A stretch of DNA of 64,000 bases from Leptolyngbya sp. NIES-3755. GTDB taxonomy: Bacteria; Cyanobacteriota; Cyanobacteriia; Leptolyngbyales; Leptolyngbyaceae. Under the pieces are notes generated by a model. That model had not been told where the DNA came from and ran no database searches. It was given only the letters and a program-made list of their open reading frames with translations. The stretch lies in NCBI GenBank assembly GCA_001548435.1, contig AP017308.1, positions 4,101,030 to 4,165,029 on the forward strand. Direction: 5' to 3'. Positions 1 to 64,000 of this stretch are shown piece by piece. The translations under genes were made by a program, and so were the position numbers. Each line of letters starts with the position of its first letter. The first letter of the stretch is position 1.

Positions 1-17
1 GTAAATGCAGATTTGGC

Positions 18-551
18 TTATTTCTTCGGAGCCAAGAGCATCATCATATTGCGCCCTTCTTTTTTCGGGGCTTGTTGCACTTCGGCAATTTCTTGGAGGT
101 CGCCTGCCATCCGTTTCAGCAAGGTTTCCGCAAGATCACTGTGCTGGATCTCTCGTCCTCGGAACATGATCGTCGCTTTGACTTTATCTCCAGCTTTAAG
201 GAAGCGTTCCGCCTGATTGATTCGCACGTTGTAATCGTGTTCCTCAATTTTGTAGCGCATCTTGACTTCCTTCACGTCTACGGTATGCTGCTTCTTCTTC
301 GCTTCTTTGGCTTTCTTTTCCTGCTCGAATTTGTGCTTACCGTAGTCGATAATTTTCACAACAGGGGGATCAGCCTTGTCGCTGACGAGAACGAGGTCGA
401 GTTCCTTTTCGTCTGCCATCGTTTGGGCTTCTCGCGAGGGCATAATCCCTAGCTGGGCACCGTCAGCATCGATGACACGAACTTTCGGAAACCGAATCCG
501 TTCGTTGATCACGGGCATATCTCGATTGGGTCTTTTTTCTATCACAAGCAC
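18..551 (-). CDS. infC: Translation initiation factor IF-3
   Basis: IF-3 binds the 30S subunit, keeps it apart from 50S and checks start-codon and initiator-tRNA pairing. The 177-residue product has the usual two-domain length. It carries the N-terminal motif [13 protein letters not shown], a lysine-rich linker (about residues 70-90) and the C-terminal MFRGREIQH block. The start is uncertain: GTG at 551, GTG at 545 and ATG at 518 (giving MPVINERIR) are all possible. Non-ATG starts are known for infC in other bacteria, where they serve autoregulation. No strong ribosome site separates the options. The gene runs off toward the left edge with its stop at 18-20. Confidence 0.97.
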
Positions 552-573
552 CTGTGTTGTAAGTGGATAAGGG

Positions 574-600
574 CGACAAAGGAGACTAAAATCTTTGTCG
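574..600 (-). promoter_or_regulatory. Hairpin in the infC 5' leader
   Basis: CGACAAAG (574-581) and CTTTGTCG (593-600) form a perfect 8-bp stem with an 11-nt loop. It lies 23 nt upstream of the earliest infC start on the minus strand. infC leaders are regulated in several bacteria, so a regulatory role is plausible. No run of T follows the stem, so it is not a standard terminator. The rest of 552-738 holds only the presumed divergent promoters of infC and the next gene. Confidence 0.35.
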
Positions 601-738
601 AATCGTTTGTATTCGCCATTCTACTCAGTTTGGCGAAATTTCTCTCTACTTTGTTACGTAAATTCTAAAGCAGGGATCGGGATTTGGGGATTCGGATAAC
701 CCATTAAAATAAATAGACAGAGTGATATCGGTGGAATT

Positions 739-1653
739 GTGGTAGACGCTTTACCTTGGCGGCAGAGAATTGGCAGTCAGCGCGATTGGATGTGGCGCGG
801 GTGGCAGACGCGATATACGTATCTGCGATCGCAGAAATCCGAGAGTGATCCCCCCCTGATGCTGATTCACGGGTTCGGAGCTTCGATCGGTCATTGGCGA
901 CATAATGTCTCGGTCTTGAGCCAGCATCATACGGTTTATGCCCTAGATTTATTGGGATTTGGCGCGTCGGAGAAAGCGATCGCACCGTATAACGTGGTGC
1001 TGTGGATCGAGCAGGTTCACGATTTTTGGCTGACTTTTGTTCGGGAGCCTGTCGTGTTGATCGGGAATTCGATCGGCTCAATGGTCTGTTTGGCGGCAGC
1101 GAAGGCGTATCCCGAAATGGTGAAAGGGGTCGTGATGCTGAATTTGCCGGATTCCTCGGTGTTGGATACGCCGGAATGGGCGGGAACAGCGGTGAAAGTG
1201 TTTCGCCCGATCGCAGCAGTGGGAAAAGGGATTTTTACATTTCCATTAATCTTCAATCCGTTCTTTCGAGTGCTGAGAAGTTCGAGATTGATTCGATTGT
1301 GGGCGCGGCAGGCTTATACGAATTCAGACAGTATTAGCGATGAATTGGTCGAAATTTTGTCGCTTCCAGCCCGCGATCGAGGAGCGGCGAAGGCACTGCG
1401 ATCAATGGTGACAACTCCGAAAATTACGGAATATAGAGCGCGATCGATTTTGCCTGCGATGAAGATTCCCATGCTGTTGTTTTGGGGCAAGCAAGATAAG
1501 TTCGTGCCACCGAGTTTGGCTGAATCTTGTGTCAAACTGAATCCGAAATTGGAATTGGTGGAAGTTGAGAATGCGGGGCATTGTCCGCACGATGAACAGC
1601 CTGAGATCGTGAATCGTAAAATTCTAAGTTGGATTGAGGAGTATGTGAGATGA
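739..1653 (+). CDS. Alpha/beta hydrolase fold protein
   Basis: A 304-residue serine hydrolase-fold protein. LIHGFGASIGHW supplies the oxyanion-hole region, GNSIGS the nucleophile elbow (Ser near residue 113), WGKQDKFVP the acid region and AGHCPHDEQPE the catalytic His. Family members hydrolyse esters, epoxides or haloalkanes, and the substrate here cannot be read from sequence. The start is GTG at 739, preceded by a GGTGG box. The gene ends in an ATGA overlap with the next gene, so the two are probably co-translated. No signal peptide is visible, so the enzyme is probably cytosolic. Confidence 0.9.
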   Translation: MVDALPWRQRIGSQRDWMWRGWQTRYTYLRSQKSESDPPLMLIHGFGASIGHWRHNVSVLSQHHTVYALDLLGFGASEKAIAPYNVVLWIEQVHDFWLTFVREPVVLIGNSIGSMVCLAAAKAYPEMVKGVVMLNLPDSSVLDTPEWAGTAVKVFRPIAAVGKGIFTFPLIFNPFFRVLRSSRLIRLWARQAYTNSDSISDELVEILSLPARDRGAAKALRSMVTTPKITEYRARSILPAMKIPMLLFWGKQDKFVPPSLAESCVKLNPKLELVEVENAGHCPHDEQPEIVNRKILSWIEEYVR

Positions 1654-2183
1654 CCGATACGTTTCGGATTTCGCCTTTGATTCGGATTACGTTACTAAGT
1701 CTGTACATTGCATTAACGACTCCGCTTCCCTTTTTGGCAGAGGCGACTGATGCCCCGGTTCCGAGCCGTTGGCTTTGGGTTGGAATTGCGATCGGCTTTG
1801 TAATTCTATTTGGGGCATTGAGTGAGCGCGTGATTGTGGATGATCAGGGCATTCAAGTGACTTATCCAGCTTGGGTTCCGTTTCGTAAAGGTTGGCAGCT
1901 TCCTTGGTCTGAAGTGAAAGCGTTGAAACCTCGATCGACCGGACAGGGTGGATTGGTTTACTATTTCCTGAGCGAATCGGGAGAAGGCTATCTGTTACCG
2001 ATGCGGGTGGTGGGATTTGCGCGACTCGTCGATCGAGTTCAGAAACAAACAGGGATTGATACGACTGATGTGAAACCATTGTCGCAGCCTTGGATGTATT
2101 TGATTTTGTTAGGGTTCACAGTTTTGTTGCTGTTGATTGATGCTTGGACGGTTTCAACAGCGATCGAGCTTGGAAAGATCTGA
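1650..2183 (+). CDS. Three-helix membrane protein with a PH-like segment
   Basis: A 177-residue protein with hydrophobic segments near residues 12-30, 42-60 and 150-170. Between them lies a soluble beta-rich stretch (ERVIVDDQGIQVTYP, then PWSEVKALKP) that resembles bacterial PH-like membrane domains. That assignment rests on pattern only. The gene overlaps the hydrolase by 4 nt and its TGA overlaps the next ATG, so it sits in the middle of a three-gene operon. The function is unknown. Confidence 0.75.
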   Translation: MTDTFRISPLIRITLLSLYIALTTPLPFLAEATDAPVPSRWLWVGIAIGFVILFGALSERVIVDDQGIQVTYPAWVPFRKGWQLPWSEVKALKPRSTGQGGLVYYFLSESGEGYLLPMRVVGFARLVDRVQKQTGIDTTDVKPLSQPWMYLILLGFTVLLLLIDAWTVSTAIELGKI

Positions 2184-2695
2184 TGTACAAATTTGCAGCC
2201 GCTTGTGAAGGAGAATCGATCGTCTTTGGGTCAGCCCGTCCCGAATACGAAAATGTTTCTGATTGGATTGAGTTTATGAAAGCTCAAGGGATTCAGCGGG
2301 TTTGCTGCTTATTGCCAGAATCGCAACTGAACCGATACAACGATTTAATCGGTGCTTATGAGCGAGAATTTAATGCGGTATGTTGGAGTCCGATCGAGGA
2401 TTTTCGATTGAGCGATCGAACCAATCTCACCGAAAAGATCTTGCCATTTCTCGCAGAAGCCGATCAGAAAAATGAAAAGGTTGTTGTGCATTGTTCGGGT
2501 GGAATTGGACGAACGGGACACGTTTTAGCAGCATGGCTGGTTTATGGGCGGGGAATGTTGCCGAAAGATGCGATCGCATCGGTGAAAAAGACGGGTAAAA
2601 ATCCACACGAAGCTGCGATCGCAGCACTCTTTTTCGGGCGAAATCCATTCAAAGTGCTGCGAGATCTCAATGCTCTACTTGATTCAGTGCGGTGA
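2183..2695 (+). CDS. Dual-specificity protein phosphatase-like protein
   Basis: The HCSGGIGRTG loop is the Cys-x5-Arg active site of the protein tyrosine and dual-specificity phosphatases. An upstream DFRLSD segment may supply the general-acid Asp. The start at 2183 (MYKFAAACEG, 170 residues) forms a TGATG overlap with the preceding stop and is preferred over ATG at 2144, which would lie deep inside that gene. The protein probably removes phosphate from Ser/Thr/Tyr or a small phospho-substrate in the cytosol. It is third in the hydrolase operon and its stop is 2 nt from the convergent receiver gene. Confidence 0.88.
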   Translation: MYKFAAACEGESIVFGSARPEYENVSDWIEFMKAQGIQRVCCLLPESQLNRYNDLIGAYEREFNAVCWSPIEDFRLSDRTNLTEKILPFLAEADQKNEKVVVHCSGGIGRTGHVLAAWLVYGRGMLPKDAIASVKKTGKNPHEAAIAALFFGRNPFKVLRDLNALLDSVR

Positions 2696-2697
2696 TG

Positions 2698-3063
2698 CTA
2701 CTGCCAATGTAAGATGGCACGAATTTGAGCCGCCAACAATTTGGCTTTGAACGGTTTTACGATCCAGCCTTTAATGCCTTGTTTCAAAAGTTGCTCAGAT
2801 GGACTCGCTTTTGCAGTTAATAAGATGGTGGGAATGTTGCAAGTCTGTTCATTCACCTGCAACTGTTCAAAGGTCATTGCACCATCCATATTTGGCATCA
2901 TCATATCGAGCAAAATCGCGTCGGGCTGATGAAGGTAAGCGATCGTTAATCCTTCTTCTCCAGATGCTGCGGTCAGAACATTCCAGTCTGTTAGCGCAAT
3001 TAAACTAAATCGGATAATATCGCGGATACCCGCATCATCATCAATCACTAAAATCTGTTTCAT
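2698..3063 (-). CDS. Single-domain response regulator (cassette A)
   Basis: A stand-alone receiver of 121 residues. It has the acidic pocket VIDDD (8-10), the phospho-acceptor Asp53 in LLDMMMPN, the conserved Thr in LLTAKA and Lys in VKPF. There is no output domain, so it acts as a phosphate shuttle or by protein contact. ATG at 3063 is the normal receiver start, and the upstream extension to 3099 lies inside the kinase gene. The gene overlaps the 3' end of the kinase gene by 23 nt, which points to co-translation. Its closest relatives in the window are at 18155 and 16734. Confidence 0.93.
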   Translation of the reverse strand: MKQILVIDDDAGIRDIIRFSLIALTDWNVLTAASGEEGLTIAYLHQPDAILLDMMMPNMDGAMTFEQLQVNEQTCNIPTILLTAKASPSEQLLKQGIKGWIVKPFKAKLLAAQIRAILHWQ

Positions 3064-5779
3064 CGTTTTGTAAAAAATGAATTGGTATTTGGAAAACAAA
3101 ACAGCTACCGATCCCGATCGTACTTTCTGCCCAAATTTTCCCTCTGTGCTGCTCGATAATACTGCGACAAATCGCCAGTCCTAACCCCGTTCCACCTTTT
3201 TGTCGAGCATCAGAGGCATCGACTTGATGAAATCGATCGAAGATTTTTTCCAGTTGATCCGGTGCAATTCCTCGACCTCGATCGCAGACTCGCACAATGA
3301 CCGATTGATCTTCGACTTGAGCCGTTAAACTCACTCGTTCACCCATGGGTGAGAATTTGATTGCATTGCTCAGTAGATTGGTAAGAACTTGAAGTAAGCG
3401 ATCGCGATCAGCATGAAGTTCGATCGACAAAGGGAACACCGATAGTAGAACCTCCGCTTGATTTGCCATCACTTGAATTTGTGCGATCGCATCATTCATC
3501 AAGCTTGCTAAATCACAAGGCTGAATTGAAAGACTAATCTTGCCTGATGCCAGACGTTCGAGATCGAGGATGTCATTAACTAATCGAACTAAGCGATCGG
3601 CTCCTTCAGCGGCAATCTCGATCGTTCTTTGTCCCGATTCAGAGGCAGGGTCGATCAAACCTTCTGAAAGCAAATCTAGTGCTCCATGAATCGAAGTTAA
3701 GGGCGTTCTGAGTTCGTGACTGACGACCGATACGAATTCATCTTTTAGCCTTGCAATCTCAGCTCGTTCCGTAATGTCAGTACAGATTCCACACACCATT
3801 TGCGGCGTACCTTGCTCATCAAAAATCGGGAATCGAACTGAGAGCGCAGTATGAATCGCACCATCAGCATAAAGAACTTTCTCCTCGGATTCGATCGCGT
3901 GTCCTGCTTCGAGTACCGCTTGATTTCGACCATTAAAAATCGTGGCTAATTCGGCAGGAAACACCTCATCGATCGTTTTACCAATAAAGTCTTCTTGCGA
4001 TCGATTAAAAACGCGATCGTGCTGCTGATTCACCAGTAAGATCTTGCCCTCTGTATCCACAAGATAAATGACTGCTGGATTGTTCTGAATTACAGCTTCT
4101 AACAATGCCTGACTTTCTCGCAGTGCTTTTGTGCGTTCTGCTACACGAGCCTCTAACAGCGCATACGATCGTTGAAGGTCAAGCTCGATTTGTTTGCGCT
4201 CCGTCATGTCCTGGAAAAAGATCACTAAGCCATCGGCAGACGGATAAATTCGGTTCTCAAACCATCGATCCCACGGTGGGTAATATTCTTCGAGTTGGAC
4301 GACTATCTGTTCTAGCATTGACCTCTGGTAAGCATGATAGAACTTCTGCCCCACGCCTTCCGGGAACTCTTCCCAAATCTGTTTTCCGATCAGATCTTCA
4401 GGACGACGACCCAGTATTTCTCCTGCTTTGGAATTAACGTAGGTATAGTGCCAATTCGCGTCGAGGGCAACAAATCCATCGGTGACACTCTCTAGAATAC
4501 TGGTGACTTGCTGACGAGCGGTTTGCGCTTCAAGATAAGCAAATTGTTCTCGCTGGAGTGCAAATCGAAGCTGAGTTTCTGTCGCTTTTAGCTCAGTGAT
4601 ATCCGTGATCGTTCCCACATAGCCCACAATTTCTCCGAGTGGATTTCTTTCGGCTACTGCTTGCCCATACACCCAAGTGATTTTGCCATCTGGACTCTGA
4701 AATCGATAGTTCTGTTGAAAAGGGCGATTCTCTTGCGCCGATCGATACCATTCTTCAAAGATTCGTTGTCGATCGCTTGCATACAAAGCACTCACCCAAC
4801 CTTCACCGATCGCATCTGAGATCGAGACTCCAGCGATTTCACTCCAGCGATCGTTGACATAGAGACAATTCCCGATCGCATCAGTGTGGAAAATGCCAAC
4901 CGGAGAAGCTTCGGTTAACGTTTGATAGCGCTGCTGACTTCTTTGCAGCACGATTTCCATTTGTTTGCGCTCATCAATATCCATGATTGTTCCAGTCATG
5001 CGGACAGCCTGCCCAGCTTCGTTGTAGAACGCTTTTCCTTTGCCTGCGATCCAATGAAGGCTGCCGTTTTGCCAAATGACACGATATTCGCAGTGATACG
5101 TCGTGCGATCGCGAATTGCTTTTTCGACTGCTTGATTTAGAGTAGAGCGATCGTCGGGATGTAAGCGATCGTCAAAAGTTTCGTAACGTCCATCAAAGGT
5201 ATTCGGAGCCAGTCCAAAAAGCTGTTCGTGTCCGCTCGACCAAGTAATTTGTCCGGTGATCATGTCCCAGTCCCAGATGCCCATATTCGAGGCTTCCAGC
5301 GCTAGTAAAAGACGAGCTTCACTAATTTCACGATCGCGAATTTGTTCTCGAAGTGATGTGTTCGCTTGATCGAGTTGGTGGGTTCGTCGATCGACTTTAG
5401 AATAGAGCCGATCGCAGGTTTGGCGGAGAGTTTCAGTCATGCGATCGCCGCTCTGTTTCTTGTGTCCTTGAAAGATGACGAGCAATACGATCGTGAGAAT
5501 CTCTAAAACAACTTGTAAAAAGCTATTTGGAACAACATCAACATCAAATGGAAAAAAGAATACATAGAGTAAATATGAAATTCCAATTGCAGCACTGATG
5601 AGTCCCGCTTTAATTCCATTCAAGCTAGAACTTAGAGCAATGACGACAACAATGAATAGAAAAGGAATTGCTGTGAAACTTCCGAAACAGCGCAATCCTT
5701 CAATCAATAGAATCAATCCAGCGATCGCAATTCCACCAATCCAGGGAGAAAGCGATCGATTACAGGATAGAGTCAACAT
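3041..5779 (-). CDS. Multi-PAS sensor histidine kinase (cassette A)
   Basis: About 912 residues. The first 110 hold several hydrophobic segments resembling the KdpD-type DUF4118 membrane module. Four PAS/PAC units follow: GIWDWD, VGIFHTD, ALDANWHYTYVNS and NNPAVIYLVD mark their starts. Then come HisKA with SHELRTPLTS (His near residue 687) and an ATPase domain with NLLSNAIKFSP, DRGRGIAP and GGTGLGLA. No receiver is attached. I chose ATG at 5779 because it avoids overlapping the upstream gene; GTG at 5824 would overlap by 23 nt. It lies between a DNA-binding HPt regulator and a single receiver in one operon, so phosphate may pass between all three. Confidence 0.95.
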   Translation of the reverse strand: MLTLSCNRSLSPWIGGIAIAGLILLIEGLRCFGSFTAIPFLFIVVVIALSSSLNGIKAGLISAAIGISYLLYVFFFPFDVDVVPNSFLQVVLEILTIVLLVIFQGHKKQSGDRMTETLRQTCDRLYSKVDRRTHQLDQANTSLREQIRDREISEARLLLALEASNMGIWDWDMITGQITWSSGHEQLFGLAPNTFDGRYETFDDRLHPDDRSTLNQAVEKAIRDRTTYHCEYRVIWQNGSLHWIAGKGKAFYNEAGQAVRMTGTIMDIDERKQMEIVLQRSQQRYQTLTEASPVGIFHTDAIGNCLYVNDRWSEIAGVSISDAIGEGWVSALYASDRQRIFEEWYRSAQENRPFQQNYRFQSPDGKITWVYGQAVAERNPLGEIVGYVGTITDITELKATETQLRFALQREQFAYLEAQTARQQVTSILESVTDGFVALDANWHYTYVNSKAGEILGRRPEDLIGKQIWEEFPEGVGQKFYHAYQRSMLEQIVVQLEEYYPPWDRWFENRIYPSADGLVIFFQDMTERKQIELDLQRSYALLEARVAERTKALRESQALLEAVIQNNPAVIYLVDTEGKILLVNQQHDRVFNRSQEDFIGKTIDEVFPAELATIFNGRNQAVLEAGHAIESEEKVLYADGAIHTALSVRFPIFDEQGTPQMVCGICTDITERAEIARLKDEFVSVVSHELRTPLTSIHGALDLLSEGLIDPASESGQRTIEIAAEGADRLVRLVNDILDLERLASGKISLSIQPCDLASLMNDAIAQIQVMANQAEVLLSVFPLSIELHADRDRLLQVLTNLLSNAIKFSPMGERVSLTAQVEDQSVIVRVCDRGRGIAPDQLEKIFDRFHQVDASDARQKGGTGLGLAICRSIIEQHRGKIWAESTIGIGSCFVFQIPIHFLQNDETDFSD

Positions 5780-5801
5780 GGGCGAACCTAGAATAAAGAA
5801 C

Positions 5802-7631
5802 CTAGCGACCCGCTTGAGCGACACACTGCCGTAAAAGCTGAACTCGCTCTAACCGATTCAATACCCGCGCCACCAGTTCTGATTCCACGATCGGCTTACG
5901 GACATAATCATCTGCTCCAGCACTAAACACTTGAGCGATCGTTTGATCATCCGAATGCGCCGATAAAAATAGAATCGGGAGCGCGTCCCACCGTCGATCG
6001 TTGCGGATGACTTGACAAAGTTCGATGCCATTAACATTCGGCATTTCGATATTGAGGATCAGTAAGTCAGGATTGACCTGTTCTAACAAATGCCAAACTT
6101 GTTCGGATTGATCAACTAGAGTGAGATTAAAACCCCAAGGCTGTAGGATCGTGCGGAGGAAGTCCAGCACCTGAGGATCATCATCGACAATCATCAACGT
6201 GGCTTGTATTTGGTTTAATTGTTGCAAAACATGGCACACATTCACCATCACCTGACTGGATGAAATCGGCTTTTGTAAAAAACTCCGTCCCCCCAATCGT
6301 GCCACTCGAATCCGATCGCTAAAAGCATCACTCGCGGTAAAAACAATCACCGGAATTTCAGGCTGATGCTCAGAAAGTTCCGTCAATAAGCTAAATCCAT
6401 CCTCGTCTGGGAAGCTCAGATCCAGCAGAATTACATCGGGCGATCGCGTTCTCAAAATCTCTCGCGCTTCTGCCACACTCGTCGCGCCTTCAGCCTGAAT
6501 GGTCCAAGGAGCACAACCAAATCTTTCGCCTGCTGTCGTTAACTGCTCAATGAGTGCAGCATCATCATCGACAATCAGCAACCGAGCCACTAGGTTTTCA
6601 CCAGTGTGAACTTCTGGTTGAGGTAAAGGCTCGATCGTTGCTTCTAACAAAGTCGTTTTTAGCGCAGTCACTTCTTGGCGCAACATTGGAATTTTTGTAC
6701 GATCGCCCTCTGTACAAATTGCTTTCAACTGCTGCTCAATTTGGCTCGATAAAGCTGATCCCGTGTCAATTCCAAAACTCCCAAGCGATCCAATCAGCGT
6801 ATGAACTTCTCGAAAGGCTTGCTGTTCGAGGTCAGGACTGAGTGTTTTTGACTCGATCGCAGTCACCGCTTGTTCGAGAATAGCAACACGATCGAGATAT
6901 TTTTGAGCATATTGTTGCCAGGTTTGAGAAAATTCAGGCTCGATCGACGTTTTTGGCGTTTCCAAAACTTGACTCTTCAAACGATAGCCAAATCCGTAAA
7001 CGGTCTCAATTAATTCATCAATTCCTACTTTTCTAAGTTTTTGCCGCACACTCTTAATCTGTGCTCGGACTGCATTTTCTGTCGGAATTTCATCGATCGA
7101 CCAAAGATGCTCTATCAGGGCTTGATGACTAAAGATCCGCTGCTGATTTCGGACAAAAAGCTCCAGCAAACCGTATTCTTTGCGACTCAGAGACAGCGGA
7201 AGTTCATCGTAAGTAAACTCACACGCATTCGGATCAAGCACTAACTTGCCCCAGGTCAAAATCGGCATCGGTAATCGACCCCGACGGAGCAGGACTTTGA
7301 TTCGGACTAGCAACTCTTCGATCTCGATCGGCTTGACTAAATAATCATCCGCACCCGCATTCAATCCCTGGAGCTTGCTCGTTCCATCCGCTGTGAGAAT
7401 CAGAACCGGGATCGCATTTTTTGAACTCTTACGAAGTCGCTGACAGAATTGAACTCCATCCAATTTCGGCAACCGCAAATCGAGCAAAATCAAATCATAC
7501 TCGGAAGCCTGTACAAAGTCCCAAGCCACTTCGCCGTCTTCAGCGAGGTCAACACAGTAGTTCTGTGCTGTGAGGAGTTCTCGCAAATTTTCAGCAAAGA
7601 TCTCGTTATCTTCTACAATCAGAATCTTCAC
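5802..7631 (-). CDS. REC-wHTH-HPt-REC-REC regulator (cassette A)
   Basis: A 609-residue regulator. REC1 covers about 1-115, with Asp51 in LLDLRLPKLDG. An OmpR/PhoB winged helix follows at about 125-220 (LSRKEYGLLELF, TVYGFGYRLK). Next are an HPt domain near 240-330 (VHTLIGSLGSFG, with the His) and two more receivers, at about 350-470 (LLIVDDD, LLDLSFPDEDG) and 480-600 (LMIVDDDP, NIEMPNVNG). HPt domains normally relay phosphate between receivers. Fusing one to a DNA-binding regulator with three receivers suggests an intramolecular relay, which is inference. It is the first gene of the cassette, divergent from the ABC ATPase gene. Confidence 0.93.
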   Translation of the reverse strand: MKILIVEDNEIFAENLRELLTAQNYCVDLAEDGEVAWDFVQASEYDLILLDLRLPKLDGVQFCQRLRKSSKNAIPVLILTADGTSKLQGLNAGADDYLVKPIEIEELLVRIKVLLRRGRLPMPILTWGKLVLDPNACEFTYDELPLSLSRKEYGLLELFVRNQQRIFSHQALIEHLWSIDEIPTENAVRAQIKSVRQKLRKVGIDELIETVYGFGYRLKSQVLETPKTSIEPEFSQTWQQYAQKYLDRVAILEQAVTAIESKTLSPDLEQQAFREVHTLIGSLGSFGIDTGSALSSQIEQQLKAICTEGDRTKIPMLRQEVTALKTTLLEATIEPLPQPEVHTGENLVARLLIVDDDAALIEQLTTAGERFGCAPWTIQAEGATSVAEAREILRTRSPDVILLDLSFPDEDGFSLLTELSEHQPEIPVIVFTASDAFSDRIRVARLGGRSFLQKPISSSQVMVNVCHVLQQLNQIQATLMIVDDDPQVLDFLRTILQPWGFNLTLVDQSEQVWHLLEQVNPDLLILNIEMPNVNGIELCQVIRNDRRWDALPILFLSAHSDDQTIAQVFSAGADDYVRKPIVESELVARVLNRLERVQLLRQCVAQAGR

Positions 7632-7717
7632 TTTGAGATCCTACGGTTGAGGGCTTCAAAATAGTTTATCAGCGAGAATAAACCTAAAATACGATCGGCT
7701 TCACAAGATTTAATTAG

Positions 7718-8455
7718 ATGCTAATTCGACTGAACCAAGTCAGCTTTACGACAGGTAGAATCACCAAAAAAGGGACACCCATTACAGGCTATGAAGTTCT
7801 GCGGAATCTTTCGTTTGAGGTGAAAAAAGGCGATCGAATTGCGATCGTAGGTGCTTCCGGTTCTGGAAAAACAACTTTGCTCAAACTCTTAAATCGATTG
7901 CTCGAACCCAGTGCAGGAACAATTCAGTTTGGAGGCAAACCCTATTCAGAGATTCCGGTTCTAGAACTGAGACAGCAAATTCTCTTTGTCGCTCAAGAGC
8001 CAAAACTGTTCGGAATGACGGTTAGAGAAGCTTTGAGCTATCCGCTGAAACTAAGAAAGTGGAAAGATAGTGAACAGCGAATGAATGACATTATAGAACG
8101 AATGAACATTCCGCGAGAATGGCTCGATCGATCTGAGCTAGAGCTTTCCACTGGAGAGCGACAATGGATTGCGATCGCACGTTCGTTAATCTGTCAGCCT
8201 GCGGTGTTGTTGCTTGATGAACCGATCGCGAATTTAGATGCGAATCGAAGCGAAATATTACTGCGAATTCTGGCTCAGATTGATTCGACTGTTTTAGTTG
8301 CTACACATCAGTTTGAATGGGTAGAACAGTTTGCAGAACGAGTTTTACAGTTACAGCAAGGGCAACTGATTCAGAATGAAATGTGCGTAGATTGGAACAT
8401 TTTGAAGCAATCGATCATACAAATCGAACAAGAAGAAGCTGAGGAATGGGATTAA
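7718..8455 (+). CDS. ABC transporter ATP-binding protein
   Basis: A complete 245-residue ABC ATPase with Walker A GASGSGKTT, Q-loop FVAQEP, signature LSTGERQ, Walker B VLLLDEP and an H-loop in VATHQF. Its size and single-ATPase layout resemble the FetA/YbbL group that works with a FetB-type permease. No permease gene lies next to it: upstream is the divergent regulator and downstream is the broken kinase. The partner must be encoded elsewhere or the gene is an orphan. The substrate is unknown. Confidence 0.92.
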   Translation: MLIRLNQVSFTTGRITKKGTPITGYEVLRNLSFEVKKGDRIAIVGASGSGKTTLLKLLNRLLEPSAGTIQFGGKPYSEIPVLELRQQILFVAQEPKLFGMTVREALSYPLKLRKWKDSEQRMNDIIERMNIPREWLDRSELELSTGERQWIAIARSLICQPAVLLLDEPIANLDANRSEILLRILAQIDSTVLVATHQFEWVEQFAERVLQLQQGQLIQNEMCVDWNILKQSIIQIEQEEAEEWD

Positions 8456-8525
8456 TACATACAAAGAATAAAACGTAGTAGAACTATCTGAATACGAAAG
8501 AAGTTTATGGGAATGCTGGATGGGA

Positions 8526-8555
8526 ATCTATTGATCATCAATCTATTAATCATCA
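8526..8555 (+). repeat. 15-bp imperfect tandem repeat
   Basis: ATCTATTGATCATCA (8526-8540) is followed directly by ATCTATTAATCATCA (8541-8555), differing at one base. It lies about 35 nt upstream of the broken kinase's ATG, where a promoter or ribosome-binding region would be expected. Confidence 0.85.
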
Positions 8556-8588
8556 AAGACTGTGCTGCGCTCGTCCCATTTACTTGAT

Positions 8589-10768
8589 ATGAAACACCCT
8601 TCCACAACACCACTTCAGCAAAAACTGTTGCTCACTTTTTTGCCGATTGTTCTACTACCTTTAGCGATCGCTGGTGTTTGGAGCGGAACTGTCGCACACC
8701 AGCGCATGATGCAACAGGCAGAATTGCGGCTGGAAAATCAGTCTAAGTTAAAAATCAGTCTAAGTTAACTGCGGCACTCACGCATAAAGAGATTGAACGA
8801 AAAACATCTTTACTTAGAGCGATCGCGATTGAGCCAACTATTCTGGCAGCCGTGGAAAAAGGGAACAAGCAATCGGCAAACTTATCTAATTTAACGATCG
8901 CAGAATTAGAAACAAAATTTGCTCAAGCGAAACGGTTAGAAATCAATGAACCGCTAGAAGAATACTTGCAAAACCTAACTGCGATCGGCAACTTTGCAGA
9001 GCTATTTTTCACGAATCAACAAGGCTTGAATCTTGCAGTAACTCAAGAAACCAGCGACTTTGTGCAGCGCGATGAACAATGGTGGCAAAAAGGAAAACAA
9101 CATCAACACTGGATTGGTGTTCCACAATTTGACGATTCGACTCAGAAAACTACGATCGACATGGTTCAAGCGATCGTTGATCCGAACACAAGAGAATTTT
9201 TGGGTGTGATGAAAGCAGGATACGATGTAGATGCGCTAGAACACCTCAAAGGCGAACTATCCAATTTAGAATTGCTTGATACTGAACGAGTGCAAATTCT
9301 CGCTTTAGGTAAGAACTTGATCCCAATCAAAACGATTACGCCTTCGGGGATGAGGCACGATCGCGAAGTTCTAGGCAAAGAACCAGGACTCAAGCAAGCA
9401 GCAAACCGACTCAAAGCAAAAAAACAACCTTCAAGCGAAGAAGAATTTGATATTGCAACGGAACTACTGATCATTGACGATCGCTGGTATGCCGTGACGA
9501 TGATTCCAGATACCAGTTGGGTCGCGATTTCGTCGATCGAGATCAATCAAGCTCGTGCAGGCAGCTATCAACTCATGTCGATCTTTGCATTGGTGTTTTT
9601 AGGATTGGGTACAGTTGCGGCGATCGTCATTGTGCGGGTGTCTCAACGCTTTTCAAAACCCCTCAACGAACTCTCCCAAGCCACCCAACAGATCACGAAG
9701 CAAGCAAATTTTGCTGTTCAGATTCCAGTGAGAACGACAGATCGAGAGATTTGTAGTCTGACCGATTCGTTCAATCAGTTGATCAAACGAGTACAGCAAT
9801 TGTTGAATGAACAAGCTGAAGCCAAGCGGCAGTTAGAAGACTACAACCAAACTTTAGAAGATAAGGTGGATGCTAGAACTCAAGAATTGAAAGAAGCATT
9901 AAATGAACTGAAGCGAACACAGGCAAAAATTGTTCAAAGCGAAAAGATGTCGAGTCTAGGACAATTAGTGGCGGGCATTGCTCACGAAATCAACAATCCA
10001 GTCAATTTCATCCACGGCAATCTGGGACATGTGCAAGAGAATATTCAAGATTTGCTGGACTTGATCGAACTCTATCAAAGCGAATATCAGGCTACGATTG
10101 CGATCGCCAATAAAATCGAAGAGATTGACTTAGCTTTTCTCCAAGACGATGTGCCAAAATTGCTCAATTCGATGACGGTTGGAACCGAGAGAATTCGCGA
10201 AATCGTCAAATCATTGCGGATCTTCTCACGATTAGATGAAGCCGAAGTTAAAGCGATCGACATTCACGAAGGCATTGATAGTACTTTGATGATTTTGCAG
10301 AACCGATTGAAAGCAAAGCCCGATCGGGCTGAAATTCAAGTCATTAAGGACTATGCTGAGTTACCGATGGTTCAGTGCTATGCAGGACAACTCAATCAGG
10401 TGTTCATGAATATCTTAGTGAATGCGATCGATGCTTTAGAGGAAGGATTGGTAAAAGATCCGACACATCAACCGCACATCAAGATTGGGACGAAGCAAAT
10501 GGGGGAATCGATTGAGATCGCGATCTCAGACAATGGTACAGGCATTCCTGAATCGGTTCAGTCGCGAATTTTCGATCCGTTTTTCACTACAAAAGCAGTC
10601 GGTAAAGGCACAGGAATGGGAATGTCGATTAGCTATCAAATCATCACCGAGAAACATGGCGGCGAATTGGAATGTGTTTCGACTCCCGGACAAGGAACGC
10701 TGTTCTTGATTCGGATACCGATCGAGCAGAATATTTCTGAACCGGGACAAACCCAAAAAATCGATTGA
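8589..10768 (+). pseudogene. Histidine kinase gene interrupted by a 17-bp tandem duplication
   Basis: The 5' part from ATG 8589 encodes a membrane anchor (LLLTFLPIVLLPLAIAGVW) and stops at 8768. The remainder is open in another frame to 10768. Removing one copy of the 17-bp tandem duplication (8734-8750 and 8751-8767) restores one continuous frame of about 720 residues. The restored protein would have TM1, an extracytoplasmic dCache-like sensor, TM2 (SIFALVFLGLGTVAAIVIV), HAMP, a coiled coil, a HisKA with GIAHEINNP and an ATPase with DNGTGIPES and GKGTGMGMS. A GTG at 8852 could restart translation but has no clear ribosome site. The downstream frame shows no decay, so the lesion is recent, reversible or a sequencing artefact. 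Confidence 0.85.
8734..8767 (+). repeat. Perfect 17-bp tandem duplication inside the kinase gene
   Basis: AAAATCAGTCTAAGTTA occurs twice back to back (8734-8750, 8751-8767). Seventeen is not a multiple of three, so the second copy shifts the frame and creates the stop at 8766-8768. Deleting either copy gives the reading NQSKLTAALTHKE and joins the two halves exactly. Confidence 0.95.
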
Positions 10769-10824
10769 CACATTTGCCACTGCATGAGGATAATGGGAGT
10801 TTGTTGAAAACTCTAGACTCCTGA

Positions 10825-12171
<1,347 letters not shown>

Positions 12172-12190
12172 TGATTTTTAGGTTCATATT

Positions 12191-12487
12191 ATGCCGTTCT
12201 CGATCGAAGCTCAAAAACGTCCTGAAGGAAGTAAGCCGAATGCGCTCCGTCGCGATGGCAAAATTCCTGCAACTCTGTACGGTCACAATGGGGCTGAGTC
12301 CATTCATCTTGTCGTAGATGCGAAACAAGCTGGATTCTTAGTCCGTGATGCTGCTCCGAATAAGTCAGTTGTTGAAGTCAATATTCCGGAGTTGTCCTGG
12401 AATGGAAAGACTGTGATGCGTGAAGTTCAGACTCATCCTTGGAAGGGTTCGCTGTATCACATCAGCTTCTTTGCTCAAAAAGACTAG
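12191..12487 (+). CDS. rplY: 50S ribosomal protein L25 (short form)
   Basis: A 98-residue protein with the L25/Ctc core: [22 protein letters not shown] near the N-terminus and a C-terminal [11 protein letters not shown] segment. L25 binds 5S rRNA in the large subunit. This copy lacks the C-terminal CTC extension and is close to the E. coli length. It lies just downstream of purA and is followed by a clear rho-independent terminator. Confidence 0.93.
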
Positions 12488-12520
12488 ACTTTGCGGCTTG
12501 TCAAGAGAGTTAATGTATAT

Positions 12521-12550
12521 AAAGCTAGGGAGAGATCCCTGGCTTTTTTA
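12521..12550 (+). terminator. Rho-independent terminator after rplY
   Basis: AAAGCTAGGGA and TCCCTGGCTTT pair over 11 bp with one G-T wobble around a GAGA tetraloop, followed by a T run. It closes the purA-rplY unit 33 nt after the rplY stop. Confidence 0.9.
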
Positions 12551-12564
12551 GTTTAAGTAGGTTT

Positions 12565-14058
12565 ATGACGAATACGACTCTTCCCCCGATCGTTGAAGCA
12601 CTTCTCGATCCGGCAGTGTATAATCATCCGGTTCAAGGCTCGATCGAGCTAATTCAAACGCACGTTTCCTATGTTTTTCTCACGGGGGACTATGTTTATA
12701 AGCTGAAAAAGCCCGTGAATTTTGGCTTCCTGGACTATTCGACATTAGAAAAGCGCAAGTTTTACTGCGAGGAAGAACTGCGGCTGAATCAACGGGGCGC
12801 GGCTGAATTGTATTTGGGAATTTTGCCGATCGCACAAGAAGGCGATAAATTCGTTCTGGGTGGAACGGGTGAGATTGTCGATTATGTGGTGAAAATGGAG
12901 CAGTTCCCACAGGATACGTTGCTGAGTGCAATGTACGATCGAGGTGAACTGACAGAACAGCATTTAATCGATTTGGCGAAAGTGCTGGCAGCATTCCACA
13001 AATCAGCACCCACCAATGATTACATTCTTAGTTTTGGGGAAGTGTCGCAGATTCGACAAGCGATCGACGAAAACTATGATCAAACGATCGGATATATTGG
13101 CGTTGCTCAAACTCAAGAACAATTTGATCAAACGAAAGCTTACACCGATAAGCTCTTTGCTGAAAGTGAATCGTTGTTCAAGAGCCGAGTCGAGCAGCGA
13201 TTCATTCGAGAATGCCATGGTGATGTTCACTTGAGAAACATCTGTTTCTGGAACAATAAGATTTTACTGTTCGATTGCATCGAGTTTAATGAGCCTTTCC
13301 GCTTTGTCGATACAATGTTCGATATTGCTTACATCATCATGGATTTCGATGCTCGGAACCGTCCTGATCTGAGCAATCTATTTTTGAATGCGTATCTGGA
13401 ACAATCTGGAGACTGGGAAGGGTTACAAGTTCTGCCACTCTACAATAGTCGCCAATCGTATGTTCGAGCAAAGGTAACATCATTCTTGCTCAGTGATCCG
13501 AGTGTTCCGGAGGCAGTGAAAGAAGAGTCCAAAGAAACTGCAAGCCGTTACTATCGATTGTCCTATGAATATACCAAGCCGAAACAAGGCAAGATTATTT
13601 TGATGTCGGGACTATCGGGATCTGGAAAGAGTACGATCGCTTCAAAACTTGCTCGTGAATCGGGAGCAATTCAAATTCGTTCTGATGCAGTTCGGAAGCA
13701 TTTAGGCGGAATTGCATTGGATGAGAAGGGCGATCAGTCGTTGTACAGTGCGGAGATGACAGAGAAAACATACGATCGATTACTCAGTCTCGGCGTTACT
13801 TTGGCATCTCAAGGATATACCGTGATTTTGGATGCGAAATACGATCGACAATCTCTTCGTGCTTCAGTAATTGAGCAAGCACAGGCACAGGGAATTGAGA
13901 TCGGGATTCTATACTGTGAAGCTTCAGAAGATGTATTGCGCGATCGCATTGCTCAACGTCAAGGCGACATCTCAGATGCCAATCTTGAGGTCTTAGCAAA
14001 TCAATCCTTTGAAGCATTCACAGAGATTGAGCAGCCCTTAGTGAAAACAGTTAGCTAG
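12565..14058 (+). CDS. Aminoglycoside phosphotransferase-like / P-loop kinase fusion
   Basis: A 497-residue two-domain protein. The N-terminal part (about 1-330) resembles the APH/choline-kinase fold, with CHGDVHLRNICF as the catalytic loop and LFDCIEFN as the metal-binding segment. The C-terminal part (about 345-497) is a zeta-toxin or gluconate-kinase-like P-loop domain with GLSGSGKST and a downstream ILDAKYDR. Such fusions are annotated as bifunctional aminoglycoside phosphotransferase/ATP-binding proteins, but true substrates are unknown and drug resistance should not be assumed. It is monocistronic, between the rplY terminator and a convergent gene. Confidence 0.88.
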   Translation: MTNTTLPPIVEALLDPAVYNHPVQGSIELIQTHVSYVFLTGDYVYKLKKPVNFGFLDYSTLEKRKFYCEEELRLNQRGAAELYLGILPIAQEGDKFVLGGTGEIVDYVVKMEQFPQDTLLSAMYDRGELTEQHLIDLAKVLAAFHKSAPTNDYILSFGEVSQIRQAIDENYDQTIGYIGVAQTQEQFDQTKAYTDKLFAESESLFKSRVEQRFIRECHGDVHLRNICFWNNKILLFDCIEFNEPFRFVDTMFDIAYIIMDFDARNRPDLSNLFLNAYLEQSGDWEGLQVLPLYNSRQSYVRAKVTSFLLSDPSVPEAVKEESKETASRYYRLSYEYTKPKQGKIILMSGLSGSGKSTIASKLARESGAIQIRSDAVRKHLGGIALDEKGDQSLYSAEMTEKTYDRLLSLGVTLASQGYTVILDAKYDRQSLRASVIEQAQAQGIEIGILYCEASEDVLRDRIAQRQGDISDANLEVLANQSFEAFTEIEQPLVKTVS

Positions 14059-14064
14059 AACGCT

Positions 14065-14745
14065 TTAAGAGAATGTCGATCGATTGTGGCGAAACAGTCG
14101 ATCGATTCCAATCAACACAGCCCCCACCACACAAAATCCGACAAACAGCATCACCACATTTAGCAAAACTTGCGGATAGCCAAGCTTATCAGCTTCTAGA
14201 AACGGGTACGGATACCAGCGAAAGATGGCTCCGCGAATCAATGCCACAATCAAGTAACCGAGCGGATAAATCAACCAACTCGGCAAATTGCGCCATTGCA
14301 AAGTTCCCTTCGGCACAAACAAGAACCAAAACACGACATATAAAATCGGGGAGACATCATGCAGCATCCGATCTGCAACCAGTTGCCAACCTTGCGGATT
14401 CCAAATGTGTCGCAGTAACAGCGAATAAGCAATCCCGACCACGATGATATAAAGCGCGATCGCACTTCTCACAGTCGGATGCGAGAAAAATCGTCCCCAT
14501 CGACTTCTGGGCTGCACCAACGGAACTGTGAACGCTAGTGCAACCAGAAAGTTGGTCAAAATCGTAAAGTAACCGAAATATCTCGCGATTCCAACCCAGA
14601 GCGTGAGACCTCGATCGAGCGAGAGTTTGATCGATAGATACAACTGTAGACCCAGAGCCAACCAGAGTAAAATTCCACCGATCGCTTCATAACTCCGCTG
14701 CATCGAAGTCGATCGAGTTGAACTCAAGCGATTTTCAGTTTTCAT
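14065..14745 (-). CDS. Pr6Pr family membrane protein
   Basis: A 226-residue integral membrane protein with about six hydrophobic helices. It has the family features YFTILTNFL after helix 2 and a C-terminal segment with WYPYPFLEADKLGYPQVLLN. This matches the Pr6Pr (FAR-17a/AIG1-like) group, whose function in bacteria is not established. The stop is 6 nt from the convergent kinase-like gene. The neighbouring SH3 protein gene ends 5 nt upstream of its start, so it may be the last gene of a minus-strand run. Confidence 0.85.
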   Translation of the reverse strand: MKTENRLSSTRSTSMQRSYEAIGGILLWLALGLQLYLSIKLSLDRGLTLWVGIARYFGYFTILTNFLVALAFTVPLVQPRSRWGRFFSHPTVRSAIALYIIVVGIAYSLLLRHIWNPQGWQLVADRMLHDVSPILYVVFWFLFVPKGTLQWRNLPSWLIYPLGYLIVALIRGAIFRWYPYPFLEADKLGYPQVLLNVVMLFVGFCVVGAVLIGIDRLFRHNRSTFS

Positions 14746-14750
14746 GATTT

Positions 14751-15389
14751 TTAGAGTTGAGTCAATGCGGTTCTGCCATGATCAACGCCAGAGGCTCGAC
14801 AAATGATCGTTTGCACTTTTTGGTTGTTTAGTGAAATCTGGCACTCTCCGGTCGTCGGAATGCGTCCGTTCGTTCTCAGCGATTCAAATCCAGTTAGACT
14901 GACTCGAATCAAACTGGGAGAACTGCTGAAGATGCTGCCATAGTAAACCGTTGAAAAAGGTCGCACATTCTCGCCGCGAGAAGTAAATATCACCGTCGCG
15001 TTGTTACCGCTCGTTTTCACTTCTCCAGCCCCGTTTCCTTGAAATCTTGCATTGTCAAGTCTCCCGATCGCGCTGTAGGTCGGCTGAGTTCCACCCCCAG
15101 AAGTAGCAACAGGTTTGACATACAAAGAAGAAACCCAACCTTCGACGGGTCCGGTTACAACATAAGACCAGTTCTTTTCTTGCTTGATGCGGTTGCCCCG
15201 AACTCCACGATTCCAAACGGTGATCACACCATAGTTGATGCCAGCACCCGATCGAACATTCACAGAATCAGCGGTAATTTCTACGGTTTCTGACAAAGCT
15301 GGGGAAACCGATGCAACGACTGCAACCGCAGCAGAACAAAGCGCGAACGCGAAGCGCGGTGCAAGCAACGACCAATTTTTAGTGTTCAT
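14751..15389 (-). CDS. Exported SH3-domain protein
   Basis: A 212-residue protein with an N-terminal signal peptide (FALCSAAVAVVASVSPALSE, cleavage near residue 33). One bacterial SH3b domain follows, with DSVNVRSGAGINYGVI and VEGWVSSLYVKP. The C-terminal 110 residues form a beta-rich region that I do not recognise. SH3b domains usually bind peptidoglycan peptides, so a periplasmic cell-wall role is likely. Two further exported proteins follow upstream on the same strand, with 10-22 nt gaps. Confidence 0.85.
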   Translation of the reverse strand: MNTKNWSLLAPRFAFALCSAAVAVVASVSPALSETVEITADSVNVRSGAGINYGVITVWNRGVRGNRIKQEKNWSYVVTGPVEGWVSSLYVKPVATSGGGTQPTYSAIGRLDNARFQGNGAGEVKTSGNNATVIFTSRGENVRPFSTVYYGSIFSSSPSLIRVSLTGFESLRTNGRIPTTGECQISLNNQKVQTIICRASGVDHGRTALTQL

Positions 15390-15399
15390 TGTTAATTCC

Positions 15400-15924
15400 T
15401 TATCGACGAATATCTGGACAAACGAATTCTTGTTGCACTGCTGTAAGCGTGAGGGCTTGGTTTTCGTTACTGCGATCGAGACTGCGCTGAACTTGCAGTG
15501 TGGTATCGCTTAAACTGGTGATTCTCATCGTATAAGCTTGCCGCCCATCTTCGGTGACGCGCAGAATGTCGGGCGATTGCTTGTTGATTTGCCAAGCTGA
15601 AATCCGGTACGGTTCGCCACAGGATGTTTGTAAGAGCGTTCCATTGGGCAAGAAGACATAAATGCTACCGGGTGCAGGGGTGGAAGGGGCTTTGGTCACG
15701 CGCCACACTCGGCTGAACAGCGTCGTTAAATCTCGACCAGGCTTGGGAGGCGAAGTCGCAGGTTTAACGGGAGCTTGAGGCGAGGTTGCAGGGGCAACAG
15801 GAGCTTGAGTCGTTGGAGTCGGAGAAGCAGCAACCTGTGGATTTTCAGCATTCGAGGTTTGAGAACAAGCCGTCACACCAATCAGCAAAACACTGAGACT
15901 AGAAAGCAAGAAAGATTTGATCAT
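15400..15924 (-). CDS. Putative lipoprotein
   Basis: The start at 15924 gives MIKSFLLSSLSVLLIGVTAC, a lipoprotein signal with the lipobox Cys at about residue 20. An upstream ATG at 15942 would add six residues. A proline/threonine-rich linker (residues 30-60, with repeated APVAPATSPQ-like units) leads to a C-terminal domain that reads like a META/lipocalin-type fold (RVWRVTKAPSTPAPGSIYVF, LPNGTLLQTSCGEPYRIS). No enzyme motif is visible. It lies between two SH3 protein genes, so an envelope role is inferred. Confidence 0.75.
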   Translation of the reverse strand: MIKSFLLSSLSVLLIGVTACSQTSNAENPQVAASPTPTTQAPVAPATSPQAPVKPATSPPKPGRDLTTLFSRVWRVTKAPSTPAPGSIYVFLPNGTLLQTSCGEPYRISAWQINKQSPDILRVTEDGRQAYTMRITSLSDTTLQVQRSLDRSNENQALTLTAVQQEFVCPDIRR

Positions 15925-15963
15925 AAAATTCCTGAGTATCATGAACGAATTGAGAAACAGCGC

Positions 15964-16650
15964 TTAACTTCGATTCGTTGCGCTACCGGGATTGCCGTCT
16001 AACACTTTGATGTAGGAACCCGAAACCCAGCCTTCAACGGGTCCCATAACGATGTAATACCAGCTTCCTTGTTGTTGAATAATCTTGGCTTGAGTTCCTT
16101 TTGGAATGGTTCCGCGCACTTGAGAAGTCGTATTCGGAGTCGATCGCACATTCAGACCATCGACAATCACTTCTGCCGTTTTCGCATCAGTGATCGGTTT
16201 CGGACTAGAAGCGGCGTTGCCCGGATTGCCGTCTAACACTTTGATGTAGGAACTCGAAACCCAGCCTTCAACTCGTCCCATAACGATGTAATACCAGTTT
16301 CCTTGTTGTTGAATAATCTTGGCTTGGGTTCCTTTTGGAATGGTTCCGCGCACTTGAGAAGTCGTATTCGGAGCCGATCGCACATTTAGACCATCGACAA
16401 TCACCTCTGCCGTTTTCGCCTCTGTCACAGGAGTCGGTTGGGATGAAGTGGGAGGCTTTGCAGGTTCGGGGGAGGGGATTGCAGGCGGAGTCTGGGGATC
16501 AGGATTGACCACTTGAGGCGGAGGACTCACGACAGGAGGCTGAACTGCGGGCGATACAGGTGTAGTAGTTTGATTGGCAGTGCCATTAGAACAAGCGCTG
16601 ACAATCAGACTCATTACAAACAAAAGACTGAGTGACCCTTTTGTGTTCAT
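15964..16650 (-). CDS. SH3-domain lipoprotein with two near-identical SH3 repeats
   Basis: The N-terminus MNTKGSLSLLFVMSLIVSAC is a lipoprotein signal. A proline-rich linker (residues 25-80) leads to two tandem SH3b domains, each starting TAEVIVDGLNVRS and ending with SYIKVLDGNPG. They differ at only a few residues. The domains probably bind peptidoglycan while the lipid anchors the protein. It is the first of three adjacent minus-strand envelope genes. The near-identity of the two domains indicates recent duplication within the gene. Confidence 0.87.
   Translation of the reverse strand: MNTKGSLSLLFVMSLIVSACSNGTANQTTTPVSPAVQPPVVSPPPQVVNPDPQTPPAIPSPEPAKPPTSSQPTPVTEAKTAEVIVDGLNVRSAPNTTSQVRGTIPKGTQAKIIQQQGNWYYIVMGRVEGWVSSSYIKVLDGNPGNAASSPKPITDAKTAEVIVDGLNVRSTPNTTSQVRGTIPKGTQAKIIQQQGSWYYIVMGPVEGWVSGSYIKVLDGNPGSATNRS
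15985..16422 (-). repeat. Direct duplication encoding two SH3b domains
   Basis: About 200 bp starting near 15985 is repeated about 234 bp later (78 codons, in frame) from near 16219, with only scattered differences. The unit covers one SH3b domain; the remaining offset is a short linker. Confidence 0.85.
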
Positions 16651-16733
16651 TGATTCAGATTTAGAGAGGTAGAATGTCCCAGATGTTCAAACCATAGGAC
16701 AAAAAAATAAGAATCCGATAAGAATGCTGGTGT

Positions 16734-17189
16734 TTAATGCGATCGCTCAAGCGCTTGAGCAATTTGACCCGACAGCATCACCGGATCGAACGGTTTCGCG
16801 ATCGCATCGATCACACTCAGTTGCTGGAGTTGCTGAGGTGAATACCAGCGAGCTTGCACTGTTAATAGAATGACTGGAATCGCTTGAGTCAGATGGGAGG
16901 CTCGTAAGCGCTGTAGAAAGGTGACGGCATCCATACCAGGCATCACAATGTCCAGTAAAATCACATCCGGTAGCTCTGAACTTAACCAATTCAATGCTTC
17001 TTGAGCAGAGGCAACTGTTTTAACCTTCCAACCCGCGAGATCACTTAAGCAAGCCTGCACAATTTCTCGAATACTTGCGTCATCGTCAATCAGTAGCACA
17101 GATTGACTGGGAACGATAACCGCCATTGCTTTACTCGGTGATTGAGCAGGGTAGCATTGCGATCGTGGAACACTACCCTGCAAATTCAT
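16734..17189 (-). CDS. Single-domain response regulator next to aqpZ
   Basis: A receiver without an output domain. It has LLIDDDAS for the acidic pocket, LLDIVMPGMD with the phospho-acceptor Asp, a Thr in ILLTVQA and Lys in AKPF. The start is either ATG 17189 (151 residues, 18 nt after the aqpZ stop) or ATG 17126, which removes a non-conserved leader. Its pattern (SIREIVQACL, DLAGWKV, SAQEAL) matches the receivers of cassettes A and B, so it is a paralogue lacking its own kinase. It is probably co-transcribed with aqpZ. Confidence 0.9.
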   Translation of the reverse strand: MNLQGSVPRSQCYPAQSPSKAMAVIVPSQSVLLIDDDASIREIVQACLSDLAGWKVKTVASAQEALNWLSSELPDVILLDIVMPGMDAVTFLQRLRASHLTQAIPVILLTVQARWYSPQQLQQLSVIDAIAKPFDPVMLSGQIAQALERSH

Positions 17190-17206
17190 TTTCAGGACTT
17201 CCGCTC

Positions 17207-17983
17207 CTACACCGTTTCTCGCATCCGTTCGGGTTCGCTCACAGGGGATTCACCAAACAGCGCGTAGTAGACATATCCAGCAATCACCGCTCCTAAAATG
17301 GGAGCAACCCAGAACAACCAAACTTGTCCCAACAGTTCACCCCCCACGAACACCGCCGGACCTAAGCTACGGGCTGGATTCACAGAAGTATTCGTAATCG
17401 GAATGCTGATCAAGTGAATCAAAGTCAGCGCAAACCCGATCGGGATCGGTGCAAACGAACCTGCTGCACGTCGATCGGTTGAACCTAGAATCACCATCAA
17501 AAAGAAGAACGTTAACAGTACTTCCGCGAGGAAACACGCGCCCAACGAATAGCCGCCAGGAGAATGTGCGCCAAATCCATTCGTCGCTAACGGGTTTGAT
17601 CCGGTTAAGCTAAATCCAGGTTTACCGGATGCAATGATATACAGTGTTCCTGCGGCTGCAATTCCACCTAACACTTGCGACACGATGTAAGCGAGTAGAT
17701 CTGTGCCACCCCGAAATCGTTTTGCTACAAACAATCCAAATGACACGGCGGGATTGAAGTGTCCACCGGAAACGCCACCGACCGCAAACGCCATCGTTAA
17801 CACGGTCAAACCAAACGCAAGTGACACCCCAACCAACCCAATTCCCAGCGGGAACAGGGTGTTATCGCCGACTCTTGCCGCATCTGCGGTAAAAGCTGCG
17901 GCTAATACTGCACTACCACACCCGCCAAAGACCAACCAGAAGGTTCCGAGAAATTCGGCGATACAACGTTTTATCAGAGGCAT
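17207..17983 (-). CDS. aqpZ: Aquaporin Z
   Basis: A 258-residue MIP-family channel with six predicted helices and both NPA boxes, GGHFNPAVS (NPA at 77-79) and [12 protein letters not shown]. The small, polar residues around the boxes resemble AqpZ water channels rather than glycerol facilitators. It sits in the plasma membrane and lets water equilibrate during osmotic change. ATG at 17983 has a strong AAGGAG site. It lies between two paralogous receiver genes, which hints at osmotic or light-linked regulation; that is inference. Confidence 0.95.
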
Positions 17984-18040
17984 TTTGAAGGCTCCTTATG
18001 TTGAGTAATCTTGTACATTCAACCTGTGGATTGAATGAAT

Positions 18041-18094
18041 CCCCTTCCGCTCCAGAAGGGGTGAAGGAGGTCGAAAATCTGTTACTAAACAGAT
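18041..18094 (-). terminator. Hairpins between cassette B and aqpZ
   Basis: Reading the minus strand after the receiver stop at 18155, ATCTGTT/AACAGAT (18077-18094) forms a 7-bp stem with a 4-nt loop followed by four T: a moderate terminator. CCCCTTC/GAAGGGG (18041-18061) forms a second 7-bp stem in the aqpZ leader. The second stem has no T run and may be regulatory. Confidence 0.5.
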
Positions 18095-18154
18095 GATGAG
18101 TTAAGCGACTCACGACCTGAGAATAAATCAACAAAATAAGAAACTGATAAGAGC

Positions 18155-18520
18155 CTAAACCTCCCAGTTCAGCAGTTGGGCGATCTGGGTGCAAAGGAGA
18201 GCAGGCTGGAACGGTTTGGTAATCACACCGACGATCGCTAATTGTGCAAATCGCGATCGATCTTCGGGTAGCACTTTGGCAGTCAGGACAATGATCGGGA
18301 TCGCCAGTGGTTTGAGCAATTCATAGCATTCAAAGCCGTCCATATCGGGCATCGACACATCTAAGAGAATGGCATCGATCGCTTCAGTTTGTGCGAGTGA
18401 GATCCCTTCTTGACCGGATGCCGCTGCAACCGTTTCCCAGTCGCCCAAATCCTCTAGGCAAGCACAAGCGAGTTCTCGAATGCTGTCTTCATCATCAATC
18501 ACTAAAATTCGCTTCGCCAT
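18155..18520 (-). CDS. Single-domain response regulator (cassette B)
   Basis: A 121-residue receiver beginning MAKRILVIDDEDSIREL, with Asp54 in ILLDVSMPDMDG, Thr in VLTAKV and Lys in TKPF. ATG at 18520 is used because the 32-residue upstream extension to 18616 is the kinase gene read in another frame. It overlaps the kinase 3' end by 26 nt, the same arrangement as in cassette A. It probably takes phosphate from the HPt domain or kinase of its cassette. Confidence 0.93.
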   Translation of the reverse strand: MAKRILVIDDEDSIRELACACLEDLGDWETVAAASGQEGISLAQTEAIDAILLDVSMPDMDGFECYELLKPLAIPIIVLTAKVLPEDRSRFAQLAIVGVITKPFQPALLCTQIAQLLNWEV

Positions 18521-21209
18521 GCTGCTTCTCCGATCGATTCGGGAGTGTGAAATAAAAGGTGCTGCCCTGTCCAAGAACACTTTCCGCCCAGATATTACCG
18601 CCATGCTGTTGAACAATGCTTTGACAAATTGCTAATCCGAGTCCGGTTCCTCCTTTTTGGCGAGAATCCGACACATCCACTTGCTGAAATCGCCCAAAAA
18701 TCGTTTCAAGCTTGTCCGGGGGAATGCCGCGACCGTGATCTTTTACTTGGAACTGAACGGCATTGGGTTGGGAATGGACTGAGACTGAAACGGTACAATG
18801 CGAGGGAGAGAATTTGATCGCGTTGCTTAAGAGATTGGTCAGGGTTTGAATGATGGCATCCGGAGCAGCCCAGACTTGAATTGGGGTGGGTTCGATCGAT
18901 AAAGCGATCGCGGTTTGATCAGCGATCGCGCTTACACCTTCAACGGCTTTTTGCATTAACTCTTGAGCCATGCAGTGTTCTTTGGTCAGTTCTACTTTAC
19001 CGGAATCGAGCCGTTCTAAGTCGAGAATGTCATTCACTAGCCGCACTAAGCGATCGCTGTTCATTGATGCAAGCTGTAACATTCGTTTTGCTTTTTCTGG
19101 TCGCTGATCATACACTCCGGTTTCGAGCAGACCTAAACAGCCTTGAATTGCAGTTAATGGTGTTCGCAGTTCATGACTAACCACTGAGATAAACTCATTT
19201 TTTAAGCGATCGATATGATGACGATCGCTGATATCTCGAACCATCACTAACACTCGATCGCCCACGCTGATCACTCGCACTTCTTCGTATAGAAGCGTGT
19301 TAGATAGCTGAAACTGTTGTTCATAGATGATCACTCCGCCCGATTCCTGAGCTTGTTGAATGGCTTGAATTCTGGCTTGGGCAAGATCCGGCGGCAGCAA
19401 TTGAAAGGAGCTTTTACCGATCGCTTCTAATTTCGGATACAGATTCGGCTGACTGTCACTCTCGATCACATCCAGACAAGTTCCATCCGCATTCATCCAA
19501 ATAATCAAGTCAGGAATTGCTTTGAGAATTCGATTTTTAGTCGCTTCGCTTTCGGCTAAGGCTTGCTCGGCTTGTTTCCGTGCGGTGTTGTCGATCGCGA
19601 CTCCGGTGACAATCCAACCTGTTTGATCTCGACGAAATCGGACAGAATCTAGAATCCAGCGCAGTGTTCCGTCTTTGTGATAAAAACGATACTCGGTTGA
19701 AAATGACCCTTCGTTAGATTGCGGCGGCATCTTTGACAAAATCGCGGCTTGATCATCGGGATGTATACGCGATCGCCAAAGTAACGGATCATTCATGAAT
19801 TCTTCTGCGGTGTAGCCAAAAACTGCCGCATTACTCGGTGAAAAATATTCATAGGTGATTTGCCCTTGATCAATCCGAAACCGACAAATCGCCGTAATCG
19901 TGCTGCTGAGAATGTCATTTAATCGAGTCTGAGTCTGATCAAACGAGTGTTGAATCCGATCTGCCATTGCAGCAAACGATCGATTGAGCAGTTGCAATTC
20001 TGCGATCGCGCTCTGGGGTTGGCTCTCTTCATTCCAATCGCCGTGGGCAAGAGCAACACTCGCGCTTCCCAAGTTTCTGATCGGCTGCACAATCGATCGG
20101 GTAAGCCAGAGTCCGACGAGGATCGAACCGAGCAATGCACCAAGACTGAGAAACAGCGTCGATCGAGTATTTGCGCTGATCTGCTCCATAAAGTCTGCTT
20201 CTGGCACAATCACCAGAACAAGCCAATCAATCCCGCGTGGATCAACCAGCGGAAACACTTGTAAAAAATAGTTCGATCGATCAAACCGCGTTACAAATTG
20301 CTGAGGTTGGGTGATGCGTTCTAAACCGCCTTGAGCTTGAAGATAAGTTGCACTGTGTTTGAGCAACGGCGCATCAGTGTCGAACACAGAACGGCGTTTG
20401 GGTTGTCCGGTAGAGTCAGTCACAAACGGCTCTTTTGTGGTCGAAGACGCGACAAAGGAACCATTGCGCTCCACAATAAACACTTGTCCCGATCGACTAA
20501 TCGTGCGTGTTCTCAGGTATTGACTAATATCTGAAAGTACCAGTGAAGTTCCGAGAACATAACGCAGACTGCCATTGGGATTATAGATAGGAAGTGCCGC
20601 ATTCGTTCCGATCACAGGAGCCGCTTTCCAAGCAAAAATTGGACTCCATACGGCTTGCTTGTTTCGCACTGCTGCTTGATACCAAGGACGATCACGCGGG
20701 TCAAAGTTACCCGGAGGCGCTAGAGATTGTTCGCGATCGCATTGTTGGTTCAAGCGAGCGGCTCGAACTGTACGATCGACTGAAACTTGGCGTTGATGAA
20801 CTGCGATCTGTCCATCGGGGGCGCGAACAATTCCGATAAAGTTTCCTTCAGGATCACTCAAGTGCGTGGCACTCACACTCGGATACAGTTGAAGCTGGCG
20901 GCAAAGATATTGTTCTAACCGATTTGAAGCCGTGAGTCCGAATGTTCCGATCGCATTCGCATGGTTCTCGTTCACGAGATGCGCGGTGTTGAGATAAGAC
21001 CGAATGTGAGTTTCAGCCCGGTGTTCGACTTCTTGAATGTATTGCTGTGCAAGATGACGAACCGATCGCTGTCCGTTCTGCCAAGACAGATAGCCAATTA
21101 ATCCACTCGTACTCACGGTAAGTAAGACAAATGGAATCGTCAAAACCAGGCGTAGAGGGATATTTGGGCTATGATGTTTTTTACCTCGAAGGCGATCGAA
21201 CAACATCAT
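18495..21209 (-). CDS. dCache-HAMP-PAS-PAS histidine kinase (cassette B)
   Basis: A 904-residue sensor kinase. TM1 is near residue 20-45. A large periplasmic dCache_1-like sensor follows (DPRDRPWYQAAV near 170, LGTSLVLSDISQYL). TM2 is near 350-370, then HAMP (NLGSASVALAHGDW), two PAS units, HisKA with SHELRTPLTA (near 678) and an ATPase with NLLSNAIKFSP, DHGRGIPPDK and GGTGLGLA. Cache domains bind small extracellular ligands. The gene overlaps the upstream regulator by 4 nt and the downstream receiver by 26 nt. The catalytic half closely resembles that of cassette A, but the sensor half differs. Confidence 0.95.
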   Translation of the reverse strand: MMLFDRLRGKKHHSPNIPLRLVLTIPFVLLTVSTSGLIGYLSWQNGQRSVRHLAQQYIQEVEHRAETHIRSYLNTAHLVNENHANAIGTFGLTASNRLEQYLCRQLQLYPSVSATHLSDPEGNFIGIVRAPDGQIAVHQRQVSVDRTVRAARLNQQCDREQSLAPPGNFDPRDRPWYQAAVRNKQAVWSPIFAWKAAPVIGTNAALPIYNPNGSLRYVLGTSLVLSDISQYLRTRTISRSGQVFIVERNGSFVASSTTKEPFVTDSTGQPKRRSVFDTDAPLLKHSATYLQAQGGLERITQPQQFVTRFDRSNYFLQVFPLVDPRGIDWLVLVIVPEADFMEQISANTRSTLFLSLGALLGSILVGLWLTRSIVQPIRNLGSASVALAHGDWNEESQPQSAIAELQLLNRSFAAMADRIQHSFDQTQTRLNDILSSTITAICRFRIDQGQITYEYFSPSNAAVFGYTAEEFMNDPLLWRSRIHPDDQAAILSKMPPQSNEGSFSTEYRFYHKDGTLRWILDSVRFRRDQTGWIVTGVAIDNTARKQAEQALAESEATKNRILKAIPDLIIWMNADGTCLDVIESDSQPNLYPKLEAIGKSSFQLLPPDLAQARIQAIQQAQESGGVIIYEQQFQLSNTLLYEEVRVISVGDRVLVMVRDISDRHHIDRLKNEFISVVSHELRTPLTAIQGCLGLLETGVYDQRPEKAKRMLQLASMNSDRLVRLVNDILDLERLDSGKVELTKEHCMAQELMQKAVEGVSAIADQTAIALSIEPTPIQVWAAPDAIIQTLTNLLSNAIKFSPSHCTVSVSVHSQPNAVQFQVKDHGRGIPPDKLETIFGRFQQVDVSDSRQKGGTGLGLAICQSIVQQHGGNIWAESVLGQGSTFYFTLPNRSEKQHGEANFSD

Positions 21210-22204
21210 GATTTCGTCACGGCACTGGTAATTAACGCTTGTGGAGGCTGAGTGAGTTCTTGCTTTAATTGTTGAATCAATGCGAAAAGATGCGATCGCT
21301 CCACTGCACTAAATGACTGTTTCTGAGTTAGTAACTGTTCAATCGATCGAGCAATGGTTGATCCGGTTTCGTATCCGAATGAGCCTAAAGCTCCGGTTAG
21401 CTTGTGTGCTTCTTCGGCAGCACTGTGAGGATCTGATCGAATCGATTGTTCTAATTGATCAATTCGGGCAGCAAATGTATTTTGATACTGTGCTAGAACT
21501 TGATGAATTGCGGTTAACTCAACAAGTGGTGCAGGTCGGAGTCGATATCCCATTCCGTAAACGGTTTCCAGCAAATCTGCCCGCATTCCAGCCGCTTTAA
21601 GTTTACGCCGCAGATCTTTGATCAAATTCGTTACAGTACCTTCACCGGGACACGCAGCGATCGACCACAAGCGATCGATAATTTCGCTCCGACTAAATGC
21701 CCGTTGCGGATGTCGCAAAAACAAGACCAGCAAACTATACTCTTTCGGAGATAAAGCGACGGGTTGCCCAGCATACAAGACTTCTGCTGAATCGAGATTG
21801 ACTTCTAATCTTCCCCAGTTCAGCACCGTCGGTGAGAGTTGGATTTCTCCGCGCCGCAGTAATGCCCGGATTCGCGCTAACAATTCAGGGAAATCACAAG
21901 GCTTGGTTAAGTAGTCATCTGCGCCTGCATCGAGTCCCCGAACAATGTCTGCGCTCGAATCTTTTGCGGTGAGTAGCAAGATTGGTTTGTGGCACTGCTG
22001 CGATCGCAATTGACGACAAAGGCTAATCCCATCTAGCTTGGGGATCATCAAATCCAATAAGATCAAGTCATAGTCCCAGTCGGTCGCCAGCGATAGTCCC
22101 ACCTGTCCATCGATCGCAACATCAACCACATAATGATGAGCAGATAGAGTCTCTGACAATAAATCTGCGATCGCTGAGTCATCCTCAACCAATAGAATTT
22201 TCAT
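21206..22204 (-). CDS. REC-wHTH-HPt regulator (cassette B)
   Basis: A 332-residue regulator with REC (Asp51 in LLDLMIPKLDG), an OmpR-type winged helix (LSPKEYSLLVLFL, TVYGMGYRLRP) and a C-terminal HPt domain with EEAHKLTGALGSFG carrying the His. It is colinear with the first half of the cassette A regulator but lacks the two extra receivers. ATG at 22204 begins MKILLVEDDS; the longer frame to 22327 adds a non-conserved leader. Its TGA overlaps the kinase ATG by 4 nt. Confidence 0.94.
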   Translation of the reverse strand: MKILLVEDDSAIADLLSETLSAHHYVVDVAIDGQVGLSLATDWDYDLILLDLMIPKLDGISLCRQLRSQQCHKPILLLTAKDSSADIVRGLDAGADDYLTKPCDFPELLARIRALLRRGEIQLSPTVLNWGRLEVNLDSAEVLYAGQPVALSPKEYSLLVLFLRHPQRAFSRSEIIDRLWSIAACPGEGTVTNLIKDLRRKLKAAGMRADLLETVYGMGYRLRPAPLVELTAIHQVLAQYQNTFAARIDQLEQSIRSDPHSAAEEAHKLTGALGSFGYETGSTIARSIEQLLTQKQSFSAVERSHLFALIQQLKQELTQPPQALITSAVTKS

Positions 22205-22285
22205 AATGGCGACTTGCTTAAATGCGGTTGATTTCCTCAAGCCAGTGCCTAAAGAAATCTCAGTAATCTTTTTCGATCGGTAAAA

Positions 22286-22291
22286 ATTATA
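22286..22291 (-). promoter_or_regulatory. Candidate -10 box upstream of cassette B
   Basis: A perfect TATAAT on the minus strand lies about 80 nt before the regulator's ATG at 22204. I see no good -35 box at the usual distance, so this could be an activator-dependent promoter or chance. Confidence 0.35.
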
Positions 22292-22377
22292 CGTCAGTAT
22301 TTTGTAGAAATTGTTCCGCTTTAGCATCTGTCTATAGATAGAGGCTAGAAGTATTAATATTCCCCGACGACAGAATG

Positions 22378-23706
22378 CTAATCAACGGCGAAAAGTTCTT
22401 CAGCCGATGAGGGATGAATCGCGATCGCGCTATCTATCTCAGATTTCGTAATGCCCTTTTTCATCGCTAAGCTAAATCCCTGAATCATCTCTGTGGCATC
22501 TTCTCCGACAAGATGAATGCCAACAATGCGATCGTCGTAAGTAACGTATTTTACAACGCTCCGGGATTTCTGCTGAGTCAACGTCTCGAACAGTGGCGTG
22601 AATTCGGACTGGTAACATCGAATACGATCGCCAAATTGCTCTCGTGCTTCCGATTCAGTTAATCCAATCATCGCAGCTTCCGGGCGAGAACAAACCGCAG
22701 ACGGAACCAATGAATCGATTTGGGATGGTTGACTGTTAAATACCGTTTCTGCAAACGCTTTTCCTTCGGCTCGTGCAACCGGAGTGAGTTGTTTTCGATT
22801 GATACAGTCGCCGACTGCATAGATGTTTGGAATGTTCGTGCGGCTGAACTCGTCTACCGCGATTGCTTTCTTATCAAACTCAACTCCAACCGTTTCTAAA
22901 CCAAGATTTTCTAGATTTGGAGCGCGACCGATCGCACACAGAACAGTATCAACAGTGAGAATATCAGAACTATCTCCAGTTAAATGGAGTTGAATTTCAT
23001 TGTTCACACGCTCGATCTTATCGGCTGTGGTGTTGCAGTAGATTTGAATTCCTCGATCGATCAATCTTTGTTTTACAGTCGTGCTGATCATTTCATCAAA
23101 CCCTTCGAGAATCATTTCTCCATGATTCATCAAAGTAACTTCCACACCAAAACCACGCATTACACTAGAAAATTCAATTCCGATGTATCCACCACCGATC
23201 ACAGCTAATCGCTTTGGTAATTGTTTGAGCTTGAACATCTCTTCTGAAGTAATTGTATGTTCGATGCCTGTGATTTTTGGTTTAGAAGGCTTTCCACCGA
23301 CTGCAATGAGGATTTTATCTGCGGTGAATTTTTGATCATTTACTGCGATCGTATGTTGATCAATTAACTGTGCTGCACCGCGAATAATTTCAACGCCCTT
23401 CTTTTCTAGTGCGGATTGTTGAACGTGTCGGAGACGATCGAGTTCGCGATCGCGAATCTGTTTGAAGCGTTGCCAGTTAAATTCGAGCGTGGGCTTTGTC
23501 CAGCCGTAGTCTTCTGCTTGATTAGCAAGAGCGGCAAAATCGGCAGCGTAGACCATGAGCTTTTTGGGAATGCAACCGAGATTCGTGCAGGTTCCGCCGA
23601 GATGGGAGGATTCAGCGATCGCGACTTTTGCGCCATACTGTGCGGCTCGTTTGGCGGCAGAAAGTCCACCCGGTCCCGCCCCAATCACAAATAGGTCATA
23701 GTTCAT
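22378..23706 (-). CDS. gor: Glutathione-disulfide reductase-like flavoenzyme
   Basis: A 442-residue class I pyridine-nucleotide disulfide oxidoreductase. It has FAD-binding GAGPGGLSAA (9-18), redox-active Cys40 and Cys45 in GGTCTNLGCIPKK, dinucleotide-binding GGGYIGIEF, the second FAD motif YAVGDC and a C-terminal HPSSAEELF carrying the catalytic His-Glu pair. It would reduce glutathione disulfide in the cytosol. One oddity is the segment after the second Rossmann motif, which reads LMNHGEMILEGFDE. It lacks the arginines that bind the NADPH 2'-phosphate in well-studied enzymes, so coenzyme choice or even the exact substrate is uncertain. Confidence 0.85.
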   Translation of the reverse strand: MNYDLFVIGAGPGGLSAAKRAAQYGAKVAIAESSHLGGTCTNLGCIPKKLMVYAADFAALANQAEDYGWTKPTLEFNWQRFKQIRDRELDRLRHVQQSALEKKGVEIIRGAAQLIDQHTIAVNDQKFTADKILIAVGGKPSKPKITGIEHTITSEEMFKLKQLPKRLAVIGGGYIGIEFSSVMRGFGVEVTLMNHGEMILEGFDEMISTTVKQRLIDRGIQIYCNTTADKIERVNNEIQLHLTGDSSDILTVDTVLCAIGRAPNLENLGLETVGVEFDKKAIAVDEFSRTNIPNIYAVGDCINRKQLTPVARAEGKAFAETVFNSQPSQIDSLVPSAVCSRPEAAMIGLTESEAREQFGDRIRCYQSEFTPLFETLTQQKSRSVVKYVTYDDRIVGIHLVGEDATEMIQGFSLAMKKGITKSEIDSAIAIHPSSAEELFAVD

Positions 23707-23865
23707 AGCTGTTGGTTGTCGATTTTACCTGGAATGTAAGTTAAGACTACGCTGGATTTCTACTACCAAAAGAAAGGTTCGCGATCGAGCAAGGGCAACC
23801 ACAGATAGAGGATGGCAAGCATTTAGACCGCTACGATCAACTTCAATGTTCTGGCGGAAAAACTA

Positions 23866-24087
23866 ATGAGTGAGAAATTGAAAAAGGGCGACCATGTAGA
23901 GTGGAATACCTCTGGTGGCAAAACGGAAGGCGACATTAAAGAAATCATCACTGAGCCAACCGATTTTAAGGGACATCATTTTGAAGCATCGAAAGAGAAT
24001 CCTGAGTATTTAGTCGAAAGTTCAAAGAGTGGAAAAGATGCCATTCATAAAGAAGAACAATTGAAAAAGTCGAAGGAGAAAAAGTAA
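23866..24087 (+). CDS. DUF2945 (HVA1-type TUDOR-like) protein
   Basis: A 73-residue protein with KKGDHVEWNTSGGKTEGDI, NPEYLVESSKSGKDAIHKE and a lysine-rich tail. This matches the DUF2945 family, described as a hypervirulence-associated TUDOR-like domain; its bacterial function is unknown. Its TAA shares one base with the next ATG, so it forms a translationally coupled pair with the DUF3140 gene. Confidence 0.85.
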   Translation: MSEKLKKGDHVEWNTSGGKTEGDIKEIITEPTDFKGHHFEASKENPEYLVESSKSGKDAIHKEEQLKKSKEKK

Positions 24088-24437
24088 TGGCTCAACATAC
24101 TGCTACGCAAAATCAAGAGACTCTTAAAGAGTTTCAAGAAGCAGTGAATATGTCAGCCAAAGAATTAGAAACTTGGCTAGAAACCGAAGAATCACTATCG
24201 GTTGGAATGAAAAGTAGCGAGGATGCGGAATCAACTGGACACCAATCAGGTAGAAAAACGGTTGAGGTTTTACATAAGAAGAAATCAGATTACGATGAGT
24301 CAGATTTTAATCACATGAGACGGGTCGTGAGCTATGTTCATCGGCATTTAGCAGAAAAACCCGACGGTGATATCGAACATACTCGGTGGCGGTATTCGCT
24401 CAAAAATTGGGGACATGAACCGCTGAAAGATAAGTAA
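24087..24437 (+). CDS. DUF3140 family protein
   Basis: A 116-residue charged protein with SGRKTVEVLHKKKSDYDESD, an HMRRVVSYVHRHLA helix and the C-terminal WRYSLKNWGHEP signature of DUF3140. The function is unknown. It overlaps the DUF2945 gene by one base, so the two small soluble proteins are probably made together. Downstream, two HIP1 octamers (24447-24454 and 24463-24470) could pair as an 8-bp hairpin, but there is no T run after it. Confidence 0.85.
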   Translation: MAQHTATQNQETLKEFQEAVNMSAKELETWLETEESLSVGMKSSEDAESTGHQSGRKTVEVLHKKKSDYDESDFNHMRRVVSYVHRHLAEKPDGDIEHTRWRYSLKNWGHEPLKDK

Positions 24438-24497
24438 TTTTTGAATGCGATCGCGCTTTTTAGCGATCGCGATATTAACCCTATAAATTAGACGATT

Positions 24498-25514
24498 ATG
24501 ACCCCTGAACTTGGATTAGTGTGTATTTCTGCATCAAAAACGGTGCGATTCAAAACAATTACACGCAAGCGATTACTACAGTTTGATTTAGTCGAGCAGG
24601 AACGATTGTTGCGCGAATTGTATGCAGAAAATTTGCGGCGATTGGGAATAGCGATCGAGTTTTGTGCTGCAAATAAAATCGGATTGTATCGACTAAGTTC
24701 GGGGTTATTTCCATTTGCAGATGATCCGATGGGAGCTTCAATTTTAGATGAGTTTGCGGAAGGAATGGGATTAGTCGGAGAGCAAGCAAGTCAGCTTAAA
24801 GTTCGATTAGTTTTGCATCCAGATCAGTTTGTGGTGTTGAGTTCTGATCGCCCAGAAGTAATCGAAAATAGCATCAAGATTTTAACGATGCACGCTCGGA
24901 TTTTTGATTTATTGGGATTACCGCGATCGCCTTGGGCATTGATGAACATTCACGGCGGAAAAGGCGATCGAGCAGAGCGATTGATCGAGTCGATTCGGAA
25001 CTTACCAGAAAATATTCGATCGCGACTCACACTGGAGAATGATGAATACACTTACGGATCAGAGCAAATTGCTGAAGTCTGTAAGGCAGCAGGAGTTCCG
25101 CATTTGTTTGATGCTCATCATCATGTGATTCATGAGAAGGTTGAGAGCTATGAAGATGAGAGTGTAGTTCGAGCGTTTGAAATTGCTCGATCGACTTGGG
25201 AGAATCCGGATTGGCAAGTGGTTCATATTTCTAATGGGGCTGAGACCTTTTTGGATCAGAAACATAGTGACTACATTACAGTAATGCCGAGTTGCTATCG
25301 TCAAGCACCTTGGATTGAGATTGAAGCGAAACAGAAGGAGTTTGCGATTCAGAAGCTACAAGAAGAATGGTTGTATTCGGATTTGAATGTGTTGTCGCCT
25401 GTGGTTGTTGAGACTGAGGAGAAGAAGGAAGAAGAGATTCAGGTTGAAGCGATTACTCCATCGACTCAGGATGAGGAACCTTCGGATTTGATGGAGCAGG
25501 CGGTTTCGGTGTAG
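24498..25514 (+). CDS. uvsE: UV DNA damage endonuclease
   Basis: A 338-residue UvsE/UVDE enzyme that nicks DNA 5' to UV photoproducts, starting a repair route independent of UvrABC and photolyase. The TIM-barrel metal ligands can be followed in LHPDQFVVLSS, MNIHGGKGD, LTLENDEYTYG, FDAHHHV and VVHISNG. The last 40 residues are an acidic, low-complexity tail rich in Glu that is not part of the core fold. It is likely monocistronic and is followed by a copy of the dispersed hairpin repeat. Confidence 0.95.
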   Translation: MTPELGLVCISASKTVRFKTITRKRLLQFDLVEQERLLRELYAENLRRLGIAIEFCAANKIGLYRLSSGLFPFADDPMGASILDEFAEGMGLVGEQASQLKVRLVLHPDQFVVLSSDRPEVIENSIKILTMHARIFDLLGLPRSPWALMNIHGGKGDRAERLIESIRNLPENIRSRLTLENDEYTYGSEQIAEVCKAAGVPHLFDAHHHVIHEKVESYEDESVVRAFEIARSTWENPDWQVVHISNGAETFLDQKHSDYITVMPSCYRQAPWIEIEAKQKEFAIQKLQEEWLYSDLNVLSPVVVETEEKKEEEIQVEAITPSTQDEEPSDLMEQAVSV

Positions 25515-25543
25515 TTAGAAGTTGTTTGCTTCGTTGATTGACC

Positions 25544-25596
25544 GTCCCGGAATAGAATTCGGGGCTAACAGAACAAAGTCCACTAAAGGGGACTGA
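25544..25596 (+). repeat. Dispersed hairpin repeat, left-half copy (copy A)
   Basis: An imperfect palindrome around CCCGGAATAGAATTCGGGGC is followed by GCTAACAGAACAAAG and an AGTCC/GGACT stem (25577-25594). It corresponds to the left half of the full element at 47560. It sits between uvsE and the DHH gene, 26 nt before the latter's start. Confidence 0.65.
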
Positions 25597-25621
25597 AGAA
25601 CTCGAAATTTTGGGATGGGTT

Positions 25622-26701
25622 ATGGCTTTTACAGTTGATGCTACCGTTGGAACTCCGAATCAAGAAGCTGCAATTCAGGCTTTTAAGCAGTTCGTTTCGC
25701 AGATGTCGCATTCCTCTAGAGTTGTTGCAATCCACGACTCGGATGCGGATGGAGTAACGGCTGGAGTGGTTTGGCAACGAGTATTTGAACGATCGGGATT
25801 TGCTTCAGTCCATCGAGTCATTCCCGATCGGGAACGTAATGCCTGGACTCCGAATAATCGAGCTATCATTCAATCCTCAAATCCTGCTTATCTCTTTGTA
25901 ATGGACTTGGGCAGCCGTTCGGAACCTGTGATTTCTGGTGTTCCAACTTGCTTTATTGATCATCACCATCCCGAAGGTGTACCAGATGGCGATACTTTGA
26001 TTAGTGCTTACAATTGGGAACCCATTCCGAATACTTCCTTGATCATTTGGGAATTGGGACAAACGATCGCGGATATTTCCGACCTCGATTGGATTGCTGC
26101 GATCGGGACTTTGAGTGATTTAGGCGATCGCGCTCCTTTTGAACTACTAACCACTGCAAAACGCAAGTACACAGCAAAGTATCTCAAAGAAGCAACTGCC
26201 TTAATTAATGCCTCTCGACGCGCTTCACACTATGATCCTGAAGTGGCAGCACGAGCATTGTTGAATCATCCGAATCCGAAGGCATTAGTCAATTCTGATA
26301 GTGCGGATGTGCAACAACTACGATCGGCAAGAGAAGAAGTCAAAATCGCACTCGATGAAGCTCGAAAAGCGGCTCCAGTGTTTTCTGGCAATGTGGCTTT
26401 ACTCCGAATGAATTCACCGTGTCAGATTCATCCCTTGATTGCTCAGAGTTGGCGAGGTCGCTTGCCCAAGTTAGTTGTGATTGCTGCCAACGAAGGTTAT
26501 ATGCCGGGACGGGTGAACTTTGCAGCTCGATCGAATAGTGTGAATGTGCTCGAATTTCTTCGGAGTCAGACCATCTCGGCAGGTGAGGGGAGCTACGGAC
26601 ACGGACACGATCAGGCATCAGGTGGAAGTCTGAGCATCGAACTTTGGAATGAGTTACTCGCAAAACTAGGGTTTCCAGAGACAGTATTTGCAAAATCGTA
26701 A
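25622..26701 (+). CDS. DHH family phosphoesterase
   Basis: A 359-residue protein with the DHH motifs AIHDSDADGVTAG, FVMDLGS and the DHHHPEG signature, plus a C-terminal DHHA1-like part ending GHGHDQASGGSLS. Relatives include RecJ-type nucleases and nanoRNA or cyclic dinucleotide phosphodiesterases. It is shorter than RecJ and lacks its OB domain, so a small-substrate role is possible. ATG at 25622 (MAFTVDATVG) is preferred over 25610, with a GGGTT stretch just upstream. Confidence 0.9.
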   Translation: MAFTVDATVGTPNQEAAIQAFKQFVSQMSHSSRVVAIHDSDADGVTAGVVWQRVFERSGFASVHRVIPDRERNAWTPNNRAIIQSSNPAYLFVMDLGSRSEPVISGVPTCFIDHHHPEGVPDGDTLISAYNWEPIPNTSLIIWELGQTIADISDLDWIAAIGTLSDLGDRAPFELLTTAKRKYTAKYLKEATALINASRRASHYDPEVAARALLNHPNPKALVNSDSADVQQLRSAREEVKIALDEARKAAPVFSGNVALLRMNSPCQIHPLIAQSWRGRLPKLVVIAANEGYMPGRVNFAARSNSVNVLEFLRSQTISAGEGSYGHGHDQASGGSLSIELWNELLAKLGFPETVFAKS

Positions 26702-26803
26702 AACTACTCCATAGGAGTGATCGATCTCTCTCTAAGGTAGATGCAACTTCAAGTTTGAATAAACGAGCATAGAGATGAAAATCGAGTCATCCCTGAAAGA
26801 TAA

Positions 26804-27931
26804 ATGCACGGTAGTTTAGTCGCTCCTCTGCCAACCCAATTGATGCCAGAGGCAATCGAATCCATTGTTAAGAGTAATCCTTACTACAAGGCGGAACAAA
26901 CGTTTAGTGAACTGATCGAAGCTGAAAACTTAGATCAGCGACTCAATGAGTTTGAAGAGCAGATTCGGTACTTTGAAACCGCGCTGACTTTTGCACTTAA
27001 AGAAGCTTACGATCAAGCTCAAGGATCGGATGCAGCACATCTTTTCTTACAGCGAATTCTGTATAGAATCAATCGCTTGAACCTCTTTTGGTATGACGAT
27101 TTGACGCATTATGCAAATGAGCGATCGACATATTTACAAAAGGTTCGTAACGAAATCGAAGCCGCTTGGCAAGCTTGGGAACTAAAGCAGATTGATACTG
27201 AGGCTTATCACTCGGTTGATATCAAACAGGCATTGCTCGATCGATATCAAGCCGATCTCGATCCTGAACTCTCTGAAGAAGCCATTTATCTTCGTAAAGA
27301 GATGCCGTTTGAAGGCTATCGCTATCTTTTGGCAATCACTTCGTTTGATGGATTGGTCGAAGCAAGCCGTTTATCTCGAATTCTCGGTGGTGCTGCGAAT
27401 GAAGTTCAAGCAACTTTAACCAAAGTACTGCTCGAAGAATACGGTAATGGTCGTTTGTCGCGGAAACATTCCACTTTCTTCGCGAAGATGATGACCGAAT
27501 TGAGCCTCAGCACTCAACCTGAAGCTTACTTTGATCTGGTTCCCTGGGAAGCTTTAGCAACCACGAATCATAACTTCTTGCTGACGGAATGTAAGCGTCA
27601 TTTTCTGCGCTACAACGGCGGATTGGCTTATTTTGAAGTAGCAGGTCCTTCAGCGTATCGGAACTATCTCGCTGCGGCACAGAGACTTCAACTATCCGAG
27701 GGTGCAATGGGTTATTGGGACTTGCACATCAAAGAAGATGAAAGACATGGACGCTGGATGATCGAAAACGTGACGTTGCCTTTGGTTGATATGTATCCGC
27801 AACAAGCTTGGCAGTTGTTGTTGGGTTATGACCAAGAAAAACTCATGGGCGATCGAGCTGGAGCCGCGATCGTGGCAATGATCCGTCACGGAGTTGAGAC
27901 CGAATCGCTTCCCGCGATCGTACTGAATTAA
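26804..27931 (+). CDS. Iron-containing redox enzyme family protein (heme-oxygenase-like fold)
   Basis: A 375-residue, largely helical protein. The C-terminal half carries KEDERHGRWMIENV, with Glu and His residues spaced like metal ligands. Together with upstream acidic helices this resembles the heme-oxygenase-like diiron oxidase group annotated as iron-containing redox enzymes. Known members oxidise amino-acid or fatty-acid derivatives in natural product pathways; the substrate here is unknown. It opens a same-strand run of four enzyme genes. Confidence 0.75.
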   Translation: MHGSLVAPLPTQLMPEAIESIVKSNPYYKAEQTFSELIEAENLDQRLNEFEEQIRYFETALTFALKEAYDQAQGSDAAHLFLQRILYRINRLNLFWYDDLTHYANERSTYLQKVRNEIEAAWQAWELKQIDTEAYHSVDIKQALLDRYQADLDPELSEEAIYLRKEMPFEGYRYLLAITSFDGLVEASRLSRILGGAANEVQATLTKVLLEEYGNGRLSRKHSTFFAKMMTELSLSTQPEAYFDLVPWEALATTNHNFLLTECKRHFLRYNGGLAYFEVAGPSAYRNYLAAAQRLQLSEGAMGYWDLHIKEDERHGRWMIENVTLPLVDMYPQQAWQLLLGYDQEKLMGDRAGAAIVAMIRHGVETESLPAIVLN

Positions 27932-27941
27932 TCGAAGTTTG

Positions 27942-27972
27942 GGGCGGGCGCAATGTCCGCCCTCTGTTGTTG
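27942..27972 (+). terminator. Possible terminator after the redox gene
   Basis: GGGCGG (27942-27947) and CCGCCC (27957-27962) form a GC-rich 6-bp stem with a 9-nt loop, followed by a T-rich but interrupted tail (TCTGTTGTTGT). Confidence 0.45.
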
Positions 27973-27999
27973 TGATTTGAATTGATAGAGGATAGTACC

Positions 28000-28731
28000 T
28001 TGACTGGGACACTGATTAGACAAACGCAAACGGTTACTGAAACCGAAGTATTTTTCTGCCCTGAAGAATCGCATTTCTATTCACATTGTTTAGAGCGATT
28101 GGTATTTTCGCAGTGTGATTCGCGGTTGATTGTTGAATTTGGATCGGGCGATGGTAGTCCGGTGATCAATTCATTAATGCGATCGCGCTGTAATGATATA
28201 ATTCACGGCTTTGAACTGAATCCATCAGCTTATGATGTGGCAAAATCAAGAATCGATCAGTGTAATTTGCACGATCGATATGTGTTGCACAACAAATCAT
28301 TCTTTGAGGCAGCACCAACCGATGCAGAGTGCTTGATTGCAAATCCGCCTTATATTCCTGCTCCAGACAACCAAATTCGGATGCCGCTGTTGCATGGTGG
28401 CGTAGATGGTGCAACACTGACGAATAAGCTATTAACGCTGAACTATCCAAGCGTCATGGTCTTGATCTCCAGCTACTCAAACCCATTAGGGACGCTGGAA
28501 TGTGCTGCTAAACAGGGTTATACGGTTGCTGACTTTATGGTGACACCGTTGCAGTTTGGTTGCTATAGCTCTGAACCAAAGGTGAAAAACTGGATCGCAA
28601 AATTGCGCGAGAACGGTCAAGCATTCTATTCAGACAATATCTATTTTCTTGCAGGTGTGCTGTTCCAACAATCTGATATTGCATCTGTTGATATTTCAAA
28701 TGAGCTAGTTCGAGTGATGACTGCGTTGTAA
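28000..28731 (+). CDS. Class I methyltransferase with an NPPY motif
   Basis: A 243-residue protein with SAM-binding VEFGSGDGSPV, an acidic FELNPSA after strand 2 and IANPPYIPAP as motif IV. NPPY is typical of PrmC/HemK glutamine and N6-adenine methyltransferases, which modify planar amide or amino nitrogens. The C-terminus has no DNA-recognition domain, so a protein or small-molecule target is more likely. TTG at 28000 has a well-placed GAGGA site; the TTG at 27982 lacks one. It is the second gene in the 26.8-30.6 kb run. Confidence 0.8.
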   Translation: MTGTLIRQTQTVTETEVFFCPEESHFYSHCLERLVFSQCDSRLIVEFGSGDGSPVINSLMRSRCNDIIHGFELNPSAYDVAKSRIDQCNLHDRYVLHNKSFFEAAPTDAECLIANPPYIPAPDNQIRMPLLHGGVDGATLTNKLLTLNYPSVMVLISSYSNPLGTLECAAKQGYTVADFMVTPLQFGCYSSEPKVKNWIAKLRENGQAFYSDNIYFLAGVLFQQSDIASVDISNELVRVMTAL

Positions 28732-28743
28732 ACCGATACGTTG

Positions 28744-28770
28744 AGGGTGTGATTGGCTTACACCCTTTTC
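28744..28770 (+). terminator. Rho-independent terminator after the methyltransferase gene
   Basis: AGGGTGT (28744-28750) and ACACCCT (28760-28766) form a 7-bp stem with a 9-nt loop followed by TTTC. It stands 13 nt after the methyltransferase stop and just before the GT2 gene, so the run may not be one transcript. Confidence 0.7.
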
Positions 28771-28777
28771 AATTGAT

Positions 28778-29584
28778 ATGTCTAAAGTTGATATCTTAAT
28801 TCCCACCTACAATCGTGCTTCTGCATTGGCAGTAACATTAACTAGCTTGATTGCTCAGAGCTTTCAGGACTTCAATGTGATTATCTCGGATCAAACAGAA
28901 GATCCAACTACGATCGCATCAAACCTAGTCCAAACTCCGATTCGGGTATTGCGTTCACACAATCATAAAGTTCAAATCCACCATCATCTCCCACGCCGTG
29001 GACTCGCAGAACAAAGACAGTTCCTACTCGATCAAGCCACTGCTCCTTACGTTCTGTTTATTGATGACGATTTGATTCTCGAATCCTTTGTGATCGAGCA
29101 ATTCATAGCAGCGATCGAACAAGAAAACTGCGGTTTTGTCGGTAGTGGATTGATCGGGCTAAGTTTTGCTCAAGACATTCGACCGCATGAACAAGCGATC
29201 GAGTTTTGGAAAACTCCCGTTCAACCGGAAAAACTCCAGCCTGGAATGCCTGAATGGGAACGCTGGAAGTTACATAATGCAGCAAATTTGTATCATATTC
29301 AGCGATCGCACAATATCGCGCCTGACCAGCCACGTAAATACAAAGTCGCTTGGATTGGTGGCTGTGTGATGTACAACACGGAAAAGCTTCGTGATGTGGG
29401 TGGCTTCAATTTCTGGAAGGACTTACCAGAAAATCACTGTGGCGAAGATGTGCTTGTTCAACAGCGAGTCATGGCGAAGTATGGCGGTTGTGGAGTGCTT
29501 CCGTCCGGGGCGTATCATCAGGAATTGCCGACGACCGTTCTCGATCGTACTTACAATGCTCCGGTTGTACTGGCGATTCACTGA
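28778..29584 (+). CDS. GT2 family glycosyltransferase
   Basis: A 268-residue GT-A enzyme with VDILIPTYNR at the N-terminus, a DDD metal-nucleotide motif in YVLFIDDDLILE and a later GGFNFWKDLPENHCGEDV segment containing the ED acceptor/base region. There are no membrane helices, so it acts in the cytosol. It would move a sugar from a nucleotide donor to an unknown acceptor. A hydrolase gene follows 53 nt downstream. Confidence 0.9.
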   Translation: MSKVDILIPTYNRASALAVTLTSLIAQSFQDFNVIISDQTEDPTTIASNLVQTPIRVLRSHNHKVQIHHHLPRRGLAEQRQFLLDQATAPYVLFIDDDLILESFVIEQFIAAIEQENCGFVGSGLIGLSFAQDIRPHEQAIEFWKTPVQPEKLQPGMPEWERWKLHNAANLYHIQRSHNIAPDQPRKYKVAWIGGCVMYNTEKLRDVGGFNFWKDLPENHCGEDVLVQQRVMAKYGGCGVLPSGAYHQELPTTVLDRTYNAPVVLAIH

Positions 29585-29637
29585 GTCATTTTCAAAAAAT
29601 GGTTCTACGATCGAAGAAGATGAGTTGAGCCTAACGT

Positions 29638-30645
29638 ATGATTCCTGAATTCTTCGATCGTGCTTCTGTCGGTTCTGTGTGGCGTGTTCCGTATCAACAA
29701 CGAGAGATCGACGCAGAACAGTGGGTGAAACAGCATGGAATTTCACCTGCAAGTGACGATCGAGTTCGGGTTTGTTTACTCGCGATCGATGTGCAGAATA
29801 CGTTCTGTATTCCCGATTTTGAATTATTTGTGGGAGGTCGATCGGGAACGGGAGCCGTTGAAGATAACATCCGACTGTGTGAGTTTATCTACCGCAATTT
29901 AGGCAGCATTACTGAAATTGCGCCCACAATGGATACTCACACCGCAATGCAAATCTTTCACCCGATCTTCTGGATTAATCAAGCGGGTGAGCATCCGATT
30001 CCCGCTGCAACATTGATTCCGTATGAGGCAGTGCAAAAAGGCGAATGGCGCGTCAATCCAGCCGTTGCAGCAAGTTTGAAAACAGACTATGACACGCTGA
30101 ACAATCATGCGCTGCACTACACCGAGCAGCTAACCGATGAAGGAAAGTATCCATTAACCGTTTGGCCCTATCACTCGATGTTAGGTGGAATCGGTCATGC
30201 GATCGTATCTGCGGTTGAAGAAGCGATGTTCTTTCACTGCATTGCTCGGAAGAGTCAGACCAGCTTTGAAATCAAAGGAAGCCATCCCCTAACTGAGAAT
30301 TATTCGGTGTTAAGTCCTGAAGTTCTAACGACCGTTGGCGGCGAGCTATTAGCACAGAAAAACAGTCAATTGATTGATAAATTGCTTAAGTTTGATGCAG
30401 TCGTGATTGCAGGTCAGGCAAAGAGTCATTGTGTCGCTTGGACGATCGATGATTTGCTCACCGAAATCCAAGCTTACGACTCTAGCCTGACCCAAAAAGT
30501 TTATCTACTCGAAGATTGCACTTCTCCAGTCGTGGTTCCGGGTGTGGTCGATTACACTGAACAAGCTGATCAAGCATTTGCTCGATTTGCAGAAGCTGGA
30601 ATGCACTTAGTGAAATCGACCGATTTAATCTCCAATTGGTTTTAG
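29638..30645 (+). CDS. Isochorismatase-fold cysteine hydrolase
   Basis: A 335-residue protein of the nicotinamidase/isochorismatase superfamily. It has [10 protein letters not shown] with the catalytic Asp, metal- or substrate-binding [12 protein letters not shown] and [12 protein letters not shown] with the nucleophilic Cys. It is much longer than nicotinamidases (about 180-210 residues), with an N-terminal extension of about 45 residues and an internal insert, so it is probably a distinct subfamily. The substrate is unknown. Its end overlaps the convergent permease gene by 4 nt. Confidence 0.82.
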
Positions 30646-31634
30646 CGCGAAGAACGGCGGCGGAGTCGATCGATGGTGACTGCAACAATGATCACTAAAC
30701 CTTTCACGACTAACTGCCAGAAATAAGACATATTCAGCAGCGTCAGACCATTGTTCAACACCGCGATGATCAATGCACCGAGTAAGGTTCCGGGCATTGT
30801 TCCAATCCCACCCGTGAAGCTCGTACCACCGAGAATCACAGCCGCGATCGCATCCAATTCGTACCCGTTCCCCAAGAGTCCAGTCGCGCTATACAAGCGG
30901 CTCGAACTCATGATGCCTGCCAATCCTGCTAGCAGTCCACTCACGCCGTACACGAACAGGAGAACACGATTGACTTTAATCCCGGTTAATCTTGCTGCAC
31001 GTTGGTTACCCCCCACCGCATAGATCTGCACACCAAGAACAGTTCGACGCAGAATAAACCAACTTCCCAACACCGTTAACAACGCAATCACCACAAGCCA
31101 AGGAAACGGACCGAGATAGGCATTTCCAACCCAGGCAAAGTTGAGATTGCGATTTAACACGGTTGTTCCATTCGCAACGAGATAGGCAGCACCCCGTAAT
31201 GCAGTTAAGCCACCCAAAGTCACAATGAATGGAGGTAAATCTAAAAAGGCAATCAGCGAACCATTGATCAATCCGATGACCAATCCAGTTAACAATGCGG
31301 CTGGAATTGCTAACCAACCGAGTGCACTTGATAGTGAAACCAATACACCCACAACGGCAGAGACACCGAGAATTGATCCGACGGAAAGATCAATTCCTCC
31401 AGTCAAAATTACAAAGGTCATTCCGGTTGCCAGCACAATGTTGATCGATGCTTGGCGCAGAATGTTCACCACGTTTCCAGCAGTCGGGAAGTTCGGAGTG
31501 AGCACCGAAAACAGAATGCAAATCAGAACCAGAATCGGCAGAATACCAGCGACTTGGAGCCAGTTGTTTGCAGGTTTGCGCTGAGGTGATGAGCGGCTTG
31601 GTTCTTTTAAGGGGCGTAATTCGGTTTGACTCAT
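30642..31634 (-). CDS. rbsC: Ribose-type sugar ABC transporter permease
   Basis: A 330-residue permease with eight to ten hydrophobic helices. It has [10 protein letters not shown] and the conserved [15 protein letters not shown] loop found in the RbsC/AraH/XylH family. It forms the membrane channel of a CUT2 importer. Its ATG overlaps the TGA of the ATPase gene. There is no kinase or isomerase gene nearby, so the sugar cannot be fixed; ribose is the default annotation. Confidence 0.92.
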
Positions 31635-33181
31635 AGTGCGGCGACCTCCGATGCGCCAGTGGCATAAGCCATAATGTTTTCTTGGGTAATTTTTTGGCGG
31701 GAACCGTCAATTTCTCCGACGATTCTGCCTTGGCGCATCACTAAAACGCGATCGCTCAATCCAATCACTTCCGGCAGTTCGCTCGATACCATCAGCACCG
31801 CAACACCAGTTTTTGCTAAGTCACTGATAATTCGATAAATTTCACTCTTTGCGCCAATGTCTACGCCACGAGTGGGTTCATCGAGCAGCAACACTCTGGG
31901 TTTGATTGCCAACCAACGAGCCAGTAGCAGTTTTTGCTGATTTCCCCCAGAGAGATCCATTGCGCGGATTTCTAGGTTTGCAAGTCGAATGTTGAAGTTA
32001 TCAACTGCATTATTCGCAATTCTGCCGAGTGCTTTCCAGTTGACTACGCCCGCTTTAGAATCCTCCTTCAGCATGTTTAGCGTAATGTTCTGACCGGAAC
32101 TCATTTCGAGGAATAAGCCTTGATCTTTGCGGTCTTCGGGAACGTAACCAATTCCAGCTTTGATCGCATCTCCAGGAGAATGAATCTCAACCTTTTTACC
32201 ATTTAGGAACACTTCACCGCTTACTTTCGGATCGGCTCCAAAAATCAGCCGTGATAGTTCCGTTCGCCCCGCTCCGACCAATCCAGCCAACCCGACAATT
32301 TCACCGGCTCGAAGCACTAAATCCGTGGGTTGAACTTTCCGCCCGTCGCTGATTTGTCGAACTTCTAACACCACATTGCCTTGATGCGTTGAATGTTCAT
32401 GTTCGTAGAAGCCTTGCATTGATCGACCAACCATCATTTGCACTAAGCGTTCGGGTGAGATTTCAGAACGATCGAGCGTTCCAATATACTGACCATCGCG
32501 CAGAACACTCACTCGATCGGCTAGGGCGTAGACTTCTTCCATCCGGTGACTGATATAAACGATCGCAATTCCATCGCGTCTGAGACGGTGAATGACCTCG
32601 AATAATCGTTCGGTTTCTCGCTCGGATAAAGCAGCCGTCGGTTCATCCATCACGAGAATGCGGCTATTGTCCTTGAGCGCACGAGCAATTTCGACCTGTT
32701 GCTGTTCAGCGATCGACAAATTCGCCACCACATCATCCGGGGAAAAACTCGCTCCCAAACTTTGTAGTACTCTCGTTGCTTCGCGCTTCATCCCTTCACG
32801 GTCTAAGACCTGTCCACGACTGATCTCACTGCCCATGAACATATTCTCAGCAACCGTGAGATTCGGAGCGACATTAAGTTCTTGATAAATCAAGTTAATG
32901 CCTGCTCGTCTCGCAATCCCTGGATCAGTCACATTTAGCCGCTGACCGTTGACCCAAATTTCACCCTCATCCGCAATGTAAGCTCCCGCCAGAATCTTCA
33001 TCAATGTGCTTTTTCCGGCTCCGTTTTCACCCATCAGCGCGTGAACTTCACCGGGATAAAGCGTTAGATTCACATTTTGCAGTGCAGGAACACCATTGAA
33101 TCGTTTGGTAATGCCCTTCATTTCGAGCACCGGAGTCGCAGTTGGGACAGGGCGCGACACCGATTGTTCATTCATTGTCAT
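31631..33181 (-). CDS. rbsA: Sugar ABC transporter ATP-binding protein (two-domain)
   Basis: A CUT2-type ATPase with two fused nucleotide-binding domains. The first has Walker [10 protein letters not shown] and signature [13 protein letters not shown]; the second has a degenerate loop [10 protein letters not shown] and signature [13 protein letters not shown]. Both have Walker B motifs ([16 protein letters not shown]). It powers import through the RbsC-like permease. ATG at 33181 shares a base with the binding-protein stop and is preferred; starts at 33190 and 33175 are also possible. Confidence 0.94.
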
Positions 33182-34164
33182 TACTGCCACCCCTTGTATT
33201 GGCTCACGTTGTCTCGTGTAATCAGCTTCACGGGAATCTGAATATTCGGATTCGCGGGTCTTTTACCGTTGAGAATATCGTTACCGACTTGTACCGCTCT
33301 CTGAGTCATACCTAATGGATCTTGAGCAGCAGTGGCGACAAAGAGACTGCTTTTATCTTCGATCGCGGCTTGTGCTTCAGGTGCACCATCGACTCCGACA
33401 ATAAAGAACTCACTGCGTTTTGCTTGTCGTGCGGCAAGTTCAGCACCCACTCCACACGGATCATTAATGGCAAAGACCGCATCGATTTTCGGGAACGAAG
33501 TGAGCAGATCACTCATCACGCGCAATCCACCATCCCGACTGCCTTCTGCGTTTTGATCCTTGGAAAGAATCTTAATGCCTGGATATTTAGAAAGTACCTT
33601 TTCACAGCCTTCCACTCGATCGAACACCGATTGCACCGGAGGACCATTGACAATCACCACATTGCCTTGTCCTTTTAAGCGATCGGCAATGTACTGACAG
33701 CTTAGTTCTCCTGCTTGCAGATTGTTCGAGGTAATGGTTGCATCGACTCCGCCCGCTGCCGCCGTATCCACTGCAATCACAACCGTTCCAGCTTGTTTCG
33801 CTTTCTCCACCGCAGGCGCAATTCCTTGACTATCCGCAGCATTCAAAACAATCAAACTGGTATTTGCCGCAATAAAGTTCTCGATTTGGTTAAATTGCTG
33901 ATTCAAATCGTACCCGCTTGATACGATCGTGGTTCGCACCCCGTCCCCGCCAATCTTCTGAGCTTCGGCTTCTGCACCTCTGCCCATCAGCACAAAGAAC
34001 GGATTACTCAAATCACCCACTGTTACTGCAACCGATCGCAGTCTTGAGTTTGAATCATTGCTGGTTTGCTGTGTGGATGAACACCCCACGATCGCACCAC
34101 CAATCAGACCCAAAACGCCCACCGCACTCAATCCACGGCGTAACGCTTTGTGAGATATATTCAC
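33181..34164 (-). CDS. rbsB: Sugar-binding lipoprotein of the ABC importer
   Basis: A periplasmic binding protein of the RbsB type. GTG at 34164 follows a GGGGGA ribosome site and gives a short lipoprotein signal ([17 protein letters not shown]) with the lipobox Cys near residue 28. Ligand-domain features include [23 protein letters not shown] and [13 protein letters not shown] longer frame to 34263 lacks a sensible signal. It is the first gene of the rbsB-rbsA-rbsC operon. Confidence 0.9.
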
Positions 34165-34410
34165 GTCCGCTTTTCCCCCAACAAGTAAATGAAGAGAGTC
34201 AATGGAATCTAAATCTGCCCGTCGATCGAACTGTCTCAATCGCTCAGAATGGAAGGATATCAAGATGTTTGAGCAGAGAACGATCCAAAATCGCGCTGCT
34301 ACAAAGAATCATGGTTAAACCCAGTATTGAAGTGTATGAAACAGCGTATTAGTAAGACGATGAAAATTGCAGAGCTATATTCGGATTGAATCCCTATTCG
34401 CCATCGTGCG
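34165..34410. other. Intergenic region upstream of rbsB
   Basis: With the small ORF below, this is the gap between rbsB and the acetamidase gene. It should hold the rbs promoter on the minus strand. I see no convincing terminator, repeat or RNA in it. Confidence 0.5.
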
Positions 34411-34563
34411 ATGAATCAGAAAGCAGCGACATCCACCGAAAAGAGTACGACTAGCGACAGAGAAGAAAAGTTGCTAACAGAACTCGCTCTGGTATTGATT
34501 TTCAAGCTTTTAGCTATCGATCAACGCCAGAGCGGTTCACAAAAAGTAACTGAGAATACTTAA
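34411..34563 (+). CDS. Possible 50-residue small protein
   Basis: An ORF starting MNQKAATSTEKSTT with a central hydrophobic segment (LLTELALVLIFKLLAI) and a polar tail. Its stop overlaps the convergent acetamidase stop. The charged N-terminus plus one hydrophobic helix is plausible for a small membrane-associated protein. There is no clear ribosome site before the ATG, so it may be chance. Confidence 0.3.
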   Translation: MNQKAATSTEKSTTSDREEKLLTELALVLIFKLLAIDQRQSGSQKVTENT

Positions 34564-35891
34564 CCTTTCTTCACCCAAATCGATCGAGGCATCAAACTAT
34601 GAATCGTTCTTGCTCCCGGTTCAATTCGTCCGAGCCGCGCATCCATCGCCAAACTCGCCAGCGAATAACTATCTAACATTGATAGCTTCTTCAGTTGTGA
34701 AATTCGCTCGATCATTTGCAGTGAAGCCGCATTCATCGCCTTCTGCACATCTGCATCGGTGGCAGCAGTAACATAACTATCGCGAGTGTCCTGAGTTGGA
34801 TTTGGAGCAAATTTCGGACTAGCTTTCTTTGGCAACATACAGTAAACGCCTTTCAACTGATTGACAATTTCAGCCACTCGACAATCTCCGTAGTCGTTCA
34901 TAAATTGCTGCGCTTCTTTGCTCGAAATCCGCTTCCAGTCAGAGACAAATTTCACGGTTTGATCGAATAGCATATCGACCGCTTTGTTCATATCTCGATC
35001 GTATCCCATCGTAATCCAGTGGGTCGGTGTTTCAATGCGTGGGAACGTGAGCGGCGTTTTTTTCAGCACCTCGATCGTCAGATTCAATTCACTAAAAGCA
35101 CCCTCGATCGCGGTTAAATTAACTTCTCCATTTCCTTGTGCAATATGGGAATCACCCGACCACAACAACGCTCCATCCACAAACACAGGTAAATAAATCG
35201 TTGTTCCCTGCACCAATTCGCGACAGTCCAAATTACCGCCATAAGCCCCCGGTGGAACGGTACTATATTGACCGCTTTCTGCTCGTGCCACTCCAATAAT
35301 TCCAGGAAATGGACGCACCGGAAGTTCGATTCCCGGTAAGAACTCGGTCACACCTCGACCCAGATCGAGATAGAAATGTTTGACTTGCGCTTCAGCGAAT
35401 TTGTCTGGGAACTGTCCGAGTTTGAGATTGCCAGGAAGGTTCCAATTCGCGCCATAGCTCCGAGGAACAATTCGATTGATCCGAATTTTTAGCACATCAC
35501 CAGGCATTGCTCCCTCAACGAAGATAGGACCTGTGACGGAGTGAGGACCGCGACCGGGAAAATCAGTCCGAAGTTTGGTGATTTGATCAATTGGTACTCC
35601 CGGCAAAATCTGATTGAGCGATGCCATCATTGTTTCCATTACGACGGTATCGCCCGCTTTAATCCGAGCGCGTGGCGGTTCTGCATTGTTAAACCAGCCC
35701 CATTGCACTGTTTCATCCGTTGCAGGCAATAGATACACGCCGCCTTGGTATTGACCGACAAAACCTTGTCTCAGCGCATTGATTTCAGGACGCTTAGTCG
35801 GTTGATTATCTTGGGCATTCGCTTTAGAAATCATAGATACAGCGGCAGCACTCGCAGCACTACCAATCAGAAAATCTCGACGCTTGGACAT
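34560..35891 (-). CDS. Exported acetamidase/formamidase family protein
   Basis: A 443-residue FmdA/AmdA-family amidase that would release ammonia from short amides. The N-terminus MSKRRDFLIGSAASAAAV has a twin-arginine-like signal ending near ANAQ (residue 27), so it is probably Tat-exported, unlike the cytosolic relatives. Family segments include GPHSVTGPIFVEGAMPGDVL, PPGAYGGNLDCREL and GDSHIAQGNGEV. It is single-gene, upstream of the rbs operon on the same strand but separated by about 400 nt. Confidence 0.9.
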   Translation of the reverse strand: MSKRRDFLIGSAASAAAVSMISKANAQDNQPTKRPEINALRQGFVGQYQGGVYLLPATDETVQWGWFNNAEPPRARIKAGDTVVMETMMASLNQILPGVPIDQITKLRTDFPGRGPHSVTGPIFVEGAMPGDVLKIRINRIVPRSYGANWNLPGNLKLGQFPDKFAEAQVKHFYLDLGRGVTEFLPGIELPVRPFPGIIGVARAESGQYSTVPPGAYGGNLDCRELVQGTTIYLPVFVDGALLWSGDSHIAQGNGEVNLTAIEGAFSELNLTIEVLKKTPLTFPRIETPTHWITMGYDRDMNKAVDMLFDQTVKFVSDWKRISSKEAQQFMNDYGDCRVAEIVNQLKGVYCMLPKKASPKFAPNPTQDTRDSYVTAATDADVQKAMNAASLQMIERISQLKKLSMLDSYSLASLAMDARLGRIEPGARTIHSLMPRSIWVKKG

Positions 35892-35961
35892 ACGGGAAAT
35901 AATAGATTAGGTCGGAATTTATTATTTCTTACGGATTCGTTGTAAAGTGTGACAAACATTA

Positions 35962-36798
35962 CTATTTCTGCGGTTGGCAGTTCGGACAGTAGTGAGCCGA
36001 TCGACCTGCTAATTTTATTCGCTCAATGTTTGTGTCACAAGTCCGACAGCGATCGCCATCTCGCCCATACACCCAAGCAATCCCGCCATAGTTCCCATTC
36101 ACCCCCGATACATCCCGAAAATCACTAAAACTTGTGCCTCGTGCCGCGATGCTATCTTTTAACACTCGAATCACGTTTTTTCGGAGTTCGGAAGTTTGCT
36201 CGATCGATAAGTCTATACACAGTGTTTCAGGATGAATCCCAGTTAAAAACAATGCTTCATCTGCATAGATATTTCCAATACCTGCGACTAAAGCTTGATC
36301 GAGCAAAGCATTTTTAATCGGACGTTTGCGGCTTTTCAGTTGCTCATAGAAATAGAGATCTGAAAAATCATCCGAAAATGGCTCATGTCCCAATCGCTGT
36401 AAGCCTGTAATGATCGTTTTCGGATCAACGTCGCCCACAACGTGCCACATCTGTCCGAATGTGCGTTGATCCACAAATCGAAGTTCTCGATCGTTCTCAA
36501 AAAACAATCGCACTCTCGTATGTTTCTGCAAAGGTTCAGATTGTTTCACCCATAAAAGCTGTCCGGTCATTCTCAAATGCACACCCAGCCAGCCGATCGG
36601 ATCAAGTTTGGCTAAAAGATACTTTCCGTAGCGTTGCCATTCAGCGATCGACAATCCTTTCAAACTCGGAATAAATTGATCCGAATCGGGATAGGCGATC
36701 GTGCGATCAAGCAAAACCTCTCCATCGACGATCGGCTGATTCAGCGTCACTTGATTCAGACCTAATCGAACCGTTTCAACTTCAGGCAATTCAGGCAC
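35962..36798 (-). CDS. mutM: Formamidopyrimidine-DNA glycosylase
   Basis: A 278-residue Fpg enzyme that excises 8-oxoguanine and nicks the abasic site. GTG at 36798 puts the catalytic Pro next to the start (PELPEVETVRLG), as the mechanism requires after Met removal; the longer frame to 36870 would bury it. The H2TH segment includes GNIYADEALF. The C-terminal zinc finger has Cys pairs in CRTCDTN and YCPNCQ. It lies just downstream of the psaE terminator on the same strand. Confidence 0.96.
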   Translation of the reverse strand: MPELPEVETVRLGLNQVTLNQPIVDGEVLLDRTIAYPDSDQFIPSLKGLSIAEWQRYGKYLLAKLDPIGWLGVHLRMTGQLLWVKQSEPLQKHTRVRLFFENDRELRFVDQRTFGQMWHVVGDVDPKTIITGLQRLGHEPFSDDFSDLYFYEQLKSRKRPIKNALLDQALVAGIGNIYADEALFLTGIHPETLCIDLSIEQTSELRKNVIRVLKDSIAARGTSFSDFRDVSGVNGNYGGIAWVYGRDGDRCRTCDTNIERIKLAGRSAHYCPNCQPQK

Positions 36799-36826
36799 AG
36801 CACATCCACTCGTAAAATCCCATTCT

Positions 36827-36868
36827 AAAAAAAGAGAGCCAGTCCCAACAGAAGAAAAGGACTGGCTC
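36827..36868 (-). terminator. Strong rho-independent terminator of psaE
   Basis: GAGCCAGTCC (36836-36845) and GGACTGGCTC (36859-36868) form a perfect 10-bp stem with a 13-nt loop. On the minus strand it is followed by TCTCTTTTTTT. It sits 22 nt after the psaE stop and isolates psaE from mutM. Confidence 0.93.
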
Positions 36869-36890
36869 AACTTTGATTATGGCAGAGATT

Positions 36891-37169
36891 CTACTCGGCT
36901 TTCTTCGCTGCGGGTTTTGCTGCGGGTTTTGCCGCTGGAGCCGCCGCTTTCTTTGCAGGTGGCTCAACCTCTTCGAGTTCGCTCAGGGCGAAGTTATTCG
37001 TGTTGACACCGCCCGATTGACCGCTGTAGCCCGTGTAGTTGACTTTTTCAAACCGCACAATCACCGGATATTTGATGCCGCTTTGGTCGATCGAGGCAAC
37101 CGTACCGACATCACGATACCAGTAAGACTCTTTCCGCAGAATGCGAACTTTTGAACCACGTTGAACCAT
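36891..37169 (-). CDS. psaE: Photosystem I subunit IV (PsaE)
   Basis: PsaE is the stromal-side subunit that helps dock ferredoxin and supports cyclic electron flow around photosystem I. The SH3-like core is complete: [39 protein letters not shown] and [17 protein letters not shown] at 37169 is the family start. After residue 70 comes a tail of about 22 residues made of Ala, Lys and Pro ([15 protein letters not shown]), which makes the protein 92 residues instead of the usual 70-76. The gene is monocistronic with its own terminator. Confidence 0.97.
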
Positions 37170-37295
37170 GATTGTTCTCTTCCTTTTGTTCTGAAAATTA
37201 ACGAACCCGGATCGATGCAAAAGACAGATGATGCCGCGTCAATTTTCCCCAATTTACTACGGGAGTTGAACCGGAATGCGATCGCTGTTACAGGT

Positions 37296-37311
37296 TGAAA
37301 CAATCTGAAAC
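37296..37311 (-). promoter_or_regulatory. HLR1-like direct repeat upstream of psaE
   Basis: On the minus strand, GTTTCA-GATT-GTTTCA is a pair of direct hexamers with 4-nt spacing, about 127 nt before the psaE ATG. The RpaB-binding HLR1 element is two (G/T)TTACA hexamers with the same spacing; both hexamers here differ at the fourth base. rpaB itself is at 47684. Confidence 0.35.
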
Positions 37312-37349
37312 AAATGGGTGGACAATTTAGCGCGATCGTTCCTGAACTT

Positions 37350-37985
37350 CTAAAACAGATTGCGTTGTGACCATAAAGCGGCTGCGACCCGATCGCGCAT
37401 CTCCAACTTGCTCAAAATCTGAGTGACGTGATTTTTTACGGTTCCTTCGCTTAGGAAGAGTTCCTGTGCGATCTCTGTATTATTCTTGCCTTCACCTACG
37501 AGTTTCAGAACTTCGATTTCTCGTTGGCTGAGTGAAGTGAGCGGACTTGGAGAAGTAGGAGGCTTCAGTTGGGAGAAAGCTTTTGTTGCGATCGTGGGTC
37601 CAAGTTGACTATAACCCTGTGCTACCGATCGAATCGCTGTCGCAATCTCAGGGGCGGGTGTTCGTTTAAGCAGATAACCTAATGCTCCAACTTGCAGCGA
37701 TTGGAGAATGTATTCATCATCATCAAACGTGGTGAGTACCAAAATCCGAATCCACGGATAGCAGTCGTGAATCGTCTGAGTTGCCTGTACCCCATTACAG
37801 ATCGGCATTTGCACATCCATCAGAATCACATGGGGCTGGAGTCGTTTTGCTGCCTCGATCGCTTCTTGACCATTGGCAGCCTGTCCTGCAATTTCGAGAT
37901 CTGGCTCAACTGAGAGCATCGTCGCGAGTCCTTGCCGGAAGATCTCTTGGTCAACCAGAGAAATTCCTGGAGTACCTCCCGTCAT
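37350..37985 (-). CDS. NarL/LuxR-type response regulator with an altered N-terminus
   Basis: A receiver with the phospho-acceptor Asp in HVILMDVQMP, LTTFDDDEY and Lys in YLLKRT, followed by a LuxR helix-turn-helix (LSQREIEVLKLVGEG, SEGTVKNHVTQIL). The N-terminus is odd: ATG 37985 gives MTGGTPGISLVDQEIFRQG, whereas the family pattern is IRxLLVDDQEIFRQG. One residue of the acidic pair and the normal start are missing, and no ribosome site is visible. The gene probably lost its 5' end. No kinase gene is adjacent. Confidence 0.75.
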   Translation of the reverse strand: MTGGTPGISLVDQEIFRQGLATMLSVEPDLEIAGQAANGQEAIEAAKRLQPHVILMDVQMPICNGVQATQTIHDCYPWIRILVLTTFDDDEYILQSLQVGALGYLLKRTPAPEIATAIRSVAQGYSQLGPTIATKAFSQLKPPTSPSPLTSLSQREIEVLKLVGEGKNNTEIAQELFLSEGTVKNHVTQILSKLEMRDRVAAALWSQRNLF

Positions 37986-37989
37986 TGAG

Positions 37990-38301
37990 ATGAGAGCGGG
38001 CGTTCCTGATCGAATCCGACAAGAAATTGTCAACGCTCAAGACGTGATGATTCGCAACAACGTCTCTGCTGATGAGCAACTGAAATTGCTCACTCAGAGG
38101 TATGGTCAATACGCAAAGTTCTACAAGCCACGAGGAGTCGTCTTCACTGCGGAAACCCTTGCACTTCGGGAAAGGATGCAACGTGCTAATGAAGCTGACA
38201 TGATGGCTATTCTGAGACCTGATCAGCAGAAAGTCTATCGAGCGAACTTGATCAGAGCGCGTCAAATTGAAGCTTGCAACCCTTTCAAAGCAAATGGTTA
38301 G
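37990..38301 (+). pseudogene. Possible 5'-truncated gene remnant
   Basis: An open frame of 103 residues from ATG 37990 (MRAGVPDRIRQEIVNAQ). It reads like the helical C-terminal part of a larger protein, with ILRPDQQKVYRANL recalling the LTPEQQ motif of Spy/CpxP-type periplasmic proteins. No signal peptide or ribosome site precedes it, and its start is only 5 nt from the divergent regulator start. I read it as the 3' remnant of a gene whose beginning was deleted; a complete short gene is the alternative. Confidence 0.45.
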
Positions 38302-38558
38302 ACAGAAAAATTGCTTCATCTAACGAAGGTTCAGGATTGAAACGGAAAGTGTGGTAGTTGTCACCAGTGCAGTTATTGTCTCGCTCTACCACGCTTTTCG
38401 ATATTGAAGCATTGCCAGAAAAAAGATTCATCCGATCGCACTTTCACTTCGTAAGCTAATCAAGAACCAAGCTTAGTTCTTACATGGGAGCAGCTTCAAA
38501 CAAGCTGCTCTACCAAACACAACTCTCTCAACTTACCCTTTTGGAAATTTCTACTACG

Positions 38559-39164
38559 ATGAAACCGACCTCTTTGTTGAAATCGCTTCGTACCCTCGGC
38601 GCGATCGCACTGTTCTCCCTTGTAGCAGGCGCAACCATGCAGCAATCTGCTCAAGCTCAAACGACTAGAGCGACCCAAACCTGTCAGCAATCTGCGACAA
38701 AAGCTCCTAAAACCGTTGCCAACCGCACCGCTAACTCAGACACGGTGGTTGACATTGCAGCCAGAAACTCTTCGTTTACAACCTTGGTGCAAGCAGTGAA
38801 AGCTGCGGGACTGACTGAGACACTATCGAGCAACGGTCCATTTACGGTGTTTGCGCCCACCAATGAAGCCTTCGCAGCACTTCCGAAAGGCACGTTAGAA
38901 AAATTGCTCAAGCCTGAGAACAAAAAAACACTGCAAAAAATCCTCACCTATCATGTGGTGTCTGGGAATGTGTTGTCGAAAGATCTGCGATCGGGTCGTG
39001 TAACTACCGTTGAAGGCGGTCGCGTTGCTGTTCAAGTGCGGCATGGCAGGAATGGCGGCATTCGAGTGAACCGTTCAACTGTGGTAGCTACAGATATCAG
39101 GGGAACGAATGGGGTGGTTCATGTGATCGATCGAGTTCTTCTCCCCCCGAATCTGAAGCTATAG
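38559..39164 (+). CDS. Exported fasciclin-domain protein
   Basis: A 201-residue protein with a signal peptide ([22 protein letters not shown]). One FAS1 domain follows: [44 protein letters not shown] and [14 protein letters not shown]1 proteins mediate adhesion or matrix contacts outside the membrane. ATG at 38559 is preferred over 38484 because it starts directly at the signal peptide. It is monocistronic with a strong terminator. Confidence 0.92.
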
Positions 39165-39186
39165 TCCTTACTTTGGCAGTCATAAG

Positions 39187-39220
39187 AGCGAATCGATATT
39201 TCTCGATCGATTCGCTTTTG
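39187..39220 (+). terminator. Rho-independent terminator after the fasciclin gene
   Basis: AGCGAATCGAT (39187-39197) and ATCGATTCGCT (39206-39216) form a perfect 11-bp stem with an 8-nt loop followed by TTTG. Confidence 0.85.
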
Positions 39221-39405
39221 TGATTGTCAAATTTGAGCTTCGGTCTTGAAGGCATTGAGGCAGAGGTTAGAAAAAGATTTGTTCGATCGCACTTTCGCAA
39301 AAGCATCATAACGGGAGTTGAATGTGCAATAGCAAGGCTTAAGTTGAAGAAGTAGAAAGCGGCTTCTATGATACACTTGCACTCATTTGAAATGAGTCGG
39401 TAAAA

Positions 39406-40377
39406 ATGGTCAAGCAATCTCAGCAAATCGATGAACAAGATGCGCCTTGGAAGCAGGTTTTGCGTCAGTACTTTCGAGAAGCAATGGAGTTCTTCTTTCC
39501 TGAGATCGCGAGTGCTATCGATTGGACAAAGCCGATTGAATTCTTGGATAAAGAGTTCTTAAAAATTGCACCAGACGCGTCTACGGGCAAGCGGTTCGCC
39601 GATCAGCTAGTGAAAGTTTATCGCAAGCGAGGCAAAGCAATTTTTCTCCTCATCCACGTCGAGATTCAGGCATCGCCAGAAGCAGCCTTTGCTAAGCGGA
39701 TTTTTACCTATTCGCTGCGAATTTTGGATTACTTCGGTCAGCCTGCAACGAGTGTCGTCATTCTTTGCGATGCGAATCCCAGTTGGCGACCCCAGCACTA
39801 TGGATTTGACCTACCCGGAACCACGTTAAAGTTTGAGTTTAGCAGCGCGAAGTTATTAGACTATGACGATCGCTGGGAAGAACTGGAGGCAAGCCAGAAT
39901 CCATTTGCCTGGGTAGTAATGGCGCATCTTAAAATGCAAGAAACCAAGCGAAACCAGTCGAGCCGCAAAAGATGGAAGATGCAGTTAATTCGGGGACTGC
40001 ATGAGTCTGGCTATAATAGGGTAGATGTGGTTAACTTATTTAACTTCATCGATTGGATTCTGAGGCTGCCGAAATCCTTAGAGCTAGAGTTTTGGCGGGA
40101 GTTGAAAGCTTACGAGGAGGAACGAAAAGTGCCTTACATTACAAGCATAGAACGCATTGGTTATGATCGCGGCAAGGAACAAGGTCAAGAGGAGGGCGCA
40201 CAGCGTCAGGCAAGATCGCTGATTTTGCTCCAACTCGAACAGAAGTTTGGGACGTTGCCGACAGAAACGACTGAGCAAATTTCCGCACTTGATCTTGACC
40301 AGATGGGAAGGCTTGCGATCGCGCTGCTGAATTTTAGCTCAGCCGATGAGCTAACCAATTGGCTGCGGCAACTGTGA
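39406..40377 (+). CDS. Rpn family PD-(D/E)XK nuclease with DUF4351 tail
   Basis: A 323-residue member of the Rpn (recombination-promoting nuclease / putative transposase) group that is abundant in cyanobacteria. The nuclease core includes EFLDKEFLKI, FADQLVKVYRKRG and LLIHVEIQAS, in which the E-x-Q replaces the usual E-x-K. A basic linker and a YDRGKEQGQEEGAQ coiled segment lead to the C-terminal DUF4351-like domain. These genes spread as many copies, but their biology is unclear. No inverted repeats flank it. Confidence 0.85.
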   Translation: MVKQSQQIDEQDAPWKQVLRQYFREAMEFFFPEIASAIDWTKPIEFLDKEFLKIAPDASTGKRFADQLVKVYRKRGKAIFLLIHVEIQASPEAAFAKRIFTYSLRILDYFGQPATSVVILCDANPSWRPQHYGFDLPGTTLKFEFSSAKLLDYDDRWEELEASQNPFAWVVMAHLKMQETKRNQSSRKRWKMQLIRGLHESGYNRVDVVNLFNFIDWILRLPKSLELEFWRELKAYEEERKVPYITSIERIGYDRGKEQGQEEGAQRQARSLILLQLEQKFGTLPTETTEQISALDLDQMGRLAIALLNFSSADELTNWLRQL

Positions 40378-40653
40378 CGCAAGCAGACGAGGATGGGAAC
40401 AGCGACCTCGCAAGTAGGAGTAAGTTCTGAAGACGATCCCGCAAGCAGATGAATGGTCGATCGCAAGAATTCGAGTACTTCAGCCGCAAAGATAGCTATC
40501 GTAAAAATTGCAAAGCGAACCGGATCGGTCGCAGTCCCCAGACGGGATTCTCTCGCATACTCATTCGGTGTCCAGGGGAGTGCCGTCAGACTCACAAGCG
40601 CGATCGCGGTTACAGGTTGAACCATTCCAACATAAATTCGTGACCGGATGGGC

Positions 40654-40989
40654 TTACTCGTCTGGTACTTCGTCAGGATCATACGGCTTTGCAAGCTGTC
40701 GCATCCGTTCGCGAAGATTGTGGTACTTCGGATTCTCAGGGGCGTATCTCACCAACTCATCCGCTTCTCTGAATGCCTCAACAGGAGTTCTTAGCCCTTC
40801 ACCGAGTATCCAAATCCGCAGTTCGCGAGCTTGTAAATGATATGGGTTAGCCTCTACGATCGTTTCAAGATTCACCAAAATTGCACGAATTCCATACTCC
40901 CACTCTGGATCAATCTGCCTATAGGTGTTGCTGAGAAAATCCCAAGCCTCAAGTGCATTCTCAAAGAGTTGATCTTGCTCATCATCCAT
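40654..40989 (-). CDS. Small TPR-like hypothetical protein
   Basis: A 111-residue acidic, helical protein starting MDDEQDQLFENALEAWDF. Helix pairs such as EANPYHLQARELRIW and EADELVRYAPENPKYHNLRER resemble two tetratricopeptide-like repeats. The function is unknown and no enzyme motif is visible. It lies 32 nt upstream of the ZIP transporter gene's stop on the same strand. The 276 nt before the Rpn gene's end hold no convincing gene. Confidence 0.6.
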   Translation of the reverse strand: MDDEQDQLFENALEAWDFLSNTYRQIDPEWEYGIRAILVNLETIVEANPYHLQARELRIWILGEGLRTPVEAFREADELVRYAPENPKYHNLRERMRQLAKPYDPDEVPDE

Positions 40990-41021
40990 AATTTTTTGCT
41001 AATTCGCCACTTATCGGCTAT

Positions 41022-41801
41022 TTAGCCCAAGGTTACGTCTAAAAACATCATCAGCACAAATCCAATCATCACGCCCAGAGTCGCTTGCTTTTCAGTTCCT
41101 AAACGATGCGACTCTGGGATAATTTCATCGCTAATCACAAAAAGCATGGCTCCCGCTGCGAATGCCATTCCCCACGGAAGCACGATCGATGCAACCGAGA
41201 CGACTGCTGCACCAATCACACCCCCGATCGGTTCTGCCAATCCGGTCAGTAGTGCCACTCCAAACACATTGCGTTTGCGATATCCTTCGGCTAAAAGTGC
41301 GATCGCAACAACCAATCCTTCTGGAAAATTCTGCAATCCAATCCCAAGCGTTAAGGCAATCCCATTCGCAACATCGCCCCCACCGAATCCAACCCCAACC
41401 GCTAAGCCTTCTGGAAAATTGTGCAGTGTAATTGCAATCACAAACAGCCAGACTTGCCGCAATCGACTTGCATTCGAGCCTTCTGAACCTTTGATGAAAT
41501 GTTCGTGCGGGAAATAGCGGTTTGCTAACCAAAGAAACGCGCCACCGAGAAGGATACCGATTACTACGATCGAGGCTGCCAAAAGCTGATTCTGTGTCAA
41601 TTTCTCCGCTGCTTCAATTCCTGGAATCACAAGCGAAAAAGAGGTTGCCGCTAACATCACACCCGCCCCAAATCCCAAGAGTGCCCCTTGAGTTTGCGGT
41701 GTGATTTCTTTGATAAAAAAGATCGGAAGTGCGCCGACTCCGGTTGCTAATCCTGCAACTAAACTACCTGCTAAACCAAGTAGCGTCACATTATCCGCCA
41801 T
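41022..41801 (-). CDS. ZIP family metal transporter
   Basis: A 259-residue transporter with eight hydrophobic helices. Helix 4 carries TLHNFPEGLAVGVG and helix 5 carries LQNFPEGLVVAI, the metal-binding HNFPEG and xNFPEG signatures of ZIP proteins close to ZupT. It imports divalent metals such as zinc or iron across the plasma membrane. The short cytosolic loop between helices 3 and 4 has PHEHF. Its start lies inside the 3' end of the glycosyltransferase gene (11-nt overlap), so the two are likely co-translated. Confidence 0.93.
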   Translation of the reverse strand: MADNVTLLGLAGSLVAGLATGVGALPIFFIKEITPQTQGALLGFGAGVMLAATSFSLVIPGIEAAEKLTQNQLLAASIVVIGILLGGAFLWLANRYFPHEHFIKGSEGSNASRLRQVWLFVIAITLHNFPEGLAVGVGFGGGDVANGIALTLGIGLQNFPEGLVVAIALLAEGYRKRNVFGVALLTGLAEPIGGVIGAAVVSVASIVLPWGMAFAAGAMLFVISDEIIPESHRLGTEKQATLGVMIGFVLMMFLDVTLG

Positions 41802-43047
41802 ACGTTCGACCCCGCCAGCTTTTCGGCTTTCGAGTAGAGGACAAGAAAATTCGGAAAACGGCAGCCGGATCAGCTAAGGGAGAGAGCCAGAATAACCAAG
41901 CGCTCGTCGCAGAAGAGCGATCGTAAGATTGCAATACCGCCGCATTCAATCCAATTCGCATTGCCACTAATGATCCATTCAATCCCAGCGCGATCAGGGC
42001 AGGTAATGTCGTATTTCCAGATCCAACAATCCAAGCGCTAAAAATCAGTACCGGTAATGGTAACGCCTGAACCAAGATCAAAAACGCTAAATCGCCCCAG
42101 ACTTGAGCGGAAGTTGCAGCATCTTTGAGATCAAGCGATCGACCCCATTCGTTCCAAGTTTCCGCCATGCCTTCATACATTCGGACTTTGAGAATGTTCG
42201 CACCGTCGAGAAATCCGACTTTCGCACCCGTCGCGGCAATATTGCGAACCAGCGTCACATCATCACAGAAGGACCCTTTCGCGCTCGTGTATCCGCCGAC
42301 TTTATCGAGCAGCGATCGACGACAAAAGAAACATTGCCCGTTCGCCATCACTCGTTCCGCTGAACTGCCGATTTCTCCCGCTGCTCCAAAGCGATACACC
42401 AGAGTCATCAATAAAGCAGGCTGAAGCCAAAATTCACCCGGATATTTGAGAATAAATCTTGGGGATAGCGTGATCAAGTCATAGCCTTCAGTGGTCGCAG
42501 TTTCGAGCAAGCTACAAACCAAACTGGGATGCGGAATCGTATCAGCATCCATTCCTAGAATCCATTCGCTATTTGGAGAACTGGCTAAATATCCATTGTG
42601 CAATGCCCACGGACGACCCACCCAATCGGCAGGAAGCGGATCATCATTGATTAATCGAAATCTTGGATCAGTCTCTTGAGCGGCTTTGACGAGTTCTGGG
42701 GTTTTATCGGTCGATCGACTATCGACGATCGTAATTTCCCGCACTTCATAGGTTTGGCGAGTCAGCCCCTCAAGACAGGGAGAAATGCGATCGGCTTCAT
42801 TCAAGGTTGGAACAATCACACTCACCGCCCCAAAGAATGCCGTCTTGGGCAACTGAGGCTGAAGGGGAGGACGACGCACCGCACCTTTAAGCAATCGTGA
42901 TAGTAAAATTGCTGCTGCTGGAATCTGAATAATCAGTAATCCGAAGAAAAAGAGATCCTGAAATGCAAAAGCCTGGGAATCGATTAATCCCAGGCAAATC
43001 GTCATGAAGTTCGTCAAGCCTAATAACCCCTTGTGTGATTGATTCAA
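41791..43047 (-). CDS. cruG: Membrane glycosyltransferase, CruG-like
   Basis: A GT2 enzyme of up to 418 residues: an N-terminal hydrophobic segment, GT-A motifs (VIVPTLNEADRI, VDSRSTDKTPEL, LGMDADTIPHPS, GSFCDDVTLVRN) and two or three C-terminal helices. In Synechococcus PCC 7002, CruG glycosylates the 2' hydroxyl in myxoxanthophyll synthesis and is encoded next to CruF. That neighbour is present here, which supports the name. The start is TTG 43047 or ATG 43005; neither has a good ribosome site. Confidence 0.82.
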   Translation of the reverse strand: MNQSHKGLLGLTNFMTICLGLIDSQAFAFQDLFFFGLLIIQIPAAAILLSRLLKGAVRRPPLQPQLPKTAFFGAVSVIVPTLNEADRISPCLEGLTRQTYEVREITIVDSRSTDKTPELVKAAQETDPRFRLINDDPLPADWVGRPWALHNGYLASSPNSEWILGMDADTIPHPSLVCSLLETATTEGYDLITLSPRFILKYPGEFWLQPALLMTLVYRFGAAGEIGSSAERVMANGQCFFCRRSLLDKVGGYTSAKGSFCDDVTLVRNIAATGAKVGFLDGANILKVRMYEGMAETWNEWGRSLDLKDAATSAQVWGDLAFLILVQALPLPVLIFSAWIVGSGNTTLPALIALGLNGSLVAMRIGLNAAVLQSYDRSSATSAWLFWLSPLADPAAVFRIFLSSTRKPKSWRGRTYGG

Positions 43048-43057
43048 CCTCTTACGT

Positions 43058-43115
43058 GGCTGTTAGTGTGCCTTCGCACACTTCGTTTGTATAGCCCCGA
43101 ATTCTATTCGGTTGG
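43058..43115 (+). repeat. Dispersed hairpin repeat, right-half copy (copy B)
   Basis: AGTGTGC/GCACACT (43065-43071 with 43076-43082) forms a 7-bp stem with a CTTC loop. CCGAAT/ATTCGG (43097-43111) forms a second with a TCT loop. Positions 43081-43111 are identical over 31 bp to 47638-47668. It fills the gap between the cruF terminator and the cruG start. Confidence 0.8.
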
Positions 43116-43132
43116 CTGCATTGATGGCTGCA

Positions 43133-43164
43133 TCAAAAAAGGGGCGATCGATATCGATCGCCCC
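43133..43164 (-). terminator. Terminator after cruF
   Basis: The 24-nt segment 43141-43164 is a perfect palindrome made of GGGGCGATCGAT and its complement. On the minus strand it is followed by TTTTTTGATG. It stands 8 nt after the cruF stop, so most cruF transcripts probably end before cruG. Confidence 0.88.
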
Positions 43165-43171
43165 CACTCAT

Positions 43172-44095
43172 TTATTTCTGAGAAATCCCGACCGAAACGG
43201 TAGAAACATCGCGTGACACGGTTCCAGAAAGCGACGATTCGATGCCTTGAGCGGGCTTACTCATCCACCAAAGCGCGATCGCTGGCACCACTCCCAGCAC
43301 AATGCTCATCGAAGTCGGAATCAAATATCGTGCATCGAGTTCCGTCACCGTGATAATCGCCCCGAACGCAAAGTTGATCAAATAAACCACCAATGGCACT
43401 GTCAACTGAGCGCGAGTCAGATTCAGCGGTTTGCTTCCCCAGAACAACGAAGCCACAAACATAAACAGTGCTCCCGTTCCGAGCCAGCCACTCACATTCC
43501 GATACGGCATTCCAAAGAACTCACCGACTTCACCAAACTCCCAAAATGGATACGGAGCCTGACTCATCGCCGGATCGAGAACGAAATCCCAAGCCGTTAA
43601 AAGCACTGAACCCAGCGCGATCGCACCCATTAGCCGCGCCCAAACTGGCAGTTTCAAACTTTCCAATCCAGTTCGTGCCAAGACATAACAGCACAATCCC
43701 ACATAAAACCAGGACAGCGGAATCGTAAACGGGACAAGACCCGCGATCTTATAGCCCAACCCACTTAAATATCCATAAGCCCCGAACGGAAAGCCGGTAC
43801 TCGTTCCGAGCAATTCGCTTCCCAAAGACAAGAACACCGCAGGTAACATAAACGTGAGCCAGTGCCGTATTCCGAGCGTCCGGTAAGCATAAAGCGCCAC
43901 CGTAATCGCGCCCAAAAGAATATACCCCACGCCACCATTTGCCATGCTCCAGCCGAATGCCGTTTGCCCGATCGTGGGAAGAGCCGCGATAAATTCTGGA
44001 TTAGGCAGCACCAGCAATAATCCTGCTAATCCAAACGCCAGCGCCAAAGAATGTCCCGTCAAACACAGGCGCTCCACAGTAACCAGATGCTTCAT
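43172..44095 (-). CDS. cruF: Carotenoid 1',2'-hydratase CruF
   Basis: A 307-residue DUF422-family integral membrane protein with about eight hydrophobic helices. Conserved motifs include GSELLGTSTGFPFGAYGY, an acidic AWDFVLDPAM and FFGMPYRNVSGWLG. CruF adds water to the psi end of gamma-carotene, giving the 1'-hydroxyl in myxol and myxoxanthophyll synthesis; CruG then glycosylates the 2' position. It sits directly upstream of the CruG-like gene but with a terminator and a repeat between them. Confidence 0.93.
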   Translation of the reverse strand: MKHLVTVERLCLTGHSLALAFGLAGLLLVLPNPEFIAALPTIGQTAFGWSMANGGVGYILLGAITVALYAYRTLGIRHWLTFMLPAVFLSLGSELLGTSTGFPFGAYGYLSGLGYKIAGLVPFTIPLSWFYVGLCCYVLARTGLESLKLPVWARLMGAIALGSVLLTAWDFVLDPAMSQAPYPFWEFGEVGEFFGMPYRNVSGWLGTGALFMFVASLFWGSKPLNLTRAQLTVPLVVYLINFAFGAIITVTELDARYLIPTSMSIVLGVVPAIALWWMSKPAQGIESSLSGTVSRDVSTVSVGISQK

Positions 44096-44449
44096 ACCGT
44101 TTCCTCAGAAAATATGGCACTCAATTTGCCTGACTATACAGTTTACAAATCTTGAGGGTCATTCTGGCGTTTTCAATGATGCTTTTTTAAGAATTACGCG
44201 AAAATATTCTGTCTCTCGCTTGTGCGATTTGCATGAATGCTGATGAGATAAGGCAAGTTCAGATCAGCCACGATCGCGGAAGGTAACGTTAAAAATCCTT
44301 GTAGAGCAGTACGATCGAGCCAAAATTTCCTGAACTACTCTATCGTGGGGTGGATGATTAAGAGACGATTGATTTTTCTCTTACCATTCATTTTTCACTG
44401 TTTCCGGTTCCCTGCTATGATCCCCTCAATCTTGTCGCAATCGGACTGA
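44096..44449. other. Intergenic region between cruF and the permease gene
   Basis: A 354-nt divergent gap that must contain both promoters. The only extra item is a possible 31-codon ORF at 44354-44449 (MIKRRLIFLLPFIFH) with GGGG just upstream. Its stop is immediately followed by the permease ATG, so it could be a leader peptide. No repeat or RNA was recognised. Confidence 0.35.
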
Positions 44450-45457
44450 ATGGCTCAAATTAACAGTGCGTTCACGCTCTTTATGAGTTTGATGGTCGAG
44501 GCAATGCCCTTTTTGCTCCTTGGGGTGTTGTTCTCTGGCTTGCTGCAATTTTTTGTTGATGAACAGAAGCTAGTCGCGGTTTTGCCGAAAAATGCTTTTC
44601 TTGGTGCATTTGTCGGAAGTTGTATTGGCTTCCTGTTTCCGGTGTGCGAATGCGGAAATGTTCCGGTTGCACGTCGATTGATGCTACAAGGTGCGCCGAC
44701 TTCGGTGGCGATCGGCTTTTTGCTGGCGGCTCCGACGATTAACCCGATCGTCTTTTGGGCGACTTGGACTGCGTTTCGTGATCAGCCCGAAATTGTATTT
44801 TTTCGTATCGGCTTTTCGCTGGTAATTGCGACGATTATCGGCTGGGTGTTTAGCGTTCAGAAAGATGTTCGCCCATTGGTTCAAGACAGTGTTGCCTCTT
44901 ATCTTTCTCGCAAACAGGAAGCCCCCAAATCTTCGGCTTCTCCATTACTACAGTCGGGAACTTACTTTCTGGGACAATCGACAAAACCGCTGATTACCGA
45001 CCCGATCGAGCTTCAAGCCGCAATGGGTGGAGCGATTACGAAACCTGTGGATTATCGGCTGAGACTGTTGCTCGAAAACACAATTCAGGAAACGCGGGAA
45101 TTGGGCGGAGTCTTAGTTATGGGAAGTGCGATCGCGGCAATTCTCCAAGTCTTTGTTCCAAGAGATGTGATTCTGGGTTTGGGTCAGGATAATGTCACCT
45201 CAATTTTGGCGATGTTATTGCTGGCAGCAGTCGTTTCGATTTGTTCTACTGTTGATTCATTTTTCGCGCTGTCATTTGCATCGACGTTCACAAGCGGATC
45301 ATTAATTGCGTTTCTCGTGTTTGGTCCGATGATCGATCTTAAAGGTGTGGGATTGATGCTGTCGGTGTTTAAGTGGAGAGCGATTCTGTATATCTTCGGA
45401 TTGGCAGGCTTGTTGACGTTCCTGTTCTGTTTGTTCGTGAATTTGTATATCAGTTGA
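44450..45457 (+). CDS. UPF0718 (DUF318) family permease
   Basis: A 335-residue permease with about eight hydrophobic helices and the family motif FPVCECGNVPVARRL near residue 65, which has a Cys-x-Cys pair that could bind metal. The loop between the two halves (about 140-215) is soluble. The next gene encodes a TIGR03943 protein 2 nt downstream, a pairing seen in many bacteria (B. subtilis YcgR/YcgQ). A metal or small-solute transport role is suspected but unproven. Confidence 0.85.
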   Translation: MAQINSAFTLFMSLMVEAMPFLLLGVLFSGLLQFFVDEQKLVAVLPKNAFLGAFVGSCIGFLFPVCECGNVPVARRLMLQGAPTSVAIGFLLAAPTINPIVFWATWTAFRDQPEIVFFRIGFSLVIATIIGWVFSVQKDVRPLVQDSVASYLSRKQEAPKSSASPLLQSGTYFLGQSTKPLITDPIELQAAMGGAITKPVDYRLRLLLENTIQETRELGGVLVMGSAIAAILQVFVPRDVILGLGQDNVTSILAMLLLAAVVSICSTVDSFFALSFASTFTSGSLIAFLVFGPMIDLKGVGLMLSVFKWRAILYIFGLAGLLTFLFCLFVNLYIS

Positions 45458-45459
45458 TA

Positions 45460-46224
45460 ATGTCTAGAATTTCTTGGCGTGTTGTGTCTCCGTGGCTAGA
45501 CCTGTTAGCGATGACAGCTTGGGGATTGGTCATTCTAAAGTTTTGGCTGACGAATGAACTGTTTTTGCTGATTCATCCGAACTATAAAATTTTGACGATC
45601 TCAGCAGGGTTCGCATTGCTGATCATCAGCGGCATCAAAAGTTTTTGGATTTGGAAAGCGAGTCGAAATGCGCGACCTGTGACCAGCGATTTGCCGCACA
45701 TCACGCTACTTCCGCCCGGATGGAGTAGTGGTTTATTGCTGGTGGTTGCGATCGCTGGCTTAGTGATTACGCCGCGCCCGTTTGCCAGTCAGACGGCTAT
45801 CGATCGAGGTGTAAATGATTCGATTACGCTCACACGAGTTCGACCGCAGACTTTTCGCGCTTCTGCTCGGACTGAAGATAAGAGCTTGATCGATTGGATT
45901 CGGACGCTTCAGGTGTATCCAGAACCCGATGCGTACACCGGACAGAAAGCGAAATTGCAAGGATTTGTGGTCGTTACTCCAGAAATTCCAGAACAGTACT
46001 TCTTGCTGACTCGATTTGTAATTACGTGCTGTGCGGCAGATGTGTATCCGGTGAGATTGCCTGTGAAGTTGACCCAAGGAACAAGAGCAGATTATAAAGT
46101 CGATTCTTGGCTGGAAGTCGAGGGGCAAATGATTACGGAAACTTTGGCAGGAAAGCGGCAGTTAGTCGTTCAGGCGAATTCGATCAAACCGATTCCAGAG
46201 CCGAAGAATCCTTACGATTATTAA
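45460..46224 (+). CDS. TIGR03943 family (YcgQ-like) protein
   Basis: ATG at 45460 lies 2 nt after the permease stop; the longer frame from 45373 is inside the permease gene. The 254-residue protein has three or four N-terminal helices (LLAMTAWGLVILKFW, ISAGFALLIISGI, LLLVVAIAGLVI). The C-terminal domain contains FVVTPEIPEQYFLLTRFVI, the CCAADVYPV motif with a Cys pair and WLEVEGQM. The conserved Cys pair suggests metal binding. It probably forms a complex with the permease. Confidence 0.87.
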   Translation: MSRISWRVVSPWLDLLAMTAWGLVILKFWLTNELFLLIHPNYKILTISAGFALLIISGIKSFWIWKASRNARPVTSDLPHITLLPPGWSSGLLLVVAIAGLVITPRPFASQTAIDRGVNDSITLTRVRPQTFRASARTEDKSLIDWIRTLQVYPEPDAYTGQKAKLQGFVVVTPEIPEQYFLLTRFVITCCAADVYPVRLPVKLTQGTRADYKVDSWLEVEGQMITETLAGKRQLVVQANSIKPIPEPKNPYDY

Positions 46225-46328
46225 TTTTTTGTGAGATCTCAGCGTCGATCGAGAAAAATTGCCACTTTTGTCTGAGTTGCCCGTCAGAGCTGGAAGAGTA
46301 TGGTTAAGGCGATACCCGTACCGCTTCT

Positions 46329-47546
46329 ATGATGAGACTCTATTCCCGCATCCACCAAACTTTTAAGCGATCGACGTTCTATCTCGTGTTTCTGTTGTCG
46401 ATCGCGAGTGTGACTTTTTTAAGTACGATTTCTCCTGCACAATTACCGATCGCTCAAAAAGTGGAAATCCAACCGCCACTCTCGACTCGTGGGGCAGACC
46501 TGATCGATGCAAACAAGCGATCGATCCTATTACGGGGCGTGAATTGGTTTGGCATGGAGACGGAAACTCAAGCGCCACACGGACTTTGGGCAAGAGACTA
46601 CAAGGAAATGCTGGCTCAGATCAAAAGTCTGGGATACAACGTGATTCGGTTGCCGTATTCCGTTCAAGCGCTTCGGGGAACGGAGATTAGCGGCGTGAAT
46701 TTTGAGATTGGCAGTAACCGAGAATTGCAGGGTAAAAAGCCGATCGAGGTCATGGATGCCGTAGTTCAAGAAGCGGGACGGCAAGGATTAATGATTTTGC
46801 TCGATAGTCACCGATTGAACAATCAGCGGATTCCTGAACTTTGGTATGGCGACGGATTTACCGAGGAAGACTGGATCGGGACTTGGACGATGTTGGCGGA
46901 ACGGTACAAGAATCAGCCGAATGTGATCGGAGCCGATTTGAAGAATGAGCCGCATGGACGGGCGAGTTGGGGAACAGGCGATCGAGCAACCGATTGGAGA
47001 CTTGCAGCGGAACGTGCAGGAGAAGCGATTCTCAAAATTGCTCCAAATTGGCTGATCGTCGTGGAAGGTGTTGAGAATAACGTGCCAGGTCAGCAACTTA
47101 AACAACACTGGATGGGCGGAAATCTTGAAGGAGTCAGACAATTTCCAGTGAGATTATCAATCAAGAATCGCGTCGTTTACTCGCCTCACGAATATGGTGC
47201 AGGGGTGTTTAATCAGCCTTGGTTTAGTGCGATCGACTTTCCAAGAAATCTCACGACTCGCTGGGAGAAAGCCTTCTTCTATATTGCACGACAAAAAATT
47301 GCGCCGATTTGGGTGGGGGAATTTGGGGGTCGGCAAGTCGATGAGACATCGATCGAAGGACGGTGGCAGCGTCGATTCGTTCAATTTCTCAAAGAGAATC
47401 GGTTGGGATTTGCCTATTGGAGTTGGAATCCCAACAGTCAAGACACAGGCGGTATTCTGATCGATGATTGGACCCAGATCGACCAACCCAAACAAGAGCT
47501 TCTAAATCAACTGTTACCCGCTCAGACGATGCAGGCAACACGGTAG
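46329..47546 (+). CDS. Exported GH5 family glycoside hydrolase (cellulase-like)
   Basis: A 405-residue protein with an N-terminal signal (FYLVFLLSIASVTFLSTISP). The GH5 catalytic barrel has RGVNWFGMET, YNVIRLPYSVQAL, the acid/base Glu in GADLKNEPHG, VYSPHEYG and the nucleophile Glu in IWVGEFGG. GH5 enzymes cut beta-1,4 glucans or mannans, so this one may act on cyanobacterial cellulose or sheath polysaccharide. No carbohydrate-binding module is attached. It is followed by a full copy of the dispersed repeat. Confidence 0.93.
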   Translation: MMRLYSRIHQTFKRSTFYLVFLLSIASVTFLSTISPAQLPIAQKVEIQPPLSTRGADLIDANKRSILLRGVNWFGMETETQAPHGLWARDYKEMLAQIKSLGYNVIRLPYSVQALRGTEISGVNFEIGSNRELQGKKPIEVMDAVVQEAGRQGLMILLDSHRLNNQRIPELWYGDGFTEEDWIGTWTMLAERYKNQPNVIGADLKNEPHGRASWGTGDRATDWRLAAERAGEAILKIAPNWLIVVEGVENNVPGQQLKQHWMGGNLEGVRQFPVRLSIKNRVVYSPHEYGAGVFNQPWFSAIDFPRNLTTRWEKAFFYIARQKIAPIWVGEFGGRQVDETSIEGRWQRRFVQFLKENRLGFAYWSWNPNSQDTGGILIDDWTQIDQPKQELLNQLLPAQTMQATR

Positions 47547-47559
47547 AAAATGAGGAACC

Positions 47560-47674
47560 TGGCGAATGAATTCGCGGCTAGACAGACAAAGTGTCCCTGA
47601 CGCACACTAACAGCCAAAACCAGTCCGTGCAGGCGGACTTCGTTTGTATAGCCCCGAATTCTATTCGGAGGGCA
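47560..47674 (+). repeat. Dispersed hairpin repeat, full copy (copy C)
   Basis: Four nested hairpins can be traced: GCGAAT/ATTCGC (47562-47575), AGTGT/ACACT (47590-47608), AGTCCG/CGGACT (47622-47639) and CCGAAT/ATTCGG (47654-47668). The left half is roughly the reverse complement of the right half, so the element is a long interrupted palindrome of about 115 bp. It lies between the convergent ends of the GH5 and rpaB genes, where it may also act as a terminator. Confidence 0.82.
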
Positions 47675-47683
47675 GGCGATGAA

Positions 47684-48415
47684 TTATTCGACTTCACCCG
47701 GTTCGAGAATGCGCTGGAACAGATAGCCCGTTCCACGAGCCGTTAGAATCAATTCTGGATTGCTCGGATCATCTTCGAGTTTGGCGCGGAGTCGGGAAAT
47801 GTGAACATCTACCACGCGAGTATCCACATGGCGCTCCGGAGTGTAGCCCCACACTTCTTGAAGAATCTCCGATCGAGAAAATGGCTCTCCCGATCGACTG
47901 ACTAACAATTCGAGCAAGCTAAATTCCATTCCAGTCAAGCGAATCCGCTCATCCCCTTTATAGACTTGGCGCTTATTCGTATCGATGCGGATGCTGTTGA
48001 TGTGAATCACACCAGAGCTAGGAATGCCAGTTACGCCCGTTTTATCCACCCGACGCAGAACCGATCGAATTCGCGCTTCGAGTTCTTTTGGCGAGAACGG
48101 CTTCACGACGTAATCATCCGCTCCGAGTTCGAGACCCGTGATCCGATCGGCAACATCGCCCAGCGCAGTCAGCATAATAATTGGCACATCCGACTCTTTG
48201 CGGAGTTCTTGGCAAACCCCGTAACCATCGAGTTTCGGCATCATCACATCGAGAACCACGAGGTCTGGATCGGCATTGCGGAAAGTGTCGAGGGCTTCTT
48301 CACCGTCTGCTGCTGTCACCACATCGTACCCGATCATTGAGAGACGAGTTTCTAGAATGCGGCGAATGCTGGCTTCATCGTCCACAACCAGAATTTTTTC
48401 TTTATGACTTTCCAC
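47684..48415 (-). CDS. rpaB: Response regulator RpaB
   Basis: A 243-residue OmpR-family regulator. The receiver starts HKEKILVVDDEASIRRILETR and has the acceptor Asp in LVVLDVMMPKLDGYG and Lys in VVKPFSPKELEAR; a winged helix ends in ARGTGYLFQ. This sequence is distinctive for RpaB (Ycf27), the essential cyanobacterial regulator that binds HLR1 sites and controls high-light and photosystem I genes. The start is GTG at 48415, giving MESHKEKIL, as in relatives. No kinase gene is adjacent; its usual partner is NblS. Confidence 0.96.
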   Translation of the reverse strand: MESHKEKILVVDDEASIRRILETRLSMIGYDVVTAADGEEALDTFRNADPDLVVLDVMMPKLDGYGVCQELRKESDVPIIMLTALGDVADRITGLELGADDYVVKPFSPKELEARIRSVLRRVDKTGVTGIPSSGVIHINSIRIDTNKRQVYKGDERIRLTGMEFSLLELLVSRSGEPFSRSEILQEVWGYTPERHVDTRVVDVHISRLRAKLEDDPSNPELILTARGTGYLFQRILEPGEVE

Positions 48416-48590
48416 GATTTGTAATGCTCCTTGAAGTCAAATCCGTAGTCGTTAATTTTTTCAACTTTTATTATGGAGATAGTAGCTCACTTTTTAATTC
48501 TCAGGCTACCAAAACCTGATTGTGGCTGAGCTTCAGGCTTTCTTAAGCTTTACGAAAGTTAACAGACAACCTATTTCTTAATTTTTGCGA

Positions 48591-50075
48591 ATGCCCAAAG
48601 TACGATCGACGTTTGTTTGTAATGAGTGCGGGGCGGAATTTTCTCAACATTTCGGTCGCTGTCCATCGTGTTCGACCTGGAATTCCCTCGAAGAACAGGT
48701 GTCGCGTCCGGCTACACCCCCCGCTGCTGCGATTGCTCAGGTGACACGGTTACGCGGTACGAAAAGCCGAACTTCGGATGCTCCCGCAAGAGCGATTTCT
48801 TCTTTGAAGTTGAACGAGATTTCGGATCAGGCTCAGGATCGGTTGGCTTCGGGATATGTGGAACTCGATCGCGTTTTGGGGGGCGGGATCGTACCCGGAT
48901 CGCTCGTCTTGATTGGGGGCGATCCAGGGATTGGTAAGTCAACGCTCCTGCTTCAAACTGCGAATCGGTTGGCGACTCGATATCGGACGCTCTATGTGTG
49001 TGCAGAAGAATCGGGACGACAGGTGAAATTAAGAGCACAGCGGCTCGGAGTTGGGAAACAGGCGAGCACTGAGGAAACGGAACTCTTAGAGCACTCTGAA
49101 GAGGAGGGCAGTCTTCATCTGTTGCCAGAGATTGATCTGGATACGATTTTGACTGAGTTGGAATCGCTCAAGCCCAGAGTGGCAATTATCGATAGTATTC
49201 AAGCGTTGTATTACAGTGCGCTGACTTCGGCTCCTGGATCGGTTTCGCAGGTACGCGAATGTACTTCGGTTCTGATGCAGGTAGCGAAACGGCAGAACAT
49301 TACGCTGTTTATTGTTGGACACGTCACGAAAGAAGGCGCGATCGCAGGTCCAAAAGTGCTCGAACACTTGGTCGATACGGTTCTCTATTTTGAGGGCGAT
49401 CGATTCGCAAGTCATCGATTACTCCGTTCAGTCAAAAACCGTTTCGGTGCAACTCACGAGATCGGCGTATTTGAAATGGTCGATCAAGGCTTGCAAGAAG
49501 TTCTCAATCCGTCAGAACTGTTCTTGGGCAGCCGAGAAGAGGCATCTTCGGGAACAGCCACGATCGTCGCGTGTGAAGGAACTCGTCCGATCGTGGTTGA
49601 ATTGCAAGCCTTGGTGAGTGCAACCAGTTATAGTTCGCCCCGTCGATCGACAACTGGAATCGAACATAACCGACTTTTACAAATTCTCGCAGTGCTAGAG
49701 AAACGAGTCGGAATTCCATTATCAAAGCTCGATGCTTATGTCGCATCATCAGGTGGCTTGAGTGTCGGTGAACCTGCGGCGGATTTGGGAGTTGCGGTTG
49801 CAGTTGCGGCAAGTTTTCGCGATCGTATTGTCGATCCTTACACCGTTCTAATCGGTGAAGTCGGTCTAGGTGGACAAGTTCGACCCGTTTCTCAAACCGA
49901 ATTGCGATTGAAGGAAGCGGCGAAACTTGGGTTTAAAAAAGCGATCGTGCCTAAAGGTGCAAGTTACGGCGATGTGGGGATGGAAGTGATTCCAGTGGCG
50001 CGAGTGTTAGATGCGATTAGCGTGGCACTGGCGGGAAGTCGAGCAAGACCCACCGAAGAACACGAACAGGAATAA
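48591..50075 (+). CDS. radA: DNA repair protein RadA
   Basis: A 494-residue RecA-related ATPase that speeds branch migration of recombination intermediates. An N-terminal C4 zinc finger (CNECG, CPSC) leads to Walker A GDPGIGKST, Walker B VAIIDSIQ, the diagnostic KNRFG motif and a C-terminal Lon-like domain with SSGGLSVGEPAADLG. ATG at 48591 is preferred over TTG at 48585. It is divergent from rpaB and closed by a clear terminator. Confidence 0.97.
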   Translation: MPKVRSTFVCNECGAEFSQHFGRCPSCSTWNSLEEQVSRPATPPAAAIAQVTRLRGTKSRTSDAPARAISSLKLNEISDQAQDRLASGYVELDRVLGGGIVPGSLVLIGGDPGIGKSTLLLQTANRLATRYRTLYVCAEESGRQVKLRAQRLGVGKQASTEETELLEHSEEEGSLHLLPEIDLDTILTELESLKPRVAIIDSIQALYYSALTSAPGSVSQVRECTSVLMQVAKRQNITLFIVGHVTKEGAIAGPKVLEHLVDTVLYFEGDRFASHRLLRSVKNRFGATHEIGVFEMVDQGLQEVLNPSELFLGSREEASSGTATIVACEGTRPIVVELQALVSATSYSSPRRSTTGIEHNRLLQILAVLEKRVGIPLSKLDAYVASSGGLSVGEPAADLGVAVAVAASFRDRIVDPYTVLIGEVGLGGQVRPVSQTELRLKEAAKLGFKKAIVPKGASYGDVGMEVIPVARVLDAISVALAGSRARPTEEHEQE

Positions 50076-50101
50076 GCTCGATTGTGGATTAAACACTCTA
50101 G

Positions 50102-50131
50102 GCAGCTTCGATCAATGAGGCTGCTTTTTTA
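50102..50131 (+). terminator. Rho-independent terminator after radA
   Basis: GCAGCTTC (from 50102) and GAGGCTGC pair over 8 bp with one wobble around a 7-nt loop, followed by TTTTTTATTT. Confidence 0.9.
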
Positions 50132-50175
50132 TTTGAGTTCGCTTCCTCAAATTGGATTGCCCACAAAATGCTTAA

Positions 50176-51852
50176 ATGGGTGAAGCCAATTTTGCCATAA
50201 TTATCGTGACTGAGACTAAGCCCAAACGTTCACTTGCAGGCATCGCTGGAATTGTCGCGATCGCAACTCTCGTCAGCAAAGTTGCCGGACTGCTTCGAGA
50301 ACAATTGATCGCCTTTGCCTTCGGGGTTGGAGTGGTAAGAGCGGCTTACGATACTTCCACGATTCTTCCAAGCTTCTTTCTGATTTTGCTGGGCGGAATT
50401 AATGGACCATTTCACAGTGCGATGGTCAGTGCATTGGCAAAACGGGAGAAGGAAGAATCTGCGCCGCTCGTTGAAGCCATTTCGACGCTGATTGGCAGCA
50501 TTTTCTTAGTTGTCACGATCGTCGTTTTTGTCTTTGCGCCATTCTTTATCGATTTACTAGCAAGCGGATTGCGGCAGGCTCCTCCAGGTCTAGATCCAGT
50601 GGAGATCGCAACTCGTTTACAAACTAGAGAAATTGCGATTCAACAGTTGCGGATTATGGCTCCGATCGCTTGGTTTGCAGGCATGATCGGAATTGGATTT
50701 GGTGCGTTAAATGCAGCCGATCAGTATTGGTTGCCTTCCATCAGTCCATTGATTTCTAGCGTAACTTTGCTGATTGGATTGGGCATCTTTTTGCTGACTT
50801 CAGGAACACCTACAACGAATCCGAACTATGCGATCACGGGTGGAATTGTTTTAGCAGCGGCAACGCTTTTGGGAACGTTTTTTCAATGGATCATCCAGTT
50901 TTGGGCGCAGCGGCAATCTGGGTTAGGTCGATTTCGAGTGCGGTTTGTTTGGAATGATCCGGGCGTTCAGGAAGTGTTCCGGGTGATGGGTCCAGCTTTG
51001 TTTTCATCTGGAATGCTGCAAATTAACGTGGTGACAGATTTAACGTTTGCATCATTACTACCGAATGCAGTGGCAGCGATTCCGAGTTTGACTTACGCAA
51101 ATTTTTTGGTGCAAACGCCTTTGGGGATTTTGTCGAATATGATCCTCGTGCCGTTTTTACCTATATTTTCTAGATTGACTGATCCTGGACAGGTGGATCA
51201 GTTGAAAGCCCGAATTCGGCAGGGAATGTTGATTACTGCGATCGCAATGTTACCTCTGAGTGCGTTAATCATTTCCTTAGCAACGCCGATCGTTCGAGTT
51301 GTTTATGAACGTGGAGCATTCAATCCTGAAGCGACTCAATTAGTTGCCTCTGTATTAATTGCGTATGCTGTCGGAATGTTCGTGTATCTCGGTCGTGATG
51401 TGTTAGTGCGAGTGTTTTATGCGCTCGGAGACGGTGATACTCCATTCAAAATTAGTATGGTTAATATCTTCCTCAATGCGTTTTTTGACTTTCTGTTTTA
51501 CAGACCGTTTGGCATTGTTGGGATTGTTTTAGCAACCGTTAGCGTTAATATTTTTTCAGTATTGGCGTTATTGTATTTCTTGAATCGTAGATTGAATGGA
51601 CTTCCATTACTTGAATGGAGTTATCCGATCGTTGGACTGACTGCGAGTAGCATTTTGGCAGGAACAGTCAGTTGGTTTATCTCGAATGCGATCGCAAATC
51701 TTTCTGGTCTAAACGGCTTCTTTCTTGCATTGGCACAAACCACGATTGCTGGCTTGATCGGGCTTGCAGTCTTCGCCCTTCTTGCAAATCAGCTAAGATT
51801 ACCAGAAGTAGATCAGTTTAGCGATCGTATTCTCCAACGCTTCCGAAGATGA
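50176..51852 (+). CDS. murJ: Lipid II flippase MurJ
   Basis: A 558-residue MviN/MurJ transporter that moves the peptidoglycan precursor lipid II across the plasma membrane. It has about 14 hydrophobic helices and the N-terminal family segments ATLVSKVAGLLREQ and LLGGINGPFHSA. The start is ATG 50176, or GTG 50206, which gives a shorter N-terminus (VTETKPKRSL). Its stop overlaps the next start by 4 nt. Confidence 0.94.
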   Translation: MGEANFAIIIVTETKPKRSLAGIAGIVAIATLVSKVAGLLREQLIAFAFGVGVVRAAYDTSTILPSFFLILLGGINGPFHSAMVSALAKREKEESAPLVEAISTLIGSIFLVVTIVVFVFAPFFIDLLASGLRQAPPGLDPVEIATRLQTREIAIQQLRIMAPIAWFAGMIGIGFGALNAADQYWLPSISPLISSVTLLIGLGIFLLTSGTPTTNPNYAITGGIVLAAATLLGTFFQWIIQFWAQRQSGLGRFRVRFVWNDPGVQEVFRVMGPALFSSGMLQINVVTDLTFASLLPNAVAAIPSLTYANFLVQTPLGILSNMILVPFLPIFSRLTDPGQVDQLKARIRQGMLITAIAMLPLSALIISLATPIVRVVYERGAFNPEATQLVASVLIAYAVGMFVYLGRDVLVRVFYALGDGDTPFKISMVNIFLNAFFDFLFYRPFGIVGIVLATVSVNIFSVLALLYFLNRRLNGLPLLEWSYPIVGLTASSILAGTVSWFISNAIANLSGLNGFFLALAQTTIAGLIGLAVFALLANQLRLPEVDQFSDRILQRFRR

Positions 51853-52280
51853 AACCTTACACTGTGATTTATGACGGGCACTGTAATCTCTGCTCGAATC
51901 TCGTTCAAGTTCTCGAAAACATTGATAAAGGCGATCGATTTCAATATCTGCCCATGCAAGATGAGATTGGACTCGCCCAATTTGGAGTCACAGCGCAAGA
52001 TTGTGAGATGGGGATGATTTTGATTGATAATGCGAAACCCGATCGTAGATGGCAAGGAAGTGATGCGGCTGAGGAAATTGGACGATTGCTTCCGGTAGGA
52101 AATGTTTTTGTATCTGCTTATCGGAACTTGCCGGGAATGAAATGGGTGGGCGATCGCGTTTATGAGCAAGTTCGCGACAATCGATATGCCTTGTTTGGTC
52201 GTCGATCGAGTACTTATCAAACCGCTTATCCTGCCTGTGATAGTTCTTGCAAGCAGTATTTCTCTAAGCAGACTGATTGA
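51849..52280 (+). CDS. DCC family thiol-disulfide oxidoreductase-like protein (DUF393)
   Basis: A 143-residue thioredoxin-like protein with YDGHCNLCSNLV, the DxxCxxC signature of the DCC/DUF393 family, at residues 9-16, and a later NVFVSAYRNLPGM. Two more Cys residues lie near the C-terminus (PACDSSCKQYF). It probably takes part in thiol redox chemistry in the cytosol; the substrate is unknown. The ATGA overlap with murJ implies co-translation. Confidence 0.88.
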   Translation: MKPYTVIYDGHCNLCSNLVQVLENIDKGDRFQYLPMQDEIGLAQFGVTAQDCEMGMILIDNAKPDRRWQGSDAAEEIGRLLPVGNVFVSAYRNLPGMKWVGDRVYEQVRDNRYALFGRRSSTYQTAYPACDSSCKQYFSKQTD

Positions 52281-52318
52281 TTAGAAAATTTTGTCTCTAA
52301 GTTACACTGGGGCTAATC

Positions 52319-52594
52319 TTGCAGCAAGATGGAGCGTTGATTGTGTTGAGTGGGATGAAGCAACGGGCGGTGGTTGGCAAGGATGGAAAGATTGAGATTC
52401 AAAATTCGGAATTTGCGGAAGGAACTGTGGTTGAAGTGATTGTTTTGATTGAACAAGATCAGGCTGAAATGGATGAAACGGAGTATCTTCTCTCCACTAA
52501 AGCGAATCGCGATCAGTTAATGTCTGCGATTCAGACTCTTAAAACAAAAACTGACTTGATCACCTTTACGCCAGAGGAATGGAATATGGAGTAA
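52319..52594 (+). CDS. Orphan antitoxin-like protein
   Basis: A small protein of 79-91 residues; starts at TTG 52319 (with CTGGGG upstream) or ATG 52355 are possible. It has a swapped-hairpin/DUF104-like N-terminal pattern (VVGKDGKIEIQNSEFAEGT) and the tail YLLSTKANRDQLMSAIQTLK, seen on Phd/YefM-type antitoxins in cyanobacteria that usually precede a RelE/YoeB toxin gene. No toxin frame follows: the next 73 nt are non-coding and then comes the MEKHLA gene. It may be a solitary antitoxin or a relic. Confidence 0.6.
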   Translation: MQQDGALIVLSGMKQRAVVGKDGKIEIQNSEFAEGTVVEVIVLIEQDQAEMDETEYLLSTKANRDQLMSAIQTLKTKTDLITFTPEEWNME

Positions 52595-52667
52595 CTGAGA
52601 CTGAAATTATCATCTTGAGTTGTCAATTTCACTATGATGACTAACGCAACGTGTATCCGTTCACAAA

Positions 52668-53105
52668 ATGATGCTTTCTAATTGGCAGATTGAACACGCT
52701 CAACGATTGATTCGTAGCTTCTATCATTGGACGGGCAATACGTTAATTGAAACGTCAGAAGCTCTATTTGATGCTCGTTTCGTGGTCGTTTCACATGGAA
52801 CGGAACCTGATCCAATATTTAACTATGGCAATCAACAAGCGCTAACGCTGTGGGAGATGGATTGGGAAACGTTTACGCGAACACCATCGAGAAAATCAGC
52901 GGAACCGATTAGTCAAGAAGAGCGATCGCGTCTTTTGATCGAAGCGAAAACAAAAGGCTATATCAGTGATTATCGTGGAATTCGGATTTCTAGCACTGGG
53001 AAACGGTTTTGGATTGAAGATGTGATTCTTTGGACGGTGTTGGATGAAAGGAACCAGCCTTGTGGACAGGCAGCAACCTTCGCAAATTGGACATTTTTGC
53101 ATTAG
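52668..53105 (+). CDS. MEKHLA domain protein
   Basis: A 145-residue stand-alone MEKHLA domain, related to PAS and first named from plant HD-ZIP III proteins. Features are FVVVSHGTEPDPIFNYGNQQAL, LWEMDWETFTRTPSR and the C-terminal IRISSTGKRFWIEDVILW. A ligand-sensing role is inferred from the PAS resemblance. No partner gene is obvious. ATG at 52668 is followed directly by a second ATG at 52671. Confidence 0.88.
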   Translation: MMLSNWQIEHAQRLIRSFYHWTGNTLIETSEALFDARFVVVSHGTEPDPIFNYGNQQALTLWEMDWETFTRTPSRKSAEPISQEERSRLLIEAKTKGYISDYRGIRISSTGKRFWIEDVILWTVLDERNQPCGQAATFANWTFLH

Positions 53106-53287
53106 TCTGTGATCCATTTCACAGCGATCGGTGAGTGAGATTACAGCGTCCGTTGAATCGCTTAAAATCGTTTCGTTTTGATTTAGAAAGAGCGATCGAC
53201 CCGCAAAAATCGCGAGATCTCTAGCAGGAATACCGGGAACTATGGCGCAGTTAAACGATGCCGAACTGCTCCCGGTTCTTGTTAGAA

Positions 53288-56035
53288 ATGATGACTTCAG
53301 TTGCGAAATTACATGAGTTTGTATCTTTCTCGAAAACGCATCTTAAAGGCAATGAAAGGAAAGAAGCTCAGAGCTTTTTGAATGCGTTTTTTCAGGCGTT
53401 TGGATATGAGAATGCGATCGCGGCAGGCGCAGAGTTTGAACAGGGAGTCGCGAAGGGGAGCGCTAAAGGGAATAAAGGCGCAGCAGATTTAGTCTGGAGT
53501 CATCGATTACTGGTGGAAATGAAGTCTCGTGGGGAAAATCTCGCGAATCATTACAGCCAGCTTGAACGATATTGGATGCGATTGACTCCGAAACCTCAGT
53601 ATTCAATTCTTTGTAACTTTGATGAGTTCTGGATTTACGATTTTCATAATCAGGTGGATACGCCTGTTGATGTGATCAAACTTGATGAATTGGTGCATCG
53701 ATCGAGCGCGTTTAATTTCATGGGAAAGGCGAATCATACGCCGATCTTTCGGAATAACCAAGTCGAAATTACAGAACGAAATGCGCGGCTGATTGGTGAA
53801 CTCTATCAAACACTTTTGAAACGGGGAAAACAACAGGGATTTTCTGAGTTTAATGAAGAGGCAATTCAGCGATTTATTTTGCAGTGTGTATTGGCAATGT
53901 TTGCGGAGGATCGTGAATTATTGCCCAAGGATTTGTTTGTGTCTTGTGTGCAGGATTGTATTGATCAGAAAGGCAATTCTTATGATATTTTAGGCGGGCT
54001 GTTTCAGGCGATGAATCAGAAAGGAGTCACACCTCAAGGACGATACAAAGGGGTTGAATATTTTAATGGCGGATTGTTTGCTGAAATTTGCCCGATCGCA
54101 TTAGAAGCGCATGAGTTGGAATTGTTGCAGCATTGTGCTTCTCAGCGGTGGGATCAGGTGCGACCGTCGATTTTTGGCAGCATTTTTACTTCTGCGATCG
54201 ATGCAAAATATCGTCATGCTCATGGGATGCACTATACGTCTGAGGCGGATATTCGACAGATTGTGATTCCGACGATTAGCGAAGATTGGGAGGCTCAGAT
54301 TGAAGGAGCGAATACGCTGAAACAGATACAGGCATTGCATCGGAAGTTACAGACGTATCGGGTGTTAGATCCGGCTTGTGGGTCTGGAAATTTTCTCTAT
54401 GTGGCGTATCAGGAATTGAAGCGGGTTGAAAAACGATTGCTCGATCGAACTTCTGAAATGGGCGGTTCGACGCAGCTTCAAATTGGCGGATTGGTGAGTC
54501 CGAATCAGTTTTTTGGCATGGATACGAATCTGTTTGCGGTGCAGTTGGCGCGGGTCACGATGATGATTGCGCGGAAGATTGCGATCGATACGTTCAAATT
54601 AACCGAATCTGCGTTGCCGTTGGATACGTTGGATCACAATATTGTGTGTCAGGATGCGCTGTTTTCGGAGTGGACAAAGGCAGATGCCATTATTGGAAAT
54701 CCGCCGTTTTTGGGTGGAAAAAAGATTAAGTCTGAACTTGGACAAGATTATGCAGAGAAGCTTTATAAACAGTTTCCCGATGTAAAAGGACAGCCTGATT
54801 ATTGCGTATTTTGGTTTAGGAAAGCGGCGGATTTAATTGATGAAAATGGACGAGTTGGATTCGTTGGAACAAACTCGATCGCTCAAAATACCAGTCGAGT
54901 TGCCAGCTTAGATTATGTTGTTGAAAAAGGTGGGCAGATTCATAACGCAATCTCAACACAGCCTTGGTCGGGCGAAGCGAATGTTCACGTTAGTATGGTG
55001 AATTGGGCGAGAAAGTCACCGCAAAAATATGTGCTTGATAAAGCAGAAGTCGATTTTATTTCTACCTCATTGAAGTGCGAATTGTCTGTTATCTCTGCTT
55101 TTCAACTAGGAGCTAACAAGCAAATTTCATTTCAAGCATGTGAATTGGGTAGTAAAGGATTCATCGTGTCAGAAACTCAGGCAAAATGTTGGATTAGCCA
55201 AGACCTAAAGAATGTTCAGGTTTTGAAACCAATGGTTGATGGTAGAAGTCTTGTCAATCCTCTAGAGCCTTTAGATTGGGTTGTTGATTTTGCTGATATG
55301 GATATTGAGGAAGCAAGTGAATATACATTGCCCTTTCTATGGATTAAGCAGAAAGTTAAGCCTGAACGCGAACATAATAGTAGTAAATCTGTTAGAGAAA
55401 ACTGGTGGCGTTTTCGTCGAATTAGTCCTGTTCTGCGTCAAAAAATCAGCGGTCTATCGTGTTATTTTGCGACTCCTAAAGTATCAAAATATGTCATCTT
55501 TCAGCCAGTTTCTACGACTAATCTTCCGTGTGAAGCAAATATGGTGATTGCATCTGAAGATTTCTATGTTCTTGGAATTCTCACTTCAATTGTTCATCGC
55601 ACCTGGGTGAAAGCGCAAAGTTCAACATTAGAAGATCGCACTCGTTATACGAACACGACCTGTTTTGAAACCTTTCCATTTCCTCAGACGGTGACTCGAT
55701 CGCTAATCCAAGAAATTCGCGGCACGATGCAAGACCTCCACGAATACCGATCGGATCTGATGAATCGTCGCGGCTGGGGCATCACCAAACTCTATAACGA
55801 CTACTTCCACGAACCCTCAAGTCGCCTCTGCAAACTCCACCAACTGCTAGATAAACTCGTCCTGCAAGCCTACCAATTCACACCGAACGATCAGTTACTC
55901 GATCGACTTCTGACGCTCAATCTCGAACTCGCGGAGAAAGAGAAAAACGGCGAACCTGTGATCGGGGCATCTGCTCCTGTGGGCGATCAGAGTCGGGAAA
56001 TGTGCGATCGTATCTTGATCAAAACGCGCTCTTAG
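53288..56035 (+). CDS. MmeI-like type IIL restriction-modification enzyme
   Basis: About 915 residues, close to MmeI (919). The N-terminal nuclease has GAADLVWSHRLLVEMKS with the D...E-x-K triad. A helical linker leads to an N6-adenine methyltransferase core with VLDPACGSGNF (motif I) and IIGNPPFLGGKK (motif IV). A target-recognition region (about 590-790) and a conserved C-terminal helical block (WGITKLYNDYFHEPSS) follow. In this family one polypeptide cuts and methylates one strand, so no separate methylase is needed. The start is ATG 53288 or 53291; 53258 is less likely. DNA composition changes sharply within the recognition region. Confidence 0.87.
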   Translation: MMTSVAKLHEFVSFSKTHLKGNERKEAQSFLNAFFQAFGYENAIAAGAEFEQGVAKGSAKGNKGAADLVWSHRLLVEMKSRGENLANHYSQLERYWMRLTPKPQYSILCNFDEFWIYDFHNQVDTPVDVIKLDELVHRSSAFNFMGKANHTPIFRNNQVEITERNARLIGELYQTLLKRGKQQGFSEFNEEAIQRFILQCVLAMFAEDRELLPKDLFVSCVQDCIDQKGNSYDILGGLFQAMNQKGVTPQGRYKGVEYFNGGLFAEICPIALEAHELELLQHCASQRWDQVRPSIFGSIFTSAIDAKYRHAHGMHYTSEADIRQIVIPTISEDWEAQIEGANTLKQIQALHRKLQTYRVLDPACGSGNFLYVAYQELKRVEKRLLDRTSEMGGSTQLQIGGLVSPNQFFGMDTNLFAVQLARVTMMIARKIAIDTFKLTESALPLDTLDHNIVCQDALFSEWTKADAIIGNPPFLGGKKIKSELGQDYAEKLYKQFPDVKGQPDYCVFWFRKAADLIDENGRVGFVGTNSIAQNTSRVASLDYVVEKGGQIHNAISTQPWSGEANVHVSMVNWARKSPQKYVLDKAEVDFISTSLKCELSVISAFQLGANKQISFQACELGSKGFIVSETQAKCWISQDLKNVQVLKPMVDGRSLVNPLEPLDWVVDFADMDIEEASEYTLPFLWIKQKVKPEREHNSSKSVRENWWRFRRISPVLRQKISGLSCYFATPKVSKYVIFQPVSTTNLPCEANMVIASEDFYVLGILTSIVHRTWVKAQSSTLEDRTRYTNTTCFETFPFPQTVTRSLIQEIRGTMQDLHEYRSDLMNRRGWGITKLYNDYFHEPSSRLCKLHQLLDKLVLQAYQFTPNDQLLDRLLTLNLELAEKEKNGEPVIGASAPVGDQSREMCDRILIKTRS

Positions 56036-56117
56036 GATTAGGCGGATTGCACAATTAATTGACGATCGAAGGGGATCTGTTACCCTTGTGGAGTTCAGTC
56101 TACCCAAGGAGTAAATC

Positions 56118-57443
56118 ATGCCGAATGTAACTCTCCACGCTTTTAACTGGCGCTATACGGATATTATCGAAAACCTGGAATCGATTCGTAAGGCTGGATA
56201 CGGTGCAATCTTGATTCCGCCACTGCTTTATTCTGATCCAAAAGGCGATCAATGGTGGCAACGCTATCAACCCAAAGACTATCGAGTGTTGTTGTCGCAT
56301 CTGGGCGGCAAACGCGATCTGGAACGATTGATCGAAGCCTGTCACAGTGGGAGTTCCAGAATTCAAGTGTATGCCGATCTCGTGATCAATCACATGGCAA
56401 ATGAAGCCAGAGACGATCGCCTTAATTTCCCCGGTGAAGCTGAACTCGCAAACTACAAAGCTGAACCTGCATTATTTGAAGAAAATCGATTGTATGGTGA
56501 TTTGAGTGAAGGCTTGTTTTCGCCGTGGGACTTCAATCAAGCAGGAGAAATCGAAGGCGGCGAATGGAGCGATCGAGGAGCCGTTCAATACCAAAATCTC
56601 TCAGGACTGCCCGACCTCAAAGATTCAGACTGGGTGCTAAAACAACAGCATTTAATGGTGCAAGCTTTAGTCGAAATGGGATTTGATGGATTCCGAATTG
56701 ACGCGATCAAACATCTAACCGAGCACATGATCGATAGTCTTGCCGATACTGCGGCATTTCGGGAATTGTTCTGGTTTGGCGAAGTTTTGACTGGAAGCGA
56801 TCAAGACGAAGCAATTTTCCTCGATCCTTTCCTGCGCGAAACTTGGATATCCGCTTACGATTTCCCCTTATTCCAAACGATTCGCGAAGCCTTTAGCTTT
56901 GGTGGCTCGCTTCGATCGTTATCCAATCCCGAATCTCAAAAGAATGCGCTTCCCTGGAATCGAGCCGTTACGTTTGTGGTTAATCATGATATTCCGCATA
57001 ATGACGGCTTTCGATCGTGGTTGCTCGATCCCCAAGACGAACATTTAGCTTATGCGTATCTCTTGGGTCGAGATGGTGGAGTGCCATTGATCTACTCGGA
57101 TCACAACGAATCAAAATATTCATCCGATCGCGATCGCTGGCTGGATGTCTACAAGCGTCCGGATCTCGTTTCGATGATTCAATTCCACAACGCCGTTCAC
57201 GGACAACCGATGCAAGTTGTATTTGAGAGTGATGTCTTGCTCGTTTTTCGACGCGGGGACAAAGGAATCGTTGCGATTAACAAAAGTAGTGAAAATCAGT
57301 GGGCAGAATTCAGCACATGGGGCTTAAAGAATCCAGGAAAATACCGCGATCTGATTCATCCGCATGAAATCAATTTATCTGGAAACACCTTCTCTCTCTG
57401 GGTTCCGCCTCGTACTGCTCAAATGTGGTTAGCCACTTCCTGA
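56118..57443 (+). CDS. GH13 alpha-amylase family protein
   Basis: A 441-residue alpha-amylase-family enzyme. Conserved regions are DLVINHMANE (I), GFRIDAIKH with the nucleophile Asp (II), FWFGEVLTG with the acid/base Glu (III) and FVVNHDIPHN (IV), in which the usual FxDNHD reads VNHD. No signal peptide, so it acts in the cytosol, probably on glycogen-type alpha-glucans. ATG at 56118 has AGGAG 8 nt upstream. The C-terminal beta domain ends WVPPRTAQMWL. Confidence 0.92.
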   Translation: MPNVTLHAFNWRYTDIIENLESIRKAGYGAILIPPLLYSDPKGDQWWQRYQPKDYRVLLSHLGGKRDLERLIEACHSGSSRIQVYADLVINHMANEARDDRLNFPGEAELANYKAEPALFEENRLYGDLSEGLFSPWDFNQAGEIEGGEWSDRGAVQYQNLSGLPDLKDSDWVLKQQHLMVQALVEMGFDGFRIDAIKHLTEHMIDSLADTAAFRELFWFGEVLTGSDQDEAIFLDPFLRETWISAYDFPLFQTIREAFSFGGSLRSLSNPESQKNALPWNRAVTFVVNHDIPHNDGFRSWLLDPQDEHLAYAYLLGRDGGVPLIYSDHNESKYSSDRDRWLDVYKRPDLVSMIQFHNAVHGQPMQVVFESDVLLVFRRGDKGIVAINKSSENQWAEFSTWGLKNPGKYRDLIHPHEINLSGNTFSLWVPPRTAQMWLATS

Positions 57444-57482
57444 AAACGAGATAAAATTACCCTCTGAATCCGTAAGTAATTC

Positions 57483-58841
57483 GTGAAGCTGATGGGACGT
57501 ATCTTTATCTCTGCTGGACATGGAAGTCGTGTCAATGGAATCACCGATCCGGGGGCGGTTGTTGCCGGAACCACCGAAGCGAGAGAGATGATTCTCACCC
57601 GCGATCTCGTCGTCACTGAACTACGATCGAGGGGGGTTGAAGTCCTATCAGTGCCCGATAATCTCAATGCGACTCAAGCGATTAGTTGGATCAATTCCCG
57701 CGCTCGTCCCGATGATGTCGCTTTAGAAATTCGAGCCGATGCGTTTACAAATCCTGGAGTCAGAGGCGCAACCGTCTACTTTATTGCCAATAACGATCAG
57801 CGTCGTCGCAATGCAGAACAGTTATTGCTGGCTCTGATTCGTCGCGTTCCCCAGTTGCCAAGTCGAGGAGCCAGACCGGATACGGATACTGGATTGGGGA
57901 GTTTACCGTTTACACGCCAAATTGTTTGCGGATCGCTCTTGATGACGGTGGGATTTTTAACCAATCCAGACGATCGCTTTATTATTCAAAATCAGCGTCG
58001 AGATGTCGCTCTTGGAATTGCAGATGGTTTAGTCGCTTGGGTGCGGGGAACTGCATTACCGCCCGATCCGAACTCGATCGTCTATCCCGAAATCAACATC
58101 AGCATCAATGGACAAGTCTATGGCGAGAAAGGGATTCTGGTAAATGGAAATGCTTATATTCCGATCGATTTAACCGATCGTTTAGGACTTGATCTATCCA
58201 GGGAGCCGAATATTCGCCGCTTGAATTATCGCCAAGTCGTATTTGTGAAAGCAGTCGATTTGAGAGACTTTACGATCGGGGTCGGTTGGGACGCTAAAAC
58301 GCGAACTGTGATACTCCGCTCAATCTTAAAGGTCTGTCCTGGAGCGCTCGATCGGCTTATGGGCAATGGCAATACTACCTCTGTCCAGTTGATCATGTTC
58401 CTCAAGAGCAATAACGAAGCAGCCTTATCCCAGTTTCCGCAGATTGCAGATTTGTATCGACAAGAAGGCTCGATCGAAGGCATCAATTACGATATTGCTT
58501 TCAGCCAAATGCTGCTCGAAACGAACTATCTGAGATTTGGTGGAGAAATTAAAGCAACACAGAACAATTTTGCTGGATTAGGGGATGTCGGCGGTGGACC
58601 TCAAGGCGCAAGTTTTCCGAATGCTCAGATTGGAGTGAGAGCGCACATTCAATTACTCAAAGCGTATGCCAGTACAGAACCCTTAGTGCAAGAAGTGGTC
58701 GCCCCTCGATTTCGATTTGTGACACGGGGAATTGCGCCGCTGGTCGATCAACTCAGTGGGCGATGGTCAGCCGATCCGCAATATGGGGCGAAGATTACGG
58801 CAATTCTGCGGCGTTATTACGAAATGGTGCAGATTTTGTAG
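57483..58841 (+). CDS. N-acetylmuramoyl-L-alanine amidase with a glucosaminidase domain
   Basis: A 452-residue cell-wall hydrolase. The N-terminal amidase_3 domain has ISAGHGSRVNG and a later LEIRADAF in place of the usual SxHxNA. A middle domain reads like a copper-amine-oxidase N-terminal or stalk domain (INGQVYGEKGILVNGNAYIPI). The C-terminal glucosaminidase-type domain has DIAFSQMLLETNYLRFGG and NNFAGLG. There is no signal peptide, unusual for a wall enzyme. The start is GTG 57483 or ATG 57492. The catalytic His of the amidase (SAHxNA) appears to be replaced by Arg, so amidase activity is doubtful. Confidence 0.85.
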   Translation: MKLMGRIFISAGHGSRVNGITDPGAVVAGTTEAREMILTRDLVVTELRSRGVEVLSVPDNLNATQAISWINSRARPDDVALEIRADAFTNPGVRGATVYFIANNDQRRRNAEQLLLALIRRVPQLPSRGARPDTDTGLGSLPFTRQIVCGSLLMTVGFLTNPDDRFIIQNQRRDVALGIADGLVAWVRGTALPPDPNSIVYPEINISINGQVYGEKGILVNGNAYIPIDLTDRLGLDLSREPNIRRLNYRQVVFVKAVDLRDFTIGVGWDAKTRTVILRSILKVCPGALDRLMGNGNTTSVQLIMFLKSNNEAALSQFPQIADLYRQEGSIEGINYDIAFSQMLLETNYLRFGGEIKATQNNFAGLGDVGGGPQGASFPNAQIGVRAHIQLLKAYASTEPLVQEVVAPRFRFVTRGIAPLVDQLSGRWSADPQYGAKITAILRRYYEMVQIL

Positions 58842-58956
58842 AACCTGTCTTCTCAAAAGATTTTTGCTTCGATCTGAAAACTCTGAACTACACTGAAAAC
58901 GCAGATTTTCGAGCTTCCTAATTCTTCAAAGGCTTTCAATCGAGGAGTCTACCCCT

Positions 58957-60003
58957 ATGCGTCACAGTTCCCTCAATCCCAAACTCCAACAGGCATTAAG
59001 CTGTCTCGATTTGCGCTTAGAAGACGAACTGACTCGATACCGACGACAAAGAGCCGGATTGAGCGTTGCCCCGATCGTCATGCGCCCCAAACAGCCGAAG
59101 AAATCGATCGAGCAACCCCAATCCAATCCCGATGCTCCCCCAAAAGCGATTTCGTTCGATCTGGGTAAACCTGCCATGCCAGAGATTGATGCGATCGACG
59201 ATGAAAGCGCCATGATCCCCTATGAGCCAGAAACCGCTGGAGATGCCTTATTTGAAATGGCAAACGCAGGCGAACCGACTCCCCCCGATGACTATCTCGA
59301 ATCCTCCGAGCATCTTTTGAGAAGCCTTGAGCGCGAAGAAGCGAAAGTCGAAGTCGAACGTGGATTTTTGCACAGTCTATCTACGCCACTCGGAATCGGT
59401 TCAATGTTGACGCTCTTACTATCGAGCGCAATGTTGGGCTACGTGATTATGAACCCTTCGATCTTGAATGCAATCGCTCAGAGATTTACTCAGCCTGAAG
59501 TCGCAGAAACTCCAGTCGCAGAAGTCCCAACTGGAGAGATTTCTAATTCTCCACGACTCGATCGAGACGAATTCTCTGATCTCGGTTTAGATACCTTCTC
59601 GGTCGTCAGAACCCAACCTGCTCCCGTTGCCGTTTCTCCCTCTCCAAGTCCTTCCCCAACCGCCTCACCCGCTGCCCCAACCGCGATCGTCCCTCCGATC
59701 GCATCGCCCTCACCTTCCCCAGTTACAAGCTCACCCGTTCTTCTGCCCTCGATTACCGTTCCTCAAACTCCAAATCCTCCCGCTGCTGCACCCCGCACCC
59801 CCCAGCGTTCTCAATACTACCGAGTCGAAATCCCCTTCACGGGCGATCAATCCCTTGCTGCCGCCCGTCAAATCGTCCCGGATGCCTTTGTCCGTTCTGA
59901 TGGCAAAATCCAGCTTGCCGCCACCGCAACAGCATCCGAAGCCCAACAAAAAGCCCAAGACTTCAAAAATCGCGGACTCGCTGCCGCCGTTCAGAAGCCC
60001 TAA
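58957..60003 (+). CDS. Single-pass membrane protein with SPOR-like C-terminus
   Basis: A 348-residue protein. The N-terminal 150 residues are charged and cytosolic, followed by one helix (TLLLSSAMLGYVIMNPSIL). A proline/serine/threonine-rich linker (about 225-285) leads to a C-terminal domain of 65 residues (YYRVEIPFTGDQSLAAARQ, QKAQDFKNRGLAAAVQ) that resembles SPOR peptidoglycan-binding domains. It probably links the plasma membrane to the wall. ATG at 58957 has GAGGAG upstream. Confidence 0.75.
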   Translation: MRHSSLNPKLQQALSCLDLRLEDELTRYRRQRAGLSVAPIVMRPKQPKKSIEQPQSNPDAPPKAISFDLGKPAMPEIDAIDDESAMIPYEPETAGDALFEMANAGEPTPPDDYLESSEHLLRSLEREEAKVEVERGFLHSLSTPLGIGSMLTLLLSSAMLGYVIMNPSILNAIAQRFTQPEVAETPVAEVPTGEISNSPRLDRDEFSDLGLDTFSVVRTQPAPVAVSPSPSPSPTASPAAPTAIVPPIASPSPSPVTSSPVLLPSITVPQTPNPPAAAPRTPQRSQYYRVEIPFTGDQSLAAARQIVPDAFVRSDGKIQLAATATASEAQQKAQDFKNRGLAAAVQKP

Positions 60004-60099
60004 TCTAACGATCGTTAGACGAATCGATTCCATCTCGTGCGGTAGGATTTAGAAGAAAAGCGTCGATCGCGGATTGAATTCTTGCTGGGAGTTGCTGAT

Positions 60100-60828
60100 A
60101 TGGGACTGTTTGACCGAATTTGGCGGGCGATTCGTGCGAATCTCAATCACCTTATTGGAGAGTTGGAAGACCCAGAAAAAATTCTGGAACAGACTGTCAT
60201 CGACATGCAGGATGATTTGATTCGGCTGCGGCAAGCGGTGGCTCAAGCGATCGCTACTCAAAAGCGAACGGAACGTCAAGCAACTCAAGCTCGATCGAGT
60301 TCTGAAGAATGGTATCGTCGCGCTCAGTTGGCATTATCCAAAGGCGACGAGAATTTGGCACGTGAAGCGCTTGCCCGTCGAAAGAGCTATGTCGAAACCG
60401 CGAATGCGATGGAATCCCAATTAGAGCAGCAAAGTTCTGTGGTGAAACAACTGAAGCAGAACATGTTGAAGCTCGAAGGCAAGATTTCAGAAGCCAAGAC
60501 CAAGAAAGATATGTACATTGCACGAGCACGATCGGCAAAAGCCTCTGAACAACTCAATGAAATGCTCAATCGAGTGGGAACGGGAAGCGCGATGAGTGCG
60601 TTTGAGCGAATGGAAGACAAAGTATTGCAATTAGAAGCGCGATCGGAAGCAATGGCGGAATTAGGTGGCGATGATCTAGAAAAGCGGTTTGAAGCACTGG
60701 GACAAGGCGATGATCTGGATGCAGAACTGGCAGCAATGAAAGATCAAATTAGTGGAAAATTACCGCCTGCGACTCCGCAAATCGATCCAGAGTTGGAGAA
60801 ACTGCGATCGGAAATTCGGGGTTCTTAG
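60100..60828 (+). CDS. vipp1: PspA/IM30 family protein (Vipp1)
   Basis: A 242-residue coiled-coil protein of the ESCRT-III-like PspA/IM30 family, needed for thylakoid membrane maintenance. It starts MGLFDRIWRAIRANLNHLI (amphipathic helix) and has long helices with EDPEKILEQTVIDMQ and MEDKVLQLEARSEAM. A C-terminal extension (LPPATPQIDPELEKLRSEI) beyond the PspA length supports Vipp1 over PspA. ATG at 60100 is the family start; the frame to 60082 adds six non-conserved residues. Confidence 0.93.
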   Translation: MGLFDRIWRAIRANLNHLIGELEDPEKILEQTVIDMQDDLIRLRQAVAQAIATQKRTERQATQARSSSEEWYRRAQLALSKGDENLAREALARRKSYVETANAMESQLEQQSSVVKQLKQNMLKLEGKISEAKTKKDMYIARARSAKASEQLNEMLNRVGTGSAMSAFERMEDKVLQLEARSEAMAELGGDDLEKRFEALGQGDDLDAELAAMKDQISGKLPPATPQIDPELEKLRSEIRGS

Positions 60829-60896
60829 GACGATAGATAGACGGCATTCCAGTTCATAAGTTCTATAACAGTCATGACGAGATCAAACCGATAATC

Positions 60897-61286
60897 ATGA
60901 CAGTACAAGACCTGAGAAAAAGTGACATGATGGCGCACCTAATCGACTCTCTCGAAGCGGGTGAGGACATTGGACACTACGGACGTTTAGTATTTGCAAT
61001 GGTGGCGCGTCATTTCCTATCCAAAGAAGAAGTGCTCGAATATTTGCTCAAAGATCAAGACTGCGACGAAGCAGAAGCAAAATCGCTCTATCAACAAGTC
61101 GAAGGCAAAGACTACAATCCCCCCAAGCGCGATCGAGTTCTGGCATGGCAACAAGAGCAAGAGTTCCCGATTTGCCCAAATCCCGATGATCCGGATGCTT
61201 GCAATGTGTATCGCGATCTAGAATTTCCACAGCACGTCTACGAACATATTTCGAGCTACTACGAACACAAGGCTGAAGCAAAATAG
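60897..61286 (+). CDS. Conserved hypothetical protein
   Basis: A 129-residue acidic soluble protein (MTVQDLRKSDMMAHLIDSL) with GEDIGHYGRLVFAMVARHFL and a Cys-containing segment FPICPNPDDPDACNVY. I recognise no domain. The composition and length look like a conserved cyanobacterial family, possibly linked to vipp1 upstream by position only. A weak hairpin (GAAGTGC with GCACTTC, about 61320-61355) follows it. Confidence 0.7.
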   Translation: MTVQDLRKSDMMAHLIDSLEAGEDIGHYGRLVFAMVARHFLSKEEVLEYLLKDQDCDEAEAKSLYQQVEGKDYNPPKRDRVLAWQQEQEFPICPNPDDPDACNVYRDLEFPQHVYEHISSYYEHKAEAK

Positions 61287-61395
61287 GCTGTTTTAACTCA
61301 GCCAGATTAAGACATTCTGGAAGTGCTCTCAAAGCTGAAATTTGGGGGCACTTCTCTGCTTTGATATGTGAGTACTACACTGTGATTCAAAAACG

Positions 61396-61785
61396 ATGCA
61401 GTATTCCTACACGATTCTCTACGTTAGAGAAGTTGCTCAAGCCGTTGAATTCTATGAAAATGCTCTCGGATTAAAGCAGCGGTTTATTCACGAAAGCGGA
61501 CAATATGCAGAAATGCAGACTGAAACAACGACGCTTGCTTTTGCTGCGATCGACCTTGCAAAATCCAATCTTCCCCAAGGCTTTCAGGAAACCAACTTAT
61601 CAGATTTACCCACTGGAGTCGAAATTGGGTTTGTCACCGAAGATGTTCCAGCAGTATTTGAGAATGCAGTCAAAGCGGGAGCTACGATCGTCGTCGAACC
61701 GAAAGTGAAACCTTGGGGGCAGACTGTTGCGTATGTTCGTGATTTAGATGGTGTGCTGGTTTCGATTAACAGTCCGATGGGGTGA
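61396..61785 (+). CDS. VOC family protein (glyoxalase/bleomycin-resistance fold)
   Basis: A 129-residue protein with the two beta-alpha-beta-beta-beta modules of the vicinal oxygen chelate fold. The first opens [22 protein letters not shown], and the second carries [21 protein letters not shown] and ends [17 protein letters not shown]. Members include lyases, dioxygenases and resistance proteins, so the activity cannot be assigned. Confidence 0.9.
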
Positions 61786-61825
61786 AGGATAGAATTCTCG
61801 CCACTCTACCCTTCGGTTTTTCACT

Positions 61826-63220
61826 TTATCTCTGAGCCACTCCATCTTCTCTCGCAGCACGTTGAACAGCGGCTGAAACCACCGTCGCAACTCGTTCATC
61901 GAATACAGATGGGATGATATGTTCTCGATCGAGATCTTCTGTTTTAATCAAAGATGCGATCGCTAACGCCGCCTGCAAATACATATTGGTCGTAAATGCA
62001 GAAGCTCGACAATCTAATGCACCCCGGAACACACCCGGAAACGCCAACACATTATTAATTTGATTCGGATAGTCGCTTCGTCCGGTTGCCATCACTGCAA
62101 CATTATCTCGAACTAATTCAGGCTGAATCTCAGGAATGGGATTTGCCATTGCAAACACGATCGGATCAGTTGCCATCGATTTCACCATTTCAGGTGTGAC
62201 CACTCCAGGCGCACTCACCCCCAAGAACACATCTGCGCCGTTCATCGCATCCGCAAGCTTTCCAGATTGTTCCACTGCAAAAGCGCGTTTTTGATCGTTC
62301 AAATCAGTTCGATCGACAGACAAAATTCCTTTCGAGTCGCACATGATGATGTCAGTCGCACCACTTTTTTGTAATAGAGTTGCGATCGCGACTCCAGCAG
62401 CGCCCGCACCATTAATCACAATCCGAATCTCTGACATTGGTTTCTTCACGAGCTTGAGCGCATTCGTTAGAGCGGCAAGAGTGACGATCGCAGTTCCATG
62501 CTGATCATCGTGGAACACTGGAATATTCAACTCTCTCTGGAGTCTTGCCTCGATTTCAAAACAGCGAGGAGCCGCAATATCTTCTAAGTTCACCCCTCCA
62601 AATACAGGTGCAATTCGCTTCACCGTTTCGACAATTTCATCTGTATCTTGAGTCGCTAAACAAATCGGGAACGCATCAAGCCCGCCAAATTCTTTAAACA
62701 GCATCGCCTTCCCTTCCATCACAGGCATGGATGCTTCAGCCCCTAAGTTTCCTAATCCTAAAACCGCGCTCCCATCCGTTACGATCGCCACCATGTTCTG
62801 CTTCACGGTCAATTCATAGACTCGTTTTGGATCTTCAGCGATCGCAGTACAAATCCTTCCCACGCCAGGAGTATATGCCATCGCGAGATCTGCCTGTCCT
62901 CTGAGGGGAATCTTACTAACAACGCTAATTTTGCCACCGCGATGCAGCGTGAATGTTCGATCGTACACATCCAGTACTTTGATATGAGGTAAATCTTTCA
63001 CCGCTTGCACGATCGTTTCTGCATGTTCGGTACTGGCAGCATCAACCGTGATATCTCGCATCGAAATATCGCGGGTTTGCTCGATGAGATCAATTTGTCC
63101 CATACTGCCCCCAAGCGTCGAAATCGCTTTGATGACACTTGCGAACATTCCGGGACGATTGGGAACCTGAAACCGGATCGTCAAGCTAAAACTGGAATTG
63201 GGAGTTAGAAGGTCTGACAT
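61826..63220 (-). CDS. NAD(P)-dependent malic enzyme with N-terminal ACT domain
   Basis: A 464-residue enzyme that would oxidatively decarboxylate malate to pyruvate. Residues 10-85 form an ACT-like regulatory domain (FQVPNRPGMFASVIKAISTLGG). The catalytic core has AYTPGVGRICTAI, VTDGSAVLGLGNLG, the metal-binding HDDQHGTAIVTLAA and NGAGAAGVAIATLL. The ACT domain probably binds a small effector. It is monocistronic, convergent with the VOC gene. Confidence 0.95.
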   Translation of the reverse strand: MSDLLTPNSSFSLTIRFQVPNRPGMFASVIKAISTLGGSMGQIDLIEQTRDISMRDITVDAASTEHAETIVQAVKDLPHIKVLDVYDRTFTLHRGGKISVVSKIPLRGQADLAMAYTPGVGRICTAIAEDPKRVYELTVKQNMVAIVTDGSAVLGLGNLGAEASMPVMEGKAMLFKEFGGLDAFPICLATQDTDEIVETVKRIAPVFGGVNLEDIAAPRCFEIEARLQRELNIPVFHDDQHGTAIVTLAALTNALKLVKKPMSEIRIVINGAGAAGVAIATLLQKSGATDIIMCDSKGILSVDRTDLNDQKRAFAVEQSGKLADAMNGADVFLGVSAPGVVTPEMVKSMATDPIVFAMANPIPEIQPELVRDNVAVMATGRSDYPNQINNVLAFPGVFRGALDCRASAFTTNMYLQAALAIASLIKTEDLDREHIIPSVFDERVATVVSAAVQRAAREDGVAQR

Positions 63221-63306
63221 GAGAAGAGTGATTTGCGACTCGGCAAATCTTACCGCAATACCGGGGCATGAATTGTAAGTAGCGAACGACTAAGGATGAT
63301 CTTCAG

Positions 63307-63747
63307 ATGCCAACGTTATATACAGAAATTGAAATTCGAGCCGCTCGATCGCAGGTCTGGCAAATCCTGATTGCGAAGGAGCGCTGGAAATATTGGAATA
63401 CTTTCTTATACGATTGTGATTCGTCTCTGCCGTTTGTGGAAGGTCGCGACGTGGCACTTTCTTTGCTGCGAAATCCAGGCGAGGAAGAAGTTCAATTTCG
63501 CCCGATCGTGACTTTAGTGCAGCCAAATTATTGTCTCAAATGGCTGTCTACCATTCCTGGTTTGCAGAATGAACATGTGTTAGAGCTTCAAGATATTGGA
63601 GTGAATCAAACCCGATTCTCGTATCGACAGAATTTTTCTGGAACGCTGGCTCGATTTCTGCTTCCATTCATCCGACGAGATGAGCGCAGAGGCATTCAAC
63701 GGATGGCTTGGGAATTAAAGCAATATGCGGAAAAAATTAATCGCTGA
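63307..63747 (+). CDS. SRPBCC family protein
   Basis: A 146-residue START/Bet v 1-like protein with IEIRAARSQVWQILIAKERW, LKWLSTIPGLQNEHVLELQ and a C-terminal helix (MAWELKQYAEKI). It would form a hydrophobic-ligand pocket; the ligand is unknown. It ends 11 nt inside the convergent TPR gene. Confidence 0.88.
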   Translation: MPTLYTEIEIRAARSQVWQILIAKERWKYWNTFLYDCDSSLPFVEGRDVALSLLRNPGEEEVQFRPIVTLVQPNYCLKWLSTIPGLQNEHVLELQDIGVNQTRFSYRQNFSGTLARFLLPFIRRDERRGIQRMAWELKQYAEKINR

Positions 63748-64000
63748 GAAGTTGATCGCGCCGAGTGACCGCATCAGAGAGGTTTGGATTCAAGTTGATC
63801 GCTTTTTCAAACGATGCGATCGCGTTTTCCCGTTGTCCAATCCGACTGAGTGCCACACCACGACTGTACCAGATACGATCGCTATTTGGGTTAATACTCA
63901 AAGCCCGGTCATAACTCTCGATCGCTTGTTTATGCAGTCCCAATCGATAGAACGCATTCGCCTGGTTGTACCAAACTTCGTATAAGTTAGGACGAATTTC
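63737..64000 (-). CDS. TPR repeat protein, C-terminal part (runs off the window)
   Basis: The frame is open from the right edge to its stop at 63737. It encodes at least two and a half tetratricopeptide repeats (WYNQANAFYRLGLHKQAI, WYSRGVALSRIGQRENAI, SFEKAINLNPN). The start lies beyond 64000, so only the C-terminal end is seen. TPR arrays mediate protein contacts. Its 3' end overlaps the SRPBCC gene by 11 nt. Confidence 0.85.
   Translation of the reverse strand, partial: EIRPNLYEVWYNQANAFYRLGLHKQAIESYDRALSINPNSDRIWYSRGVALSRIGQRENAIASFEKAINLNPNLSDAVTRRDQLLSD

Follow-up and report, generated by a model that had tools for sequence, protein, structure and literature searches.

Is a histidine kinase gene that a short tandem duplication has cut into two reading frames truly broken in the organism, and if it is, could it be repaired? 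The gene in question belongs to Leptolyngbya sp. NIES-3755, a strain obtained from soil; its genome, which comprises one chromosome and three plasmids, appeared in 2016 (PMC4796116). Here, the window is the whole 64,000-nt stretch of DNA that we analyzed, and coordinates without a locus label refer to it.

A perfect duplication that shifts the reading frame

The 17-bp unit AAAATCAGTCTAAGTTA is present in two identical copies, head to tail, as a first-pass annotation of this DNA had reported (Table 1), and one further matching base extends the repeat to 8768. Both occurrences of the unit in the 6.76-Mb genome (6,761,657 bases in four contigs) are those at the kinase site, and there are none elsewhere. 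In a window of this length, about 1.5e-4 perfect tandem matches of 17 or more bases would be expected at periods of 12-60, so chance is excluded for this match. A Markov-simulated sequence of 2.06 Mb had zero arrays with a period of at least 12.

The consequence for the gene is the one that had been described: the frame shifts, and translation ends at 8768. The upstream frame terminates at TAA 8766-8768, and the downstream frame runs without an internal stop from 8747 to TGA 10766-10768. The kinase is likely to start at ATG 8589 and not at GTG 8562, because the start of the orthologue in congener G003, MTHRSTTPLQQ, matches MKHPSTTPLQQ here. Counted from that ATG, the single-copy state does have the roughly 720 residues previously claimed for it, and the 5′ product of the broken gene is a 59-residue peptide with a single membrane helix. 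In the downstream part, the HAMP, HisKA, and HATPase_c domains each score above their Pfam cut-offs, in agreement with the HAMP-HisKA-ATPase part of the original description of a Cache-HAMP-HisKA-ATPase kinase. The dCache_1 match is sub-threshold (19.8 bits vs. a cut-off of 45, E-value 6.4e-4).

Table 1. Features at and around the broken kinase gene, in window coordinates.
Feature	Position	Strand	Basis or comparison
ABC transporter ATP-binding protein, upstream neighbor	7718-8455	+	adjoins the kinase in G003 as well
Imperfect 15-bp tandem repeat, 5′ of the kinase gene	8525-8556	+	one unit in G003
Truncated 5′ kinase part, 59 aa, first membrane helix, stop TAA 8766-8768	8589-8768	+	frames, G003 alignment
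First copy of the 17-bp unit	8734-8750	+	sequence
Second, identical copy of the 17-bp unit	8751-8767	+	missing in the G003 and G007 orthologues
Remaining kinase, shifted frame: weak dCache, second membrane helix, HAMP, HisKA, HATPase_c	8769-10768	+	frames, Pfam
purA-like gene (adenylosuccinate synthetase), downstream neighbor	10831-12171	+	named from its own sequence; likewise in G003 and G007

Could the two frames still yield a kinase? A restart inside the gene was considered and rejected. The first in-frame ATG, GTG, or TTG past the stop is GTG 8852, which has no evident Shine-Dalgarno sequence, and a product started there would be without the first membrane helix. The other route is through the ribosome. 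Both frames are open over the overlap 8747-8765, and if some ribosomes slipped back one base at A AAA (8750-8753), they would join the two frames into a working kinase with six extra residues, in line with the undetectable relaxation of constraint described below. But the overlap codons are TTA AAA ATC, with five A's only and no in-frame slippery heptamer X XXY YYZ, and the relatives have no such arrangement. We find this bypass a weak proposal, and we give it hardly any credence. We infer that no functional kinase is produced from the broken gene in this strain.

The imperfect 15-bp tandem repeat just 5′ of the kinase start (2.1 copies, 94%) is a second, older duplication, less than 230 bp from the 17-bp one.

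Relatives and the age of the break

We compared the locus with seven other congeners. Full-length relatives of the sensor part of the kinase are found in two of the seven, and no second copy of it was found in the whole genome, so that on this sequence comparison the sensor part is accessory. A broader contig scan for relatives of the kinase reported only more distant kinases, and a scan of viral sequences reported one kinase, with 42% identity.

The close orthologues are those of G003 and G007. In G007, the gene is one open frame of 747 aa, with 69% identity across the downstream part. The G003 gene has a contig end inside it, which leaves its halves on separate contigs (L010 and L110), and both pieces are open. 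At the duplication site both alignments have a single 17-bp unit. Since these orthologues occupy the same locus, also adjoining purA, and are single-copy and read through, the sequences indicate that one copy is the ancestral state and the second copy is derived. The first-pass annotation had proposed a comparison with sister strains; in these two congeners, the gene is open and single-copy. Relative to cyanobacterial membrane sensor kinases with HAMP, HisKA, and HATPase_c, for which the G007 orthologue serves as our example, the gene studied here has the same domain order and gene neighbors, but it is split by the duplication whereas the G007 gene is intact.

Two other features of the window are worth recording. 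On the opposite strand, adjoining the ABC ATPase, positions 3041-7631 encode a histidine kinase rich in PAS domains, along with a response regulator that carries three receiver domains and an Hpt domain; in G003, their place is occupied by a different gene. Positions 15989-16419 hold a 234-bp unit in 1.8 copies (95% identity), which is probably a domain repeated within a gene.

How long has the kinase been broken? Compared with G003, the nearest congener, the downstream frame has a dN/dS of about 0.08 with dS > 1 (511 codons). Using G007 as the outgroup, there are 17 amino-acid changes on the branch of the kinase gene studied here vs. 28 on the G003 branch, and 50 synonymous changes vs. 59. 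In these 511 codons, neither dN/dS nor the branch counts give any sign of relaxed constraint: there is no own-branch excess of amino-acid changes, just as there is no downstream stop. For this reason the break looks recent relative to the G003 split, on sequence divergence that resolves no finer than that split. Two more of the original suggestions hold up here, namely that the kinase is otherwise undamaged downstream, and that the knock-out is recent, which the single-copy congeners also support. The annotation's other suggestion, that the mutation arose in the laboratory strain, may also apply.

Recent frameshift pseudogenes have one disabling indel, while the rest of the gene is undecayed and the relatives are intact. 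The kinase gene resembles such pseudogenes of sequenced bacterial strains in all three respects. It differs from the ordinary ones in the kind of indel, a perfect 17-bp tandem duplication, which makes a precise restoration possible.

Gene-breaking duplications in the genome, and the quality of the assembly

We performed a census of perfect tandem duplications with a period of at least 12 in 2.86 Mb, which is 42% of the genome. There are 32 of them, and the period is divisible by three in 25, an excess that is as expected if selection removes frame-breaking duplications from genes. The other seven comprise four 14-bp cases within short frames or at the margins of genes (placed by open-frame lengths alone), one 14-bp intergenic case, and two cases that break a gene. 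Frame-breaking perfect duplications inside genes are thus rare in this genome. One of the two is the kinase duplication. The other is a perfect 16-bp tandem duplication at L158:13597-13628 (G000:C1:2413597-2413628) that splits a PG_binding_1/Muramidase gene; five congeners have this peptidoglycan-binding/N-acetylmuramidase gene as a single open frame. The end homology is 1 nt for the 17-bp duplication, and zero for the 16-bp one.

The intergenic 14-bp duplication, L155:10859-10889, seemed to be gene-breaking at first look and was discarded, as the genes on its two sides are distinct ABC-transporter genes. At several loci (L240:2193-2224, L262:15634-15665, L263:10026-10061) there are related 14-bp repeats, each made of two heptamers, of the GGTGCGAGGTGTGA type. 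As a control, 0.92 Mb from other cyanobacteria had no clear gene-breaking case, in a sample too small to separate rates.

Can we be sure that the duplication belongs to the organism and not to its assembly? For this genome, PCR-free paired reads of 300 bases plus mate pairs were put together by Newbler, and the finishing, which began from 118 large contigs, was carried out in silico (PMC4796116). If two contigs had been joined with a short overlap left unmerged, or if reads had been mishandled, the real genome would be single-copy; an assembly error had also been named in the first-pass annotation. The in silico finishing gives this some weight, as does the presence of a 16-bp and a 17-bp perfect duplication, both almost without homology, that each break a gene whose counterparts in relatives are intact. 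On the other hand, 34 bp are easily spanned by 300-base PCR-free reads, and neither the 17-mer nor its flanking sequence recurs elsewhere in the genome, which leaves no evident cause for a contig break at this site. We take such an artifact to be unlikely, though it deserves to be kept in mind, and we infer that the duplication is a genuine mutation rather than an assembly error.

Origin of the duplication and its possible reversal

The explanation that we favor, and believe to be probably right, is that a recent, spontaneous, nearly homology-free 17-bp tandem duplication created a null and potentially revertible allele of the kinase. What counts against it is that the second gene-breaking duplication, of similar length and with zero end homology, would fit a systematic finishing error as well. 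With so little homology at the ends of either duplication, nothing points to slippage between short repeats that were already there; an event that needs no homology, for instance fill-in or template switching, would fit the birth of the duplication, as would an overlap of contigs left unmerged. The frameshift would then produce a null allele of an accessory membrane sensor-histidine-kinase gene. The two perfect copies may make the allele revertible: rare slippage between them could remove one copy and so repair the gene. Copy loss would be far easier than re-creation, and a return to two copies would have no special substrate; it is this asymmetry that suggests a revertible pseudogene, as opposed to an evolved switch.

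The first-pass annotation had suggested that the gene could switch on and off, with cells gaining and losing the second copy at an appreciable frequency. Perfect adjacent copies can indeed be lost by slippage, and there is a precedent in the pneumococcal capsule genes, where, in the account given by a citing article, spontaneous sequence duplications inside open reading frames are reversible and act as a switch (Waite et al. 2001, 2003, cited in PMC4243769). As far as that account goes, the two cases are alike in that a tandem duplication inactivates an open reading frame and precise excision is possible in principle. They differ in that reversal has been observed for the capsule genes, together with phenotype switches, whereas the kinase duplication is known from one genome alone. 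A phase-variable gene would have several copies or a repeat tract in its relatives; here there are only two copies, and a single one, with no repeat, in G003 and G007. Moreover, an end homology of 1 nt offers no substrate for regular re-duplication, so that a gene with one copy has no built-in tendency to undergo the duplication anew. The suggestion of switching does not survive these observations well; we regard it as improbable, and expect one-way reversion at most.

A broader version, in which the strain switches genes by means of reversible short duplications (the sensor kinase, perhaps the muramidase), is prompted by finding two gene-breaking 16-17-bp perfect duplications in under half of the genome. 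We consider it highly improbable. In a literature search, no relevant report of cyanobacterial kinases switched by short duplications turned up.

Significance

We see here an ordinary pseudogene-type event, and whether the duplication is real or a finishing artifact, it gives no pointer to a new mechanism. Were the duplication a finishing artifact, two genes of a published complete genome would need correction; were the switching reading true, a cyanobacterium would have phase variation based on duplications. If the duplication is real, the sequenced strain is without a sensor kinase that some of its relatives have kept, and the kinase may be regained in culture, which is relevant to those who use this strain as a reference.
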